Shown here piece by piece: positions 1 to 64,000 of a stretch of 64,000 bases of DNA. Within the stretch, counting starts at the first letter, position 1. The number at the start of each line of letters is the position of its first letter. The notes under the pieces are model-generated. The model was given only the letters and a program-made list of their open reading frames with translations, was not told the origin of the DNA and ran no database searches. Where the stretch lies: positions 992,001 through 1,056,000 of the forward strand of contig JAJGRE010000002.1 in NCBI GenBank assembly GCA_021083345.1, read 5' to 3'. The DNA comes from Calditrichales bacterium MX18-03. GTDB taxonomy: Bacteria > Bacillota > Clostridia > Lutisporales > Lutisporaceae. The translations under genes and the position numbers were made by a program.

Positions 1-3000
1 GTCATCGCTGTCTCCCGAGTCTGAGCCTGCTGCCAGGTCAGGTACGCTTGGTGCATCGGGAGCTGCTTTATCAAAAAACACGTTACTTTCGTCCGTCGTC
101 TCCGTTACTGCCGTACCGGGATTTCCTACCAAATCTTCAAATGTGATATTGAAGGGAACGGTCCCCTCACTATCCCCCGGCTGTATGACGTAAGAAGCTG
201 TCCAGGTCTTTGCATCGCTGTCTCCGGCATCGTCGATTGCAGCACTCTGACCTGCAATCTCAACGGTGGGACTGCCTATATCCTCACTGGACGTTATACT
301 GACCGTTACTGTGCTTCCGACTTTTGCCCAGCTTGCATTGCTGTTATCAGAAGCTATCGTGACCGTCTCCAGAGTCGGCGGTATTATATCCCCCTCCGGC
401 AATGTGACGGTTGTACTTGTCGCTTCCGGAAGCCCTGCTGCGTTGAATGCAATTTGAGCGTTATTGATTTCCGGGTTATTCGTGGCACGAAGATTATCGA
501 AAATCACAATGCCGTTTGCTGCTGTTTTCGTAACCGTTCCGGTCAGCGTCCATGCACCTTCGTCCTTCTTTGACGCCGTTACCTGTGTGCTGCTGTCTCC
601 TGAGCAGGTATTGCCGTAGGCATCCTTCAGCGTGATCACAGGCTGCTGGGCAAACTGCCCGCCATTTGCAACCGGAGCAATGATATCCGTCGTTACCGTC
701 ATGCTCGCTGCAGCACCTGCTTGCGGTGTGATGCTGAGGGTATTGGTTGCAGGGCTGACCACGCCTGCGATGCTGAAGCCTATGGTCTGTGCAGCTGCCT
801 TGTTCAGGACCATATCGACCGTCGCCACGCCGTCTGTAAAGGTTACGCTGATAACCTGACCTGCACCTGATGAAGCAGCTGCAAGATCCACATCGTTGAA
901 GCTTCCATAGGAGCCATTCGGTGCTGCTTCTGCGCCGGATATTGTCACAGCCTTGGCTCCGTCGAAGTTGCTGTCGTTATGATTCAGTGAATCTTTCACA
1001 GTCAGAGTGACTGTATTATCGGCTCCCGATAACGGTGAGTTGCTGCCAGCTTCTGCAGCAGCCGCATACGCCGCAGCTATTACCGTCAGATTGTCTGTTG
1101 TATCCGTATGACCATTACACGTTAAAGTCACAGGTTGTCCATGATTTGCCACTTCCATGCTTGTTCCATTGCTTGGACTTTCCGTAATCCCGTTAGCCCC
1201 AAACTGCGCAAAGGCAATATCCTCCGTCGAACCGTCGTTATAGGTCAGCCTCACTGTCAGTCCTGACAGATCAAGGGCTTCACCTGCTCCGTAAACCAGC
1301 TTCACCGGTTGCGTCAGAACTTCTATACTGCTGGCTGTTTTTGGTGCTGTAGGCGCAAATGTCACTGTAAAGGTAAGCGTATTGCCTTCACCATCTCCCC
1401 CGCCTACCGTACCCGCTCCCGGTGTCCCGGTATTCACAGACGGAGGCAGGCCTCCTGACTGGAACTTGTTTCCTGATGCTGCGGTTAGCTCTATAACTGC
1501 CTTGTAGGCAGATCCTGCTTTAAACTTTCCTTCGTTAGTTAATGTAGCAGCAGTGTCATCGCTATTCTGCCATGTCAGATTTGTTACTGTGTAGGTTCCA
1601 TGTCCAGGTGTAAGGTTTCCAAGCGCTATCGGCGTTACTCCTGCCGAAGGTGCTGTTATTCCCGACACGCTTGCTGCGGTAATTTCAGCCAATGCCATGT
1701 TGACTGTCAATGTCACTGCATTGGAAGTTACTATTGCTGTTGTTCCGCTCTTGCTGTTGGTTATCACGCACCTGTACTGACTACCGCTATCCTCTGTTGC
1801 AAGCACTCCTGTTGTATAGCTTGCTGATATTGCTCCTGAAATATCATTCCAGGTAGTAGCGTTATATATCTGCCACTGGTATGAGAGGCTTCCTCCATCA
1901 GGGGCAGATGCTGTTACAGTAAATGTCGCTGTCCCTCCTGCTGTTATTGCTGCGTCCTGCGGTTCTGCCGTAATGACTGGCACTACCGCCTCAGCTAAAG
2001 TAGAGAATTCAATCTCTTCTCCATAAGCTGTGCCTGCTGCATTTGTTGCATAGGCTCTACAATAGTATCGTGTGTTTGGCAACAAGCCTGTTGCGTTTGT
2101 CGTGAAGATTCCTGTGCTAAATTTAGCGCCAAGCTCTGACTTACTATCTGCAATAGTCGGATTTGGAGATGTACTCCATACATGGCCATATTGTGTAGGT
2201 GAAGGCACTCCCAGTGAAGTTGAGTTTCCATTTAGCACTGCAGTCGTTATCGCCAAATCAGATGCCGCCTGAGTCGTTACTGTCGGCAGTATTGTCTGGT
2301 TGCCTGCAGTGGTAAAGCTTGACATGTCCGACATGGTTGAGCCGTAAGAATTTATTGCCTGAACACGCCAGTAAAACGTAGTTGAGTTGCTGAGACTTGC
2401 AACTATATATGAATTGCTTGCAGTCTCTTGATTTACAACCAAAGAGTCGGGAGCGAAGCTTGGATCAGTTGCAACCAAAAGCTTGTAAGAATCTGCTCTT
2501 TCGGTCTGGCTCCATGACATCGCAAGATTGGCAGCAGGAACATTTGTAGCCCCATCAAACAAGGCACTACTGGTCAGAACAGGTATTCCGGGCAATTGAG
2601 GATCAATCAAGTAAACCGGTTCATAATCAGCATTCGAATCCATTGTGTATGTTCCGCTGCCTTGATTCCATACAAATCTTATTGCCTGCTTTTCAGCTAT
2701 ATTTGGTGCTTGCGTTCCGTCCGGGCTGTCATTGTTTCCGAAGCTATACTTGATTCCTGCCGTACCGCTGCTATTCTCAATACCGATCGTAGCGCCTGAC
2801 CCGTAGCATCTGCTTTTTCCGTCGGCATTCATCAGCGTCCTATACTGGACTTGCAGATTATTGCTACCTTCATATAAAATCACTTGGAAAGTACCCATCT
2901 GCAGTGAAGGTGCTGAATAATAATACATATTTGTCCATTGCGCTATAAATTTCCTATTGGGAGCCTCCCCTATAGTCCTATAGTATATTGAAAATTTAGG

Positions 3001-3666
3001 TGCAGAGCCGTTAGCACTCATGCTGTGCGTGGATAGAAAAGTTTTGAAATCTTCAACTGATGCATGCGCCACAGAAGTATAGCTTAATCCGATAAGATAA
3101 TCATAATAGTCACTTATATATCCTTTTATCTTATCCTTGAAAGATGAAATGTTATCTGCATCACACCAACTTATATATTCGTCAAACTTCGTATCCAAAT
3201 TTGCTTTGTCACTCGAAATATTGTCAGTAGTATAACTAATGAAGTATCCCCAAAAAAAGCCCATCTCAGATGAAGGCTTGTACAATCCCGTATCAAGGTC
3301 CCAACACGTGTCGAAGCCTTCTGTAACGATATCATCCCAATAAGCAGCTATATAATTGTTTGGCTCAGCATTAACTGGTATATCAGCATTGCCATAAGAC
3401 GAATCTCCCTTCCCAAACATTAAGAGACCATTTGTGGTAATATACGCATGATTATAGCTGTTGCCGTAAAAGCTAAAATCTAAGCCTATCGGTATTTTTT
3501 GTGAGTACTGATCATCTTGATTGACATAAGAATTATTTCCTATGTATATAACCTCCTCAAGAATCGAAGCCTCCGCGGTTAACACACCTAGTACCATTGT
3601 TACTACAGTCACCGCAAGCATAAAAACCAGATAATGCTTGCATAACTTTTTAACATCTTTGTACAT
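1..3666 (-). CDS. Giant secreted Ig/Fn3-repeat surface protein (C-terminus cut by window edge)
   Basis: An uninterrupted reading frame of 1222 codons runs from the ATG at 3666 to base 1 with no stop, so the gene is partial. A run of G residues gives a Shine-Dalgarno about 6 nt before the ATG. Residues 1-33 form a signal peptide (basic start, long hydrophobic core, small residues before about 33). Residues 45-190 contain a pattern with IGLDFSFYGN and IAAYWDD that resembles NIDO-like domains. Two fibronectin-III-like modules follow (about 360-455 and 456-560), then an Ig-like module (about 561-655), a bacterial Ig-like module of the group 3 type (about 775-865) and further Ig-like strands. The visible end, around residue 1203, has PDAPSVPDL then AGSDSGDSDD, the start of a linker seen in long Bap-like adhesin repeats, so more repeats probably follow. 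Likely cell-surface or matrix adhesin; ligand unknown. Confidence 0.85.
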   Translation of the reverse strand, partial: MYKDVKKLCKHYLVFMLAVTVVTMVLGVLTAEASILEEVIYIGNNSYVNQDDQYSQKIPIGLDFSFYGNSYNHAYITTNGLLMFGKGDSSYGNADIPVNAEPNNYIAAYWDDIVTEGFDTCWDLDTGLYKPSSEMGFFWGYFISYTTDNISSDKANLDTKFDEYISWCDADNISSFKDKIKGYISDYYDYLIGLSYTSVAHASVEDFKTFLSTHSMSANGSAPKFSIYYRTIGEAPNRKFIAQWTNMYYYSAPSLQMGTFQVILYEGSNNLQVQYRTLMNADGKSRCYGSGATIGIENSSGTAGIKYSFGNNDSPDGTQAPNIAEKQAIRFVWNQGSGTYTMDSNADYEPVYLIDPQLPGIPVLTSSALFDGATNVPAANLAMSWSQTERADSYKLLVATDPSFAPDSLVVNQETASNSYIVASLSNSTTFYWRVQAINSYGSTMSDMSSFTTAGNQTILPTVTTQAASDLAITTAVLNGNSTSLGVPSPTQYGHVWSTSPNPTIADSKSELGAKFSTGIFTTNATGLLPNTRYYCRAYATNAAGTAYGEEIEFSTLAEAVVPVITAEPQDAAITAGGTATFTVTASAPDGGSLSYQWQIYNATTWNDISGAISASYTTGVLATEDSGSQYRCVITNSKSGTTAIVTSNAVTLTVNMALAEITAASVSGITAPSAGVTPIALGNLTPGHGTYTVTNLTWQNSDDTAATLTNEGKFKAGSAYKAVIELTAASGNKFQSGGLPPSVNTGTPGAGTVGGGDGEGNTLTFTVTFAPTAPKTASSIEVLTQPVKLVYGAGEALDLSGLTVRLTYNDGSTEDIAFAQFGANGITESPSNGTSMEVANHGQPVTLTCNGHTDTTDNLTVIAAAYAAAAEAGSNSPLSGADNTVTLTVKDSLNHNDSNFDGAKAVTISGAEAAPNGSYGSFNDVDLAAASSGAGQVISVTFTDGVATVDMVLNKAAAQTIGFSIAGVVSPATNTLSITPQAGAAASMTVTTDIIAPVANGGQFAQQPVITLKDAYGNTCSGDSSTQVTASKKDEGAWTLTGTVTKTAANGIVIFDNLRATNNPEINNAQIAFNAAGLPEATSTTVTLPEGDIIPPTLETVTIASDNSNASWAKVGSTVTVSITSSEDIGSPTVEIAGQSAAIDDAGDSDAKTWTASYVIQPGDSEGTVPFNITFEDLVGNPGTAVTETTDESNVFFDKAAPDAPSVPDLAAGSDSGDSDD

Positions 3667-3838
3667 AAAATCCCCCCTGGTTTACTTTTGATTTTTTTCT
3701 CAGCTTATTCCGGATTCAATTGCTTCAAAAGTACTTATCCCTATAAAAATCACTCCCGACACGTTTGCGATACACTTCTAAAATTTCCTTCTGCTGACAG
3801 GACACAACATGTACCCGTAAACCCCCACTACAAGTGCA

Positions 3839-4222
3839 TCATTGCTTTTCCCACAATATCCCCCACCTCCTATTCAGCTTTTCTTCCAGGTTTTCCAGCC
3901 GATCCGGCTCCACCGGCCTGACGATATAATCCAGAACGCCCATTTGCAGCGCCCTCAACGCATATTCGTCGCTATCCGCAACAATAACCAGCCAGAGCTC
4001 CGGCTTTAACTGCAATAGCCTGGTGGCAAGCCCCAATGCCTGAATATCCGGCATATCGGAATCTATAATGACCAATTCATAATGGTTCTCAGTAATTTCA
4101 GCAAGCGCCAACCGCGGGTCCAAATATACCCGCACACTCTTAAACCCCTTTATCGCACTTAGGTGCTTCAGATATTCCATGTTTTTTGCATTCAGACTTG
4201 TTATCATCGCTGCCGAATACAT
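3839..4222 (-). CDS. Degenerate CheY-like receiver domain protein
   Basis: A 127-residue single-domain protein with the receiver fold pattern. The beta-3 strand LVIIDSDMPDI keeps an aspartate in the phospho-acceptor area. The acidic pair normally found at the end of beta-1 is missing (ITSLNAKN), and the conserved lysine of beta-5 is arginine (IVRPVEP). It may therefore be poorly phosphorylated or work as a protein-interaction module. I chose ATG 4222, which has GAGGAGG 8 nt upstream; an in-frame GTG at 4231 overlaps that site. It lies downstream of the EAL-HDOD gene on the same strand (42-nt gap), which suggests a shared transcript and a role with it. Confidence 0.75.
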   Translation of the reverse strand: MYSAAMITSLNAKNMEYLKHLSAIKGFKSVRVYLDPRLALAEITENHYELVIIDSDMPDIQALGLATRLLQLKPELWLVIVADSDEYALRALQMGVLDYIVRPVEPDRLENLEEKLNRRWGILWEKQ

Positions 4223-4263
4223 GGCATTCACCTCCTCATACGAATTTCCTGTGCTTTTTCAAA

Positions 4264-5469
4264 TCACGCCACTGCCTTTGCCCATTCCAAAGCCTTTATA
4301 TAGGAATCCGTCAGTTTGTTTGCATTCAGACCGACAATGCTGGCATAAGTGTTGCAGAGCATCCAGTCCCCCCTTTCATAAGAAAGCATCAACTGATAGA
4401 GCCAACCGAATATCCCGTCTTTTGTCAGCAGTCCATAACGGACATCCTCGGACAGCGAAATGCCGGACAAAACCTCCTCCATCGTACGGTTCATCAAAAC
4501 ATCCAGCATCGAGAATAGTCCGAGAAGGAAGCACTCTTCCTTCCGGGCCTTCAAAAGCGATTCTTCCGACAGCAGCTCTGCAAACTTTGCACGCACCAGC
4601 GAGGTGCGCACGATTTCATCCGGCTTGTCGTCGCCAAGACCGCTCAATATCATAAGTGAAACCAGCTTCTTCAGCTCCTTGGTACCGAGCACTACCAAAG
4701 CCTGCCGCACCGATTCCACCTTGTAGCGCAGCCCAAAAGCTGCCGAATTGGCCAGCTTCAACAATTTGTAAGAAAGAGACACATCCCTTACGACAATCTC
4801 TGCCACTTCATCAAAATCCACGTCCTCACGGCTTACTTTTTCAATCAGTTGCAGATAGGTCAGCTTCAAGGACGGAATGTCCTTAGAGGACAAAACCACA
4901 GGTTTACTGAAAAAGTAGCCTTGGAAATAGGAATATCCCCATTCCCTGGCCTGCGCAAATTCCTCATGGGTTTCCACCTTTTCGGCCAGAAATTGTATTT
5001 TTCTCCCCTTAAGCTGCTGTATAAGGTCTTTTCTTTCAGCCGGTGCTGTCGATAAAAAGTCCACTTTTATAATGTCCGCAAGCTCGATCAACGGCAGATA
5101 GTCCTCCCGCAAAACAAAGTCGTCCAGGGCAAGCCTGTATCCGTTATTCTTCAGTTCCCGGCACCGCTCCACAATGTCCTTTTCCGGATTGACATGCTCA
5201 AGGACTTCTACAACAAGGCTTTCATTGGGGAACAGTGTTGCCACATCCGCTTTCAGAAGGTTTTCGGTAAAATTGATGAAAGCTTTTCTGCCGTCCGTTA
5301 GCTTGTCCAGCCCCAATATGCAAAAACTGTTGATCATCACATGTGATGACGCAAGGTCTCCGTCGGAGGCTGTAAAGCTGTTTACCATCCCTGATCTGAA
5401 CAGCAATTCATATCCGTGTACGTTCATTGAAGCATCAAATATCGGCTGTCGAGCGATGAATATGCTCAT
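4264..5469 (-). CDS. EAL-HDOD signalling protein (YuxH-type)
   Basis: A 401-residue cytoplasmic protein with an N-terminal EAL-type domain (about 1-200) and a C-terminal HDOD domain (about 200-400). The start matches the family opening FIARQPIFD. The EAL signature is EVL, but other metal and catalytic positions look kept: the asparagine in INFTENLL, LALDDF, IKVDF, AEKVE and QGYFFSKP. Cyclic-di-GMP hydrolysis is thus possible but unproven, since many YuxH-like members are thought to be regulatory. HDOD domains usually lie in signalling and motility proteins. ATG 5469 is preferred over an upstream start that would add 34 residues of unrelated sequence; purine-rich GGAGGAGGG lies upstream. It sits in a signalling block on one strand with two receiver proteins. 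Confidence 0.85.
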   Translation of the reverse strand: MSIFIARQPIFDASMNVHGYELLFRSGMVNSFTASDGDLASSHVMINSFCILGLDKLTDGRKAFINFTENLLKADVATLFPNESLVVEVLEHVNPEKDIVERCRELKNNGYRLALDDFVLREDYLPLIELADIIKVDFLSTAPAERKDLIQQLKGRKIQFLAEKVETHEEFAQAREWGYSYFQGYFFSKPVVLSSKDIPSLKLTYLQLIEKVSREDVDFDEVAEIVVRDVSLSYKLLKLANSAAFGLRYKVESVRQALVVLGTKELKKLVSLMILSGLGDDKPDEIVRTSLVRAKFAELLSEESLLKARKEECFLLGLFSMLDVLMNRTMEEVLSGISLSEDVRYGLLTKDGIFGWLYQLMLSYERGDWMLCNTYASIVGLNANKLTDSYIKALEWAKAVA

Positions 5470-5552
5470 ATGCTTCCTGCTCCCTCCTCCGCAAGTTTCA
5501 CCATAATTCATTGTAAATCGACAAGTGTTGCAGTTTTGTTGCAAGATGAATG

Positions 5553-5592
5553 AAGAAACCGCAGCAAACATTCCTGCTCGCAGCGGTTTCTT
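5553..5592 (-). terminator. Probable terminator after the BTAD response regulator gene
   Basis: Inverted repeat AAGAAACCGC / GCGGTTTCTT with an inner AGCA/TGCT pairing, placed just after the stop of the response regulator gene on the minus strand. The following tract is only partly T-rich, so the call is moderate. Confidence 0.5.
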
Positions 5593-5601
5593 AAGCTGAT
5601 T

Positions 5602-6732
5602 TTATTCAATTATACTGCTATAGAGCGCTTTGACTGCATCACCAGGCTCAATACCCAGATCTGCCTCCAGCATGCTGTAGAGGCTCTGGTAATAGGCTTC
5701 GGCAGCTACCCTTCCTCTCATCATGAAATGCAGCTTAAGAGCCCTGCACTGCGCTTCCCCGTCATAAGGTTCATGTCTTAACCAGTTTTCTACCGTACTT
5801 AGTGCTGAGGCGTGATCTTTTCGCTGCTCCAGATAATAATCTGCCAGCCGCCGGCAAAGCGTCACAAAATCCCTCTGACATCTGACCCGCTGCTCTTCAC
5901 ACCAGATGTATTCATAGCCTTCCAGGAGACTTCCCTTGTAAGAGGCAATTGCGGCTTCGTATGAAGCCGGAAGCGCTTGGTCCATGCAAGTGCCATCTAT
6001 GGCCAGCTTATGCATTTCCAGGACATCCACCGTCAAGCTGGCAGCCTTCAAAATATAACAATTCCGGTTGGAAATGATCCGCATGCCCGTACCGTATTCC
6101 TTCAGTGTTTTGTTGAGCCTGCACAGGGTACTCCTCAGGTTGGTATCACCTTTTTCGGAATCCTTATCAGGCCATAAAAGCTCTATCAGCTTCCATTTGG
6201 ATACCTCGACTGCAACACCCTGCAAAATAAAATAAGCCATAAGCTCCTTGCATTTTGCCGTATACCATTTAATTGGCGTTGCCCCATCAATCCCCACAGT
6301 CCATATATTAAAGCCGCCTAATGCAGCAGCCCTGACACCCGGCGTTTCAACCACGTGCCTGGTATGACCCGGTTTCCGCTTATCCACCCTGTCAACAGCC
6401 CTCTCCAGTTCCTTAACAGCCACAGGCTTCAGAAGGTAGTCCAACGCATTGACTTTGAAGGCATCCAAAGCATACTGATTATATGCCGTTACAAATACAA
6501 TTTCGCTTTGAAGCTCTGATTCGTAGATTTTCTCAGCCAGCTGCAGGCCGTTGAGCTCCGGCATCTCGATGTCGAGAAACACAACGTCCGGCTGCTGCCT
6601 GAATATCTGCTCCAACGCTTCAAAGGGATCCGTATAGCAACCGGTTACCTCGACCCTGCCTGTATTCTTCAGAAAGCGGCATATGAGCTCCATTGTCAGT
6701 CTCTCATCATCAACCACAATTGCGCGCAGCAT
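5602..6732 (-). CDS. Response regulator with OmpR-type DNA-binding and BTAD domains
   Basis: A 376-residue transcription regulator. The N-terminal receiver (1-120) is intact: acidic residues D8 D9, phospho-acceptor D54 (VFLDIEMPE), T82 and K102 (LLKPV). It is followed by a trans_reg_C-like winged helix (about 135-235, with ELLWPDKDSEKGD and NLRSTLCRLN) and a bacterial transcriptional activation domain with TPR-like helices (about 240-375). This layout is seen in SARP/BTAD regulators of Firmicutes. The ATG at 6732 has a GGGGGG Shine-Dalgarno. It lies 13 nt downstream of the hybrid histidine kinase gene on the same strand and is almost certainly its partner. The target genes cannot be told from the sequence. 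Confidence 0.88.
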   Translation of the reverse strand: MLRAIVVDDERLTMELICRFLKNTGRVEVTGCYTDPFEALEQIFRQQPDVVFLDIEMPELNGLQLAEKIYESELQSEIVFVTAYNQYALDAFKVNALDYLLKPVAVKELERAVDRVDKRKPGHTRHVVETPGVRAAALGGFNIWTVGIDGATPIKWYTAKCKELMAYFILQGVAVEVSKWKLIELLWPDKDSEKGDTNLRSTLCRLNKTLKEYGTGMRIISNRNCYILKAASLTVDVLEMHKLAIDGTCMDQALPASYEAAIASYKGSLLEGYEYIWCEEQRVRCQRDFVTLCRRLADYYLEQRKDHASALSTVENWLRHEPYDGEAQCRALKLHFMMRGRVAAEAYYQSLYSMLEADLGIEPGDAVKALYSSIIE

Positions 6733-6745
6733 GTATCATCCCCCC

Positions 6746-9700
6746 TTATATATCAATATCATCATTGCCTGATATTTTCCGATAAGGCAGCTTGAACCTG
6801 ACAGTCGTCCCTTCGTTCTCGCCGCTTTCAATTTGCAATCCCTGTCCATACAGGTTAAGCAGCCTCTGGTGTATGTTCTTGAGCCCTACCCCTTTCGATG
6901 CTTTATGGATATCCAGCAGTAACGGCAGCTTGTCACCGGGAATTCCGATACCGTCGTCTTTTATGGAAACGATGACAGCATCTGCTTCGCATTTTGCAGT
7001 GACCTCCACTTTGCCGCCGCAGCTGCGCTTCATCAGGCCATGCTGTATGGCGTTCTCGACCAGGGGCTGTATCGTAAGTGCCGGAATACTGATGATGTTC
7101 AGAATCTCGTCGACATCAAAGCTTACCCTGAGCCGCTCATCATAACGGACCTTTTCTATCGCAACATAGGAATGGACCAGGGAAAGTTCTGTTTCCAGGC
7201 TGACCAGAGAGGAATACGGGTTGAAATCAAAGCTGCACCTCAGATAGTTGCTGAATTCTTCCACAAGCCTGCCGGCCTGCACCCCATCCACATAGCAGTA
7301 ATACATGATCACGCTCAATGCATTGAATATGAAATGGGGCTTGATCTGAGACTGCAGAAATGCCGTCTCTGCCTGAATCGAGTTCCTCACCGACTGCCTC
7401 AGCTCCAGCAGTGTTCCTGCCCTTGCCTTCAGCTCTCTGGAATCAAAAGGCTTTGGCAGAAAATCGTTGGCCCCCGCATCAAACCCGGCCGCAATATCCT
7501 CGGTCGCATTCTTCACTGTCAGCAACAGCACCGGAAGGTCGAACATATTATAGTCTTCCCTGATCGCCCTACAGACTTCCAAGCCGGACATGCCGGGCAT
7601 CATGACATCCAGCAGCACCAGGGATATGCTCCTGTTCTGCCTTACCACTTCAAGGGCTTGCATCCCGTTGAAGGCCGTCAGTATTTCGCAGCGCTCATCG
7701 CAGAAGATGTCCTTTATGACCTTGATATTGGAAATCTCGTCATCCACCACCAGAATCGTATGGTTTTTTCTGCTTAAGGTTTTATCTGGGGATCTATCGG
7801 GGCTTTCGCTGCCGGTTGCACGCCTGCCATCGTTATCCGCAGCAATCTCTTGCACACCTGAAGCTTCAACCTCTTCCACAACCGGAAGGGTAAAGCAGAA
7901 GCGCGAACCCTTCCCCATTTCCGTATCCGCCAGCCACAGCTTTCCGCCCATATGCTCTGCCAGCTGCCGGGCAATCGGCAGTCCCAATCCGGAAGGCGGA
8001 TACTCTTTGTTCATACTTTCGGAAGTAAAGATGTAATAGTTGAAAATAATTTCCTGCAGCTCTTCTTTGATGCCGATCCCCGTGTCCCGGACGGTTATCA
8101 CTACCTCTCCCTTTATCCTGGCTGCTGTTATTTCTACCCCGCCATGTTCTGTGAATTTCAAGGCATTGCCTACCAGGTTGTAGATAATCTGCCGCACTCT
8201 GTTCTCGTCTGCTGAAACGTAATATCTGCCGTGCGGGATCTTGTTGACAATGGCAATATTCTTGCTCTGGTACATCCGTTGGAAGACCTCCAGTACGATC
8301 TGCACCGGCGCGTTGATATCAATGGTTCGCATGTCCATATGAAGGTTGCTGCTTTTGATGCTTTGAAAATCAATAATATCATTGATCAGGCTGGAAAGCC
8401 TTTTGGCAATGGCGATGACATAGTACAAATCTTCTGCCTGCTTTGGCGGTATGGCATTCTCCCCATTTTCCAAAACGGATTGCGTAATATTAATGATGCC
8501 GTGCAACGGTGTCTTGAGCTCATGGGAGGTATTGATCAGGAATTCATCTTTGGTTTTGTCCGCGCCGATCAAGCTCTGGCTTAGTGCTTCGACCGCATTA
8601 AATGCATCGGAATGCCGCTTTGAGATGAACAATGAAATCATAAAAACAAACAGCAGTAAAGCAACCAGTGAAATGTTGCTATTGTGCAGGATAGCACTGT
8701 TATACAGGAGAGTGGCTGCAAAGTGGACAATGATTAGGAGTGTACTGATGCATAATAGCTGTACAGCTGCTTTTCCCAGGTTCCCATACTGTTTTTTTCG
8801 AATCGCTTGGATAAGATAACAGGCTATAACCAGATTTGCAGAAAACGCCACTAGAAACATGAAACCTTCATACTCCGAATAGACCTTGAAAGGAACCGCC
8901 AGAACGAACAGACCAAATATCAGATAAGCCCGCAGGTATGCCCTTAGTATCTTCCCCGGCAGGAATTGTTCTCCATTGGTGTGAATAAACAGGCCGATGG
9001 CGGCAAAGCAGACAAACAGCAGAAGCGTCTTTACTTTCATGATGGCTACAAAGGATATGGAAGGAAACAATTGCATAAAGACCTTTTCATTGTATGTAAA
9101 TACGAAAAAGGCAAATATGATGCAGTATACCGCAAAGTAAAGCAATGCCATGTCTTTTCTTCTGAAAACATAAATCCCGAAGAGATAAAATGTAGTCATA
9201 ACCAGCGTTGAAACAGCCAGAAGATCAAGAAAAATCATTTCCAGGGTCAGTCTGGAAATCGCTTTTTCCTGCCCGAAATAAATCGGCTGGACAATTCCCC
9301 CGATCTGATAATCAAAATCCGATACCTGCAGTATCAAATCGATATAGGCTGCTTCCGAAGGAAAAAAAGCGGTGTAGGGTACGTTTCTGGTAACGCTTTC
9401 CTCCGGCACCAGAGCAGGTATTCCGCTGCTGCCTGCAAGCCTGCCGTTTATAAACAGTCTATTTGTCATACGGATATTGGTTGTCTTAACACCGTACATG
9501 GCATATGCGGGGTTTATCTTGATCCTTAACCGGTATGTTCCTGTGCCTCTTTTGCTTATATCTGTTCCATCCAGATTGCCTTGCCAGGGTGACGGCACCT
9601 TCAGAAAGCCTGTAGGTTTCAAGTCATTTCCCACTGCCGCCGGTAAGAAATCGGAAGGCTCCAGCAAATAACCCCAGTAGAATTCCCAATAACCGTTCAA

Positions 9701-9868
9701 TTCTACATTGCCGTTTTCTTCAAAATCCCAGCCGGACAGGTCCAGAACCCCTCTATCCGCTTGCGGCTGTATGGGTGAAACTTCTTCTGCGGCATCATAT
9801 GTCCAGGCGGTAATCAAAAAGAGCGCAGCCAGCATCAGTGCAAATACCATCCTGATTCTTTTCTTCAT
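6746..9868 (-). CDS. Hybrid histidine kinase: 7TM-DISM sensor, HisKA kinase, receiver and LytS-type kinase
   Basis: A 1040-residue membrane sensor. In order: an N-terminal membrane/signal segment; an extracellular 7TMR-DISM-type domain (about 45-190); seven membrane helices (about 205-415); a HisKA dimerisation box with SHELKTPLHG (about 447); an HATPase domain (about 550-660, NLVGNALKFT, DTGIGI); a receiver (about 700-820, VVDDE and phospho-acceptor LLDVMMPG); then a second, LytS/His_kinase-type box with QIKPHFIFNAL (about 843) and its own ATPase domain (VENAIQHGL, DDGIGIP). Carrying two different kinase cores in one chain is unusual. ATG 9868 is preferred, with GGAGGG 7 nt upstream; the upstream in-frame TTG overlaps that site. 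It is co-transcribed with the BTAD response regulator 13 nt downstream. Confidence 0.88.
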   Translation of the reverse strand: MKKRIRMVFALMLAALFLITAWTYDAAEEVSPIQPQADRGVLDLSGWDFEENGNVELNGYWEFYWGYLLEPSDFLPAAVGNDLKPTGFLKVPSPWQGNLDGTDISKRGTGTYRLRIKINPAYAMYGVKTTNIRMTNRLFINGRLAGSSGIPALVPEESVTRNVPYTAFFPSEAAYIDLILQVSDFDYQIGGIVQPIYFGQEKAISRLTLEMIFLDLLAVSTLVMTTFYLFGIYVFRRKDMALLYFAVYCIIFAFFVFTYNEKVFMQLFPSISFVAIMKVKTLLLFVCFAAIGLFIHTNGEQFLPGKILRAYLRAYLIFGLFVLAVPFKVYSEYEGFMFLVAFSANLVIACYLIQAIRKKQYGNLGKAAVQLLCISTLLIIVHFAATLLYNSAILHNSNISLVALLLFVFMISLFISKRHSDAFNAVEALSQSLIGADKTKDEFLINTSHELKTPLHGIINITQSVLENGENAIPPKQAEDLYYVIAIAKRLSSLINDIIDFQSIKSSNLHMDMRTIDINAPVQIVLEVFQRMYQSKNIAIVNKIPHGRYYVSADENRVRQIIYNLVGNALKFTEHGGVEITAARIKGEVVITVRDTGIGIKEELQEIIFNYYIFTSESMNKEYPPSGLGLPIARQLAEHMGGKLWLADTEMGKGSRFCFTLPVVEEVEASGVQEIAADNDGRRATGSESPDRSPDKTLSRKNHTILVVDDEISNIKVIKDIFCDERCEILTAFNGMQALEVVRQNRSISLVLLDVMMPGMSGLEVCRAIREDYNMFDLPVLLLTVKNATEDIAAGFDAGANDFLPKPFDSRELKARAGTLLELRQSVRNSIQAETAFLQSQIKPHFIFNALSVIMYYCYVDGVQAGRLVEEFSNYLRCSFDFNPYSSLVSLETELSLVHSYVAIEKVRYDERLRVSFDVDEILNIISIPALTIQPLVENAIQHGLMKRSCGGKVEVTAKCEADAVIVSIKDDGIGIPGDKLPLLLDIHKASKGVGLKNIHQRLLNLYGQGLQIESGENEGTTVRFKLPYRKISGNDDIDI

Positions 9869-10036
9869 CCCGGTGCCCTCCAATATCCGTTCACATAATT
9901 CCTTGGTGCTTATAACAAAATTAGCATAACAACGCCAAGACCGTCAATGAAATATACTTGAAAATATTCTGGAATTTTGGCAGGATTAAAAGGAAAATAC
10001 TGTTTTATGTAGAATATTGTAGGTTGAGGTGGTTGT

Positions 10037-11242
10037 ATGGACACAAGGCGGCTTGCAGAAAAATATGAAATCACGGAAACCTTGTTTGAGGACGGGCTTC
10101 ACGCCATCTATCAGGCAAGGCCTGCGGGCAGTCCTGAAAACGCCGGGCTTCTGATCAACGAGTTTCGGGATGTCGACATCATATACAGTATGAAGGACAG
10201 CTTCTCGCCCGACAAATGCAAGTTTGTCAAGAACCTGGTGGAAACCTTCTACACCGATTTCAATTTCTATGTTGTAAGCCAGAAGTGCGCCGGATCGACC
10301 CTTGAAAGCTTTTTAGCCAGCAACAGCCTCAGACTCACCGAAAAAATGTACATAGCCGACAATCTACTGAGCCAGCTGACGGAGATGGACAGCCTCAACC
10401 CCTTTCTGCAGTACGCGCTTTGCGATCCCAACAACCTCAATGTGGTCAACAAAAAGAAGATATGCATCAATTGCAATATAAAGCTGACAAAGGACGAGAC
10501 CGTCATTACCTATAAGGAACTTTCCGGCAGGGCCGCTCACCTGCTCTGCATGATATTTGCCAATACGGTGGACGCCGGAATCGAAAATGCAGCTGAATAC
10601 ATTCCTCCGGCCATGCTTCCCATTATAGAGAAGTGCAAAGATGGACATTACACTTCCATCAAAGCCTTGTATGACGATTTTAAAGCGCTTTTGCTTTACT
10701 CTGTATTTATCGGAAATGTTTCTGTTTCAGGCCAGGTGCACCGCAATATCAGCAAAGCGCACCTGAAAAAGAAGCTTAGCCCGATCCGAAGGTTTGCCGC
10801 TGCATGTGTGATCCTCCTTGCATTAACCGGAACCGGATGGTGGTACCTTTATGAGTATGACGGAAGGTTCTCGGATGCAGCCTCCAAGGTGCCGGTATCG
10901 CAGCAGAACAGGAAGCCGGAAGCCCGGTTTACCCTGAGCAGCAGCAAGGTCTATGCCGGTGACGAGGTGGTTATTGCCAGCCAGTCCACCGACCCGGACC
11001 TGAACGACGGCATCAAGAGCTACCTTTGGATCATATCCCAGGATGAGAAACCGCTTTTCAGCTCCTCCGACCAGAACATTGTGGTCAAGTTTGCCCAGCC
11101 GGGCAAATACAATATCAATCTGGTTGTGACGGATTACGGCGGCGAAGCCAGCGATCCTTATATCCATGTTCTGGAGGTGCTTGTCAGAGAGCCGCTTCCG
11201 GAAGGCGGATCCAATACGAACGGATCAAATGAACTGAAATAA
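10037..11242 (+). CDS. Pseudokinase-like membrane protein with extracellular PKD domain
   Basis: A 401-residue protein and one of only two plus-strand genes here. Residues 1-230 vaguely follow a Ser/Thr kinase outline (YEITETLFEDG, then FYVVSQKCAGSTLESFL, then LCDPNNLNVV), but the catalytic lysine, HRD and DFG motifs are absent, so it would be a pseudokinase at best. One membrane helix lies at about 255-275 after a basic stretch, which puts the N-terminus in the cytoplasm. An extracellular PKD domain follows (about 290-390; ARFTLSSSKVYAGDEV, STDPDLNDGIKSYLW). GAGGTGG precedes the ATG. It is divergent from the hybrid kinase, sharing its 168-nt intergenic region, and ends at a bidirectional terminator. 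It might link a cell-surface signal to a cytoplasmic partner; function unknown. Confidence 0.75.
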   Translation: MDTRRLAEKYEITETLFEDGLHAIYQARPAGSPENAGLLINEFRDVDIIYSMKDSFSPDKCKFVKNLVETFYTDFNFYVVSQKCAGSTLESFLASNSLRLTEKMYIADNLLSQLTEMDSLNPFLQYALCDPNNLNVVNKKKICINCNIKLTKDETVITYKELSGRAAHLLCMIFANTVDAGIENAAEYIPPAMLPIIEKCKDGHYTSIKALYDDFKALLLYSVFIGNVSVSGQVHRNISKAHLKKKLSPIRRFAAACVILLALTGTGWWYLYEYDGRFSDAASKVPVSQQNRKPEARFTLSSSKVYAGDEVVIASQSTDPDLNDGIKSYLWIISQDEKPLFSSSDQNIVVKFAQPGKYNINLVVTDYGGEASDPYIHVLEVLVREPLPEGGSNTNGSNELK

Positions 11243-11272
11243 AAAATTAAGCAGCTCACGCTGCTTAATTTT
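11243..11272. terminator. Bidirectional intrinsic terminator between the PKD gene and kamE
   Basis: A perfect 13-bp stem, AAAATTAAGCAGC / GCTGCTTAATTTT, with a TCAC loop, flanked by A- and T-runs on both sides. It serves the plus-strand gene ending at 11242 and the minus-strand lysine operon ending at kamE. It touches the kamE stop codon. Confidence 0.88.
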
Positions 11273-12061
11273 TTATTTCATGCCTCTGTTGACCATTTCC
11301 TGGACAGCAAAGGAGGCCACATCTTCTGCATAAGTTCCTGCGCCAAAGCCGGCATCATACCCCAGCTCTTTGGCCAGTTCATGGGAGATTCTCGGTCCTC
11401 CGCAGGCAACGATGAATTTGTCCCGCAAGCCTTCGGCTTCCAGAAGCTCGATCAGGTTCGTCAGGTTCTGGATATGGACATTTTTCTGCGTTACCGTCTG
11501 AGAGACCAGCAGCACATCCGCCTTCAGCTCCACAGCCTTACGGATGAACTCCTCATTGGGCACCTGGCTTCCGAGATTGTACGCATCGATCATGTCGTAC
11601 CGCTCCAAGCCGTAATGCCCCGCATAGCCCTTCATGTTCATGACGGCATCTATCCCTACCGTATGCGCATCCGTACCGGTACTGGCGCCAACAATGACGA
11701 CTTCGCGGCCGATGTTCTTTCGGATGTATTCATCCACCTCCGACATGCCCATCACTGTACTCTCAACCTTGGTTACCTTGATATCGGTGACATCGATGGT
11801 ATGCACACAGTTTCCGAATACGACAAAATAAGAGTACCCTACTCCCAGGTCCATCATGTGGACCACGCTGGGTTCCTCCAATCCCATTTTCATGGCGTAT
11901 AGCCTGGCAGCCTCCTTGGCCTTTTCGTCCGCCTGTATGGGCAGTGTAAAGCTCAGCTGCACCTTTCCGTCGTTCATCGTGTCGCCATAGGGCTTTACCC
12001 TTTTGGGATCAAAGGTTATATCAAAATCGCGCTTGTTCATTGAATATAATCCGGAACTCAT
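11273..12061 (-). CDS. kamE: Lysine 5,6-aminomutase beta subunit (B12/PLP-binding)
   Basis: A 262-residue small subunit of adenosylcobalamin- and PLP-dependent D-lysine (beta-lysine) 5,6-aminomutase, which moves the terminal amino group to give 3,5-diaminohexanoate in lysine fermentation. The B12 motif DxHxxG reads TDAHTVG. With the start at ATG 12061, the cobalt-ligand histidine is H133 and the PLP lysine in MNMKG is K144, matching numbers known for the C. sticklandii enzyme. AGGAGG lies 6 nt upstream of this ATG; a TTG two codons earlier is too close to it. It is the last gene of the operon, 17 nt after kamD. Confidence 0.95.
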   Translation of the reverse strand: MSSGLYSMNKRDFDITFDPKRVKPYGDTMNDGKVQLSFTLPIQADEKAKEAARLYAMKMGLEEPSVVHMMDLGVGYSYFVVFGNCVHTIDVTDIKVTKVESTVMGMSEVDEYIRKNIGREVVIVGASTGTDAHTVGIDAVMNMKGYAGHYGLERYDMIDAYNLGSQVPNEEFIRKAVELKADVLLVSQTVTQKNVHIQNLTNLIELLEAEGLRDKFIVACGGPRISHELAKELGYDAGFGAGTYAEDVASFAVQEMVNRGMK

Positions 12062-12078
12062 AAACAACCTCCTATCGC

Positions 12079-13629
12079 CTATTGCCCGCTTAGCATCATT
12101 TCTATGAAAGGATTGAAGTACCTGGCATCCTTTTCGGTTACGCCGTCCAAGCCCTTGCCGCCGGTCCTGCTTCTCTTGACGCCGCCGAATTTGCCCTGCT
12201 CAAGGGTAGCAAACAAGCCTTCCTCTTCGATATTCTGCAGCAGTCTGGCCGCGTTTTCCAGGACCTCCGCAGCTCTGGACTGGATCATGCCCCCCTGCTT
12301 GAACTCCATTTCATCCCCGATATTCCGCATGTTATTGAAAATATAACGGGCGTTTTCTATGGACAGTGCTCTTTCAGACATCAAAGGCGTATGGATGGCT
12401 TCCGTCATCATGCCCAGAAGCTGCAAGCCCTGATTGGTCCATATGGAAACCATATTGAACAGCGCGTCCTGGATATGCCCTTTGAAGATATTGCCTGTCA
12501 TGAACTTTGTAGGCGGCATATACTTAAGGGGCGCTTTCGGGAAGATCTCCCGGGCCATCTGCGCCTGTGCCAGTTCCAGCAGAAAGCCGTTTTCTACACC
12601 GGGCTCCATCTCGAAGGCGTGGCCCAGTCCCATCTGTTCTTCCGGGATGCCGGCCTTTAAGGCGAACTGCTCGTTGATAAATTGGGAGGCCAGCACGGTA
12701 TGGGCCTCTTCAATGGCATCGGCCGTTGTCAGGTAGTTGTCCTCGCCTGTATTGATGATAACGCCTGCAAAGCCGTTGATGATCCTTGAGAAATTCTGGT
12801 CGACCAGGGTACGCTGCATGTTGATGTCCCTGAAAAGAATGCCGTAAAGCGCATCGTTCAGCATGACATCCAGCCGTTCCATGGCACCCATGGCTGCTAT
12901 TTCAGGCATGCAAAGCCCGGAGCAATAGTTGCAGAGGCGGATATACCGTCCTACTTCCTGGCCCACTTCATCCAGCGCCTTCCGCATGATCCTGAAGTTC
13001 TCCTGGGTCGCATAGGTACCGCCAAAGCCCTCGGTGGTTGCACCGTAAGGTACATAGTCCAGCAAGCTCTGTCCGGTGGTCCGTATGACGGCAATGATGT
13101 CAGCACCCTGTTTTGCAGCGGATTGGGCTTGCACGACATCTTCATAAATATTGCCGGTGGCTACGATAACATACAGATATGGTCTTTTTCCCTCACCCAG
13201 CGTATTCAGGTAATCTTCCCTCTGCGCTCTGTTGTTTTTGACACGTTCCACCATCAAGGCGGCCAGTTCATTGGCCTTTTCGTGTATCTCCTTGACGGAT
13301 TTCTGAGGAAGCTTGGTTATATCCAGCTCCCCGGCTGCCACCTTCTCGGCAATTTCCTGAGCGGTCATACCGGTATGCAGTACGGCATTGGCCAGGAAAT
13401 AGGCAGCGCCGGTGCCAAGGCCGCCGTTGGCCTTTATATTGTCGACGACAACATTGGGAAGGGGCGTACCCACATCATTGACGCCATCCACCCCTAACAG
13501 CCTGGTTACTGTTCTTTCTACGGCAATCGTGGTGTGTATGTCAATAAACTTCTGCACGTCTTCTGCGATATGTCTTGCCGACTCTCTTGCCTTTCTGATC
13601 AGGTCCTGATTCAGATTCAGTTTGCTCAT
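12079..13629 (-). CDS. kamD: Lysine 5,6-aminomutase alpha subunit
   Basis: A 516-residue large subunit of lysine 5,6-aminomutase, forming the TIM-barrel that holds the substrate and pairs with KamE. Length and sequence match the family, including the N-terminal start MSKLNLNQDLI, a central VPYGATTEGFGGTYATQENF and a C-terminal GKGLDGVTEKDARYFNPF. The ATG has AGGAGGT upstream. In the operon it lies between the reactivase ATPase gene kamC and kamE. Cytoplasmic, acting in the conversion of L-beta-lysine to 3,5-diaminohexanoate. Confidence 0.95.
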   Translation of the reverse strand: MSKLNLNQDLIRKARESARHIAEDVQKFIDIHTTIAVERTVTRLLGVDGVNDVGTPLPNVVVDNIKANGGLGTGAAYFLANAVLHTGMTAQEIAEKVAAGELDITKLPQKSVKEIHEKANELAALMVERVKNNRAQREDYLNTLGEGKRPYLYVIVATGNIYEDVVQAQSAAKQGADIIAVIRTTGQSLLDYVPYGATTEGFGGTYATQENFRIMRKALDEVGQEVGRYIRLCNYCSGLCMPEIAAMGAMERLDVMLNDALYGILFRDINMQRTLVDQNFSRIINGFAGVIINTGEDNYLTTADAIEEAHTVLASQFINEQFALKAGIPEEQMGLGHAFEMEPGVENGFLLELAQAQMAREIFPKAPLKYMPPTKFMTGNIFKGHIQDALFNMVSIWTNQGLQLLGMMTEAIHTPLMSERALSIENARYIFNNMRNIGDEMEFKQGGMIQSRAAEVLENAARLLQNIEEEGLFATLEQGKFGGVKRSRTGGKGLDGVTEKDARYFNPFIEMMLSGQ

Positions 13630-13664
13630 TATATACCTCCTGAAATGATATTGGGGGCTGTGGC

Positions 13665-15269
13665 TTACCGCCCGTTGCCCAGTAATTCCTCCGCCGTCTT
13701 CACGATCTCCTCCGGCACACCCATCAGCCTGGATATATTCAGAGCGTCCCTCGGCACAACGGCATCTCCCTCTATTTCGATCAGGGTATAGTCCATATAT
13801 TCCGAGATGTGCTCGGGATTCTTTATTCTGCTGCAGTCGATATTTCGAAGCCCATTGACCTGCAGATGCTTCACCCCTGGCTTCACAAGACCGTCAAAAT
13901 GCGTTGTGATGACGGTGATGCAGGGCTTCTTCATCAGATAACTGATGATAGCCGCAGATAGGGCAAAGCCTTCCTGGGGGTTTGTCCCCCTGGCCAGCTC
14001 GTCAATCAGGATCATTCCGCTGCGGTCGGATTTCTCCAACGCTTCCTTGATGCTCTGTATCTCTGCTCCGAAGGTGCTTAAGCCCAAGTCGATGGACTGC
14101 TCATCCCCTGCAGACAGGAAAATGAACGCCTGCATGCTGAGCACCAGGCTTTCGGCAGGCACCAGGAGCCCGTACTGCGCCATTGCGGCCATAAGCCCCA
14201 GGAGCTTCAGTGAAACGGTCTTGCCGCCCATGTTGGCACCGGTAATCAGTGTCGCGCCTTCCTTCAGGCTTGCGTTGATGGGCGTATAATCCTTCCCCCT
14301 CTTCTTCAAGCCGGCTTCGACAATGGGATGCCTGCCTTGCTTCAGGTTGAACACCGGTTCGTCTCTGATCTCCGGTTTGACTGCCTCAAAAGTATTGGCC
14401 AGGTAGGCTTTGGCGGTCAACAGGTCAAACTCTCCCATGGCATCCATTGTCCGGAGGATCTCCGCACCCCGCACTGCTACTTTGCCTGAAAGCTGTTCCA
14501 GGATCCGGGCTTCTTCCACCGCTTCCTCACCTCTCAGCTCTTCAATGGCGCTCATCAGCTTATACATCTCATCTGTAGGTTTTACCCTGAAGGTCATATT
14601 GATATAGGTTTCATTTATAACCAGCAAATACCGGTAGCCCTGCAGCTTTTTTATCAGCTCCGTCTGGCCTTTGCTGATTGTTATTTCACCGTTGGTACGG
14701 ATTGCCATTTCCAAATCCGCTTCTACACGCTTGATCACTTCTTTTCTCAGCAGGTCCAGCTTCTGCTCCGCCTCCGCCCTCTGCTTTCTGAGCCTGTATA
14801 GCTCCGGGGAATAACTGTCATACAGGTAAAAGGTTTTCAGTCCTGTTTTCTCCGGGTCCAGTATTTCCTCCACCCACTGCAGTTCCTGGATGATGTATTT
14901 ATCCGGCATAGCCCAATGCAAGGTCTTCTGGCTTTCCGACATGATCCTGACCAGATACACCAGGTTTTTCAGCTCAAAAAACTCCACCGAGCTCAGGACA
15001 CAACCGGTCATACACCGTTCCACCGATTTGCGGATATCCTTGACCTGCCGCATGGCTGTACGTATCTCAACGAAAACCGACCGCTGGGTATCCACCAGTT
15101 CCTTCAGTTTTTCCACCCGGTCCAGTTCTTCCATCAGTTCTGCTTTCTCCGGCGGCAGGTACGGCTTCATCTCACTCTTCACTTGTTGTCCAAACGGTGT
15201 TATAGGGTGCAGCTCCGCCAGCACCCTATCCAACTCCAGTAATTTTCTTGTCCGGTGGTCCAAAAGCAT
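13665..15269 (-). CDS. kamC: Lysine 5,6-aminomutase reactivase ATPase (MutS-like)
   Basis: A 534-residue protein with MutS-like core and ATPase domains but no mismatch-recognition domain. Walker A is GANMGGKT (around residue 340), Walker B is ILIDELARGTNP, and an ITTHFDGL motif follows. The N-terminal half is alpha-helical, like the MutS lever/core. In lysine-fermenting bacteria this gene is found between kamA and kamD and is described as the ATPase of a reactivase that exchanges damaged cobalamin in KamDE. The ATG at 15269 has AGGGGG upstream and follows kamB by 2 nt, so translation is probably coupled. It is not a DNA repair gene. Confidence 0.9.
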   Translation of the reverse strand: MLLDHRTRKLLELDRVLAELHPITPFGQQVKSEMKPYLPPEKAELMEELDRVEKLKELVDTQRSVFVEIRTAMRQVKDIRKSVERCMTGCVLSSVEFFELKNLVYLVRIMSESQKTLHWAMPDKYIIQELQWVEEILDPEKTGLKTFYLYDSYSPELYRLRKQRAEAEQKLDLLRKEVIKRVEADLEMAIRTNGEITISKGQTELIKKLQGYRYLLVINETYINMTFRVKPTDEMYKLMSAIEELRGEEAVEEARILEQLSGKVAVRGAEILRTMDAMGEFDLLTAKAYLANTFEAVKPEIRDEPVFNLKQGRHPIVEAGLKKRGKDYTPINASLKEGATLITGANMGGKTVSLKLLGLMAAMAQYGLLVPAESLVLSMQAFIFLSAGDEQSIDLGLSTFGAEIQSIKEALEKSDRSGMILIDELARGTNPQEGFALSAAIISYLMKKPCITVITTHFDGLVKPGVKHLQVNGLRNIDCSRIKNPEHISEYMDYTLIEIEGDAVVPRDALNISRLMGVPEEIVKTAEELLGNGR

Positions 15270-15271
15270 GC

Positions 15272-16309
15272 TTATTCCCCCTGCACGACATCATAAACCG
15301 GTATGTGCGGCACTGCGATCCGCATTCTGTTCAAAAGCTCCTCGGGCTCAAAATAATAGCCTTCCGGCGAATAAGGATTGACCGTTACAGCAATGATATT
15401 GATATTTTCCATAACACGCAGCACCATCCCCAGCTTCTGCAGTATCGGATAGTCCTTGGCGGGAATAAAAATCCGCGTGGGATCTTTCACAACGATTTCA
15501 AAGCTGCTCTTTTTATTGAGCAGTATATCCTTGATCGTCTCTACCGTAGCAGAACCGCTCAAAACAACATAACGGGTATCCGGGTTCAGTTTTTCGGATA
15601 TCATGCCGCCGCATTGAAGGGAGGTCAGCGTCTCAAGGTATTGAACCCGTCCATCGGCTTCAACCAGGGCGGTCCTACCCGATTCAAAGGCTTCACAAGC
15701 CGCATCCCGCGCATTCTCGTCTTCGACGGTAGGAATGGCATAGGTGTTGATGATATGAAGGGTTTTTTCTATGACCTGTTGCATATTTCTGGAAAGTGCA
15801 GCACCGGTAGCCAGCACGGTACCATCCGATACAAAGGGTGCCGCCGAAGCTCGTCGGTCCAGAGAGCCGTCTATGAGGATGAGCTCAGCTCCGTACTGCT
15901 TCATTTCCCTGCACAGCTCCCTGATGGTTGCGGAGGAATGCGGACCGGAAATCTCCACATAGCCCGCTTCCCTGGTGCGTCCCAACACGACTCTGCCCAT
16001 TGGCGTGTGGTAGTCGGTGACTCTCAGGATCTCTATCCCCGCAAAATCGCTTTTTATGGCACTTTCAACCGTGGCAAGGACGGTGCCCCTGCTGACGAAT
16101 ATTGGAGGCTTCTCCGTATCGGTCAGCACATCCCGCCGCTCTCCGTCCCTTCCGGTAGAGATAAGGCCAACGGTTATGCCCCTTTGCTCCCCCTGATGGA
16201 CGATCTCATTCAGGGTCACCGTTTTTCCGGCATTTTTTGCGGTGCCCACGATGGAGACAGTCCGGCTTTGCGGATAGATGAGATCGATCAGCTGCAAATT
16301 CTTGTTCAT
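15272..16309 (-). CDS. kamB: Lysine 5,6-aminomutase reactivase subunit KamB
   Basis: A 345-residue P-loop protein with Walker A VGTAKNAGKT at about residues 21-30. It has the length and position of KamB, the partner of KamC in lysine 5,6-aminomutase reactivation. The start at ATG 16309 has GGGAG upstream. It lies 171 nt after kamA, a gap that holds a hairpin, and directly touches kamC. The exact biochemical role of KamB is less well known than that of KamC; a nucleotide-driven chaperone role is the likely one. Confidence 0.85.
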   Translation of the reverse strand: MNKNLQLIDLIYPQSRTVSIVGTAKNAGKTVTLNEIVHQGEQRGITVGLISTGRDGERRDVLTDTEKPPIFVSRGTVLATVESAIKSDFAGIEILRVTDYHTPMGRVVLGRTREAGYVEISGPHSSATIRELCREMKQYGAELILIDGSLDRRASAAPFVSDGTVLATGAALSRNMQQVIEKTLHIINTYAIPTVEDENARDAACEAFESGRTALVEADGRVQYLETLTSLQCGGMISEKLNPDTRYVVLSGSATVETIKDILLNKKSSFEIVVKDPTRIFIPAKDYPILQKLGMVLRVMENINIIAVTVNPYSPEGYYFEPEELLNRMRIAVPHIPVYDVVQGE

Positions 16310-16360
16310 CGGCTATACTCCCAAATACGCATTTGATAAGCTTCCACTATGTTAAAATAC

Positions 16361-16432
16361 GGCAAAGACTGCTTCTTTACACAACCCCATATTCATTCTG
16401 TGCTTTTTCTCTATCTATAAGCAGCCTTTGCC
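16361..16432 (-). other. Hairpin in the kamA-kamB gap
   Basis: Inverted repeat GGCAAAGACTGCTT / AAGCAGCCTTTGCC (one mismatch in 14 bp, 44-nt loop) in the only sizeable gap of the kam operon. There is no T-run, so it may set mRNA processing or stability rather than end transcription. Confidence 0.45.
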
Positions 16433-16480
16433 CGAACTATGATGAGGCCATGGGCTATTGCCTATTGCCTATAAACATGT

Positions 16481-17743
16481 TTATCCGTGATGCCTTTCCT
16501 TTGCCCTGTCCTTCCTGAGCATCTCAGTGGGCTCAAGGGCCAGCTGGTTGCCTTCCATCAGTCCTGCTACACCGGAAAGCTTATCTTCCCTCTTTCCTGT
16601 GCAGACATCGCAGGTGCAGGCTTCTTCGCAATACTCAGGCTCGGTGTAGGTGGTAATAACGCCTTCGAAATTCCTGAGAATGACCTTTTTCTTGCTCTGG
16701 GAGATCATATACTGGGGCATGACCGGAATCTTGCCGCCGCCGCCCGGTGCATCCACCACAAAGGTGGGTACGCAGAAGCCGGAGGTATGGCCTCTCAGGC
16801 CTTCAATGATCTCGATTCCTTTAGATACCGTCGTCCTGAAATGCTCAATGCCCATTGACAGGTCGCACTGATAGACGTAGTAAGGCCTTACCCGCATTTT
16901 GACAAGGGCATGAACCAATTCCCTCATGACATGGACGCAGTCGTTGACACCTCTCAGGAGTACCGACTGGTTGCCCAGCGGAACGCCGGCATTGGCAAGC
17001 TTGTTGCAGGCTTCAGCCGCTTCCGGTGTTATTTCCTTGGGGTGGTTGTAATGGGTATTCAACCACACCGGATGGTATTTCTTCAGCATATTGACAAAAT
17101 CATCCGTGATCCTCTGCGGCATAACCACCGGTGTCCTGGAACCCAGCCTTATGATTTCCACATGGGGAATGGCTCTCAGGTTCTTGATAATGTATTCGAC
17201 CACATCATCATTGACGCACAGGCAGTCACCGCCGGAAAGGAGCACGTCCCGGATCACGGGAGTATTCCTGATATATTCGATGGCTTTGTCGATCCTGGCC
17301 ATGGGCATCTGCTCGTCGCTCTGTCCTGCGAACCTTCTCCGTGTGCAGTGCCTGCAGTACATGGAGCACTGGTCGGTGATCAGCAGCAGCGCCCTGTTGG
17401 GATAACGGTGGGTCAAACCCGGCACCGGTGAGTCTTCATCCTCATGCAGCGGATCCAGCATGTCAGCGGATGATTGATGCAGCTCCAAAGAGGTTGGAAC
17501 AGCCTGCTTCCTGACAGGACAGTTGGGATCATTGGGGTCCATCAGGGCTGCATAATAAGGGGTAATGGCCATTCGCAGCGTTTTCAGGCATTCATGGATA
17601 CCTGCCTCTTCTTCGGGCGTAATATTGACAACCTTTTTCAGCTGTTCAACGGAGGTGATCCGGTTGGCAATCTGCCACTTCCAGTCATTCCACTGCTCCG
17701 GCGTTACGTCCTTCCAAAGGCTGATATCTTTATAATTTCTCAA
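16481..17743 (-). CDS. kamA: L-lysine 2,3-aminomutase (radical SAM)
   Basis: A 420-residue radical SAM/PLP enzyme that turns L-lysine into L-beta-lysine, the first step of lysine fermentation. The [4Fe-4S] motif is CSMYCRHC, followed by TRRRF; LSGGDCL and other family blocks are present. The C-terminus has a cysteine cluster (EYCEEACTCDVC) used for zinc and dimer contacts. I chose a TTG start at 17743: it has a strong AGGAGGG 8 nt upstream and gives MRNYKDISLWKDV, like known KamA N-termini. The ATG at 17773 has no good ribosome site and would add ten unrelated residues. It lies 42 nt downstream of kdd in the sigma-54-driven operon. Confidence 0.94.
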   Translation of the reverse strand: MRNYKDISLWKDVTPEQWNDWKWQIANRITSVEQLKKVVNITPEEEAGIHECLKTLRMAITPYYAALMDPNDPNCPVRKQAVPTSLELHQSSADMLDPLHEDEDSPVPGLTHRYPNRALLLITDQCSMYCRHCTRRRFAGQSDEQMPMARIDKAIEYIRNTPVIRDVLLSGGDCLCVNDDVVEYIIKNLRAIPHVEIIRLGSRTPVVMPQRITDDFVNMLKKYHPVWLNTHYNHPKEITPEAAEACNKLANAGVPLGNQSVLLRGVNDCVHVMRELVHALVKMRVRPYYVYQCDLSMGIEHFRTTVSKGIEIIEGLRGHTSGFCVPTFVVDAPGGGGKIPVMPQYMISQSKKKVILRNFEGVITTYTEPEYCEEACTCDVCTGKREDKLSGVAGLMEGNQLALEPTEMLRKDRAKERHHG

Positions 17744-17785
17744 GGTAAGTCCCTCCTTCGATTTACTCTCCATTGCCTTTTATTC

Positions 17786-18826
17786 TTATGCGTACATCTC
17801 GGTGAAGATTTCCCTTAGTTCTTTGCTTTCTCTCAGAAGCTGGAGTGTGATTTCGGCATGGCCTTTTGTGTAGCCGTTTCCGATGATCATGGTCACATCG
17901 CTGCCTACGCCTTCCGCACCCAGTGCAGCCTTGGTGAAGCTGGTTGCCATGCTGAAGAAGTATACCAGACCGGTATTCTTTGTGCAAAGAATGCTGGTCA
18001 TTTCCGTGTCCTGAATGTTGACGCAGTTGATGGTGATATCTGCCATTTCGCCGTTGTTCAACTCTGCGACCTTGTTCATCACTTCAACCGGCTTGGTTGC
18101 ATCTGCTACGAACACTTCGTCGCAGAAGCCAAGTTTGATCAGCCTCTCCGCACTCTTCGCGCTGCCGCATGCACCGATGACCTTGCCTGTCACGCCTGCT
18201 CTCTTCTTTGCTTCGTAGCAGCAGAGCATCCCTGACTTGCCGCCTGCACCGATGATGAACACGCTGTCACCCGGCTTTACAAGCTTTGCAGTCTGTGCAG
18301 GTGCACCGGCTACGTCCAAAGCGGACAGCGCCAGCTTTTCGGGCATATCTGCGGGAAGCTTCGCATAGATGCCGCTTTCAAAGAGAATGGCTTTCCCGTC
18401 GATGTCGACCTGGTCGATGTCTTTTCTGATTTCCTTGATCTTATCGATTCTCAAGGGCGTCAGGGAAAGAGATACAAGCGTCGCAATCTTATCGCCCACC
18501 TTCAGGTCGATCTTGCCTTCCAGTGCCGTACCGATCTTTTCCACCGTTCCGATCAGCATGCCGCCGGAGCCGGTAACCGGGTTTCTGTGCTTGCCCTGCT
18601 TTTCAACGATGCCGAACATGATTTCAGCAATTTTCTTCTCGTCCCCCCCTGCCTGCTCTTCAATCTGTGTGAAGCTGGCAGAGTCCACATTCAAGGTCTG
18701 GACGTCGATGAGTATTTCGTTATCGTACAATTCATCCATATTATTGTCAATTTTATTGGCGGGCTGCGGAAGAACGCCCTTGGGTTCAATCACTCTGTGT
18801 GTTCCGAATTTGCATCCTTTTTTCAT
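17786..18826 (-). CDS. kdd: L-erythro-3,5-diaminohexanoate dehydrogenase
   Basis: A 346-residue NAD(P)-dependent dehydrogenase that oxidatively deaminates 3,5-diaminohexanoate to 5-amino-3-oxohexanoate in lysine fermentation. The Rossmann region has VFIIGAGGKSGM around residue 165. It begins MKKGCKFGTHRVIEP, as in other Kdd proteins. ATG 18826 has GAGGAGG upstream; an ATG at 18847 overlaps this site and is discounted. First gene of the operon, with a sigma-54 promoter 48-64 nt upstream. The next pathway enzymes, Kce and Kal, are not in this window. Confidence 0.93.
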   Translation of the reverse strand: MKKGCKFGTHRVIEPKGVLPQPANKIDNNMDELYDNEILIDVQTLNVDSASFTQIEEQAGGDEKKIAEIMFGIVEKQGKHRNPVTGSGGMLIGTVEKIGTALEGKIDLKVGDKIATLVSLSLTPLRIDKIKEIRKDIDQVDIDGKAILFESGIYAKLPADMPEKLALSALDVAGAPAQTAKLVKPGDSVFIIGAGGKSGMLCCYEAKKRAGVTGKVIGACGSAKSAERLIKLGFCDEVFVADATKPVEVMNKVAELNNGEMADITINCVNIQDTEMTSILCTKNTGLVYFFSMATSFTKAALGAEGVGSDVTMIIGNGYTKGHAEITLQLLRESKELREIFTEMYA

Positions 18827-18873
18827 GGTATGTAAAAGCCTCCTCAAATATAAATTTATTCATTTGCTATTGA

Positions 18874-18890
18874 TGCAATTAGTATGCCAA
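18874..18890 (-). promoter_or_regulatory. Sigma-54 (-24/-12) promoter of the lysine fermentation operon
   Basis: On the minus strand the sequence reads TTGGCATACTAATTGCA, with GG and GC separated by exactly 10 nt as required for sigma-54. The predicted start lies near 18863, about 37 nt before the kdd ATG. The next gene upstream encodes a sigma-54 activator. Confidence 0.88.
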
Positions 18891-18920
18891 AAATAAAAAA
18901 AATGCGACATAGTCGCATTC
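18889..18920 (-). terminator. Intrinsic terminator of the sigma-54 activator gene
   Basis: On the minus strand an AATGCGAC / GTCGCATT stem with a 3-nt loop is followed by a T-rich run. The T-run abuts the -24 box of the kdd promoter, insulating the operon from read-through. Confidence 0.82.
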
Positions 18921-19064
18921 TGACAACCAAGGAAAGGCGTATACCCCTGTCATCCTGAGAAACTTTTAGGATACCCGTTATTTGAGCATAGCCCAAAATA
19001 CTTTAATAATCCTTTATCCATAGCCTATAGCCCATTTCCTATTGCCTGAACTGGTATGTTCCGC

Positions 19065-20483
19065 CTAAAATTCGGCATCTATGGTTTTGATCCTGTATTT
19101 TCCGATCTTGTACTGCAGTGTCTGCCGCGGAACCTCCAGGAGCTGTGCTGCCCTTGTGATATTGCCGCCGCTTTTCTGCATGGCTTTCTCTATCAGGTTC
19201 CTTTCCAGCTGGCGGATGTTGTTTTTGAGGGATTTGATTTCCTGGTCCTCTTCCTTTTGATCCAGCCGGTTGAAGGCGTCCATCAGATAGTAAGGCAGGC
19301 AGCCGCTGTCTATCTGCCGCCCCTCCGCCATGTTCATAGCCCCCTCGACGGCATGCTCCAGCTCACGCACATTGCCCGGCCAGGCATAGGCCATAAAAAA
19401 AGCCTGCACGCTCTCTTCCACCTTTGCCACGTTTTTGCCCATACGCTTGTTGTACTTCTTGATGAAATGACGCACCAGCACCGGAATATCTTCCCGCCGC
19501 TCCCGCAAAGCCGGCATTTTCAAAGAGATGACACTCAACCGGAAGAACAGGTCATCCCTCAAAGTTTTCTCCTGCAGCGCCAGCCTGGGGTCCACATTGA
19601 TAGCGGTCATGATGCGGACGTCCACATGCACCGTTCTGGTATCCCCCACCCGGCGGACATTGCCGTCCTGGATAACGCGCAGCAGCTTGGCTTGCAGCTG
19701 CATGGACATGGAATTGATCTCGTCCAGAAAAAGCGTGCCGCCGTCTGCAATTTCAAAAAGGCCCGGTCTTGTCTCAGCCCCGGTGAAGCTTCCCTTGACG
19801 GTACCGAAAAGAATGCTCTCCAGAAGGCTTTCCGGCAGTGCCGCACAATTTTGGGCAATAAACGGCTTATCCCGTCTGGGGCTGGCGTTGTGGATGGCAT
19901 GGACCAGCAGCTCCTTGCCTGTTCCCGTCTCTCCGTACACCATCACGGGAGAAGGTGAATTGGATACCGTCATGGCATCTTTTTTCAGCTTCAGCATCTG
20001 TTCGGAGGCGCCGATCAGATCTCCAAAGTTATAAAAAGCCTTGTGCCCGTCATATTTCTTTTCGTTTTTTCCTTCCTTCAAAAGCTCTGCCTGCAAGTCC
20101 ACAACCTTTTCTGAGAGCTTCTTTACTTCTGTAATATCCCTGGAGACCTCCAGCGCCCCAATCACCTTTTTCCCCACTATGACGGGTATGGTAGAGTTGA
20201 CGGTTGTAATCTTCACACCTTTATAGTTCTTGAAGGACTGCTGATAGTTCAAAATGGGCTTGCCTGATTTCATCACCTTCAGAATGGTACTGGTCTCCTC
20301 CGTCAGCGACGGATAGATCTCCAGAATATGACGCCCGATGGCTTCCTCGGGATTTATGTTGTCCAATTCTGCCGCCAGACGGTTGTAGTAGATGATCTTG
20401 CCCGAGCTGTCCACAATATGGATGCCGTCCTGGATATGATCCAGAATGTCCTCAATGTTCTCCTTGAAAAATGAATTCAGCAT
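19065..20483 (-). CDS. Sigma-54-dependent activator, PAS-AAA-Fis (lysine operon regulator)
   Basis: A 472-residue enhancer-binding protein. It has an N-terminal PAS domain (about 8-120), a AAA+ domain with Walker A GETGTGKE (about 184), the sigma-54 contact loop GSFTGA (about 229), LFLDEINSM and the R-finger region, and a C-terminal Fis-type helix-turn-helix (about 425-465, NITRAAQLLEVPRQTLQYK). The PAS domain probably senses a small ligand. Located right upstream of the kam operon and its -24/-12 promoter on the same strand, it is the obvious activator of lysine fermentation, and it may act on the other two similar promoters in this window. Confidence 0.93.
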   Translation of the reverse strand: MLNSFFKENIEDILDHIQDGIHIVDSSGKIIYYNRLAAELDNINPEEAIGRHILEIYPSLTEETSTILKVMKSGKPILNYQQSFKNYKGVKITTVNSTIPVIVGKKVIGALEVSRDITEVKKLSEKVVDLQAELLKEGKNEKKYDGHKAFYNFGDLIGASEQMLKLKKDAMTVSNSPSPVMVYGETGTGKELLVHAIHNASPRRDKPFIAQNCAALPESLLESILFGTVKGSFTGAETRPGLFEIADGGTLFLDEINSMSMQLQAKLLRVIQDGNVRRVGDTRTVHVDVRIMTAINVDPRLALQEKTLRDDLFFRLSVISLKMPALRERREDIPVLVRHFIKKYNKRMGKNVAKVEESVQAFFMAYAWPGNVRELEHAVEGAMNMAEGRQIDSGCLPYYLMDAFNRLDQKEEDQEIKSLKNNIRQLERNLIEKAMQKSGGNITRAAQLLEVPRQTLQYKIGKYRIKTIDAEF

Positions 20484-20572
20484 GCGCTGCCTCCTTAATG
20501 CGGCCTGTACCGCCGGTTATTCGGCACATGGCCTGTATAAAAAGCAGGTCCGGTCCTTTGTGTCAGCTGAAC

Positions 20573-21007
20573 CTACCTGCCCAGTGTCACCTTTATTTCC
20601 ATTTCGTTAAGCAAAGCGTCCTGCCCTTCAAGCTGCAGCTCGTAATCAAGAAAAACAGTAAAGGACGCCTCACCGGTATCCTGTACCTGCACGTCTTTCG
20701 TGTTGAGCTTCATGTGGATGATGCCGTATCCCGTCTGATAGGCGGTATGCGCCTCCTGCCCTTTGACAAAAACAAACCTGGCATGGACATTACCCGACCG
20801 CACCAAGGTAACCTCTTCTTCCGCAAGCTTCAGGGTGGAGGCGGTCCCTTCCATGCCCGAGACCTCGGTCTCCTTATACATCACATATCTGGCGCCGCCT
20901 TTTTCATAATACTTCCCCTCTGTAAAAAACTCCATTATATCAGTGCTTCCGTCTCTGTCCCGTTGGGAAGTCCGTATAAGTATTTTCGCTGTCTTTGCAT
21001 TTTCCAT
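20573..21007 (-). CDS. DUF1934 family protein (YwiB-like beta-barrel)
   Basis: A 144-residue small cytoplasmic protein of the DUF1934/YwiB family, a calycin-like beta-barrel of unknown role. It shows alternating beta strands, with EFFTEGKYYEKGGARYVMYKETE near the N-terminus and a C-terminal VFLDYELQLEG. The ATG at 21007 has GAGGTAA just upstream; an earlier start at 21061 has no ribosome site. Family members often lie near argS and cell-wall genes in Firmicutes; here the neighbours are cheV and a sigma-54 regulator, which gives no clue to function. Confidence 0.8.
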   Translation of the reverse strand: MENAKTAKILIRTSQRDRDGSTDIMEFFTEGKYYEKGGARYVMYKETEVSGMEGTASTLKLAEEEVTLVRSGNVHARFVFVKGQEAHTAYQTGYGIIHMKLNTKDVQVQDTGEASFTVFLDYELQLEGQDALLNEMEIKVTLGR

Positions 21008-21075
21008 GATTACCTCATCAAGTATATACAGGTTGTGTTCGGGATCGAAGATCCCAAACACAACCTTTTATCCGT

Positions 21076-21987
21076 CTACAGTATCAGTTTGTCAATCAGT
21101 CCAACCAGGTTGCCGATTTCGGGCTTGGTGACCTGCGCATCGGCGCCGAGGGCCTCACCCTTCCTTCTCATCTCTTCATTGATCAGAGATGAGAAAATGA
21201 TGACAGGGAGCTTTCTGAGTACTTCGTCATCCTTGATCAGCTTTGTCAGGCGGTGGCCATCCATCTGGGGCATTTCGATGTCGGTAATGACGCACGCTAC
21301 ATGCTCCTTCAGCTTTTGGGGCGTATCTTTCTTGAATGTCTCAAGCAAGTCCCAGGCCTCCTTCCCGTTGGGCAAGGTGGTAATACTGGTATATCCGGCT
21401 TTAGTCAGCGCATCATAGAGCATTTTTGTCAGCATCTCAGAGTCCTCTGCAATCACAATGGGCTTGTCGGTCCTTTTCCTTTGTCCAAGCCGGTCTATCT
21501 CCGACATCTGGATGCCGGTCTGGGGGCTGATGTCCACCAGTATTTTTTCAAAATCCAGGATCATGATCAGTTTGCCGCTCAGCTTGACGATTCCCGTTAT
21601 AAGGCCTTCCTTGTCGCCATAGAGGGTGCTGTCCGGCTTTTCAATATCCGTCCAGGAAATCCGGTGAATTCCCACGACCGAATGAACCTGGAAGGCTGTG
21701 TAGAGCTTGTTGAAATTTGCTATGATGAACAGATTCTTATTGTCGTCCTCCGCAGCCGGCAGATTGAGATAGCGTGGCAAATCAATGACCGCCATGACCG
21801 AATCCCTGGGCTTGAAAATACCTTTGATGCAGGGGTGCGAATTGGGAACGGTGGTCACTTTGGTATAGGGCATGATCTCTCTGACTTTCGCTACATTGAT
21901 GCCGAAGGTATTGTCAGCAATCTTGAACTCGACGATTTCCAGCTCATTTGTTCCGCTTTCCAGCAAAATGCCTTTGTTGTTTTCCAT
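21076..21987 (-). CDS. cheV: Chemotaxis protein CheV (CheW-receiver)
   Basis: A 303-residue coupling protein with an N-terminal CheW domain (about 10-150, ELEIVEFKIADNTFGINVAKVREIM) and a C-terminal receiver (about 165-300) with phospho-acceptor CVITDIEMPQMDGH. It couples chemoreceptors to CheA and helps adaptation. The ATG at 21987 has AGGGGG upstream, and the extra 11 residues from an earlier start look spurious. It indicates a chemotactic, motile cell, as does the soluble MCP at 38763-39596. No other che genes are adjacent. Confidence 0.92.
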   Translation of the reverse strand: MENNKGILLESGTNELEIVEFKIADNTFGINVAKVREIMPYTKVTTVPNSHPCIKGIFKPRDSVMAVIDLPRYLNLPAAEDDNKNLFIIANFNKLYTAFQVHSVVGIHRISWTDIEKPDSTLYGDKEGLITGIVKLSGKLIMILDFEKILVDISPQTGIQMSEIDRLGQRKRTDKPIVIAEDSEMLTKMLYDALTKAGYTSITTLPNGKEAWDLLETFKKDTPQKLKEHVACVITDIEMPQMDGHRLTKLIKDDEVLRKLPVIIFSSLINEEMRRKGEALGADAQVTKPEIGNLVGLIDKLIL

Positions 21988-22059
21988 GCATATTCCCCCT
22001 AATCTTTGGTTTAGGTACAACTAAATCGTGTCTTGACATCCGCTGCCGGTAGCACCGGC

Positions 22060-23055
22060 CTATAATAGGTATTTTGCCAGTTCTTCTTCTCTGGCGGGTT
22101 TTACGGTAATAAAGTCATGTCCTTCCTGATTTCCATAACGATATTTGACTACGACCTGTTCCTGATCCTTGAACTTGCTGTATCTGGCGACAATCTCCGC
22201 TGCCAGCCGCAGCTCCCCGTCGGCTGCCGTCATCCCTTTTGTCGGGACGATGACACCGGTGGAGCCGGTGCATTCAGCCGTATCCAATATAATAAAATCA
22301 TCCCTGATGAGTTCCCGCAAGTCGATATACTCCTGGCTGTTCCTGGTGCTGATCAGCTTCACCGCAGGAGACAGCCTGAACTGCCTTCCCAGCTTGATGA
22401 GCCTGATGTCCTCCGGGGTCACACTTGCCTTATCAATATTATACAGGTCTCTGAGCCTGTTTGCAAATTGAGGTTCGGTCAGCAGGCAGCCTCCCGCAGG
22501 TGTGGGATAATCAACGATGCCTAGCTGCGCCGCCAATTCCATCTGCGCCTTCCTTGACTTCCCGCTGATACCGAACAGCCGGCTCCTGTCCACCAGTCCC
22601 TCCAGCTCCATCCTTGTGGGCTGCAGCTTCTGAGCGCATAAAGGCCTCAATATCTTGTCCTCGAAATCTGATTCCTTTCTGACGATATCCAATGCCTTTT
22701 TGTTCTGGGACATGGGCCTCTGGTCCAATACCTCGCCGGTGATGAGGAAATCCGCTTCCATCTCCTCCAACATCCGGCCTGCATATTTCAGCATCATGGC
22801 GTGGCAGTCAATACATGGGTTCATATTCTTTCCATAGCCGTTTTTCGGATGCTTGGTCATTTCCAGATGCTCCACGGTAAAATCAACTGCCTTGAGCGGC
22901 AGCCCGATCTGTGCCGCCATTTTTTCGGCGTTCTTTGAACCAAAAAAAGCGGATACGAAGCAGATGCCGATGACATCTATCCCTTGCGTCTGTATCAGCT
23001 TTGCAGCCAGGATGCTGTCCAGGCCGCCGGAAGTCAGTGCCAGTGCTCTTGTCAT
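22060..23055 (-). CDS. PP-loop ATPase, MnmA/ThiI-like, with C-terminal NFACT-R-like domain
   Basis: A 331-residue protein. The N-terminal adenine-nucleotide alpha-hydrolase domain carries the PP-loop SGGLDS (residues 9-14) and a CIDC pair (about 80-83), as in tRNA thiolation enzymes. The C-terminal part (about 215-325) resembles the NFACT-R_2 RNA-binding domain fused to such enzymes in clostridia. A role in tRNA sulfur modification or another sulfur transfer is plausible but not shown. It lies between cheV and an MBL hydrolase gene. Confidence 0.75.
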   Translation of the reverse strand: MTRALALTSGGLDSILAAKLIQTQGIDVIGICFVSAFFGSKNAEKMAAQIGLPLKAVDFTVEHLEMTKHPKNGYGKNMNPCIDCHAMMLKYAGRMLEEMEADFLITGEVLDQRPMSQNKKALDIVRKESDFEDKILRPLCAQKLQPTRMELEGLVDRSRLFGISGKSRKAQMELAAQLGIVDYPTPAGGCLLTEPQFANRLRDLYNIDKASVTPEDIRLIKLGRQFRLSPAVKLISTRNSQEYIDLRELIRDDFIILDTAECTGSTGVIVPTKGMTAADGELRLAAEIVARYSKFKDQEQVVVKYRYGNQEGHDFITVKPAREEELAKYLL

Positions 23056-23071
23056 GTGTGTTTCCTTTCTT

Positions 23072-23971
23072 TTATTTCCTTAGCCACTTTAATTTATATT
23101 TCTCAAATACGATCTCTAATGCTCCAATATTTGTCATATAGGACAGGAATGCCGATACCGTGGACACTGCCAGATAATACTGAATTGGGTTTTGCTTGAT
23201 TTGGTATTTTTCCATCAGACTGGATACGATATCCTCCCTGTCCAAGGCCTGTACACAGGCATCGGTTATAAAGCCCACGATCTCGTTGATCCGCCTGATG
23301 TTGCAATCCAATGTCATGACCGGATCGGCAAGCATTGCTCCATGGCAGGGTATATAATAATCGTACTTTAATCCCTTTAAATATTCAAGTGTCAAAAGTG
23401 CGTTTTTTATGTCGGAAAAATAGGGCAGACCATGCTTTTCGATCAGCTCGCAAGAAAAAAAGGCATCTCCTGTAAAAAGGGCACCATCCTCCGTCGCCAC
23501 CCCAATGGCACCGGGGGTATGTCCTTTCAGCGGAAGGATATCCACCGCCACCCCTTCCAGGTCCAGACTTCCTGCCTCCAATACAGCTGCCACCCGGGAA
23601 GGCTTTGCCTTGAGAAATTTTGTATTCAGGTCCGAAAGGGGACTTGCTGAATACAAGTAGAAAGGCTCCAGCTCCGGACATTCCACAACCGACTTGTCGA
23701 ATTCCGGTGCCAGAACCGCTGCACCGCACTTATCCGCAATATAGCTGTTTCCGCCGCAGTGGTCTGCATGGGAATGCGTATTGATGATGAATCCGGGCTG
23801 CATGTTTTCCTCCTGCATGAGCCTGATAACTCTTTTCCCGGAATCATCATCAATACCCGTATCAACGACCGCACTTTTTTCCGGACGGGTAGGGTTCCTT
23901 ATCACACCGATCTTTACTGCACCATCTATATAAAAGGTATTGCCCCTCACATGCACCATTCTTCCTGCCAT
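23072..23971 (-). CDS. Metallo-beta-lactamase-fold hydrolase
   Basis: A 299-residue MBL-fold protein with the metal motif HSHADHCGG (residues 65-73), a later KGHTPGAIG histidine, GDAFFS and a PCHGAM histidine, so a two-metal site is probably complete. Family members hydrolyse thioesters, lactones or other esters; the substrate cannot be told. ATG 23971 has AAGGAGG upstream. The gene ends 17 nt before the PP-loop protein gene on the same strand. Confidence 0.85.
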   Translation of the reverse strand: MAGRMVHVRGNTFYIDGAVKIGVIRNPTRPEKSAVVDTGIDDDSGKRVIRLMQEENMQPGFIINTHSHADHCGGNSYIADKCGAAVLAPEFDKSVVECPELEPFYLYSASPLSDLNTKFLKAKPSRVAAVLEAGSLDLEGVAVDILPLKGHTPGAIGVATEDGALFTGDAFFSCELIEKHGLPYFSDIKNALLTLEYLKGLKYDYYIPCHGAMLADPVMTLDCNIRRINEIVGFITDACVQALDREDIVSSLMEKYQIKQNPIQYYLAVSTVSAFLSYMTNIGALEIVFEKYKLKWLRK

Positions 23972-24017
23972 ACCGCTTCCTCCTTAGTGAGAACTCCAGC
24001 TTCCCATAGCCCCGATT

Positions 24018-25091
24018 CTACTTCCGCTCCAGATGCCTTTCAATAGCCAGCCGGATGAGTCTGTCGATCAGCTCACTGTAGCTTATGCCCGCTGCGTCCC
24101 AGAGCTTGGGGTACATGCTGATCTTGGTAAAGCCGGGAATGGTATTGATTTCATTGAGATAGACCTTCCCCGTCCCCTTCTCCATGAAAAAATCCACCCG
24201 GGACATGCCGCTGCAGTCCAAAACCTTGTAAGCCTTCACGGCAATGCTGCGGATCTCCTTGGTCTTGGCTTCGCTCAGACCGGCGGGTATAATCAGTACT
24301 GATTTGCCATCGTCAAAATACTTCGCTTCATAATCATAGAACTCATGACTTGGAATGATCTCCCCGATCCCGGAAGCCATGGGCTCATTATTGCCCAGCA
24401 CAGCGCATTCCAGTTCCCTGCAGCTGATATATTCCTCCACCAGCAGTTTCCGGTCATACTTTGCCGCTTCGGCCAGCGCAGCCGTCAGTTCATCCTGGTT
24501 GTGCGCCTTGCTGATACCCACACTGGAGCCCATGTTGGCCGGCTTTACAAAAACCGGATAGCTGAAATCCGTCTCGATCCTGGCAATGATGCCTTCCGGA
24601 TCCTTCAGCCAATCCGCCTTCATCACCACTTCATAATTCCCTACCGGCAGCCCTGCCGTTCTGAAAAGCTGCTTGGAAACAGCTTTATCCATCCCCAGTG
24701 CCGAGGCCAATACACCACAGCCTACATAGGGTATATCCAGCATTTCAAAGAGTCCTTGAATGGTACCGTCTTCGCCATTAGGCCCGTGCAGTACCGGAAA
24801 GACCGCATCAAGCCTGAAAGCCGGGTCTCCACCAAGTATTCCGGAAAACATCAGGTTGACGGTTTCCTGCCGGTCCAGCTCCGCCGCTTCTTTTTCCCAG
24901 CTGCCGCCCATGATATTTTCCACTTCGCCCCGGTAGGCCATCCACTGTCCGTTTTTTGTGATGCCGATCATGTATATATTGTATTTATCCTTATCCATCG
25001 CTTTAATGACATTGGTGGCGGACATCAGGGACACCTCATGCTCTCCCGACTTTCCGCCGAAGATGACCGCCACGTTGAGCTTTTCTTTCAT
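24018..25091 (-). CDS. ddl: D-alanine--D-alanine ligase
   Basis: A 357-residue ATP-grasp enzyme that makes the D-Ala-D-Ala dipeptide for peptidoglycan. It opens with the expected VAVIFGGKSGEHEVSL, has GPNGEDGTIQGL, the ATP-grasp segment FVKPANMGSSVGI and the C-terminal substrate motif YLNEINTIPGFT. ATG 25091 has GGAGGGG upstream; a start 20 codons earlier is rejected for lack of family match. Housekeeping cell-wall gene. Confidence 0.94.
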   Translation of the reverse strand: MKEKLNVAVIFGGKSGEHEVSLMSATNVIKAMDKDKYNIYMIGITKNGQWMAYRGEVENIMGGSWEKEAAELDRQETVNLMFSGILGGDPAFRLDAVFPVLHGPNGEDGTIQGLFEMLDIPYVGCGVLASALGMDKAVSKQLFRTAGLPVGNYEVVMKADWLKDPEGIIARIETDFSYPVFVKPANMGSSVGISKAHNQDELTAALAEAAKYDRKLLVEEYISCRELECAVLGNNEPMASGIGEIIPSHEFYDYEAKYFDDGKSVLIIPAGLSEAKTKEIRSIAVKAYKVLDCSGMSRVDFFMEKGTGKVYLNEINTIPGFTKISMYPKLWDAAGISYSELIDRLIRLAIERHLERK

Positions 25092-25192
25092 ATATTCCCC
25101 TCCATAGCCTATTGCCTGGCAGCTTTGCTGCATTTGGCCTACTATAATCATATTCTACTCTCATGTCCAATATTATTCAAGCCAACAGAAGC

Positions 25193-25295
25193 AAGGGAGT
25201 TTGCAAGCAAACTCCCTTATTGAAACATTCTGCGCATGCCAGAATGTTTCAATAAAAAGCCGGGTCCAAACCAACAACGCGTGGTTTGGACCCGG
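25193..25295. repeat. Array of three consecutive perfect hairpins
   Basis: Three perfect stem-loops in 103 bp: AAGGGAGTTT / AAACTCCCTT (25193-25218), ATTGAAACATTCTG / CAGAATGTTTCAAT (25219-25253) and CCGGGTCCAAACCA / TGGTTTGGACCCGG (25260-25295). The third lies 24 nt beyond the SASP stop on the minus strand. None has a classical T-run, so these may be factor-independent-like terminators, mRNA-stabilising structures or mobile repeats. Confidence 0.75.
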
Positions 25296-25319
25296 ACTTA
25301 ATACTTTCTGCTTTTCACT

Positions 25320-25493
25320 TTATTTTCCAGCCATGCTTCTTTCTGCAATCTCTATGGCCTTTTTGACCATATTGCCGCAATCTCTTGAGGATACGCCGCC
25401 CCAGCCCTCAGTTCTGACAACGCTGTCAACACCAAGCTCTCTGGCGATTTCATACTTCAGGTTCTCTGACATCAAGCCTCCATGTCTGCTCAC
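25320..25493 (-). CDS. Small acid-soluble spore protein, alpha/beta type
   Basis: A 57-residue protein with the SASP signature LKYEIARELGV near the N-terminus and MVKKAIEIAERSM at the C-terminus. Such proteins coat and protect DNA in the dormant spore. I chose the GTG at 25493, which has GAGGAGG 7 nt upstream; the longer frame starting at 25538 has an unrelated N-terminus. The middle segment RTEGWGGVSSRD is close to the usual GDLTSR area, which contains the germination protease site. It lies downstream of ypeB. Confidence 0.85.
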   Translation of the reverse strand: MSRHGGLMSENLKYEIARELGVDSVVRTEGWGGVSSRDCGNMVKKAIEIAERSMAGK

Positions 25494-25630
25494 AGCAATA
25501 CCTCCTCTGATATAGAATGCGTTCAAATGCAATGGCATGGGATTCTGATAGCAGCATTGCTTGCGCTATCAATCCTATTTTCTGCACTTTGCCCGTCCTT
25601 TATATCTAGAAATATCTGAGGCTTCTTCAA

Positions 25631-27013
25631 TTACTGTGTTAGGGTGCCATTGGCTTCCTTGATGATGCGTAAAATATTCTCTTCATACCCAGTTTCTGCA
25701 TTAATATAAACAAAATAGTCATTGGTCTCGTTTCTGCCTTTGAATTCGTAGCACAGCTGCTCCTTGTTCCCCGGCATCGGGATGACGGCAAGCTTTACCC
25801 GTTCCACCGTCAGCCGCTTGCTCAGCTTCTCCCTTGCTTGTGCCTCCGTCAGCTTGGGCTTGGGAATCTCCCTTTTGTCGTGGGACATCAGGTATGGGTA
25901 TGCATCGAAGCCCACTATTTCCCCATTGTCCAAGGCCACTTTCACCTTGAGCAGATCTGGATATACCAGTATACCGTCATCCGTGACACCTATATATGTA
26001 ATCACTGTCGTATTGTCATTCTTCAGGAAGTAGGTTTCTTCCAGCTTTCCGAAGCCCTGTTTCTCCAGGAATTTTTTTGCAATATCGCTGGCCTTCTGGT
26101 CCGTCAGCTTCTTCTCGGGTACTTCCCGGGGATTCAGCATCCAGAGGACATGCCCGCCCTTTTTGGTTATATCGATACTGATGGACCGCTCTCTATTATT
26201 GTCCTTTGGAATGATTTCCAGACCGAAGGTATTGATCTTCCCTTTGCCGGAGCTGGAAACAATGATCTTGCCCACCTTGTCCGCCCCTATAAATTTCTCA
26301 GCTGCTTTTTTTGCCTCCTCGGCCTTGATGTCCTTTCCCGCCAAGCCTTTAGGCTTCCCCTCTATCACATTATCCGAGAATGGTCCGTCATAGATCAGGC
26401 TGGGATAATCGCTGAATTTGTCTTCCATGGTGCCGAAATTGACATCCACTGCGTTCTGAGAGGCTTTTTTCAGCACCAGCTTTCCCTGCTTCCGCAGTTC
26501 CCCGAAGCGCACCTTGCCCTGTGATACGTCCGACTCCAGAATATGCAGCTGTTCCAGCAGGAACCCAGCATATTTGTTCAGCTTGACGATTTGCTGGACT
26601 TCTTCATCGGTCAATGCCTCGTTCTTGGCATTTTGCCTGGACAACGCGTAACTGAAGTCTCCTACCTGTGTCAGATACTTCGCCGTCTTGCTCAGCGCAG
26701 TATGCGTTATGGGAAGGTCTCCAAGGTTATCGGCGGCTGAAAAAGCCTGACTCCAGGCCTGCGTCATGATGGCATTGCTCTGGGACGGTGAAGCGGATAC
26801 CTCCGCTTTCTCCAGAAGCAGCTTGATATTCTCCACGTTGGTCACCATTTCCCGAAAGGAACGCTGATAGCTGTTCTGCAGGTAGGTCTGGTACTGCTTT
26901 CTTTCCGTATAAGTATTGTAGGCAAAAAAACCGGTCAAAATCAGGGCTGAAGCAAATACGACCATCGCCTGGTGATACTGCTTCCTTGACAGTTGCATTT
27001 TAAATAGCTTCAT
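25631..27013 (-). CDS. ypeB: Germination protein YpeB
   Basis: A 460-residue spore protein with one N-terminal membrane helix (about 14-32), a helical region and C-terminal PepSY-like repeats. In Bacillus and Clostridium, YpeB is needed for stable incorporation of SleB, and the two are co-transcribed, as here (10-nt gap after sleB). The ATG has AGGAGGTG upstream. It is expressed in the forespore in known cases, under sigma-G. Confidence 0.92.
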   Translation of the reverse strand: MKLFKMQLSRKQYHQAMVVFASALILTGFFAYNTYTERKQYQTYLQNSYQRSFREMVTNVENIKLLLEKAEVSASPSQSNAIMTQAWSQAFSAADNLGDLPITHTALSKTAKYLTQVGDFSYALSRQNAKNEALTDEEVQQIVKLNKYAGFLLEQLHILESDVSQGKVRFGELRKQGKLVLKKASQNAVDVNFGTMEDKFSDYPSLIYDGPFSDNVIEGKPKGLAGKDIKAEEAKKAAEKFIGADKVGKIIVSSSGKGKINTFGLEIIPKDNNRERSISIDITKKGGHVLWMLNPREVPEKKLTDQKASDIAKKFLEKQGFGKLEETYFLKNDNTTVITYIGVTDDGILVYPDLLKVKVALDNGEIVGFDAYPYLMSHDKREIPKPKLTEAQAREKLSKRLTVERVKLAVIPMPGNKEQLCYEFKGRNETNDYFVYINAETGYEENILRIIKEANGTLTQ

Positions 27014-27023
27014 TTCGCACCTC

Positions 27024-27737
27024 CTATTTACAGAAATAGTGCTTGCCGATTACTTTGATGATAGGCCGCGACCAGATCCATTTGTTGGTGGTCTTGGCCG
27101 GGTTGTAGTAATAAATCGCTCCGCCGGAGGGATCCCAGCCGTTCAGCGCATCTCTGGCTGCCTTCAGTGCCGAATCTCCCGGGGGTTGGAACATCTGTCC
27201 GTCCGCAACGGCAGTAAAGGCGCCGGGTTGGAAGATGACACCGGCAATGGTATTGGGAAACCTGGGATCATCCACCCTGTTCAAGACGACGGCCCCAACC
27301 GCTACCTGGCCAATATAAGACTCTCCTCTGGCTTCACCATGTATGCACTGTGCCAGTGTATTGACTTCATCGCTTCTTGATGTTCCTCTCCTGGCAGCGG
27401 TTGTGGCTGTTACTCTCATGCCCAAGGCCTTTGCCGTAGCATCTCCCACAATGCCGTCAGCCTTCAGGCCGTTCTTCTGCTGAAAGGCTTTTACGGCAAC
27501 AGCAGTACGCCAGCCATAAATACCATCCACGCTTCCTTTGTAGTAGCCCCAGTTTTTCAGCTTTGTCTGAACTGTTTTTACCTCTGCGCCACGGGAGCCG
27601 TACTTCAACAGGATGCTTCCCGCTTCGTCATAGCCCTCGTTGCCGAATAAGTAGCTGTACAGCGTGCTGCCGAAAGCGCCATATACCGCCAGTATGATCA
27701 AAAAGGGTGCTATTTTTTTCAATCGCTTCGTAAACAA
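27024..27737 (-). CDS. sleB: Spore cortex-lytic enzyme SleB
   Basis: A 237-residue germination enzyme: N-terminal membrane/signal segment, a peptidoglycan-binding repeat (about 45-105, GSRGAEVKTVQTKL and VDGIYGWRT) and a C-terminal hydrolase_2 (lytic transglycosylase) domain with HGEARGESYIGQVAVGAV. It breaks down cortex peptidoglycan at germination. The best start is a TTG at 27737, 8 nt from AGGAGG; a GTG at 27746 overlaps that site. The ribosome site sits inside the 3' arm of a hairpin. Followed by ypeB. Confidence 0.92.
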   Translation of the reverse strand: MFTKRLKKIAPFLIILAVYGAFGSTLYSYLFGNEGYDEAGSILLKYGSRGAEVKTVQTKLKNWGYYKGSVDGIYGWRTAVAVKAFQQKNGLKADGIVGDATAKALGMRVTATTAARRGTSRSDEVNTLAQCIHGEARGESYIGQVAVGAVVLNRVDDPRFPNTIAGVIFQPGAFTAVADGQMFQPPGDSALKAARDALNGWDPSGGAIYYYNPAKTTNKWIWSRPIIKVIGKHYFCK

Positions 27738-27742
27738 GAAAA

Positions 27743-27776
27743 ACACCTCCTGTTTCTATTTTTTGAAACGGAAGGT
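27743..27776 (-). terminator. Hairpin/terminator after spoIIR that holds the sleB ribosome site
   Basis: AAAACACCTCCTGTTTC pairs with GAAACGGAAGGTGTTTT (near-perfect 17 bp) between spoIIR and sleB. On the minus strand the stem is followed by a T-run. The 3' arm contains the AGGAGG of sleB, so it can act both as a spoIIR terminator and as a block to sleB translation. Confidence 0.65.
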
Positions 27777-27792
27777 GTTTTATACGCTTAGA

Positions 27793-28476
27793 CTATTTTC
27801 CTTTTCCGATTTGTGCAATTTTCTGGTTGAAGCTTTTTGCCATTTCCACGATTTTGAACCGCAGCTTGACCGGAATCTCGCCTTCTGTCTCTGCTGAGGT
27901 CAGAAGCTTATACTCTTCCTCTGTCAGGGTCTTTCTCAGTTCCTCCATGGTCTCTTCCGGTATGACCCCGTGGGCCACATCTATAAAGCACAGCGGCGGA
28001 AACATGACGCACCACCAGTTTTTACCTCCGCCGTTTCCGATGACAATATTCAATGCCTGATAGGTACCGGCAGGCAGCGTCAGATTGCCATACACCTTTG
28101 TCGGGAACTCGCTTTGTCCAAGCGAGGCGGCAACACTATAGGCCTTTCCCTGCTTCTCCATTGTGTCCAGCGCCAGCTGCTCTATCTCATCCAGGTTCTC
28201 CCGGATGACCGCTCTCACGTCTTCGACGCGATTCAGTTCTTCGAACTTGGGTGACATTGCCTGGATGACCGCGTCCCGGATTTCCAGCTTCAGTGCCTGA
28301 TCCTCAGGGGAATCGCTGTTGGCTACCACATGGAGGCGCACGATCTTGCCGGCCACATCAGAAAGCTCCCGGTCCGTATGGATATAGACACCCATCCCAA
28401 CTCCGAAGATGAAGAGGGCAATCAATAGAAAATATGCCGCTTTTGCCGGTCTGTCCACACTGAAATACTTCGCCAT
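27793..28476 (-). CDS. spoIIR: Stage II sporulation protein R
   Basis: A 227-residue secreted signalling protein. It is made in the forespore under sigma-F in known sporulators and activates SpoIIGA, which processes pro-sigma-E in the mother cell. It has an N-terminal signal/membrane segment (about 13-32), the family block RLHVVANSDSPEDQALKL and the conserved NWWCVMFPPLCF. ATG 28476 has AAGGGTG 8 nt upstream; the upstream extension lacks similarity. It lies between the gerA operon and sleB on one strand, forming a sporulation island. Confidence 0.93.
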   Translation of the reverse strand: MAKYFSVDRPAKAAYFLLIALFIFGVGMGVYIHTDRELSDVAGKIVRLHVVANSDSPEDQALKLEIRDAVIQAMSPKFEELNRVEDVRAVIRENLDEIEQLALDTMEKQGKAYSVAASLGQSEFPTKVYGNLTLPAGTYQALNIVIGNGGGKNWWCVMFPPLCFIDVAHGVIPEETMEELRKTLTEEEYKLLTSAETEGEIPVKLRFKIVEMAKSFNQKIAQIGKGK

Positions 28477-28573
28477 TTGCGCTTCACCCTTTCTGACATT
28501 CTTACTATTATTATGATTATTGACCAGATTCTCAGGTATTATACACAAAAACTCAGACCTGCAAGGAACACCG

Positions 28574-29716
28574 CTATTTCGCCAGCCCTACCCGCCGAAC
28601 TTGCACGGTTGCCTTGGTTTCAAGTACCATTTTCTCCGTGAAGTATTGCTGGTAATCCTTTTTAATCTCTTTGTAGAGCTCAGGATGGTATTTGCTGAGA
28701 TAGTCTTGCACTCCAATCAAATCCACTTTGAAATCCTTCTGATATTTGTGGATCAAGGCGAGGCTGCTTTCTTCAATGGCCTTCTCTATGACTTTCTCCA
28801 TTTTTTTGAGCAGCGCATCGTCCAGAAGCTCTTTTCCTTCCAAGTACTCTTCGATTGCACCTTCCGTCTCGAAATCATAGGTCATATACAGCTTTCCGGC
28901 TTCGACCCGGTCCAGCTTGATTTTCCGCCTGAAGGTAAAATAGCGGAATACGATATCCGTCCCTTCATATTTAACCGGTATGCTGCCACCCTGAGCCTGG
29001 TTCATCAGCCAGTTCTGCACCCGCCCCTCAGTATCGTCCAGATATCCTGCCAGTCTATAGTCTTTAATCACTCCGGCTCCTGTAATCCTGACTTCTTCTT
29101 TCATCGGAATCAGTCCTGGGATAATCACACTTCCCTTCTGGCTGTTGATTTTGATGAGGAATTCAGATAAGGTTTGCTTCATAATCTTTGCAGTATAAGT
29201 ACTGTTATCCGCAATGCCGGTGATATAGGTTGCAAGAAGCCTATCATACATCGGCTCAACCTTGAACACATCCTCTGCCTTACCCGGCACGACAAATACA
29301 AGCATGCTCTGATGGATGTCATGGGATCTTTGGAAGGCATCATTGATTTCTTTCATTAGCTTCTCATCCTTCATTAGCGCCTCACCGAAAAGCATGACGC
29401 GGGTATGCCCGAAAAACTGCATTTTGGCGAACCGGTCCCAAAGGTTTGAGGGTGCCATCGTAAAGGTTGAGGCGGTTGTCTTATAGGTTTTGTAGGCAGG
29501 ACCGCTGCCTTCCTTTATCTCGGCCAGCACGGGAGAAACAAAGGAGATAGAGAGCTTGTTCTGCATATCCTGGCCCTCCGTACCCTCTGCCTTATCCAGG
29601 CCTATAGCCAATACGAAAAGCCGGTCCTCAATCTCAATTTTGTCCCAGCACCCGGTTAGCAGTGTGCAGCAAACCACAAGGCCCATGAGCAGCTTGACAG
29701 ATTTAGATTTTTTCAT
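28574..29716 (-). CDS. gerAC: Spore germination lipoprotein, Ger(x)C family
   Basis: A 380-residue lipoprotein with signal peptide and lipobox LLTGC (cysteine about 23), followed by WDKIEIEDR, the standard opening of mature GerAC proteins. It is the C subunit of a nutrient germinant receptor in the inner spore membrane. It overlaps the 3' end of gerAB by 14 nt, so translation is likely coupled. Third receptor gene in the order gerAA-gerAB-gerAC. Confidence 0.92.
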   Translation of the reverse strand: MKKSKSVKLLMGLVVCCTLLTGCWDKIEIEDRLFVLAIGLDKAEGTEGQDMQNKLSISFVSPVLAEIKEGSGPAYKTYKTTASTFTMAPSNLWDRFAKMQFFGHTRVMLFGEALMKDEKLMKEINDAFQRSHDIHQSMLVFVVPGKAEDVFKVEPMYDRLLATYITGIADNSTYTAKIMKQTLSEFLIKINSQKGSVIIPGLIPMKEEVRITGAGVIKDYRLAGYLDDTEGRVQNWLMNQAQGGSIPVKYEGTDIVFRYFTFRRKIKLDRVEAGKLYMTYDFETEGAIEEYLEGKELLDDALLKKMEKVIEKAIEESSLALIHKYQKDFKVDLIGVQDYLSKYHPELYKEIKKDYQQYFTEKMVLETKATVQVRRVGLAK

Positions 29717-30815
29717 CGCCCTTTACCCCCTTTTTTCTAAGGATTGCGATGACCAGAAACAGCAAAGGCGCAATATAAAGGAAGAAAGGTGTAGCATATG
29801 GGAAGAGAAGGTCTCCCCATTTGAGCAGCTGTGCCAGACTGTCCGGCTGCAGGGAAAGGTAGTAGATGACGACCACCAGGGGCAGCACATATTGCTTCTG
29901 CTCCCTTGTATTGAAGACCTTCGATAACGAATAGGATACAACAAAATACAGCGTTACCAGTGTTGTAAAGACAGTCATAATCCACAGGGAAAGAATAATC
30001 CCGTCCAGGCGTTCAATGAACAGGCCGGGAAGGTTGATTGCTCTGACATAGTTCACAAGGGGCCAGATAAGCTCCGGTACATAGTTAACGCCGAAAGCAC
30101 CTATACACAGGACCGTGATCATTGCAAAAAAAAGCGTGATAAAGCTTATGGCCAGAATTAGCGGCTTGTATGCCTTCTTCGGTTCTCTCATGAAGCCGAT
30201 ATAGAAAAGAGCTATTTCGATGCCACCGAAGTTATAGGCCGTCAGAGGCAAAGCCATTAAGAGCTTCTTCGGAATATCCTGGAACAAGGGCAGCAGATTA
30301 TCAAAGTGCAGCAGATTGAAGCCGGGAAGCAGGATCAGAAAAAACGGGATGAAAAGAAGAGGGAAAATCAGCTCATTAATCCGCCCTATACATTCCACAC
30401 CGCCTCTGACAATATAAGTACAAACCAGAAGCAGACTCAGGATAATGATTTCCGTGGGAGTCCGAAAAAGCAGGAACATCTTGATGACTTCAGTAAAGGC
30501 CCTTAATTCATAGGCCATGACACTTGTCAGGTACCCGATGAAAAGCAGCAGCACAAGCTTGGCAGGTATTGTACCGATAAGCTCCTGGGTGTACTCTGCA
30601 AAGGTCTTGTTGGGGAACCTTGCATTCAGTCTAACGATGATAACTGCTGCCACTATGTTGACAATACCGGCCATCAGAATCATAATCCACGCATCCGTAC
30701 CGGCAGCCTCCGCTACATCGGAAGCAATTGAAAACACGCCGACGGATATTACCGTCATGATGATGATCATAGCCAGCTGGTATGGCGAAATGGTGTCATT
30801 GTTTCTCATCATCAT
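29703..30815 (-). CDS. gerAB: Spore germination permease subunit GerAB
   Basis: A 370-residue integral membrane protein of the endospore germination permease family (APC-like fold, about 10 membrane helices), opening with ISPYQLAMIIIMT. It forms the ligand-sensing channel part of the germinant receptor. GGGGGTGG precedes a triplet of ATG codons at 30815, 30812 and 30809; any could be the start. The 5' end overlaps gerAA by 20 nt. Confidence 0.92.
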   Translation of the reverse strand: MMMRNNDTISPYQLAMIIIMTVISVGVFSIASDVAEAAGTDAWIMILMAGIVNIVAAVIIVRLNARFPNKTFAEYTQELIGTIPAKLVLLLFIGYLTSVMAYELRAFTEVIKMFLLFRTPTEIIILSLLLVCTYIVRGGVECIGRINELIFPLLFIPFFLILLPGFNLLHFDNLLPLFQDIPKKLLMALPLTAYNFGGIEIALFYIGFMREPKKAYKPLILAISFITLFFAMITVLCIGAFGVNYVPELIWPLVNYVRAINLPGLFIERLDGIILSLWIMTVFTTLVTLYFVVSYSLSKVFNTREQKQYVLPLVVVIYYLSLQPDSLAQLLKWGDLLFPYATPFFLYIAPLLFLVIAILRKKGVKGDEKI

Positions 30816-32385
30816 TTCCACCCCCTTTTTCAATTTGGTTGATCATTGAACGGTTGTTCTTCATTCGGATGCGGTTCCTGGCCAGATTGGAGGGACGGTT
30901 TTTCATCATGAAGGTTGGCACTCTCACCACCGTGTCCTTGAGATCACTTGCTGTAAAGGATACGAATGGCGACATATACGGAATGCCGAAGCTCTTCAGC
31001 TTGACGAGATGACACAAAATAAGCAGGAAGCCCAGCATGATGCCATACAACCCCAGTACCCCGGCAAAAACCATCAGGATAAACCGCAGCATGCGGATCC
31101 CCACCGAAAGGTTATAGCTGGGTATTGAAAATGATGAGATTGCCGTTATTGCCACAATGATGACCATAATCGGGCTGACGATGCCTGCCTCAACTGCGGC
31201 CTGGCCGATAACGATACCGCCTACGATGCCGATGGTGCTGCCGATAGGCGCCGGCAGCCGGATGCCTGCCTCACGAAGAAGCTCGAAGGTTGCTTCCATC
31301 AGGAAAGCTTCAAGGATTGCCGGGAAGGGGATCCCTTCACGGGAGGCAGCGATGGAAAGCACCAGCTTCAGAGGCAGGATGCCGGGGTGGTATGAGGTCA
31401 CGGCAATGTACAGGGCCGGCAGTAAAAGAGACAGAGTCCCAGCCGTGAACCGAATCACCCTCAGGATGGTAGCGATGAACCAGCGGTCATAATAATCCTC
31501 AGGGGATTGGAACAAGCTGTTGAAGGTTGTTGGCACCACCAGGGCAAAGGGCGAATTATCCACCAATATGGCCACTCTGCCTTCCAGAAGGTTGGCAGCT
31601 ACTTCATCCGGCCTCTCAGTGGCACGTGCCTGTGGAAAGGGGGATAGATAATTGTCTTCCACCAGCTGCTCTATATACCCGCTTTCCAGTATTGCGTCGA
31701 TGTCAATGGACTTCAACCGCCTGTATACTTCCATGACCAGGGACTCCATTGCGATATCTTCCATATACATGATTCCGATATCGGTGTGGCTTCTTTTTCC
31801 CACCTGCAGCTGCTTCAGCTTCATTTTGGGATCCCTGATCCTTCTCCTCACCAGCGCCGTGTTGACCCGGAAGGTTTCGGTAAATCCGTCCCGCGGACCT
31901 CTGACCAGGGTTTCGGTAGAGGGCTCTGAGACAGAACGTGACGGCCAGCCTTTGGCGCCGATCACAATGATTTTTACCGTACCGTCGATGAAAAGGACTG
32001 CATCACCGGTCAATATTGCCAGGATCGCATCATCAAGGTTTTCGATTTCCTTCATTTCCGAAGCCGGTATTGTCCCATAGCGCACCAGTTCAAAGAGCTT
32101 TTCGATCAGCCTGGGCGCTTCGGGAGGAATCTCCCTGGCATGCACCATCAATGCATTCAGTACCGCTTCGTTGATCACATTCTTATCGATCATGCCGTCG
32201 GTATAGACCAGCTTGAACTCCAGCTTTTGCTCGGCGCCTACCCGGAAATCCTTGTAGACGATATCATCACAGTCCTCTAAGGCTGCTTTGATGACCTTCA
32301 TATTCACTTCAAGACTCTTATCACTTCTGGTTTTGTTCTTCTTTTCCGCTTCTTCAGCTTTTTTCTTCTTTGAAAAAAGACCCAT
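30796..32385 (-). CDS. gerAA: Spore germination receptor subunit GerAA
   Basis: A 529-residue receptor subunit. The cytoplasmic N-terminal region (about 1-280, charged start SKKKKAEEAEKK) leads to typical GerA blocks such as DGTVKIIVIGAKGW, RGPRDGFTETFRVNTALVRRRI and RLPAPIGSTIGIVGG, with about five membrane helices in the C-terminal half. It senses nutrients together with GerAB/GerAC. The ATG has GGGAGG upstream. The germinant is unknown. Confidence 0.94.
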   Translation of the reverse strand: MGLFSKKKKAEEAEKKNKTRSDKSLEVNMKVIKAALEDCDDIVYKDFRVGAEQKLEFKLVYTDGMIDKNVINEAVLNALMVHAREIPPEAPRLIEKLFELVRYGTIPASEMKEIENLDDAILAILTGDAVLFIDGTVKIIVIGAKGWPSRSVSEPSTETLVRGPRDGFTETFRVNTALVRRRIRDPKMKLKQLQVGKRSHTDIGIMYMEDIAMESLVMEVYRRLKSIDIDAILESGYIEQLVEDNYLSPFPQARATERPDEVAANLLEGRVAILVDNSPFALVVPTTFNSLFQSPEDYYDRWFIATILRVIRFTAGTLSLLLPALYIAVTSYHPGILPLKLVLSIAASREGIPFPAILEAFLMEATFELLREAGIRLPAPIGSTIGIVGGIVIGQAAVEAGIVSPIMVIIVAITAISSFSIPSYNLSVGIRMLRFILMVFAGVLGLYGIMLGFLLILCHLVKLKSFGIPYMSPFVSFTASDLKDTVVRVPTFMMKNRPSNLARNRIRMKNNRSMINQIEKGGGNDDEKQ

Positions 32386-32401
32386 TCCTCAAGCCTCCCA
32401 A

Positions 32402-32608
32402 TCAGATCTTGGATATGACCAGCAATACGATCGACACGACCACGGATGCAATGCCCAGCATGGCGGATATGGCTGCATCCTTGCGGTACTTGACCTTTTT
32501 GAAAAAGGGATAGTCAACAGCCAGTGAAAACCAGCCCACAAACAGCATGACAAAGAAAATTGTAATATCAAAGAATTCCCTAAGATTTTGAAAAACCATT
32601 TTCAGCAT
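32402..32608 (-). CDS. Small two-helix membrane protein upstream of gerAA
   Basis: A 68-residue protein with two hydrophobic helices (about 14-33 and 46-66) separated by a basic loop (FFKKVKYRKD). ATG 32608 lies 5 nt from GAGGTGG. It is 16 nt upstream of gerAA on the same strand, so it is probably the first gene of the germination operon. Small two-helix proteins of the CLC_0170 type occur next to clostridial ger operons; I make that link only from shape and position. It might be a fourth, accessory receptor subunit. Confidence 0.65.
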   Translation of the reverse strand: MLKMVFQNLREFFDITIFFVMLFVGWFSLAVDYPFFKKVKYRKDAAISAMLGIASVVVSIVLLVISKI

Positions 32609-32688
32609 CTGTACCACCTCATTCGCCTTGGATGAACCTTCATCGATATGCTAGTTTTTGCAAATGCAGCCTGGGATATGCAAAGAAA

Positions 32689-32772
32689 GTAAAAGAGGGA
32701 CTATTCTTGAATTGAATGTTCCATTCAATTCAAGAATAGTCCCTCTTTTACCAAGAACCGTCCCTCTTTTAC
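32689..32772. repeat. 30-bp perfect palindrome with a partial third copy
   Basis: Arms at 32689-32718 and 32722-32751 are perfect 30-bp complements around a 3-nt loop, each ending in GTAAAAGAGGGAC or its complement. A further copy of the end motif GTCCCTCTTTTAC lies at 32760-32772 and runs into the end of the next gene. The motif resembles short REP-like palindromes with AAAGAGGGAC ends that are dispersed in Firmicute genomes. Confidence 0.85.
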
Positions 32773-33497
32773 AAATATCGTTCTACAAATTCAAGGTCAC
32801 TGCTTTTATCCACATCATTGCCGATCTCCGGATACGGAGAAATCACTGCTGCAGCCTTGATTTTCAAAAGCTTTTCGCATTTGTCCTGTATGGCCCGAAT
32901 GGTCAGGATCCCCAGCGCCAGCCTCAGCAGAAATCCGACGCCCAGCACGCCGGCCATTTTGGCCGGACTTTTGCGGTACGCCAGCATCCTTTCCACAAAA
33001 TCCCTGCACCGGTCCGTTACCGCCGGGTTGAAATAGAACACATTCCCGCCGGTAAACTGCCCTTCCCAGAGCCTGGCATAGGTCCGCCTTACCTCCGGGT
33101 ACTTCGCATCGTTGACTTTTTTATCCACTATGGAATAGCACAAGTCCACGTCCTTTTCTTTGGCCCTTGCAATGAAATCCTCCAGCGCTTCCACCGTGAT
33201 CATGGGAATATCCGAGGTGATGAGCAGCACTTCCTTTTCCCCCGGAAAGCATGACAACGCAGCCATTATATTCTCGACAATGGAGTCTCTCTGATCCACA
33301 ACCAGATCCACCCTGCTCCCCAATACCGGTTCCAATCTGTCTCTCGGACCCACCACCGCGATTTTGTCCACATACCGCACCTTTCTGACCGTATCCACCA
33401 CATATTCGATCATGTGTTTGTTCTTGATCAGCAGAAATGCCTTGTTCGGGGTGTCGGAAGCAGTCCTTTTTTCTCCTGCAAGGACGATGACATTCAC
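32769..33497 (-). CDS. MobA-like NTP transferase family protein
   Basis: A 242-residue nucleotidyltransferase-fold protein. The N-terminus VIVLAGEKR replaces the usual LAGGxSxR loop, and LLITSDIPMI carries the metal-binding aspartate. C-terminal FTGGNVFYFNP is also typical of the family. The GTG start has AGGAAGGG upstream. It could transfer a nucleotide to a molybdopterin or a sugar phosphate. The adjacency to GntR and ispE genes seems to be a common clostridial arrangement, so a link to the molybdenum accessory genes nearby is only possible. Its stop codon falls in the palindromic repeat element. Confidence 0.75.
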   Translation of the reverse strand: MNVIVLAGEKRTASDTPNKAFLLIKNKHMIEYVVDTVRKVRYVDKIAVVGPRDRLEPVLGSRVDLVVDQRDSIVENIMAALSCFPGEKEVLLITSDIPMITVEALEDFIARAKEKDVDLCYSIVDKKVNDAKYPEVRRTYARLWEGQFTGGNVFYFNPAVTDRCRDFVERMLAYRKSPAKMAGVLGVGFLLRLALGILTIRAIQDKCEKLLKIKAAAVISPYPEIGNDVDKSSDLEFVERYL

Positions 33498-33515
33498 TTT
33501 GCTCAGCCCTTCCTC

Positions 33516-34205
33516 TTATTCGTTGTCATAAAAATTCATCAGATAATACTCTGCATTTTCAATGTGTTTTTTGGCCAGTTCCTCAGCTTTATCGATGTTC
33601 CGCTGAGAAATCGCCTCCGCTATCTCGTAATGGTCCTTTGCCAGCTTTTTGGATTTATTGGCCTTTTCTATGTACATGATCCTGAACCGCTGGACCTGCT
33701 CCCTCAGGTTGTTGGAAATCTGGATCAGCTTCTCATTCCGTGTGGCCTTGAAAATTTTGTCGTGGAAATCGATATCCTTTTGCACCATCTTATCAAAATC
33801 GTTGTCCTCAATCGCCTGGTTGAATTGTACTGCCGTCATTTCAAGCTCTTCGATCTCCTCATCCGTCATACGCAGTGCTGCCAGGCCTGCAGCCAAGCTC
33901 TCCAGAGCACTCCTGACCTCCAGAACATCCGTAATGTCCTTGATGGACAGATCCGCTACATAGGCACCCTTCCGCGGTATCATGATGACAAGGCCTTCAA
34001 GCTCCAGCTTGCGGATGGCTTCACGAATCGGCGTTCTGCTGACGCCCAGCTTTTCTGCCAGCTGCACTTCCATAAGCCGCTCTCCCGGCTTCAATATGCC
34101 GGAAATGATTGCTCCCCTGATGGATTCGAATACAACCTCACGAAGCGGCTTGTATTTATCCAGCTTCAGTTCGAAAATCTCGTTATCCAATGTATACGCC
34201 CCCAT
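33516..34205 (-). CDS. GntR/FadR-family transcription regulator
   Basis: A 229-residue regulator with an N-terminal winged helix (about 15-75, VSRTPIREAIRKLELEGLV) and a C-terminal all-helical FCD ligand domain (about 85-215). FCD regulators bind carboxylic acids, often with a metal held by conserved aspartate and histidines (DIDFHDKIF is visible). ATG 34205 is the first good methionine before the family start; a TTG lies five codons upstream. Target unknown; it lies between ispE and the NTP transferase gene. Confidence 0.88.
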   Translation of the reverse strand: MGAYTLDNEIFELKLDKYKPLREVVFESIRGAIISGILKPGERLMEVQLAEKLGVSRTPIREAIRKLELEGLVIMIPRKGAYVADLSIKDITDVLEVRSALESLAAGLAALRMTDEEIEELEMTAVQFNQAIEDNDFDKMVQKDIDFHDKIFKATRNEKLIQISNNLREQVQRFRIMYIEKANKSKKLAKDHYEIAEAISQRNIDKAEELAKKHIENAEYYLMNFYDNE

Positions 34206-34254
34206 TTCAATATTTCCCAATATTCATCATTCGTAAACAAGCCCATTGGCTTTA

Positions 34255-35124
34255 TTATATTTCTTCCCAATTCTGGTTGGTGGTTTTGACGACATAGGTT
34301 TCTTTCACCATATCTTTGATGTGGTCATAGGCATGATAAGCGGTGCTCAAATTGTCGAAAATGCCGAATACGGTGGGTCCGCTTCCGCTCATCAGGCTGC
34401 CCAGCGCACCGTATTCCAGCATGCTGCGCTTGATTTCCCCGATCTGCGGGCATTTTTTCAAGGTAACGGTTTCAAGCACATTGCACATGCTGTCTGCAAT
34501 TTCTGCGATGTTGCCTGCCTCTATTCCCTTCAGTATCCGGGCCATATCCGGCCTTTGCTGGATCTCTTCCAGCTTCAGCCCCTCATAAACTTCCTTGGTG
34601 GAGACGCTCATGGCCGGCTTCGCCAGCAATACATAGCAGGCCGGTATGCCGGAAAGCGCGGTCAGCCTGTCGCCTAGTCCCTCTGCCAAAGCCGTTCCGC
34701 CCTGAAGGCAGAAGGGGACATCCGAACCCAGTTTCTTTCCTGCGTCCAAGAGCTCGCTTTTGGATAGCCTCAGATCCCAAAGCTTGTTCAAAAGCCTCAG
34801 GGTAACGGCAGCATCCGTGCTGCCCCCTGCCAAACCTGCCGCTACCGGTATTGTCTTATCGATGTGTATGGCAACGCCTGCCTTGACACTGTATTTCAAT
34901 TTCAAAAATTCTGCTGCCTTATAGACGATGTTGGATTTGTCCGCCGGTATTTCACCGGAATTGGTGGTGATGACGATGTCTTTCTTGTTGCTTCTCACGG
35001 TTATGGTATCATAAAGGGCAACCGACTGCATGATCATGGCCACATCGTGATAGCCGTCAGGCCTTTTTCTCAGCACATCGATAGCCAGGTTTATTTTTGC
35101 AGCGCCTTTGCTTGTATAGTTCAC
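34255..35124 (-). CDS. ispE: 4-diphosphocytidyl-2-C-methyl-D-erythritol kinase
   Basis: A roughly 289-residue GHMP kinase of the MEP isoprenoid pathway, phosphorylating CDP-methylerythritol. Family motifs: AKINLAIDVL at the start, the glycine-rich ATP loop PVAAGLAGGSTDAA (about residue 93) and the C-terminal MSGSGPTVFGIF. Two GTG codons compete: the one at 35133 is only 1 nt from GGAG, so the one at 35124 (10 nt away) fits better. It suggests the cell makes isoprenoids by the MEP route. Confidence 0.94.
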   Translation of the reverse strand: MNYTSKGAAKINLAIDVLRKRPDGYHDVAMIMQSVALYDTITVRSNKKDIVITTNSGEIPADKSNIVYKAAEFLKLKYSVKAGVAIHIDKTIPVAAGLAGGSTDAAVTLRLLNKLWDLRLSKSELLDAGKKLGSDVPFCLQGGTALAEGLGDRLTALSGIPACYVLLAKPAMSVSTKEVYEGLKLEEIQQRPDMARILKGIEAGNIAEIADSMCNVLETVTLKKCPQIGEIKRSMLEYGALGSLMSGSGPTVFGIFDNLSTAYHAYDHIKDMVKETYVVKTTNQNWEEI

Positions 35125-35176
35125 TGGGATCACACTCCATTTTGTCTTTTGTATACTTTCACCTACATTATACCAT

Positions 35177-35214
35177 AAAAAAGTGAAAGCAGGTCAAGTC
35201 AACCTGCTTTCACT
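35177..35214 (-). terminator. Intrinsic terminator of the LysM/SPOCS gene
   Basis: A perfect 13-bp stem, AGTGAAAGCAGGT / ACCTGCTTTCACT, with a 7-nt loop, followed on the minus strand by a run of T, directly after the stop of the gene at 35233-36825. Confidence 0.9.
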
Positions 35215-35232
35215 ATCGGCTTCCATTCTATT

Positions 35233-36825
35233 CTATTTTTGTGCCGCACTCTGGTTCATCCGGATATTTTTGAGAACCATGACATGCATGCCGGGAGACA
35301 CTTTGCTGGGATTCTCAATGTTGTTCAGCCTTGCCAGCGCATCTACCGTCGTATTATAGCGCTTTGCAATACTCCACAGCGTATCGCCCTTTTGCAGCAT
35401 ATATACCGTGACAGCAGGCAGCTTATTGTAATCCACCGTGACGCCGTCTTTTTCCTCCAGCCGGTTGACCAGCTTCTTTTCGGTCTGCTTCATGATTTCC
35501 ACAGATATGCTGAGGACGACTCTCAGCTCCATGACTTCGCTGTTGATCTGAGAGAACATGACATGATCCGCACTGCATTTGACGCCATGGTGCATTCCCA
35601 GCTTTGTTCCGGGGATATCCGCATAATGCCTGAACGGAATCTGCTCTGTAATGCTGTACATGGGCTCTGCACTGTATGAGGACTGATAAACCGCTGTACA
35701 CTCCATCATTCCCTCTACTGCCACCCTGTCATCCATCAGCTTGACATCATTGACAACCGGCAGCACATTGACACAGCATACTTTTTCTATTTCGGGATCG
35801 CCATGACGAATGCCCAGGGTCTCCTTGACCACTGCATTGGAGCGATTCTTGCCTACGCATTCATGCATTTTATACATATCCTTGCCTATTTCCACCACAT
35901 TGGTAGGGCTATAGGCATCAACGATCATATCCTGTTCGGTATCCTTATAGACTTTGGCATTCATCTTCAGGACCACAAAGAGGTTCAGAACGCGCTTGTC
36001 TCCGTTGGCATCCTCCCCAAGCTCCAGATAGCACTCCTTGAGACTGCTGTCCGTCATACATTCCATATCCCTCTCTGCAGCAGGGATCTCTATGTATTGT
36101 GTAAAAGGCACCTCAAACTCCGATATATCCAGCGATTGCAGCTCATCCAACGCCCGATACAATATGGAGACGCCGACAACGCCGCTGACTTCGATCTTTC
36201 CGTCCATCAGCTTTTCGTCTTTGACGACAACCTTGTAGTCCGCTTTCAAAACCTTGTCAATGGTCGGCTTATCCCCGGGCAGGGCCAGCTCCTGGCTCAG
36301 CTCGTATTCGTCCTTGTTATGCCCCACGATCTGCTTGACTTTGCAAGGCTCCCGCAGAAGCTGCATATCCGGCAGTCCCCGGATGTCGGTGGCCAGCTCC
36401 AGCTCAGATATTTCTTCCACCCTGCAATTGAGATCCATAATGATCCTGATATTCAGCTTCCTGGAATTGAGCATCCGGCAGTCTACCAGCTGCACCACTG
36501 CATTGACGGATTCCCGCATCTTTGTTTTTGCACCGGGAATCTCAATGCCCTGGGAGAAGTTTGCCGAAACGTCCATGCTGTACATCGGTTTTCCTTCAAG
36601 GTCGGCTGCATACAATATATTCATAAGGACCTGCCCGTTTACCATGACCTTATCCGTCATGACTTCACAGTCCTTAATGACCACAACCGCACTGGGAGCC
36701 AGTATTTTGTATAAGTCCGGGTTGGCATCCGGTACATTAATATCTTCTTCCACAACCGTACTGAAAACATTTTCGCCTACTATTTTGCATACCTTTAGGG
36801 GGCTCTTCATTAATTCGAGCGGCAT
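35233..36825 (-). CDS. SPOCS (DUF3794) and LysM domain spore protein
   Basis: A 530-residue protein with repeated SPOCS/DUF3794 beta domains (about 10-460) and a C-terminal LysM domain (about 470-520, YMLQKGDTLWSIAKRYNTTVDAL) that binds peptidoglycan. Such proteins are found in spore-forming clostridia and probably act in coat or cortex assembly. ATG 36825 has GGAGGAGG 9 nt upstream. It is monocistronic, with its own terminator, upstream of ispE. Confidence 0.88.
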   Translation of the reverse strand: MPLELMKSPLKVCKIVGENVFSTVVEEDINVPDANPDLYKILAPSAVVVIKDCEVMTDKVMVNGQVLMNILYAADLEGKPMYSMDVSANFSQGIEIPGAKTKMRESVNAVVQLVDCRMLNSRKLNIRIIMDLNCRVEEISELELATDIRGLPDMQLLREPCKVKQIVGHNKDEYELSQELALPGDKPTIDKVLKADYKVVVKDEKLMDGKIEVSGVVGVSILYRALDELQSLDISEFEVPFTQYIEIPAAERDMECMTDSSLKECYLELGEDANGDKRVLNLFVVLKMNAKVYKDTEQDMIVDAYSPTNVVEIGKDMYKMHECVGKNRSNAVVKETLGIRHGDPEIEKVCCVNVLPVVNDVKLMDDRVAVEGMMECTAVYQSSYSAEPMYSITEQIPFRHYADIPGTKLGMHHGVKCSADHVMFSQINSEVMELRVVLSISVEIMKQTEKKLVNRLEEKDGVTVDYNKLPAVTVYMLQKGDTLWSIAKRYNTTVDALARLNNIENPSKVSPGMHVMVLKNIRMNQSAAQK

Positions 36826-36881
36826 CCGCGTTCCTCCTCCTACAATCATTTTCTATTAATGTATATGAGACGAGGAGGAAA

Positions 36882-37667
36882 TTATGACAAAATAAATAAC
36901 GCTTCCATGACGCCGCCTGAGATGGCGCGTGCTTTATCCGAAATTGTAAAACAATAGGTTTTCTCATTTCGGGGGTCTATATCTCCGATTTTCATGCCTG
37001 AGTACACAGTGCTGCCGTTCCTGATCAGCCCCCTGATAATACCATCGATTGCAGCAAAGACGGGCTGACCGCTGACAGTGCATACCACTTCGCCTTTCTT
37101 TATGGCATCGCCAATATCCTTTATGCTGCTAACGATGCCTTCGCATCCGGCTCTCAAAAGCCTTTCTCCGGTATAGCCTCCGATGTTTCCCGGTATGCCG
37201 GTGTCGGGCAGCGCGCTTCCATTCAGAATGACCTTTCCCAGGTCATGCCCCCGCTTGCTTTCGATGACGGCATGCACGTCCATAGGCGCAGCAAAACCTG
37301 GTCCTATACCGATGACAGCAGGTGCCATCCCGGTATGGGTACCCAGGTTTCTCTTTGCCAGAATGCCGTCTACCACAACATCCGGATGTATTTTTTCAAT
37401 GCAGCAGCCCGCCCCGTCTACCAGTACGGGTACAACCTCCGTTTTCACAGCGGCCATAGCCGCTTCTCTATTGTCATAGAGCTTTGCCTTTATCCCTTCT
37501 ACTACCGTTTCCCCTTCAAAAACCGCAGAGGCAAAAGCGACCCGCCTTCTGATCACGGTTGGCGCCGGCGTTTCCAGGATGATGACCGGAAAGCCGCACC
37601 TTTTCAGCCGGTGTGCTGTCCCGGTAGCTATATCGCCCCCGCCTCTGACTACGATCAGCTTATCCAT
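36882..37667 (-). CDS. yqeB: YqeB-like selenium-dependent molybdenum hydroxylase maturation protein
   Basis: A 261-residue protein of the EF2563/YqeB family, which travels with selenium-dependent molybdenum hydroxylases (purine or nicotinate type). The N-terminus has the nucleotide-binding VRGGGDIATGTAHRL, and there is a VDGAGCCIE segment and an NIGGYTGERLLRAG block. It lies downstream of a molybdopterin-binding protein gene, 34 nt away on the same strand. No hydroxylase structural gene is visible here, so the enzyme served must be encoded elsewhere. Confidence 0.85.
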   Translation of the reverse strand: MDKLIVVRGGGDIATGTAHRLKRCGFPVIILETPAPTVIRRRVAFASAVFEGETVVEGIKAKLYDNREAAMAAVKTEVVPVLVDGAGCCIEKIHPDVVVDGILAKRNLGTHTGMAPAVIGIGPGFAAPMDVHAVIESKRGHDLGKVILNGSALPDTGIPGNIGGYTGERLLRAGCEGIVSSIKDIGDAIKKGEVVCTVSGQPVFAAIDGIIRGLIRNGSTVYSGMKIGDIDPRNEKTYCFTISDKARAISGGVMEALFILS

Positions 37668-37701
37668 CTATTTTCCTCCAATATGATCCCCCTCGCCCCC
37701 A

Positions 37702-38721
37702 TTACGCTTTTCCAAAGCTGCAATGGGGATACCGGCATGGTGTGCAGCTGGTACACAACCCACCATAGCCCAATGCTGCAATCTCGCTTTTTTCTATCCG
37801 CTCTCCGGCAAGCACCCTGGGAAAAACCAGGTCAAAAACGGTGGTCTTATGGTACATGCCGCAGGCCGGCACCCCCATAACCGGTATATCTCCCAGGTAA
37901 GCCATCATAAACATGGCTCCCGGCAGCACCGGTGCACCGTAGCTCACGATCTCCGCTCCGGTATTGCGGATCCCCTCCGGTGTGACATCGTCGGGATCCA
38001 CCGACATGCCGCCTGCCGTGATGATGCAGTCCGCACCGGCGCGGGTCAATTCAAGAACCGTCCCTGAAATGAAGGCTGCATCATCGGGGGCATAGCGCAA
38101 GCCGCACAGCTCTGCGCCATATTGACGCAGTTTCTCCTCCAGGACCGGTCCGAACCGGTCTTGCAGCCTGCCCGAATAGATCTCATTGCCGCAAATGACA
38201 ATACCGGCTTTCAGCTTTCTATAGGGCTTTACCGACACCACCGCCCCTGCCGCGCAGATGCGCTCCGCCTCCTCAATCCTGCTTCTGTCCGTCACTAGCG
38301 GAATAATGCGGGTTCCGGCTACAGTCTGTCCCTCTTGCACAGGGGCATTGTCATGCAGGGTTGCCAGGCTGATATGCTCTATCATATTGATCTGGTGCAG
38401 CAGGCCGGTCCGGATCTTCAACAGTCCGCTGCTAGCCGCTGTAAAATTCACCTTGCCTTCCACAGGTCCGGCCAGCTTGATCCCTATGCCGGCAGCGGCT
38501 TGGCCCAACCGCACGGCTGCCTCATCCTCATGGATCTGCTCCGGACCCAGCTCCAGCATGTAGATGTGGTATTTACCCATGTCCTTGAGCAGCTCCACAT
38601 CCTCCTGCCTGACGACGTGGCCTTTTCTGAAGGCTGCGCCCTTGAATTCTCCGGGTATGATTTTTGTCAGATCGTGAGCCAGCACCATTCCAACGCTTTC
38701 TTCTACTTTTACTTTCTTCAT
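37702..38721 (-). CDS. Molybdopterin-binding (MoeA/MogA-like) protein
   Basis: A 339-residue protein whose C-terminal half (about 175-310) is a MoCF/MogA-type molybdopterin-binding domain, with ITAGGMSVDPDDVTPEGI, and which opens like MoeA relatives (VEESVGMVLAHDLT). The tail has a cysteine cluster, CTSCTPCRYPHC, that may bind metal. ATG 38721 has GGAG upstream. It occurs with yqeB in bacteria that make selenium-dependent hydroxylases, so a role in loading the special cofactor is likely. Confidence 0.85.
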   Translation of the reverse strand: MKKVKVEESVGMVLAHDLTKIIPGEFKGAAFRKGHVVRQEDVELLKDMGKYHIYMLELGPEQIHEDEAAVRLGQAAAGIGIKLAGPVEGKVNFTAASSGLLKIRTGLLHQINMIEHISLATLHDNAPVQEGQTVAGTRIIPLVTDRSRIEEAERICAAGAVVSVKPYRKLKAGIVICGNEIYSGRLQDRFGPVLEEKLRQYGAELCGLRYAPDDAAFISGTVLELTRAGADCIITAGGMSVDPDDVTPEGIRNTGAEIVSYGAPVLPGAMFMMAYLGDIPVMGVPACGMYHKTTVFDLVFPRVLAGERIEKSEIAALGYGGLCTSCTPCRYPHCSFGKA

Positions 38722-38762
38722 CTCAATGCTCCGTTCTTCGTGGGGATTCAATCATACGCCTA

Positions 38763-39596
38763 TTACAGCTTGCTGAGTTCTTCGAGCTTCTCTGCTATAT
38801 TGCTGATCTCACCAAGGGATGCGTTGATTTCAGTCAGATCCTCTGTCTGGTGCTTAAAAACCACATTGAGTTCATTGATGTTTTTTGAGATGCTGTGAAC
38901 CGATTCCTGGATTTTACTCAAAACACTTTCAATTTTGTTGATGCTTTCGCTGCTGGAAACAGACAGTTTCCTGATCTCCTGGGCTACGACGGAGAAGCCG
39001 CGCCCTGCCTCACCTGTTCTTGCTGCTTCAATGGCCGCATTCAGACCCAGAAGGTTTGTCTGCTCGGCAACCGTCTTGATGAATTTCAGGATGGCATCGG
39101 TATTCTGTGCTTCGTTGCTTGCTTTATTGACATCGCTGACGACTACTTCATTAGCGGATAATACATTCTGCAAGGCAGAGGCGATCTCATTGGTTGATTT
39201 TGATATTTTTTGCAGGGACTCAGACAGGGTTCTGGAAAGGTTCGAAATTTCGTAATGCCTTTTCATGCTTCTCCCGAAGGATACACAGCCAATGACCTTC
39301 CCCTTTTCGTCCTTTAGCGGAATGGCTATGGCCATCATCTCTATTCCGAACACTTCCTTAGAAATAATCTTCTTCACGGTCTTACCGCTTTTGATGCAGG
39401 TATGTGAGGAACTGCCCTCTTTGACGATGTCACCCGCCTTGATCCCCGGATTGATATGCTCTGTGGGAACATATATCAGGTATTTGTCCAAATCGGTAAT
39501 GGCGAAGGTGACTTCATCTTCAAACATGTCAGGCAGGAATGCGCTGATATTGTAAAAGGACCTGAATAACTCGTTAGCCATGATTTTCTCATCCAT
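38763..39596 (-). CDS. Soluble methyl-accepting chemotaxis protein
   Basis: A 277-residue chemoreceptor without membrane helices. The N-terminal half (about 1-120) is a PAS/GAF-like sensor with conserved cysteine-containing [12 protein letters not shown]; the C-terminal half is a short signalling coil with the hairpin tip [20 protein letters not shown] and [17 protein letters not shown] 39596 has GAGGTG upstream. A cytoplasmic receptor likely reads an internal metabolite or redox state. Neighbour of the pyrimidine operon, same strand. Confidence 0.88.
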
Positions 39597-39646
39597 ATCG
39601 TTCACCTCATTTATCATTTGTCATCATCGAATTAAGTAATGCACGA

Positions 39647-39674
39647 AGGGCAGAATGATTTTCTCATCTGCCCT
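39647..39674 (-). terminator. Hairpin after the pyrimidine operon
   Basis: Stem AGGGCAGA / TCTGCCCT with a 12-nt loop, located 50 nt past the preA stop. It has no clear T-run, so it may be a weak terminator or a 3' stabiliser. Confidence 0.4.
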
Positions 39675-39723
39675 AAGTATATCATTATCTTTTTTTTGTG
39701 AAATTAGCCATACCTGCCAGCTT

Positions 39724-40980
39724 CTATAATCTCTTGGCGATAACGTTGATATCCCGCGGGGTTCCGAAGCTGTGGAACTTGGGTTTATCCGGCGTCACGC
39801 ATTTTTCTACCGGGCATACGATCCAGCAAAGACCGCAGCCGACGCATTTTTCTTCGTTCAGCATCGGTTTGCGCTTGTCGCCGTCCCAGTCGATGGCCTG
39901 ATGGCCGCCGTCGTAGCAGGAAATGTAGCAGCGTCCGCAGCCGATGCACTTCTCATGGTCGTACTTTGGATAGACCTTGAAGTCACGCTCAATGTTTTCT
40001 GCCGGAACGATGTTGGGCAGTGCAGCGCCGACGATGTCGGAAAGCTGGTTGATGCCCTTTTCCTCCATCCAGTAGGACATACCGCTGATCATATCCTCTA
40101 CGATCCTGTAGCCGTACTGCATGATGGAAGTAGTTACTTGCAGGTTCGATGCGCCTACCAGCAGGAACTCCACTGCATCCTCCCATGTCTCAATGCCGCC
40201 CATTCCGCTTATCGGGATTCCTTTAAGCTGCTGGTCCTTTGCCATCTGCGCGATGAACCGGAGCGCAACAGGCTTTACCGCTTTGCCCGAGTAGCCTGAT
40301 ATGGAGGACTTCCCGTTGACGATAGGCAAGCAGGTAAAGTTGTCAAGATCCACCTCGGTGATGCTCTTTATGGTGTTGATGGCTGCGATCCCCGTCGCAC
40401 CGCCTTTGATGGCTGCACGGGCGGAGATTTCCATCGTTGTGATGTTGGGTGTCATTTTTGCCAGAACCGGGAGATGGGTTCCTCTCCTGACAGCCGCTGA
40501 GTACTTCTCAACCAACTCGGTATTGGTACCTACATCCGAGCCCATGGAGTGGGTGGTCATCTGCGGGCAGGAGAAGTTGCACTCAATGATGTCCGCACCT
40601 GTTTCGGTAACGGCCTTGGCCAGCTTTGTCCATTCTTCTTCGTTCTCGCCCATGATGGAAGCGATAAGCACCTTATCCGGATAGTCCCGCTTCAGCTTTG
40701 CCATCATTTCCAGGTTCTTTTCGGTGGGCTTATCGGAGATCATTTCCATGTTCTTGAAGCCTACGAAGGGAGTCCCTTCCTTGCGGGTTGCATCAAAACG
40801 CGGCGAGCACTCCTGAGGGATCCAATAGCCGACCGTCTTGTAGCATATACCGCCCCAACCGCTTTCCAACGCCTTTTTGCACATGTCGTAGTTGCTGCCT
40901 ACCGGTGAGGACGACAGGAAAAACGGGTTTTCACATTTGACGCCGCAGAATTCGATGGATAAATCTTTACGCTTTGCCAT
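39724..40980 (-). CDS. preA: NAD-dependent dihydropyrimidine dehydrogenase subunit PreA
   Basis: A 418-residue flavin (FMN) barrel enzyme with a C-terminal ferredoxin domain. The barrel has [15 protein letters not shown] and [11 protein letters not shown]; the two [4Fe-4S] motifs are [11 protein letters not shown] (about 337) and [11 protein letters not shown] (about 374). With PreT it reduces uracil and thymine to dihydro forms using NADH, the first step of reductive pyrimidine breakdown. The catalytic area is conserved. It is the last gene of the unit NCS1 permease-dihydropyrimidinase-preT-preA. Confidence 0.94.
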
Positions 40981-40981
40981 A

Positions 40982-42328
40982 TTATCTCACACCTTCCTTC
41001 TGTGCGGCCACTTCTTTATCCGTAGCCTTGGATTCTCTCACGGAGGAAAGGTATGCATCAATTGCTTCAGCTGAGGCCTTTCCCCGTGCGACTGCTTCTA
41101 CGACAGTCTTTCCGCCATTGACGATATCTCCGGCAGCGAATACGTTCCCGATACTTGTTTTTCCTGTCTCTGCATCCGCTGCAGCCAGACCCTTGCTGTT
41201 TGCTCCCAGTCCTGCAAAGGACACATCCTCAGCCGTCTGGCCGATTGCCTGGATGACAAGTCCGGCTTTCAGCTGGATGCTGGATTCGGGAACTTCCACT
41301 GAGGTATTGCGGTCCAGCCAGTCAAGGCCCACTGCCTTGAATGCTTTTACTGCACCGTTTTCGCCAATCACTTCCACCGGTTTGAAGCTGGGAAGAATAC
41401 TGACGCCCAGCTTATTGGCATATTCCAATTCCGCTTTGTTGGCGGGCATTTCTTCAACGGTTCTTCTGTATACGATGGTCACTTTCTTTGCGCCCAGTTC
41501 CTTGGCTGTCGTAGCGCAGTCCATGGCAACGTCTCCGCCGCCGACAACGACCACATCGCTGGGAACCTGAAGTGCACCGCAGGATGGCTTAGCTTCAGCC
41601 AGGAAAGCTGCCGCAGTCGTCACACCTGAAAGTGCCAGTCCCGGAATGTCCAATGTCGCGGAGCCCTGCAGGCCTACGGTCACGCAGAAAGCTTCGAAGC
41701 CTTCCGCTTCAAGGGCTGCAAGTGTAACGTCCTTACCGACTCTGGTATTCATTCTGAACTCAACGCCAAGGTCCTTAACGTACTGTACTTCATAATCCAC
41801 AACATCCTGCGGCAAACGTGCAGGAACGATACCGTATGTCAGCCAGCCTCCTGCCTGCTCCCTTGCCTCAAACACGGTAACCTTATAGCCCTTAAGTGCC
41901 AAGCCTGCTGCTGCTGCGAGGCCTGCCGGACCGGAACCGATGACGGCAACCTTCTCCAGCGCTGCTGCCGGTGCTTCCAGTACCTTCATTCCGCTTGCCC
42001 GTTCAAAGTCCATTGCATATCTTTGGAGGCCGCCGATATCGATAGGTCTGTCGATCCCTGTTCTGGAACAGGCTTCTTCACAAAGCTTGTCATATGGGCA
42101 TACTCTTGCGCAGGCCGCGCCTAATATATTGGCGGTTCTGATGGTCTCAACTGCACCCTTAACATTTCTGAAACGGATGGAACGAATGAATTTCTCCGGA
42201 TTTGTTCCTGCCGGACATGCCTTGCTGCATGGTGCATCGTGGCATAGCAGACATCTTGCTGCTTCTTCAATAGCATTTAGCGGTGAGTATGCTTTTTTTG
42301 CCTCACTTAAATAATCCTTCCCCTTCAA
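40982..42328 (-). CDS. preT: NAD-dependent dihydropyrimidine dehydrogenase subunit PreT
   Basis: A 448-residue flavoprotein of the glutamate-synthase small-subunit type: N-terminal Fe-S region ([16 protein letters not shown] and [15 protein letters not shown]), then FAD-binding [10 protein letters not shown] (about 132) and NAD-binding VGGGDVAMD (about 263). It feeds electrons from NADH to PreA. The gene is 1 nt from preA and 28 nt from the dihydropyrimidinase gene, hence co-translated. In the cell the pair acts as a soluble heteromeric complex. Confidence 0.94.
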
Positions 42329-42356
42329 GCTGCATTCCTCCCTTATTTAATGTACT

Positions 42357-43724
42357 CTATTGACGCGGATGGCATTTAACGAATTGTCCCCATCCCGGTT
42401 GGCCTACAAATGCGCCGTCCTTGTAAACCAGCTTGCCCCTTGAGAAGGTCATGACCGGATAGCCTTCCAGCTCTGCACCTTCCCAGATTGTATAATCAAC
42501 ATCCGAATGCATGTTATCTTTTGAAACAGTGAACTTCTTATTGGGATCATATACAACCAGATCCGCATCCGCACCGACTGCGATGGTGCCCTTTTCCGGC
42601 GCACAGCCGAATATTTTGGCAACGTTTGTAGCACAGACTTCAACGGCTTTGTTGAAAGAGATGCGGCCTTTGTTGGCCTCACTCAGCATATACGGATAGA
42701 GGTTTTCTATCCCCATGCAGCCATTGGGAATCTTTGTAAAATTGTCTTTGCCCCAATCCTTCTCATAGGACTGGAAAGGACAGTGGTCTGTCGCTACGGT
42801 CTGGATATCGCCCCGCTTGATGCCTTCCCACAAAGCATCCTGACTGTCCTGTGCCTTTATCGGCGGCGAGCATACCCAGTTTCTTCCGTCTTCGCGCTTG
42901 TAGACCTCATTTGTGAAATATAAGTAATGGGGGCAGGTTTCTGCATAGATCTCATAGCCTTCGTCCCGGGCCTTGGTGACTTCATCCAGTCCTTCCTTGT
43001 TTGCCAGATGCACGATATAAAGCGGTGCGTTAAAAGCCTTTGCCCAATGGATGGCTCTCTTGTCCGCTTCGGCTTCTACAAACTCAGGACGGCTTTCGTA
43101 ATGATACCATGCAGAGGTCTTGCCTTCTGCCAGCAGTTTTTCGATTCTCCTATCTATCAAATCAGGGTTTTCTGCGTGTACTGCAACCAGCGTGCCGGTT
43201 TCTTTGGATTTTTCCAGTGCTGCGGCCAGTACGCCGTCATCAACCATGAGTCCTTCCTTCTTATAAACCATGAACAGCTTGAAGCTGGGCACGCCGTAGT
43301 CGGCTGAGGCCCCAAATTCCTCCAAGACTGCCGGTGTCAGATCTGTAATAGCGGTATGAAAAGCGTAGTCGACACAGGCTTGGGGATCGCACAACTGCCT
43401 TCTTCCTTCAACAGCTTCCACCAGTCCCTGCCCTTTTCTCTGGATGACGAAATCGAATACAGTGGTGACCCCGCCGCATGCAGCTGCACGGGTTCCTGCC
43501 TCGTAGCTGTCTGCAGACGTGGTTCCTCCGAAAGGCATCTGCAAATGCGTATGTGCGTCAATTGCGCCGGGCAAAAGATATTTCCCCGATGCATCCACAA
43601 CATCTGCGCCTTCCGCCTGAATATCCTTTCCGATCATCACGATCTTGCCGTCCCTGACAGCAACATCTGCCACGTAAGTATCCGTTGCCGTAACAATCTT
43701 CCCATTCTTAATGATTAAGTCCAT
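42357..43724 (-). CDS. Dihydropyrimidinase (D-hydantoinase)
   Basis: A 455-residue amidohydrolase that opens dihydrouracil or dihydrothymine to N-carbamoyl-beta-alanine or N-carbamoyl-beta-aminoisobutyrate. It has metal ligands in DAHTHLQMPFGG, the carboxylated-lysine region SFKLFMVYK, HAEN, IVHLAN and TDHCPF. The second of two adjacent ATG codons (43724) is preferred. Together with PreTA it covers two of the three steps of the reductive pathway; a canonical beta-ureidopropionase (HyuC type) is not in this window, but an M20 enzyme is nearby (50444-51667). Confidence 0.92.
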   Translation of the reverse strand: MDLIIKNGKIVTATDTYVADVAVRDGKIVMIGKDIQAEGADVVDASGKYLLPGAIDAHTHLQMPFGGTTSADSYEAGTRAAACGGVTTVFDFVIQRKGQGLVEAVEGRRQLCDPQACVDYAFHTAITDLTPAVLEEFGASADYGVPSFKLFMVYKKEGLMVDDGVLAAALEKSKETGTLVAVHAENPDLIDRRIEKLLAEGKTSAWYHYESRPEFVEAEADKRAIHWAKAFNAPLYIVHLANKEGLDEVTKARDEGYEIYAETCPHYLYFTNEVYKREDGRNWVCSPPIKAQDSQDALWEGIKRGDIQTVATDHCPFQSYEKDWGKDNFTKIPNGCMGIENLYPYMLSEANKGRISFNKAVEVCATNVAKIFGCAPEKGTIAVGADADLVVYDPNKKFTVSKDNMHSDVDYTIWEGAELEGYPVMTFSRGKLVYKDGAFVGQPGWGQFVKCHPRQ

Positions 43725-43757
43725 CATGCAAACCCCCTTACTTTTATTTACCCCTCT

Positions 43758-43794
43758 AATCGGCTAAAACCGATTTTAATCTGTAAAACCGGTT
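43758..43794. promoter_or_regulatory. Operator-like direct repeat TAAAACCG(A/G)TT
   Basis: Two copies of TAAAACCGATT/TAAAACCGGTT start 19 bp apart (43765 and 43784), each embedded in an inverted repeat (AATCGG-N6-CCGATT and AACCGGTT). They lie between the permease and dihydropyrimidinase genes next to a terminator and could bind a regulator of the downstream genes. Confidence 0.4.
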
Positions 43795-43828
43795 AAAAAA
43801 AGGGGAAGGCATCTGCCGACCCCTTTTC
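43795..43828 (-). terminator. Terminator between the NCS1 permease and dihydropyrimidinase genes
   Basis: AAAAAGGGG pairs with CCCCTTTT around an inner GGCA/TGCC, and the minus-strand transcript ends in a long T-run. It probably lowers expression of enzymes relative to the permease or is a regulated attenuator. Confidence 0.75.
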
Positions 43829-43853
43829 CAACCCATGTCATGTGCCTAAGCGA

Positions 43854-45353
43854 TTAAGCACCTGTCATTTCTTTATGTTCTTTTTCGGATACAAGGGATG
43901 AATTTTCACTCTTCATCAATACCGGGTATACGACCAATGCAATGAGGAAGCCGATCATCCAGCCGTTATCGGAGAAGAATGACAACGACGGAACGAATTT
44001 GCCCAATAGCGGCAGTATCGCTGAAATAACCCAGGTCCAAACCGCTTTCATGTTATAACCGGTTCCATACCAGTAACGGCCTCCCTCTCCTCTGAAAAGG
44101 TCATCCAGGTCAAGCATTTTCTTTCTGTAAATATAGTAGTCCGCAACGTAGATGCCTGCCAACGGTCCCAGGAACAAGCCATAAGTTCCCAGCCAGCCGA
44201 AGAGGTATGCGCCTGCTGTTTCAAGAAGCTTCCAGGGCATGATGGCAACACCGGCTACGCCTGTAACCAAGGTACCCATCTTGTAGCTGATCTTCTTGGG
44301 GTTCAGGTTTGAGATTCCGTTTGCGGGTGCTACCACGTTAGCTGCAATATTGGTTGTCAATGTAGCAATGATAATGCCTATTGCTCCAAGCGCTGCTGCA
44401 AACGGGCTGCCGATCTTTGCAACGACGGCTACGGGGTCCCAGATGAACTCGCCGAAAATGATGCCGGTTGCGCCGGTAACGAAAACGCCTACGAATGCAA
44501 AGGCTGCCATGGTTGTCGGCAATCCAAGGAGCTGACCCATGAACTGATCCTTCTGTGTCTTTGCATAACGGCTGAAGTCAGGAATATTGAGCGCCAGCGT
44601 TGACCAGAATGCGATGTTTGCTGTCAAGCCGGGAAGGAATATGGACCAGAACTTGCCAGGCTCATAAGTTGCCTTGGCACTGAGGATATCACCAACGCCT
44701 TTGCCCATAGCAGAAACGCCGCTGACAGCCCAGATCATCAGACCCAGTGAAAGCACGCCGAGAATCGGAGCGCCCCAGGCTTCCATGAATTTGATGGCTT
44801 CTGCTCCCTTATAAGCGATCCATACATTGGCTGCCCAGAAAAGGAAGAAGGAAATCCAGATGCCGCCTGCCCAAGCTGCCCAAGCCGGACTGATAACGCC
44901 GATAACGGCATTGATGGCGCCGCCGCCGATCCAGCACTGAATGCCGAACCAACCGGCTGCAATAATGGCACGGGCTATGGCTGCAATATGCGCACCCTTC
45001 ACACCGAAGGATAAACGTGCGAATACAGGATAGGGTATGCCGTATTTTGTTCCAGCGTGGGAATTCAACTGCATGGGGATAAGAACGATCAAGTTACCCA
45101 AAGCGATGTTGAGTATGGCCTGAAACCATGAAAGGCCTGCTGCCATAAGGCTGGACGCCATCATGTATGTAGGTATGCAAACCGACATGCCGATCCAAAG
45201 GGCTGCGATGTGATAAGTGCCCCATGTTCTTTCATTCAGCTTGGTTGGCGCCAGGTCCTCGTTGTAATATGGATTGTCCCGTAAACTTTCACGTGCGCTT
45301 TCGGTTAATTCAAACAAACCGTTGACTTCTCTTTGTGTCTTGCTACCTGCCAT
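43854..45353 (-). CDS. NCS1-family nucleobase/allantoin permease
   Basis: A 499-residue cation-coupled transporter with about 12 membrane helices. It opens like NCS1 proteins (LTESARESLRDNPYYNEDLAPT then RTWGTYHIAALWIGMSVCIPTYMMASSL). In this family uracil, hydantoin, allantoin and cytosine are the usual substrates. Upstream GGAGGTG sets ATG 45353. First gene of the pyrimidine unit, preceded by a sigma-54 promoter and a long leader. Context favours uracil or thymine uptake. Confidence 0.9.
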   Translation of the reverse strand: MAGSKTQREVNGLFELTESARESLRDNPYYNEDLAPTKLNERTWGTYHIAALWIGMSVCIPTYMMASSLMAAGLSWFQAILNIALGNLIVLIPMQLNSHAGTKYGIPYPVFARLSFGVKGAHIAAIARAIIAAGWFGIQCWIGGGAINAVIGVISPAWAAWAGGIWISFFLFWAANVWIAYKGAEAIKFMEAWGAPILGVLSLGLMIWAVSGVSAMGKGVGDILSAKATYEPGKFWSIFLPGLTANIAFWSTLALNIPDFSRYAKTQKDQFMGQLLGLPTTMAAFAFVGVFVTGATGIIFGEFIWDPVAVVAKIGSPFAAALGAIGIIIATLTTNIAANVVAPANGISNLNPKKISYKMGTLVTGVAGVAIMPWKLLETAGAYLFGWLGTYGLFLGPLAGIYVADYYIYRKKMLDLDDLFRGEGGRYWYGTGYNMKAVWTWVISAILPLLGKFVPSLSFFSDNGWMIGFLIALVVYPVLMKSENSSLVSEKEHKEMTGA

Positions 45354-45628
45354 TCAATTACACCTCCAATAATAATATAGAACAATTCCGGACCACTAAC
45401 CCCAGGTTTGATGCTTGCTTTCTTTTACTTCACCCCTTTATTGTATAATGCATGGTTGCCAATAACCATAGAGACACAATGGTTTATTTCGACATTTATA
45501 ACGGTAATCCTTTATTTTGATTCAATTTTCAAAATATTTTCGTAGGCCTAGCACGTCTATGACTCAACGGGGCACAATATTGAAGCAACGTTCATTATTA
45601 ATAGAAAAATTCAATAATTATGAATAAT

Positions 45629-45645
45629 TGCAATTTTTATGCCAA
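45629..45645 (-). promoter_or_regulatory. Sigma-54 (-24/-12) promoter of the pyrimidine operon
   Basis: Minus strand reads TTGGCATAAAAATTGCA, with the invariant GG and GC exactly 10 nt apart. It is almost identical to the kdd promoter. The predicted start near 45617 gives a leader of about 260 nt before the permease gene. No activator gene lies next to it. Confidence 0.82.
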
Positions 45646-46027
45646 GTTCCTTCATAGCAGAAAATCTTTGCCGGCTTCTTCGGATTTCCGCTGTCTCTCG
45701 ATGGGTATCGGCTCAAACCATTGTAACACAACGCCTGGCCATTTGTTCCCGGTTTCGGGTCAAAAATATTCGGATGCGGGATAGACAAGATGAGCAGGCG
45801 GGTTATCGCTTGATTGATTCATTATTGTATCAGTATATCCGGCAGACACGCCGTAAAATAATCTGAATTTTCATAAAAACAGCAAAATAAGGCCGCAAGA
45901 AACTCTGATACAATTTTGCATCGGTTGATTTATGTAATTATCACCTTTCCTGCAATATTTCGAATATATTATCATACTATTGGTTAACTATGCAATCCCT
46001 CAATCCGTCTGTTTTTTTGCTTTAAAA

Positions 46028-46054
46028 AGGCTTAACCCTCCGCAGGTTAAGCCT
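46028..46054 (-). terminator. Intrinsic terminator of the panB-to-IclR operon
   Basis: Perfect 10-bp stem AGGCTTAACC / GGTTAAGCCT with a 7-nt loop followed on the minus strand by five T residues, right after the IclR stop codon. Confidence 0.88.
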
Positions 46055-46058
46055 CTTT

Positions 46059-46817
46059 CTACCAAATCACACTTTGAATTTTTTTTGATGTATCCAACAG
46101 GTACCCGATAAACCGCTCCGTTTTTTCCTGATCCAGCCTGATAGAAGGCATCGCGATACTCAGCGCCGCCACAATATCTCCCTTGGGGTTCTGTACAGGC
46201 ACGGCCAGGCAGATCAAGCCTTTTATGTATTCCTCATTATCAACGGCATAGCCCCGTTTTCTGACTGATGCCAGCTCCTCCCGCAGCACTTCCACCGAAG
46301 TGATGGTAGACGGTGTATGCGGCACAAATTTTATCCCATCCGGATCATAGTCACGGGTAAAGGCCATAAATACCTTCCCCAGCCCGCTGCAATAAGCGGG
46401 AACCCTTCGGCCGATCTCCAGATCGATTCTCAAAGGCTCTTCCGTGGTGATCTTATCCAGATAGACAATCTCATTTTTGTCCAGAATGGCCAGGTTCACT
46501 GTTTCCCTGCATTTTTCAAATAGCTCTTCCATATAAGGTCTGGCCGTATTCCGGATGGTGATTCTTCCAGCCACCCTATTTCCCAGCTCGAACATTTTGA
46601 TGGTGGCGAAATACTTGCCGTCATCCGGCTTCTGCGCCACATAGCCCATCGCCTTGAAGGTCCCCAGAATCCTGTGAACCGAGCTCTTTCCCATCCGGCT
46701 GATATTGCTGAGCTCTTGTATGCTCATCTCTCCGCCCTCAATCAGCGCTTCCAGCAGCTTGACGGACTTGATCAGTGATTTGACATTGTAATTGCCCGAA
46801 TCATTCTCTTTGTTCAT
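46059..46817 (-). CDS. IclR-family transcription regulator
   Basis: A 252-residue regulator with an N-terminal winged helix (about 14-75, MSIQELSNISRMGKSSVHRILGTF) and a C-terminal effector-binding domain (about 90-250; IDLEIGRRVPAYCSGLGKVFMA and ICLAVPVQNPKGDIVAALSIAMP). The ATG overlaps the stop of the S58 peptidase gene by 4 nt (ATGA), so translation is coupled. As last gene of the panB-M20-panE-OPT-S58 unit it probably controls that unit in response to a small carboxylate, perhaps a pathway intermediate. Confidence 0.92.
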   Translation of the reverse strand: MNKENDSGNYNVKSLIKSVKLLEALIEGGEMSIQELSNISRMGKSSVHRILGTFKAMGYVAQKPDDGKYFATIKMFELGNRVAGRITIRNTARPYMEELFEKCRETVNLAILDKNEIVYLDKITTEEPLRIDLEIGRRVPAYCSGLGKVFMAFTRDYDPDGIKFVPHTPSTITSVEVLREELASVRKRGYAVDNEEYIKGLICLAVPVQNPKGDIVAALSIAMPSIRLDQEKTERFIGYLLDTSKKIQSVIW

Positions 46818-47788
46818 CCGATCCTCCCCTGAAGATCAGCATGACATTTATAACCTGCAAGGCCGGCCGGCGTCTTCACCGCCCTTAACACAGCCTGCTC
46901 CATCACTCTTGCGGATAGAAGCCCTACCACGTTGGTGTCAGCTTCCACTTCTCCTGTGGCCATTGTGAATATCGTATCGCCGTCATACATGGTATGAGCC
47001 GGCCTCATGGTTCTAGCGTAACCGTTATGCGCCATCGAAGCAACTTTATTTGCCTGTGCTTTGATCATTTTGGCATTAGTAGCAATCACGCCGATGGTGG
47101 TGTTTCCGCTGAAAACGTTCTTCTGGCGGTCATGCTGCCGGATCATTATTTCTTCTGTGCACGCAAAAGCGCTCTTATCTTCATTGAGCACACCGGCCAC
47201 CACCTGGCCGCTCAAGGGATCTATCACATCTCCGAGGCAGTTTACTGCCACAATTGCACCGACGTACAGGTCACCAACCTTCAGACAATAGGTTCCCAGT
47301 CCGCCCTTCATCGAATATTCCGGTCCCTGGATTTTCCCCACCGTTGCGCCTGTACCGGCTCCCACATTGCCCTCAGGGCATTCTGTATTTCCGGCATTCA
47401 GACAGGCCTTGTAGCCCATCGCCTGATCCGGTCGGATCCGATAATCGCCAACGGTAAGGTCAAACAAGACGGCACTGGCTACAATAGGCACTTTTGTCAC
47501 GCCTACATCGAACCCGATACCCCTTTCCTCAAGGAATTTCATGGCGCCTGAAGCCGCATCCAACCCGAACGCGCTTCCGCCCGAAAGCATGACGGCATGT
47601 ATCTCCTGTACCAGGTTTACAGGATTCAGGAGATCCGTTTCCCTGGTTCCCGGCGCGCCGCCTCTGACATCTACACCAGCCACGGCACCTTTTTCGCACA
47701 GAACCACGGTGCACCCTGTAGCAGCCGCAAAATCCTGCTCATGACCCACCTTTATTCCCGGTATATCGGTAAATTTCATCTCTTCCAA
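46814..47788 (-). CDS. S58-family (DmpA/BapA-like) beta-aminopeptidase
   Basis: A P1/S58 N-terminal nucleophile peptidase of about 324 residues. The chain cleaves itself to expose the nucleophile; the expected site is N-T in GNTTIGVIATNAKM (N about 229, T about 230). Other family parts are HAVMLSGGSAFGLDAASG and VGAGTGATVGK. S58 enzymes act as L-aminopeptidase/D-esterase or as beta-peptidyl aminopeptidases that release N-terminal beta-alanine, for example from carnosine-type dipeptides. TTG 47788 is the best-spaced start (8 nt from GAGGGG); GTG 47797 overlaps that site, and ATG 47779 is an alternative. In this operon a beta-alanyl-peptide substrate is attractive but unproven. Confidence 0.82.
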   Translation of the reverse strand: MEEMKFTDIPGIKVGHEQDFAAATGCTVVLCEKGAVAGVDVRGGAPGTRETDLLNPVNLVQEIHAVMLSGGSAFGLDAASGAMKFLEERGIGFDVGVTKVPIVASAVLFDLTVGDYRIRPDQAMGYKACLNAGNTECPEGNVGAGTGATVGKIQGPEYSMKGGLGTYCLKVGDLYVGAIVAVNCLGDVIDPLSGQVVAGVLNEDKSAFACTEEIMIRQHDRQKNVFSGNTTIGVIATNAKMIKAQANKVASMAHNGYARTMRPAHTMYDGDTIFTMATGEVEADTNVVGLLSARVMEQAVLRAVKTPAGLAGYKCHADLQGRIG

Positions 47789-47824
47789 GCAGCTCACCCC
47801 TCTGTCAGATTCTCTCTTTTTATT

Positions 47825-49480
47825 CTACGACATGGTAAATACTTTGATCAGTGCAATCAGTACGCCGGTTACGCCTTCACCACCCAGGAATCCTGATGCA
47901 ATCAATGTGCCGGAGCCATCCTTCTCAGGTGCCACCTTCTGGACCACATACCTCAGAATACCGCCTATTGCTGCCGCAGTGGAGATAACCATCGGAAGAT
48001 AGATGCCGATTCCCAACGGTGCTACAGGCACCTTGAAGAAATACAATACGGTACCGAGTATCAGGCCCACCACAAAAGCGGTGGCATTGGGAAGCCCCGA
48101 AACCATTGTAGATACCGCATAGGCCTGAGGTGCAACCAGTTCTGTGCCAGGTCCCATTTTCCCATACGCCTTAAGCAGCACGAAAAGGACAACTACCGAG
48201 ACGAAAGCGCCGATAAAGCCGCCGATTGCTTCTGCTATGATCTGTGCCTTCGGGTCACTCTTTAATATATGCCCTGCCTTAAAATCCTGAAGGGCGTCCC
48301 CCGCCAGACCGCAAGCGACTGCCACGACACCCGCTATGAGGAAGGCCTCAACATTTCCGGGTGCAATGAATACCTTAACTGCCAGAAGTACCAGTATGCC
48401 GAATATCTCCATCGGGTTTATCCCCGTCTGTCCGGTGATATTGGCAGCCATGGCCGTAGTGATCCACACGCCAAGAATGGTGATGATGCTGGGGATAAGG
48501 GACATTTCCGTTACAATGGTAAGCAGGAATGCAACTAGGACAAAAGCTGCAGGAGCCCACTTCAGGTTTATTTCCGAATCTCCCGCCTTCCTGCTCAGCA
48601 TCGGTCCGAATATTTCCTTTGCTTTGGGCAGCAGGTCCTTCAGCAGAATGCCTACCCCGGAACCAACGATCAGGCCGATTCCAAGACTGTCTTTAAAGGC
48701 AGAGGCTGCAGCAACATCAGCAAACCATCCCATTGAAACACCCATGGGGATGATGACGAAAAATCCGATCAGTGCGCCCAACAGCCAGGTTCCCATATAA
48801 AAGGGTCCTATGATATAGCCTATACCGATCGCCATAGGAGAAAGCCAAATGCCGAAAAAGATGTTTTTGGCAGCAAGCGCTGAAGATGAAAGCGCTGCGG
48901 GTATCATCCCGAAATAATCCCGCAGTGCGGTAAACACGGCTGTTAAACCTAAGGTTGAGAAAAGCACTCTGCCTTTTTGTCCGCCTTCATCCCCTACCAG
49001 GAGTGTTTCTGAGGCAGCGATCCCCATGGGGAACGGGAGCTTTTCCTTCTCAATAAAATGTTTTCTGAGCAAGACCGTAAAAATCAATCCCAAAGCAGTA
49101 CCGGCCAAGGTTACCATAACCAGCGACAGAAAGCTGACCTTTGCATCCGGGTTAACCATCCATATGCCAGGTATGGTAAATGCAAGACCGCCTGCAACCA
49201 AGCCGCCCGCGGACATGGCTGTGTGCGTGACGTTGATTTCATTGAGATTTGTTTTGCCGAACATCTTCAGCAAACTCATGGAAAGAATGGCCACAAAGAT
49301 CGTAGGCCATGGCAGTGCACCCATTCGGAGTGCAACATACATGGAACTGGTTGTGATGACGACAGAACCTAATGCTCCGAGGATGACGCCTCTTAAAGTA
49401 AGCTGCTCTTTGAAGCTTTTGGCGTAGGCTGGTCCGCTCTTAACGTTTTCAGTACCCAGATTAAGATTGGTTCCCATATT
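47825..49480 (-). CDS. OPT-family oligopeptide transporter
   Basis: A 551-residue multi-pass membrane protein of the OPT family, with about 14-16 helices. It starts with FKEQLTLRGVILGALGSVVITTSSMYVALRMGALPWPT-type sequence, and family blocks such as LPFPMGIAASE and YFKVPVAPLGIGIYLP-like stretches are visible. Bacterial OPT members take up peptides or metal-chelating compounds. ATG 49480 lies 6 nt from GGGGGG. It sits between the S58 peptidase and panE-like genes, so it may bring in beta-alanyl peptides or pantothenate-like amides. Confidence 0.88.
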   Translation of the reverse strand, partial: NMGTNLNLGTENVKSGPAYAKSFKEQLTLRGVILGALGSVVITTSSMYVALRMGALPWPTIFVAILSMSLLKMFGKTNLNEINVTHTAMSAGGLVAGGLAFTIPGIWMVNPDAKVSFLSLVMVTLAGTALGLIFTVLLRKHFIEKEKLPFPMGIAASETLLVGDEGGQKGRVLFSTLGLTAVFTALRDYFGMIPAALSSSALAAKNIFFGIWLSPMAIGIGYIIGPFYMGTWLLGALIGFFVIIPMGVSMGWFADVAAASAFKDSLGIGLIVGSGVGILLKDLLPKAKEIFGPMLSRKAGDSEINLKWAPAAFVLVAFLLTIVTEMSLIPSIITILGVWITTAMAANITGQTGINPMEIFGILVLLAVKVFIAPGNVEAFLIAGVVAVACGLAGDALQDFKAGHILKSDPKAQIIAEAIGGFIGAFVSVVVLFVLLKAYGKMGPGTELVAPQAYAVSTMVSGLPNATAFVVGLILGTVLYFFKVPVAPLGIGIYLPMVISTAAAIGGILRYVVQKVAPEKDGSGTLIASGFLGGEGVTGVLIALIKVFTMS

Positions 49481-49497
49481 TATCCCCCTTTTCATTT

Positions 49498-50412
49498 TTA
49501 TTGGCTTTTTTCCATTATTCTTATGAGATTGGTCAAAACCATATTAACCGGTGTATGAATGCCATGCTTCTTACCTTCACGAATAATTGCGCCATTAATG
49601 GTATCGATTTCCGTTCTTCTCCCATTGGTGATATCCTGCAGCATGGAAGAGCGATTTTCACCTGTTCTCCCGGCCACGGACATTACCCTCCGGATGGTTT
49701 CCTCCCTGTCCAAATCCATGCCCGCTGCGTTAGCTACCCGTACGGCCTCTTCAACCGCTGCTTCCATCAACATTCTGGCTTCTTCATGTTCCAGCAGCCG
49801 GCCGTTTGGCACTTTCAAAATGGCTGTCAATGCATTGATTCCGACATTGATCATCAGCTTATCCCAGACAAGCTTCATTACATTACCGGACACCTCCGTT
49901 TCAAAACCGGCATGCCGCAGCACTTGCGCCACCGCTGCCACATCGGTCCCGCCTTCACCCGAAACCGCACCGATATGCGTCGCTCCTATACCTGCATGTC
50001 TGATTCTCCCTGGTTGGAGCATCGTCGCACCATGTGCTGTCGTTCCTGCTATAATGCGCTCCCTTTCAACAAACCTTGCTATCTCTTCTACATTGCCATA
50101 GCCGTTTTGCAAACTCAAAACAGCCGTTTCGGGTCCAATCAAGTCCAGATTTGCTTCCATCGCTTTTTGGGTCATAATGGATTTGACAAATACAATTGCA
50201 AGATCTGCCGTTCCTACTTCTCGAGCATGGCATACAGCCTTGGGGTAAACCTTTATATCACCAGATGCCTCTTCTATTGCCAATCCTTCACGGTTGATCC
50301 TGTCCACATGCTCCTGCCACACATCGATCAAGCATACATCCTGTCCGGCTTTGGACAAATACCCGCCATACAGGCTGCCCATTGCTCCAGCGCCGATAAC
50401 TGCAATTTTCAC
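49498..50412 (-). CDS. 2-dehydropantoate 2-reductase family protein (PanE-like)
   Basis: A 304-residue NADP-dependent dehydrogenase of the ketopantoate reductase family: Rossmann GAGAMGSLYGG at the N-terminus, the catalytic lysine region VMKLVWDKLMINVGINALTAI (about 175) and a C-terminal helical domain with GRRTEIDTINGAI. I prefer GTG 50412, 6 nt from GGAGGTG; the upstream extension is unlike the family. PanE normally reduces ketopantoate in vitamin B5 synthesis. Here, with no panC or panD but a hydrolase between it and panB, it may run backwards and oxidise pantoate. Family relatives of unknown substrate also exist. Confidence 0.85.
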   Translation of the reverse strand: MKIAVIGAGAMGSLYGGYLSKAGQDVCLIDVWQEHVDRINREGLAIEEASGDIKVYPKAVCHAREVGTADLAIVFVKSIMTQKAMEANLDLIGPETAVLSLQNGYGNVEEIARFVERERIIAGTTAHGATMLQPGRIRHAGIGATHIGAVSGEGGTDVAAVAQVLRHAGFETEVSGNVMKLVWDKLMINVGINALTAILKVPNGRLLEHEEARMLMEAAVEEAVRVANAAGMDLDREETIRRVMSVAGRTGENRSSMLQDITNGRRTEIDTINGAIIREGKKHGIHTPVNMVLTNLIRIMEKSQ

Positions 50413-50443
50413 CGCCTCACCTCCCTTCTCATGTTTATTCGCT

Positions 50444-51667
50444 TCAGTACTCGCCATTCAGGTAATAGAGTGCTGCAAGGGCATATAGTTTTGTTGTTTC
50501 CATCAATTCATCGATTGAAATATACTCATCATACTGATGCGGTATTTCACGGTCCCCAGCGCCGATGACAACCACCTCAATTCCCTTCCAGGCCTTTAGG
50601 AAGGTTCCGTCGGTGGCCCCCGGAACGCCGTTATAGATTATCTTTCTTCCGCTTATTCCTTCATAGGCTTTGGCAATGGATTTTACGATCCCATGCTCAA
50701 TGGATGTCTCGGTCCAAGGCCTCTGCTCAACCACTTCCAAAGTGGCTTGAAAATCCTTGTCCGTAAAGGCCAGTCCCTTCAGGATTCTTCTCAGCCTGTT
50801 TTCGATTTCGGAATGCGCTTGCCCCGGTATGGTCCTGATGTCCAGCGTTATTTTTAGTTCTCCGGGCACCACATTGATTTGTGCCTCCGTTTCTGAAGGT
50901 GCCTGAACGATGGTAGGCGTTATGCTAGGCCAGCCCAGAAATTCATCCTTTCCGTGCACGGCTTTTTCCTCTGCCTCATATGCCATAACGGCATCAATCA
51001 GCTTCGCCATCCGCGGAACGGGATTGATACCGGATAAAGGCATGGCACCGTGGGACTGCTTGCCGTATACTCTAATAACAACACGCATGGCGCCCTTTTG
51101 CCTGATGCAGGCATTGTTCTCTTCCGGTTCGCAGATAACCGCAGCGTCCACATCATCAGCATGACCTTTCTTAATAAAGTCCTTTATTCCGATCATCATG
51201 CCTTCTTCGTCCACGGGTATGCACAGCTTTATTTTCCCCTTGAACCTTGCGCCTGACTCTTTTATTGCCTTGGCTGCCAGCATCATGGCCGCTGTGTTTC
51301 CTTTGGTGTCACAGGCTCCTCTGCCGTAGATCCTTCCATTTTCTATCTCAGCAGCAAAGGGGGCATGCACCCATTTGTCCGCAACACCCTCTGTCACAAC
51401 GTCGGTATGCCCTTCAAAAAGAATGCATCTCCCAGGCTCATTTCCTTCCAGGATAGCCATGACATTGGGCCTGTGAGGCTCGACCTCATCCACGATGACC
51501 TGAAAGCCGGAATCCCTTAAAAAACCTGCAATATAATGGGCAACCTTCTCTTCATAGACTTCTTTGGACGGCCTGATCACACTGTCTATTCTGACTAACG
51601 CCTGCGTTAGCTTTACGACCTCATCCTCATGAATACATTCCAATACCTTCGCGTATTTATTTTCCAT
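50444..51667 (-). CDS. M20-family amidohydrolase (ArgE/DapE type)
   Basis: A 407-residue zinc-dependent deacylase. Metal and catalytic residues are visible: EGHTDVV, GACDTKGN, the DEEG catalytic glutamate, ICEPEEN, and a C-terminal histidine in IPHQYDEYI; a dimerisation domain lies at about 190-300. ArgE/DapE relatives split N-acyl amino acids. Flanked by panB and the panE-like gene, an N-acyl-beta-alanine substrate is a natural guess: pantothenate (N-pantoyl-beta-alanine) or N-carbamoyl-beta-alanine from the pyrimidine route. It lacks the HyuC-type sequence pattern, so this is inference. The 3' end is 31 nt before the panE-like start. Confidence 0.85.
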   Translation of the reverse strand: MENKYAKVLECIHEDEVVKLTQALVRIDSVIRPSKEVYEEKVAHYIAGFLRDSGFQVIVDEVEPHRPNVMAILEGNEPGRCILFEGHTDVVTEGVADKWVHAPFAAEIENGRIYGRGACDTKGNTAAMMLAAKAIKESGARFKGKIKLCIPVDEEGMMIGIKDFIKKGHADDVDAAVICEPEENNACIRQKGAMRVVIRVYGKQSHGAMPLSGINPVPRMAKLIDAVMAYEAEEKAVHGKDEFLGWPSITPTIVQAPSETEAQINVVPGELKITLDIRTIPGQAHSEIENRLRRILKGLAFTDKDFQATLEVVEQRPWTETSIEHGIVKSIAKAYEGISGRKIIYNGVPGATDGTFLKAWKGIEVVVIGAGDREIPHQYDEYISIDELMETTKLYALAALYYLNGEY

Positions 51668-51698
51668 GGGACCCCTCCTGCCTTATCATGCATGTATG

Positions 51699-52535
51699 CT
51701 AATACAACTTCTCCAGCACCTCATCCTTTATTGCAAAGCAATGCTCCGGTCCTGGAAACTCTTGTCTTTGTACTTCGCCGGCGAATTCATTGAAGGCCTT
51801 TACGATTGTCTCGCCCACCTTGGCATATTGCTTGACAAATTTGGGCACAAACCGGTCGAACATTCCGATCATATCCTGTGTTACCAGTACCTGACCGTCA
51901 CAGTCTGGTCCTGCTCCAATTCCAATTGTGGGGATATCAATGCTTTCTGACAAACGCTTTCCAATCTGTGCCGGTACGCATTCAACCACGACGGCAAAAG
52001 CACCGGCTTTCTCCAAAGCCTTTGCTTCTTCAATCATTCGCTTTGCCGATTCCAAATCCTTCCCCTGTACCTTAAAACCTCCAAGCTGCGAGCTTGTTTG
52101 AGGCGTCAGACCGATATGCGCCATAACAGGTATACCGGCTTTTACGATGGCTTCGACTTTATCCGCCATATGGATGCCGCCCTCCAGCTTGACACAATCG
52201 CAGCCGCCTTCCTTTACCAGTCTGTTGGCGCTTATGACGGCCTGCTCCGCATTAACATTATAGGACCCAAAAGGCAAATCTCCAACGATAACTGTATTGG
52301 GCGCTCCCTTTACCACCGGTCTGATATGATGGATCATATCCTCCAGCGTCACCTGGTTAGTACCGCTCAGTCCCAGCACGACCATACCCAGAGAATCTCC
52401 GACAAGGATCAATTCGATTTCTGTTTTATCCACAAGCACAGCCATCTGATAGTCGTACGCCGTGACCATCCTAAGCTTCTGTCCTTCCTTTTTCATTTCC
52501 TTGAATTTGGGAATAGGCGTCTTTACCTTTGTCAT
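51699..52535 (-). CDS. panB: Ketopantoate hydroxymethyltransferase
   Basis: A 278-residue TIM-barrel enzyme that reversibly transfers a hydroxymethyl group between methylene-tetrahydrofolate and 2-oxoisovalerate/ketopantoate. Family blocks: MVTAYDYQMAVLVDKTEIE, VGDSLGMVVLG with the metal aspartate, GDLPFGSYN, KLEGG and MAHIGLTPQ. ATG 52535 has AAGGAGGAT upstream; a start 30 codons earlier reads through the repeat at 52554-52610 and is rejected. It leads the unit panB-M20-panE-OPT-S58-iclR. Without panC/panD the reverse, catabolic direction (ketopantoate to 2-oxoisovalerate) is worth testing. Confidence 0.92.
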   Translation of the reverse strand: MTKVKTPIPKFKEMKKEGQKLRMVTAYDYQMAVLVDKTEIELILVGDSLGMVVLGLSGTNQVTLEDMIHHIRPVVKGAPNTVIVGDLPFGSYNVNAEQAVISANRLVKEGGCDCVKLEGGIHMADKVEAIVKAGIPVMAHIGLTPQTSSQLGGFKVQGKDLESAKRMIEEAKALEKAGAFAVVVECVPAQIGKRLSESIDIPTIGIGAGPDCDGQVLVTQDMIGMFDRFVPKFVKQYAKVGETIVKAFNEFAGEVQRQEFPGPEHCFAIKDEVLEKLY

Positions 52536-52553
52536 ATTTATCCTCCTTCTAAG

Positions 52554-52610
52554 TAAAGGGACACACCTTGCTCGAGCTGGAGGTATTCCTTTCACGTTAA
52601 GGAATGTCCC
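52554..52610. repeat. Imperfect inverted repeat with AAAGGGACA ends
   Basis: AAAGGGACA at the left and TGTCCCTTT at the right bracket about 57 bp in the leader of panB, with a TTCCTTT/AAGGAAT-type core. The ends recall the AAAGAGGGAC palindrome at 32689-32772. TGTCCCTTTTTGAT also recurs at 59940-59953 beside the DctM stop. Confidence 0.45.
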
Positions 52611-52623
52611 TTTTTGATCAGTC

Positions 52624-52658
52624 ATTGCGTTCTACAATGCGGAATTGCGTTCTATAAT
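52624..52658. promoter_or_regulatory. Direct repeat upstream of panB (operator candidate)
   Basis: ATTGCGTTCTACAAT (52624-52638) and ATTGCGTTCTATAAT (52644-52658) repeat with one mismatch, 20 bp apart (two helix turns). Placed between the oadB terminator and panB, they could bind the operon's IclR regulator. Confidence 0.5.
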
Positions 52659-52747
52659 ATATATATTCTGCAAAACACTTCCTATTCCTGCTTAACTTCA
52701 CAATAATTGGAATATTAATTTAAGATTTTTCCTACGTTCAGAAGGAC

Positions 52748-52785
52748 AAAAAGCACCATCATCTTTTATAAAATGATGGTGCTTT
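52748..52785 (-). terminator. Intrinsic terminator of the decarboxylase operon
   Basis: Perfect 13-bp stem AAAGCACCATCAT / ATGATGGTGCTTT with a 10-nt loop followed on the minus strand by a T-run, 15 nt after the oadB-like stop. Confidence 0.92.
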
Positions 52786-52799
52786 AGATTCGATATTCT

Positions 52800-54014
52800 C
52801 TATTTCCCGCCGATCATGGCCAGGAGCACACCGGCTGCTACAGCCGATCCGATAACACCGGCCACATTGGGTCCCATTGCATGCATCAGGAGGAAGTTGC
52901 CGGGATTAGCTTCCTGCCCTACCTTCTGCGATACCCTGGCCGCCATCGGTACTGCAGATACCCCTGCAGAGCCGATCAACGGGTTCACCTTTCCGCCCGT
53001 CCATTTGTACATGACCTTGCCGAACAGGACGCCGGCCGCTGTTCCGCCGGAGAATGCCGCCAGGCCCAGCGCGATGATGGCCATCGTCTGCGGCTTCAGG
53101 AATATCTCCCCGTTGGCTGTTGCGCCTACCGTTACACCCAGGAAGATGGTCACGATATTGATCAGCTCGTTCTGCGCCGTCTTTGACAAACGGTTCAGCA
53201 CGCTCTGGAAATCCACCGCTTCCCGGATCAGGTTGCCCAGCATCAGGAGACCGATCAGCGCTGCCGCCGACGGCAGGATGATGGATACCACCAGGGTCAC
53301 GATGATGGGGAATACGATCTTTTCTGTCTTGGATACCTGTCTCAGCTGATCCATCACCACTTCACGCTCTTCCTTGGTGGTCAGCGCCCGCATGATGGGC
53401 GGCTGGATCAGCGGTACCAATGCCATATAGGAATACGCCGCCACCGCTATGGGTCCCAAGAGATGCGGGGCCAGCTTGGAGGTCAGGTAGATGGCCGTCG
53501 GTCCGTCCGCTCCGCCGATGATTCCGATAGAAGCCGCTTCCGCCAGCGTAAAGCTCAGTCCGGGCACCAGGTTCAGAAGCATCGCGCCGATAAAGGTGGT
53601 AAAGATCCCGAACTGTGCCGCAGCACCCAGCAGGATGCTTCTGGGGTTGGCGATCAGCGGTCCGAAGTCCGTCATAGCGCCTACGCCGAAGAAGATCAGC
53701 GGCGGGTAGATCCCCAGCTTGACGCCCTGGTACAGCCAGTACAGGACGCCGCCTACTTCCTTTATCTTGTGATAATGCTCCCCGTTGTCCTTGACAACGG
53801 TCTCATATACCGGTCCGTCCATCAGCCCTGCCATAGGGATATTGGCCAGCAGCATCCCGAAGGCGATGGGCACCAAGAGCAATGGCTCAAAGCCCTTTTT
53901 CAAGGCAAGGTACATCAGCACGCAGGAGGTTGTTAGCATGACGGCCTGCTGCCAGGTCATGGCAGCAAAGCCCATGCTGTAGTAAAACTTTAAAAACTCA
54001 TCCCACAAAGACAT
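52800..54014 (-). CDS. Na+-pumping decarboxylase beta subunit (OadB/MmdB/GcdB family)
   Basis: A 404-residue integral membrane protein, about 10-11 helices, that couples decarboxylation of carboxybiotin to Na+ export. Typical parts are the [15 protein letters not shown] loop, [20 protein letters not shown] and the C-terminal [39 protein letters not shown]-type region (catalytic aspartate and lumenal loops). The ATG has a GGAGGAA ribosome site. Last gene of mmdA-gamma-biotin-beta, separated from the biotin carrier gene by a structured element of about 250 bp. Confidence 0.93.
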
Positions 54015-54040
54015 TGAAATTCCTCCATTCCTTCAAATAA

Positions 54041-54293
54041 TATTGGGACAATCAGGTCTAATCAGGTAAACAATGGAAAGTTATCTCTGACGAAATCCTT
54101 TCATATATCTTAGAAACGCTTGACTTAGCATCCATACCCTGTCTTTAGCGTTTCTTAGATATCGACCTCTAGTGGGAATACCTCCAGGCAAAATCACCAA
54201 ACGGACACCCGGAGATGGGACCCATGTCAGTGATTTTGTTGGCTTTGAAAGGATAAGGAGGACATTACTTTCCAATTGTTCGCTATCCCAATA
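54041..54293 (-). other. Large nested inverted-repeat element between biotin carrier and beta subunit genes
   Basis: A roughly 250-bp palindromic element: TATTGGGA / TCCCAATA outermost, CAATGGAAAGT / ACTTTCCAATTG next (one bulge), ATCCTTTCA / TGAAAGGAT next, and two internal hairpins, ATATCTTAGAAACGCT / AGCGTTTCTTAGATAT (one mismatch) and CAAAATCAC / GTGATTTTG. It may be a structured RNA or a miniature inverted-repeat transposable element. A 64-codon frame inside (54081-54275) matches nothing known to me. Confidence 0.6.
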
Positions 54294-54690
54294 CGATGAG
54301 GACCTGTCCTGTGCTGACCGAGTCGCCCTGTGCTACTGCTACTGAGCTGACAACGCCGTCTGCTGCCGCCATGATCTCGTTTTCCATCTTCATGGCTTCA
54401 AGGATGCAGAGCACTTGGCCTTTCTTGACTGCTTCCCCTGCCTTCACGCTGACGCTGAGGATGGTGCCGGGCATCGGTGCGGTGACTGTGGCTGCGCCTG
54501 CGGGTACAGCTGCCGGAGCTACTGCCGGCTTCGGAGCCGGAGTTGCTGCAGGCTTCGGTGCTGCGGCTGGAGCTGCGGGTCTGGCTGCCACGGCAGGAGC
54601 TGCAGGAGCTGCTGCCACTACGCCGTCCTTCACCTCTTCTACCTCTACTTCATAGCTTTTTCCGTTTACATTTATCATAAACTTTCTCAT
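54283..54690 (-). CDS. Biotin carrier subunit of the Na+-pumping decarboxylase
   Basis: A 135-residue biotinyl carrier. A short N-terminal region is followed by a flexible Ala/Pro-rich linker (about 28-65) and a biotinyl domain with EAMKMENEI, whose lysine carries biotin (about residue 101). It shuttles CO2 between the carboxyltransferase and the membrane beta subunit. ATG with GGAGG upstream; 26 nt after the gamma subunit gene. Confidence 0.94.
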   Translation of the reverse strand: MRKFMINVNGKSYEVEVEEVKDGVVAAAPAAPAVAARPAAPAAAPKPAATPAPKPAVAPAAVPAGAATVTAPMPGTILSVSVKAGEAVKKGQVLCILEAMKMENEIMAAADGVVSSVAVAQGDSVSTGQVLIVLG

Positions 54691-54716
54691 TCTATGTATC
54701 CTCCTTCATTCTTTTA

Positions 54717-55088
54717 TTAGAACCGGCTCTGCATCTGCTCGCTTCTGCCTGCTCTTCCCCAGGCCGGCGTCTGGTCATATACCCGTGTGATGCTTCTGAC
54801 CACGATATTGCTGCGCGTTCCCATACAGCACGATACCGCGGCTGCAATCACTGCCAGCAGCTCTTCCTCATCTTCCATTTCCGCTGCAGCAGCCTGCTGC
54901 ACCGGCTCCGCTGCCTCTACCGCCACGGGTGTCACTTTCTGTACCGCCGCTTCCTTCTTCTTCGGCGAGAAGATGATCCGCATGCTTTCCAGTATGTACT
55001 GGAGCAGGATCAGCACGATGAACACGATGCCCATCCCGAAGAGGGTCACGATCAGGGTGTATGTCATGGTACTTCCAAAATCGCTCAT
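54717..55088 (-). CDS. Na+-pumping decarboxylase gamma/delta subunit (OadG-like)
   Basis: A 123-residue subunit with one N-terminal membrane helix (about 9-32), an Ala/Glu-rich linker and a short C-terminal tail containing WGRAGRSEQMQSR. OadG-like subunits anchor the carboxyltransferase and biotin carrier to the membrane and stabilise the complex. It lies 11 nt after the carboxyltransferase gene and 26 nt before the biotin carrier gene, in the order typical of methylmalonyl-CoA decarboxylase operons. Confidence 0.88.
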   Translation of the reverse strand: MSDFGSTMTYTLIVTLFGMGIVFIVLILLQYILESMRIIFSPKKKEAAVQKVTPVAVEAAEPVQQAAAAEMEDEEELLAVIAAAVSCCMGTRSNIVVRSITRVYDQTPAWGRAGRSEQMQSRF

Positions 55089-55099
55089 TCTATCACTCC

Positions 55100-56647
55100 T
55101 TATACAGGCAGGTTGCCGTGCTTCTTGGACGGTCTGCTTTCCCGCTTGCTGGAAAGCATTTCAAAGGCATTGGCCAGGCGCTGCCTGGTGGCTGCCGGCT
55201 CGATGACGTCATCCACGTAGCCCCGGCTTGCTGCGATATAGGGTGTGGCGAATTTGTCCTTGTATTCCTGTATCTTCTCCGCACGGGCTGCTGCCGGGTT
55301 CTCCGCCCCTTCGATATCCTTTTTGAATATGATGTTGGCTGCGCCGTCCGGTCCCATGACCGCTATTTCCGCCATAGGCCATGCATAGACCATGTCGGCT
55401 CCCAGATGCCTGCTGCACATTGCAATATACGCACCGCCGTAGGCTTTTCTAACGATGACGGTAACCTTGGGCACCGTGGCCTCGGAGTAAGCATAGAGCA
55501 TCTTGGCGCCGTGCCGGATGATTCCGCCGTATTCCTGGTTGGTTCCCGGCAGGAAGCCCGGTACGTCTACAAGGCTCAGCAGCGGTATGTTGAAGGCATC
55601 ACAGGTGCGGATGAACCTGGCAGCCTTGTCGGAGGCATCGATGTCCAGACAGCCGGCCAATACCTTGGGCTGGTTGGCGATGATGCCGATGCTGCTGCCG
55701 TTGATCCTGGCAAAGCCTGTGATGATGTTCATGGCGTAATAGGGCTGAACTTCAAAGAAATCCCCGTTGTCCACGATGCTCCGGATGATCTCCTTCATGT
55801 CGTAAGGCTTATTGGGACTATTCGGTATAATGCTATTCAGGGCTTCGTCCATCCGGTTCAGGTCATCCTCGCACAATACCACCGGTGCGGTTTCCAGATT
55901 GTTGGAGGGCAGGAAGCTCAGAAGACGCTTGATCTCTTCGATGCAAGCCTTGTCGTCCGGACTGATGAAGTGTGCCACGCCGCTGGTCCTGTTGTGGGTC
56001 ATGGCGCCGCCCAGCTCTTCTGCCGACACTTCTTCGCCGGTTACCGCCTTGATGACCTGGGGTCCTGTAATGAACATCTGGCTGGTCTTGTCTACCATGA
56101 AGACGAAGTCCGTCAGGGCCGGTGAGTAGACCGCACCGCCGGCGCAGGGTCCCATGATGACCGATATCTGCGGGATGACCCCTGATGCAATGGTGTTGCG
56201 ATAGAAGATGTCGCCAAAACCGGAGAGCGCATCAACACCTTCCTGTATCCTGGCACCGCCCGAGTCGTTCATTCCCACTACCGGTGCGCCCATTTTAAGA
56301 GCCAGGTCCAATACCTTGCATATCTTTTTCGCGTGCATTTCCCCCAGGGAACCGCCCACGACGGTAAAATCCTGTGCATAAACATACACCAGCCTGCCGT
56401 CCACCGTGCCGTAGCCTGTAACGACCCCTTCAGCCGGTGCCTCCATGGTCTCCATGCCGAACTCGGTGCAGCGGTGCTTGACGAAAGCGTCGATCTCGAC
56501 GAAGCTCGCCGGATCCATCAGCAGGTTGATTCGTTCCCTTGCCGTCAGCTTGCCGGATTTATGCTGCTTGCCGATCCGGTCCGCGCCGCCGCCCTGCTGT
56601 ATGCCTTCCAGTCTGTCCTGCAGATCCTTGATTTTATCCACTGACAT
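55100..56647 (-). CDS. mmdA: (Methyl)malonyl-CoA decarboxylase carboxyltransferase subunit (MmdA-like)
   Basis: A 515-residue acyl-CoA carboxyltransferase: N-terminal crotonase-like half with [14 protein letters not shown] and [13 protein letters not shown], and C-terminal half with [24 protein letters not shown] and [11 protein letters not shown]. Length and pattern match methylmalonyl-CoA decarboxylase alpha / propionyl-CoA carboxylase beta, not the longer glutaconyl-CoA enzyme. It moves CO2 from the acyl-CoA to biotin. Malonyl-CoA and methylmalonyl-CoA are both plausible substrates. A sigma-54 promoter lies 46-62 nt upstream of the ATG, making this a separate transcript from the aminotransferase gene. 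Confidence 0.9.
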
Positions 56648-56692
56648 AGATTTTCCTCCGTTTCATCTTTTATGATTGCACCGTTCTTAATT

Positions 56693-56709
56693 AGCAATTC
56701 TTATGCCAA
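56693..56709 (-). promoter_or_regulatory. Sigma-54 (-24/-12) promoter of the decarboxylase operon
   Basis: Minus strand reads TTGGCATAAGAATTGCT, with GG and GC exactly 10 nt apart. It differs from the kdd promoter at three positions. The predicted start, near 56682, is about 35 nt before the mmdA ATG. Confidence 0.84.
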
Positions 56710-56729
56710 TATCCACGCCCAAACAGACG

Positions 56730-56758
56730 AGAGACAACAGGTGAACCCTGTTGTCTCT
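56730..56758. promoter_or_regulatory. 12-bp palindrome upstream of the mmdA sigma-54 promoter
   Basis: Perfect inverted repeat AGAGACAACAGG / CCTGTTGTCTCT with a 5-nt spacer, centred about 62 bp before the predicted start. It has no T-run on either strand. Its place and symmetry suit an enhancer site for a sigma-54 activator; an RNA hairpin is the alternative. Confidence 0.5.
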
Positions 56759-56858
56759 ATGGTTGTAAACGTTTGAAATTATCTTGGCTGCGTCATGTAC
56801 AACGGCAGCACACGACATTTTCGATGCATTTTTGTATCTTTGATTCATTCATGTATCT

Positions 56859-58202
56859 TTAGCCAATCATGCCGTCCACAGCACCCAGGACTTCATCCAT
56901 GATTGTCATGGCTTCAGAGAGCTGCGCTTCGTTGATGGTCAGCGGCGGTGCCACAATGACCATGTTCTCATGGGTATAGGTCCAGAAGCCCTTGCTCACC
57001 AGCATGCCCAGGATCTTCTTCATCAGCTTCTCCGGATCCTTGCCGTAAGCTACCAGCGGTTCCTTGGTCTCTTTATCCTTTACCAGCTCGATGGCCGTGA
57101 ACAGTCCGATGTACCGCACATCCCCTACGCAGGCATGCTTTGCCTTCAGGTCTTCCAGAATGCCGCCCAGCACCTTGCCCATGGCTTTGGCATTCTCTAT
57201 CAGCTTTTCTTCCTTGTATACGTCTATGGTCGCTACTGCCGCTGCACAGCCGATGGGATGGCCGCTGTAGGTCAGTCCGCACCACAGCATGTTGTCGTCA
57301 AAGTGTTTTGCTATCGCCTTGCTGACGATGACGCCGCCCAGCGGTACATAGCCGCAGGTTGCGCCCTTTGCAAAGGTGATCATGTCCGGCTTGACGTTCC
57401 AATGGTTCACGGCGAACCATTCGCCCGTTCTGCCCCAGCCTGCCATGACCTCGTCGCACACCATCATGATGTTGAACTCGTCACACAGGTCTCTTACGCC
57501 CTGCAGGTAGCCGTCCGGCGGGATGATGATCCCGTTGCTGCCCGTTACCGTCTCAAGGAATATGGCCGCTACATGATCCGGTCCCTCATACAGGATCTGC
57601 TCTCTCAGCTGTCCGATGTAGTACTTCGTCGCTTCCTTCTCATCCTTGAACGCAAAGGGCGCTCTGTACACATAGGGATCAAAGAACTTCACAAAGCCCG
57701 GTATCCCCGGCTCGCTGGGGAATCTTCTCTGCTCTCCCGTCAGGTTGGCCGCGCCGTAGCTGGCGCCGTGGTAGGAACGGTATCTGGAGAATACTTTGTT
57801 CTTGCCTGTGAACATCCTGGCGATCTTGATGGCGTTTTCGTTGGCTTCCGCTCCGGCGTTTACGAAGAACACCTTGCCCATGTTGTCAGGGCTCACTTCG
57901 ATGATCTTTCTTGCTGCTTCCGACTTGCAGTCGAAGGCAAAGGCCGGTCCCATGAAGGGCATCTTGTCTGCCTGTTCCTTGATGGCTTCGATGACCTTCC
58001 TGTTGCCGTGTCCGATGTTCATATTCACCAGCTGGGAGGACATGTCGAAATACTGCTTGCCGTCCGCATCCCAGAAATAGATGCCTTCAGCCTTTGTGAC
58101 CACGATGGGGTTCAACGCGCCCTGCGCGCTCCAGGAATGCAAGCTATAGGCCAGGTCGTCGCCCTTTACCTTTTTTCCGTAATCCATGACATTCTCTGAC
58201 AT
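56859..58202 (-). CDS. Class III omega-amino acid:pyruvate-type aminotransferase (beta-alanine or taurine)
   Basis: A 447-residue fold-type I PLP enzyme. It has FVNAGAEANENAIKIAR, the SYHGASYGA segment, VCDEVMAGWGRTG with the PLP-binding aspartate, and the Schiff-base lysine in TFAKGATCGYVPLGG (about 277). Class III enzymes of this subtype act on terminal amino groups, for example beta-alanine, taurine or GABA. Start ATG 58202 has GGAGGA upstream; a longer frame from 58241 runs into the structured intergenic element. It is downstream of the CoA-acylating aldehyde dehydrogenase, so its aldehyde product is probably passed on to that enzyme. Malonate semialdehyde from beta-alanine suits the decarboxylase next door; taurine is the main alternative. 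Confidence 0.85.
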   Translation of the reverse strand: MSENVMDYGKKVKGDDLAYSLHSWSAQGALNPIVVTKAEGIYFWDADGKQYFDMSSQLVNMNIGHGNRKVIEAIKEQADKMPFMGPAFAFDCKSEAARKIIEVSPDNMGKVFFVNAGAEANENAIKIARMFTGKNKVFSRYRSYHGASYGAANLTGEQRRFPSEPGIPGFVKFFDPYVYRAPFAFKDEKEATKYYIGQLREQILYEGPDHVAAIFLETVTGSNGIIIPPDGYLQGVRDLCDEFNIMMVCDEVMAGWGRTGEWFAVNHWNVKPDMITFAKGATCGYVPLGGVIVSKAIAKHFDDNMLWCGLTYSGHPIGCAAAVATIDVYKEEKLIENAKAMGKVLGGILEDLKAKHACVGDVRYIGLFTAIELVKDKETKEPLVAYGKDPEKLMKKILGMLVSKGFWTYTHENMVIVAPPLTINEAQLSEAMTIMDEVLGAVDGMIG

Positions 58203-58236
58203 TCTTTCTCTCCTCCATCTACATTTAATGAGATTT

Positions 58237-58505
58237 GACAAACCTTGATTTAACGGATGATATGTATAAGCCCGTATTGTTACCCTTATCAGAAAGGACT
58301 AATTGCTCGTATCATTAAAAAACCTAACGCTTTAAAACCGTGCCTCGTGCAGGTGCGGCAATAAATGCTGGCAACTGCCGTTGGCATTTATGCCGATGCG
58401 TCCGTGCAAGTCTTACGGCTTTTGAATAATCCTTCGCAAAGTCCTTTTAGCTGAACGACTAAAGATACGTCATTATACATATCACCGTTTGAATGTAGGT
58501 TTGTC
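58237..58505 (-). other. Large nested inverted-repeat element between aldehyde dehydrogenase and aminotransferase genes
   Basis: The 322-bp gap holds no gene but strong nested pairing: GACAAACCT (58237-58245) with AGGTTTGTC (58497-58505); AACGGATGATATGTATAA (58252-58269) with TTATACATATCACCGTT (58473-58489, one bulge); AAAACCGT with ACGGCTTTT; ATAAATGC with GCATTTAT. AAGGACT/AGTCCTT and CGTATC/GATACG would cross each other as a pseudoknot. It looks like a structured RNA domain or MITE of about 270 nt. Confidence 0.65.
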
Positions 58506-58524
58506 AGTACTTATTGCCTATTCT

Positions 58525-59922
58525 CTAGTCGTTCATTACGTCTCCAAAGAGCTCCTCATCCGTTGGTTTGACCGGCGGGAAAGGTCTGGATACCCAAGTG
58601 GTATTGATCATATGCTTCCAGGTGATGTTCTCCGAAACGATGTTCCCGCCCCAGGAGCCGCAGCCCAGGCTGGTGGTGAACGGCATGCCGTTGAACCAGT
58701 TGCCTGTGTTGGCCAGCGCCTGACCCTGGCGTACGTTCATGCGGCTTACCTTGGTCATCATGGCCAATTCCATGATATGGTCCTCGTTGAAGGAGTGGAT
58801 GCCGCAGGAGTGGCCCATTCCCTGGTACTTAGTGATTTCATTGACCTTGCTGACGGCTTCTTCGAACTTGCCATATTTGAACAGTGCTACCACCACCGAA
58901 AGCTTCTCTCCGGAGAAAGGATGCTCTGCGCCGACGCCTGTCTCTTCCACCATAATGAACTTCCTGTCCTCAGGAATCTCGATTCCTGCTTCCTTGGCGA
59001 TGGTCTGTGCCGACTGGGCAATGATCTTGGGGCTCAGGTGTCCGTCAACCCACATCGCTGCCTGCAGCTTTGCCTTTTCTTCTGCTGTTGCCAGGTATCC
59101 GCCTTCGGCCTTCAGCGCTTCGATGAGTCCTGCGTAAACGCCTTCCTGTATGATCAGCGAGTTCTCAGCCGAGCAGCTGGTTGCAAAGTCGAAGGTCTTG
59201 CTGCTCTTGATCTTGTTGGCTGCATCCGCCAGGTCCGCTGTCTCATCTACCACGACAACCGCATTGCCGGCGCCTACGCCGTATGACGGTGTGCCTGATG
59301 TATAAGCCGCTTTTACCATTCCGGCACCACCGGTGGCCAGTACCAGGTCAACCTGCTTCATCAGCTCGTTGCTGATCTCCAGTGTGGGTTCTTCAATGGC
59401 GATAACCAGGTCTTCCGGTGCACCGTACTTCTTCAAGGCCTCTCTCATGATGTTTGCGATATAGGCATTGGTCTTCTTTGTCCTGGGGTGGGGGGCCAGT
59501 ATGATGGCATTTCTTCCCTTCAGTGCGTGGGAAACCTTGACTGTGGGTGTCGCTTCCGGATTGGTGCAGGGGCACAATGCGCCGATGACCCCTACCGGCT
59601 TTGCGATCTTCATGATCTGTTTTTCTTCGTCTATTTCGATGATGCCGACGGATTTCTTGCCCTGCATGTCGCGTACGGCACCCTTGGCCTTTGCCATCAG
59701 CTTGTTGTATTTTCCGTCAAAATTGCCCATGCGGGATTCTTCGACAGCCAGCTTGGATATTTCCTGGGCCGGGCCGTCCTTGACCACGTTCCACACCACT
59801 GCACGGACCAGTTTGTCAACCTGTTCCTGGTTATAGTATTCGATGGCTTCCTGTGCCGCCCTGGCTCTTTTCACCAGACCCGCCACATATTCCGCTGCAT
59901 TCAGGTTCATTTCATTGCTCAT
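58525..59922 (-). CDS. CoA-acylating aldehyde dehydrogenase (malonate semialdehyde or sulfoacetaldehyde type)
   Basis: A 465-residue enzyme of the acylating ALDH group (EutE/SauS-like). It has GVIGALCPCTNPEATP, ILAPHPRTKKTNAY, ATGGAGMVKAAYTSG and the catalytic cysteine in FATSCSAENS (about 247), with a C-terminal LGCGSWGGNIVSENI. It would oxidise an aldehyde with NAD and CoA to an acyl-CoA. The nearest named type I can recall is acylating sulfoacetaldehyde dehydrogenase, but the adjacent aminotransferase and (methyl)malonyl-CoA decarboxylase favour malonate semialdehyde or methylmalonate semialdehyde. It is the fourth gene of dctP-dctQ-dctM-ALDH-aminotransferase. Confidence 0.85.
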   Translation of the reverse strand: MSNEMNLNAAEYVAGLVKRARAAQEAIEYYNQEQVDKLVRAVVWNVVKDGPAQEISKLAVEESRMGNFDGKYNKLMAKAKGAVRDMQGKKSVGIIEIDEEKQIMKIAKPVGVIGALCPCTNPEATPTVKVSHALKGRNAIILAPHPRTKKTNAYIANIMREALKKYGAPEDLVIAIEEPTLEISNELMKQVDLVLATGGAGMVKAAYTSGTPSYGVGAGNAVVVVDETADLADAANKIKSSKTFDFATSCSAENSLIIQEGVYAGLIEALKAEGGYLATAEEKAKLQAAMWVDGHLSPKIIAQSAQTIAKEAGIEIPEDRKFIMVEETGVGAEHPFSGEKLSVVVALFKYGKFEEAVSKVNEITKYQGMGHSCGIHSFNEDHIMELAMMTKVSRMNVRQGQALANTGNWFNGMPFTTSLGCGSWGGNIVSENITWKHMINTTWVSRPFPPVKPTDEELFGDVMND

Positions 59923-59951
59923 TGTTTTTCCTCCTTAATGTCCCTTTTTGA

Positions 59952-61259
59952 TTAGAAGTTGCTTCCCAATACCAATCTCGGCAGCCACAACGCAAACTGG
60001 GGAATATAGGTTGTAAGCAGCAGCGTCGGCAGCCAGGCAAATAGGATCAGTGCCATGGTCGGCCTCAGCATTTCATTCACCGGTGCACCGCCTACCCGAC
60101 CCGCCAGATAGAGGAAAGGCGCGCAGGGCGGTGTTACGCAGCCCATACCCAGATTAACGCCCAGTATGGCTGCAAACTGAATGGGGCTGACTCCAAGCTG
60201 CGTTACGATGGGCAGCAGGATTGGTGTACACAGCAGGATGGCGCTGATGTCGTCCATCAGCATGCCCATGATAATCATGAATATATTGATCATCATGATG
60301 ATAACCAGCGGGTTCTCGGAAATTGCCTGAAGAAGGAACATCAGCTTCTGAGGTACGTTCTCCATAATGTATAAGCGGCTCAATACCTGAACCGAGAAAA
60401 GCATGATCAGGATAACGCCCGCTGTGGTTACCGAGTTCAGAACGGTTTTGTAGAACTCCTGCTTATTCAGTCCCTTGTAGATGAACATCCCCACGGGAAT
60501 GGCATAAAGACAGGAAATCGCTGCCGCTTCGGTGGGTGTCATGATCCCGCCGTAGATGCCGCCCAGGATGATGACCGGTGCCATGATGGCCGGAGCAGCC
60601 TTTATGGACTTTTTGCCGAAGAGCTTGGCAGTCGTCGCCAGGCTATAGTTCTCAGTCACTTTTATATCGGGATTATTCCTCAGAAGGAATATATTTACCA
60701 AACTGAACAGGATAACCAGCGTAATACCGGGAATGACTGTCGCCAGGAAGCTGGCCAGTACTGATTGACCGCCTACCCAGGCGTAGATGATCATGGTAAC
60801 GCTGGGGGGTATCAGAAGTCCCAGTACGCCCGCACTGGCTATCAATGCCGAGCAATGGCCTCTCGGGTAGCCTGCAGCATACATACGGGGAAGCATGATG
60901 GAGCCGATGCAGGAAACTGTTGCACAGCCGGATCCTGAAATGGCACCGAAGATGGCGCAGGAAATAACCATAACTGCGCCCAATCCGCCTTTGATCCTGC
61001 CGATGAAAAGCTCAACCAGGTCTACCAGTTTTTCGCCGATACCGCCTTTTTCCATCAGTCCTCCAGCCAAGACAAATAAGGGAATGGCTGTCAGGATGAT
61101 GGAGCTGGCTTTGCTGTAACCGTAGGGCAGCAAGAAACCCGGGTCATACTTGCCCATCACGACGACCACCAAAGATGAAGCGAAGAACGAGAAGGGAATG
61201 GGAACCCCTATGATTAACGTGACTAAAAGTGCGATAAACGCGACAGCTATTATAAGCAT
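59952..61259 (-). CDS. dctM: TRAP transporter large permease (DctM)
   Basis: A 435-residue membrane protein with about 12 helices, the channel-forming DctM subunit of a tripartite ATP-independent transporter. It shows GVPIPFSFFASSLVV near the start and family GSGCATVSCIGSIMLPRMYAAGYPRG and LLIPPSVTMIIYAWVGGQSV regions. With DctQ and DctP it imports a carboxylate or sulfonate with Na+. The gene is 1 nt from dctQ and 29 nt before the aldehyde dehydrogenase gene. Confidence 0.93.
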   Translation of the reverse strand: MLIIAVAFIALLVTLIIGVPIPFSFFASSLVVVVMGKYDPGFLLPYGYSKASSIILTAIPLFVLAGGLMEKGGIGEKLVDLVELFIGRIKGGLGAVMVISCAIFGAISGSGCATVSCIGSIMLPRMYAAGYPRGHCSALIASAGVLGLLIPPSVTMIIYAWVGGQSVLASFLATVIPGITLVILFSLVNIFLLRNNPDIKVTENYSLATTAKLFGKKSIKAAPAIMAPVIILGGIYGGIMTPTEAAAISCLYAIPVGMFIYKGLNKQEFYKTVLNSVTTAGVILIMLFSVQVLSRLYIMENVPQKLMFLLQAISENPLVIIMMINIFMIIMGMLMDDISAILLCTPILLPIVTQLGVSPIQFAAILGVNLGMGCVTPPCAPFLYLAGRVGGAPVNEMLRPTMALILFAWLPTLLLTTYIPQFALWLPRLVLGSNF

Positions 61260-61260
61260 A

Positions 61261-61791
61261 TTACAAACACTCCCCCTTCGATTCAGTTTTCCTGAAAACA
61301 GGTAAGGCAGCCTTTATATCATCATAAAAATAAACGATATTATAAAAAGACATTAAGGAAAGTCCTACAAAAATGGAACCCTGACCGATAACCATGGGCA
61401 AGCGCCAGACAGGTGTACGGGTGTTCATGGTGATGCCCCAAACGACAAACTGAAATGCCCAGGCATTGAAAACCAGACCCAATATCGTGGTCAGCAGTGA
61501 TCTCAACAGATTAATCGATGTCTTGAATTTTCCTTCCTTGAGGTAAATATTCAGTATGTCCGCTGCAATCTGGCTTTTCTCGTAGCTGCCGTAAGAGCTG
61601 CCGATCATATACAGCCACATGGCAACCATCGCCAATACTTCCTCATAGCCGGCCAGGTCAATGTTCAGCAGGAACCGCATCAACATAGCCAATGCAACAA
61701 TAATCATGGTGGCCATACCTGTAACAAACATAAGGCCTCTTTGAATGACAGCCAGTGATTTCCACACAACATTATTCTCTCTTGACAACAC
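61261..61791 (-). CDS. dctQ: TRAP transporter small permease (DctQ)
   Basis: A 176-residue membrane protein with four helices, the small DctQ subunit. The second helix region EEVLAMVAMWLYMIGSSYGSYEKSQIAADIL is typical of the family. It pairs with DctM 1 nt downstream. Separated from dctP by a gap holding two hairpins. Confidence 0.9.
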   Translation of the reverse strand: MLSRENNVVWKSLAVIQRGLMFVTGMATMIIVALAMLMRFLLNIDLAGYEEVLAMVAMWLYMIGSSYGSYEKSQIAADILNIYLKEGKFKTSINLLRSLLTTILGLVFNAWAFQFVVWGITMNTRTPVWRLPMVIGQGSIFVGLSLMSFYNIVYFYDDIKAALPVFRKTESKGECL

Positions 61792-61798
61792 AAGCCCT

Positions 61799-61835
61799 CC
61801 TTATCTGACAGATAAGGGAGAGGTGACCCTCTCCC
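61799..61835 (-). other. Two adjacent hairpins between dctP and dctQ
   Basis: CCTTATCT / AGATAAGG (61799-61817) and GGGAGAGG / CCTCTCCC (61816-61835) form two compact stems in the 67-nt gap. No T-run follows, so they more likely protect the dctP message and raise the binding protein above the permease. Confidence 0.55.
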
Positions 61836-61858
61836 TCCTGCAATCATTATTACTGCTA

Positions 61859-62908
61859 TTATTTATATTGTTCTTTCAGGCCGTCAAGCAGTTCTTTTGT
61901 ATAAACTTCTTCCAGTTTAGGCCAGGTATTGGCTCTGACATACTCAGCCAGCTTCTGAACTTCCTCATTGGATAATCTGGTTACTTTAACACCCTTCTTC
62001 TCCAGCTCGGCAGCCCACTTCTCGTCTTCGTCTTTTGCCAGGTCAAAGCTTGCTTTGCTCTGAGTTGAGAAAGCTTCAACAACCACTTTCTGGTCTTCAG
62101 GCGTCAATTTCGCAAAAGTCTTGTTGCTCATAACGTAAGCTGTGCTTTCAGCGTGCATGTGCGTTATATAGAAGTACTTGATTACTTCTCCGACCCAGTG
62201 GTAGTTTACGTTTGGCGTTCCGCCGATCCATCCGTCAACAACGCCGGTCTGGATGGCAGTCGGTGCCTCTGCATAAGGAACAGTGATCGGTGTGTATCCT
62301 AAATCTTCCATAGGCGCTCTGGATGCCGGAGCTGCCCAAACACGGATCTTCAAACCCTTATTTGCACCGGGCGTGCTGAAATCCTTAGGTTCTTTCTTGG
62401 TTCCCATTCCAATGTAGCCTTCCAGGTAGAAGCCCAGGAACTTGACGCCCAGCTTGTCATTATATTCTACGAATTTGTTGTACAGGAATGAGCCGGGGGC
62501 ATATACCTTTTTCGCTTCGTCATATCCTGTTGTTAGATACGGCGTATATGCAGAGCCAAGTCGGCCGTCAAGGGAGTCCGGAATGGTGATGTGGCCGATA
62601 TCGATGGTTCCTCTTACGATCTCTTCATATACGGTGTTGTAGTCGCCCAGCTGGCTGGCCGGGTAGAGATCGATCAACACTCTGCCGTTTGTCTTTGCCT
62701 TAACTTCCTCAACAATGGCTTTGGCCGACCGGGTGGCCATATGCTCGATGGGGTGGTCTGTCGCCATTCTCAGCGTAATGGGCTTCGCTTCCGGTGCAGC
62801 AGCTGCTGCTTCGGCGGCTGGAGCCGCAGGCTTCGGTGCGCAGGCTGTAAAAGTAAATGCCACGCATACAACCAGTGCTAAGAAAACCAGCATGTTTCTT
62901 TTTTTCAT
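61859..62908 (-). CDS. dctP: TRAP transporter substrate-binding lipoprotein (DctP)
   Basis: A 349-residue solute-binding protein. It has a signal peptide with lipobox FTAC (cysteine about 23), an Ala/Pro-rich linker, then a DctP domain opening ITLRMATDHPIEH. The carboxylate-binding arginine is likely in LKIRVWAAPASRAP. Ligand unknown; context allows beta-alanine-related carboxylates, taurine or pantoate. First gene of the operon, with ATG 62908 preceded by AAGGGGG. Confidence 0.92.
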   Translation of the reverse strand: MKKRNMLVFLALVVCVAFTFTACAPKPAAPAAEAAAAAPEAKPITLRMATDHPIEHMATRSAKAIVEEVKAKTNGRVLIDLYPASQLGDYNTVYEEIVRGTIDIGHITIPDSLDGRLGSAYTPYLTTGYDEAKKVYAPGSFLYNKFVEYNDKLGVKFLGFYLEGYIGMGTKKEPKDFSTPGANKGLKIRVWAAPASRAPMEDLGYTPITVPYAEAPTAIQTGVVDGWIGGTPNVNYHWVGEVIKYFYITHMHAESTAYVMSNKTFAKLTPEDQKVVVEAFSTQSKASFDLAKDEDEKWAAELEKKGVKVTRLSNEEVQKLAEYVRANTWPKLEEVYTKELLDGLKEQYK

Positions 62909-63042
62909 TTTTCTTCCCCCTTAAATCTATTTATTTTATTGGTCGTGAGGTCCTTGTCCTCCTTCCCAAAAGGTTCGACATCCTGATAACGATTGTAAAA
63001 ACGTGTGTTTTTATGTATTATATTAATAAATAGTACCAAAGC

Positions 63043-63073
63043 AATCTTTAAATAATCTTTAAGAAATCTTTAA
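63043..63073. promoter_or_regulatory. Three AATCTTTAA repeats phased at 11 bp
   Basis: AATCTTTAA starts at 63043, 63054 and 63065, one helix turn apart, in the 292-bp region between the divergent dctP and PAS sensor genes. Tandem 11-bp repeats are the usual binding pattern of OmpR/PhoB-type response regulators. Confidence 0.6.
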
Positions 63074-63200
63074 ATAAAATAAAATTACAAAAAATTTTTT
63101 TTATTCATTATATTTAGACAATTAATTATCAAACTTGCTGTTTATGCAAAAATCGGCTATTACATACGATAAAACTTTCACAAAATGAAAGGATGATCCT

Positions 63201-64000
63201 ATGCTGCTGCATATTGATCCCTCACTGGTCATTCTGACCGTCCTGACGCTTGCTTTTTCAATGCTGTATTTTTATATTTTTAAGAAGAACCACGAGCGGT
63301 ATATCAGCTTTTGGGGCTTCAGCTGGACCATGTATGCCTTCAGTCTGATAATCAGTATTTTTTTGCTGCAGTTTCCCGGCATGAAGCTCCTGATCGGCGC
63401 AAAACAGATCTGCGACCTGTTCAACAGTCTTTTTTTGCTGGCAGGGACTTATGTTTTCATCGATAAGAAAATGCCTACCTATTGGATCCAGTTTACCATC
63501 GTCAATCTGATCTGGGTGGGCATGTCGGTTTATTATGATTTGTCCTTCCTGACCATCACGCTGCTGGCTTCCATCTTTTTCAGCATCATTGCCGTGGTTA
63601 CCGGCGTCATGCTCTTGAAGTACTGGAAAATGAGCGCGGCTGAACGCCTCATTATCGCCATCATCTTCATTGTCTGGGGCTTGCACAAGGCCTACTACCC
63701 ATACCTGTACCCCAGCTTCTGGAATTCTCCCATAGGCTATATGAGTGAAATCATCCTGGCCAACATCCTCAATTTCTGCATTTTGATTGTGTATCTGATG
63801 AAAATCAGGATGCAGCTGGCCGAAAGTGAAATGCGTTTCCGGCTGGTGGCGGAGAATGCGCAGGATCTTATATATCTCTACCGGTTCTCTCCGGCTTCAC
63901 ATTTTGAGTATGTCAGCCCTTCTTCTACACAAATCACAGGGTATACCCCTGAGGAATTCTATCGCGACCCCGATTTCTTCGAAAGGCTGGCGCATCCGGA
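63201..64000 (+). CDS. Membrane PAS sensor protein (C-terminus cut by window edge)
   Basis: Reads from ATG 63201 (AAAGGATG 8 nt upstream) to the window end, 266 full codons. It has about seven or eight membrane helices up to residue 200 (SLVILTVLTLAFSMLYFYIF and later), then a PAS domain starting MRFRLVAENAQDLIYLY with YVSPSSTQITGYTPEEF. Such proteins continue into a histidine kinase, GGDEF or sigma-54 output domain, which is beyond the edge. Divergent from the TRAP operon, it may sense the transported substrate. Confidence 0.8.
   Translation, partial: MLLHIDPSLVILTVLTLAFSMLYFYIFKKNHERYISFWGFSWTMYAFSLIISIFLLQFPGMKLLIGAKQICDLFNSLFLLAGTYVFIDKKMPTYWIQFTIVNLIWVGMSVYYDLSFLTITLLASIFFSIIAVVTGVMLLKYWKMSAAERLIIAIIFIVWGLHKAYYPYLYPSFWNSPIGYMSEIILANILNFCILIVYLMKIRMQLAESEMRFRLVAENAQDLIYLYRFSPASHFEYVSPSSTQITGYTPEEFYRDPDFFERLAHP

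Follow-up and report, generated by a model that had tools for sequence, protein, structure and literature searches.

The structured element at positions 58237 to 58505 on the minus strand of the window, the 64,000-nucleotide stretch of DNA that was analysed, was interpreted, with a probability of roughly 0.78, as one insertion of a MITE-like hairpin repeat that is scattered through the genome and has a diverged TwoAYGGAY RNA (RF01731) at its centre; intact copies of the repeat are proposed to titrate CsrA. Within an operon, the element is situated on the coding strand, between the open reading frame of an aldehyde dehydrogenase (ALDH) upstream (58525 to 59922, minus strand) and that of a 447-residue aminotransferase downstream (56859 to 58202, minus strand). 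Its outer ends, GACAAACC and GGTTTGTC, fell at 58237 and 58505, exactly the limits assigned in the initial annotation. A single long imperfect hairpin was predicted for this segment on both strands. The minimum free energy on the plus strand was -90.9 kcal/mol (z -7.1, with none of 200 shuffled sequences equally stable), while on the operon strand positions 58220 to 58520 folded at -96.8 kcal/mol (z -7.3, again with no shuffle as stable), which confirmed that the organised pairing noted in the initial annotation clearly exceeds chance. The outermost portion of the long inverted repeat consisted of a 5' arm, GACAAACCTACATTCAAACGGTGATATGTATAA (58473 to 58505, minus strand), paired with a 3' arm at 58237 to 58269 (minus strand), a pairing supported by the fold and by covariation in ten copies. 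The nested pairs and the 17-bp arm with one bulge, in which AACGGATGATATGTATAA (58252 to 58269) pairs with 58473 to 58490, had been described correctly, but the two crossing pairings thought to form a pseudoknot were not supported by the folds and the covariation. The structure is nested, and it accommodates every covarying pair found.

The element was considered to be an insertion because about 13 dispersed copies were found and because it was absent from both the paralogous and the orthologous gaps. The copies were intergenic and were recovered from the organism's own genome (4.69 Mb) with E-values down to 1e-101. The full-length copies were 93, 83, 80 and 71% identical to the element, and the shorter ones were internally deleted forms of 185 and 93 nt together with fragments. 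In the alignment of these copies the tip of the element was modular, with internal stems exchanged or lost from one copy to another. A second ALDH-aminotransferase pair is located 10.7 kb away on contig C8 (ALDH at about 1061 to 1062.4 kb, aminotransferase at 1059579 to 1060916), and the two versions are 98-99% identical, yet the gap in the second pair is TAAAATAATATGGAGGAG, an empty site. The orthologous gaps in two sister genera (G002 and G001) measured about 60 and 20 nt and were likewise empty. The element is thus small, dispersed and multicopy, bounded by inverted repeats and without a transposase gene of its own. No larger element sharing its ends was found by DNA searches of the same genome, and a transposase of the Y1 (TnpA-REP) family, looked for as a possible source of mobility for these copies, was absent. 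In a comparison of the second gene pair (G000:C8:1059579-1062350) with the window (56864 to 59936), the last 34 nt of the window ALDH gene, which adjoin the element, carried 8 differences, so that homogenisation of the two copies seems to stop at the insertion.

A riboswitch or ribozyme-like element controlling the aminotransferase, as put forward in the initial annotation, was not supported. The strong structure and the position on the coding strand between the ALDH and aminotransferase genes would agree with a cis-acting riboswitch or attenuator sensing a metabolite and controlling the aminotransferase gene, but this possibility was judged very remote. The other copies occur in mixed orientation beside gltX, an SsnA-like amidohydrolase gene, ppiA, an ABC-F gene, coaE, ylqF, sleB and others, so that the association with one class of genes expected of a riboswitch was not observed, and a metabolite switch in the window is unlikely because the near-identical duplicate gene pair carries no such element. 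A scan of the window with Rfam at the gathering score gave no matches, riboswitch families included, and nothing relevant emerged at relaxed thresholds; the initial annotation had rightly remarked that the boxes of known riboswitches were missing. Moreover, the only terminator-like site between 58150 and 58600 was on the strand opposite to the operon.

Two alternatives, a structured RNA of a new kind and a MITE, had been offered in the initial annotation, with the remark that many copies at unrelated loci with target-site duplications would favour the latter and that a lack of covariation in homologues would count against the former. The element appears to be both at once, although the RNA is not new, its core being a diverged copy of a known family. 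Copies at unrelated loci were abundant, but a clear or consistent target-site duplication was not found for the copies in this genome. The covariation was strong. When ten of these copies were aligned, 12 of 47 pairs showed compensatory changes, 96.7% of the alignment cells were paired, and the number of compensatory cells was 31 as compared to 10.8 in shuffled alignments, a value reached by none of 500 shuffles. In a covariance model of the copies from sister genera, 31 of 44 pairs had compensatory changes. By this comparative evidence the element is a constrained RNA fold besides being an insertion.

The left arm can also be read as a peptide, MYNDVSLAVQLKGLCEGLFKSRKTGTDARLG..., and a decayed protein-coding fragment such as a transposase remnant would account for the open frame in several copies and for the apparent bias of changes toward the third codon position. 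This explanation was rejected as the least credible of those considered. The frames are broken or shifted in five of the copies (L024, L025, L027, L029 and L030), a longer open reading frame for the same peptide is absent across the sister genera, there was no Pfam match above the cut-off and no convincing protein relative beyond the repeats themselves, and the third-position changes fall on stem positions that are compensated by their partners.

The relationship to TwoAYGGAY was apparent from comparisons within the bacterial family. A blastn search across 60 relatives gave no matches, nor were there any in phage and plasmid collections or in exact-pattern scans of collections of genome contigs and viral contigs. 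Only a profile of the left arm retrieved multicopy homologues in most sister genera, for example 20 in G013, 12 in G006 and 11 in G008. These homologues have two hairpins with AYGGAY loops, CUAG between them and GUUAG after, and several matched RF01731 above the gathering threshold (54, 52.1, 51.6, 50.7, 48.1 and 48.0 bits). A covariance model, R2, was then available from sister-genus copies only (44 pairs); it matched the core of the window element at 58452 to 58293 (minus strand) with 44.3 bits and an E-value of about 4e-9, which is rough owing to a short calibration, and the paralogs in the same genome at 95.6, 92.8, 75.2, 73.7, 65.1, 60.2 and 45.0 bits. The window copy and its paralogs consequently share sequence and structure with confirmed TwoAYGGAY members. 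As in that family, there is a long outer stem with internal loops, and four paralogs (L024, L026, L027 and L045) keep both AYGGAY loops. Unlike confirmed members, the copies in this genome have diverged beyond the reach of the Rfam model, RF01731 having no match above its gathering threshold in the window or anywhere else in the genome, and the RNA sits in the middle of an inverted-repeat element that has been inserted at dispersed sites. TwoAYGGAY elements are sometimes closely spaced in pairs of opposite orientation (L122, L123 and L085).

The window copy itself has one AYGGAY loop, ACGGAC (58400 to 58405, minus strand), on a stem weakened to 3 bp. The second AYGGAY hairpin is absent, and alignment and folding placed another stem module, GGCATAAATGCC...GCATTTATTGCC (58357 to 58394, minus strand), in the region that it would occupy; the same module was found in two other copies (C8:137k and C10:368k). 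Since it scores below the RF01731 threshold, the window copy is classified, from its sequence, as a diverged derivative of TwoAYGGAY and not as a curated member, and because one weak ACGGAC hairpin remains while the second has been lost, it is probably a decayed insertion.

Since 2010, to our knowledge, no function has been established for TwoAYGGAY. The RNA family itself is known, having been described by Weinberg et al. 2010 (PMC2864571), as is the proposal of Gardner and Eldai (PMC4333381; 2014-15), based on the resemblance of the loops, that it binds CsrA; at that time the only known RNAs that sequester CsrA came from Gammaproteobacteria. The distribution of csrA was therefore compared with that of the RNA. 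TwoAYGGAY was present in 24 genomes from 12 families among the 393 genomes of the class, and csrA was encoded in 23 of the 24, as compared to 134 of 393 overall (Fisher p 8e-11), or by genus in 19 of 19 as compared to 81 of 219 (p 1.4e-9), these being raw counts uncorrected for phylogeny and motility, with a single control RNA, raiA, for which csrA was found in 40 of 84 genomes. The genome studied here also encodes csrA (C8:803839-803991). The gene was not detected in two TwoAYGGAY-bearing genomes, G015 and G305, with estimated completeness of 95% and 98%. Lineage or motility may account for part of the association. The co-occurrence makes the CsrA-binding proposal much stronger, and the TwoAYGGAY loops look as if they were made for binding CsrA.

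The sequences flanking the element were distinctive in one sister genome, G013, where terminator-like hairpins, mostly whole, stood as direct repeats on both sides of all eight copies examined (L089-L094, L116 and L117); they differed from copy to copy and were 13-35 nt long, mostly 28-35 nt. The direct-repeat scores were 25-60, whereas comparisons across copies gave at most 21 (permutation p < 5e-5). In this genome insertion is associated with terminator-like hairpins that have been duplicated as a whole, which is unusual as a target pattern. In the genome that contains the window, the flanks beyond the conserved ends carried copy-specific inverted repeats (permutation p < 5e-5) and weak direct repeats (p 0.026); the inverted repeats would fit the decay of duplicated palindromes of the kind seen in G013. 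Outer ends of the form ATGCGACA(C/T), located outside the conserved GACAAA-type ends, were common to different genera (L106-L108 in G008; L029 and L030 in the genome studied here), and it is possible that they represent an ancestral transposon terminus.

In another genome, G410 (L142, L143 and L157-L159), the arms, which extend up to about 150 nt, were 82% alike within a copy and 64% alike between copies, which suggests concerted evolution of the hairpin arms. The pattern was weaker in G036 and G045, and G057 showed no effect (p 0.35). Likeness of this kind is what conversion within a copy would give, and could also be taken to indicate a plain MITE. Such an inverted repeat would act only as DNA, have no RNA function and be moved by a transposase acting in trans, and template switching from arm to arm (quasi-palindrome correction) would produce the compensatory changes. 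The dispersed copies, the inverted-repeat arms and the lack of a conserved open reading frame are all in accord with such an element. However, the stems vary between genera but the internal loops, the junction GUAAG...CUAGG...CGUUAG and the AYGGAY hairpins are conserved; correction would remove mismatched loops, and a nearly exclusive co-occurrence with csrA would be unexpected for a neutral MITE. A plain MITE was thus considered improbable, though less so than a riboswitch or a coding remnant, and an inserted repeat with a TwoAYGGAY-derived RNA core was preferred. Taken together, the duplicated hairpins of G013 and the concerted arms of G410 point to a mechanism of insertion or maintenance that could not be matched to a known type of transposase.

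Several bacterial repeats resemble the element. Like the MITE-like palindromic repeats RUP and BOX, it is small, intergenic, modular and multicopy with inverted repeats, as are the Correia, ERIC and bcr elements. It differs from such repeats in that 1) the short target-site duplication is not seen in the genome studied here, 2) the flanking direct repeats in G013 are terminator-like hairpins specific to each copy, and 3) the core is an RNA fold conserved across genera. The CsrB/RsmZ RNAs titrate CsrA in Gammaproteobacteria. TwoAYGGAY shares with CsrB, RsmY and RsmZ the GGA in hairpin loops, the paired sites and the occurrence in csrA-bearing genomes, a link already proposed in PMC4333381, and Rfam clan CL00106 holds TwoAYGGAY together with RsmY. 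The Gammaproteobacterial RNAs are the products of one or a few dedicated genes, whereas the RNA in Clostridia is a dispersed repeat present in many copies with two sites in each, and CsrA binding by the latter is putative.

Intact copies, when transcribed, would form a long stem displaying two hairpins with A-Y-GGA-Y loops, to which a CsrA dimer might bind, so that by analogy with CsrB and RsmZ these RNAs would titrate CsrA. The window element would be transcribed as part of the ALDH-aminotransferase mRNA, and its contribution to CsrA binding is most likely small or nil, given that one AYGGAY hairpin is weakened and a foreign stem replaces the second. Locally it would act like any strong intercistronic hairpin, with a mild change in the processing or stability of the mRNA, and not as a ligand-dependent switch.

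A broader and more doubtful suggestion, offered tentatively, is that TwoAYGGAY elements act as CsrA sponges that spread by themselves. As mobile hairpin repeats of Clostridia they would insert at intrinsic terminators and duplicate the whole terminator, such that read-through of the first copy would yield a separate CsrA-titrating RNA whose end is set by the second. No description of TwoAYGGAY mobility, of the duplicated terminators or of the co-occurrence with csrA was found in the literature searched, which included few subscription journals. The co-occurrence makes the CsrA proposal directly testable. If the suggestion is true, a mobile element sets the titre of a global regulator, transposition of a multicopy repeat could determine the dose of the CsrA sponge, and operons would be littered with decayed copies such as that in the window.
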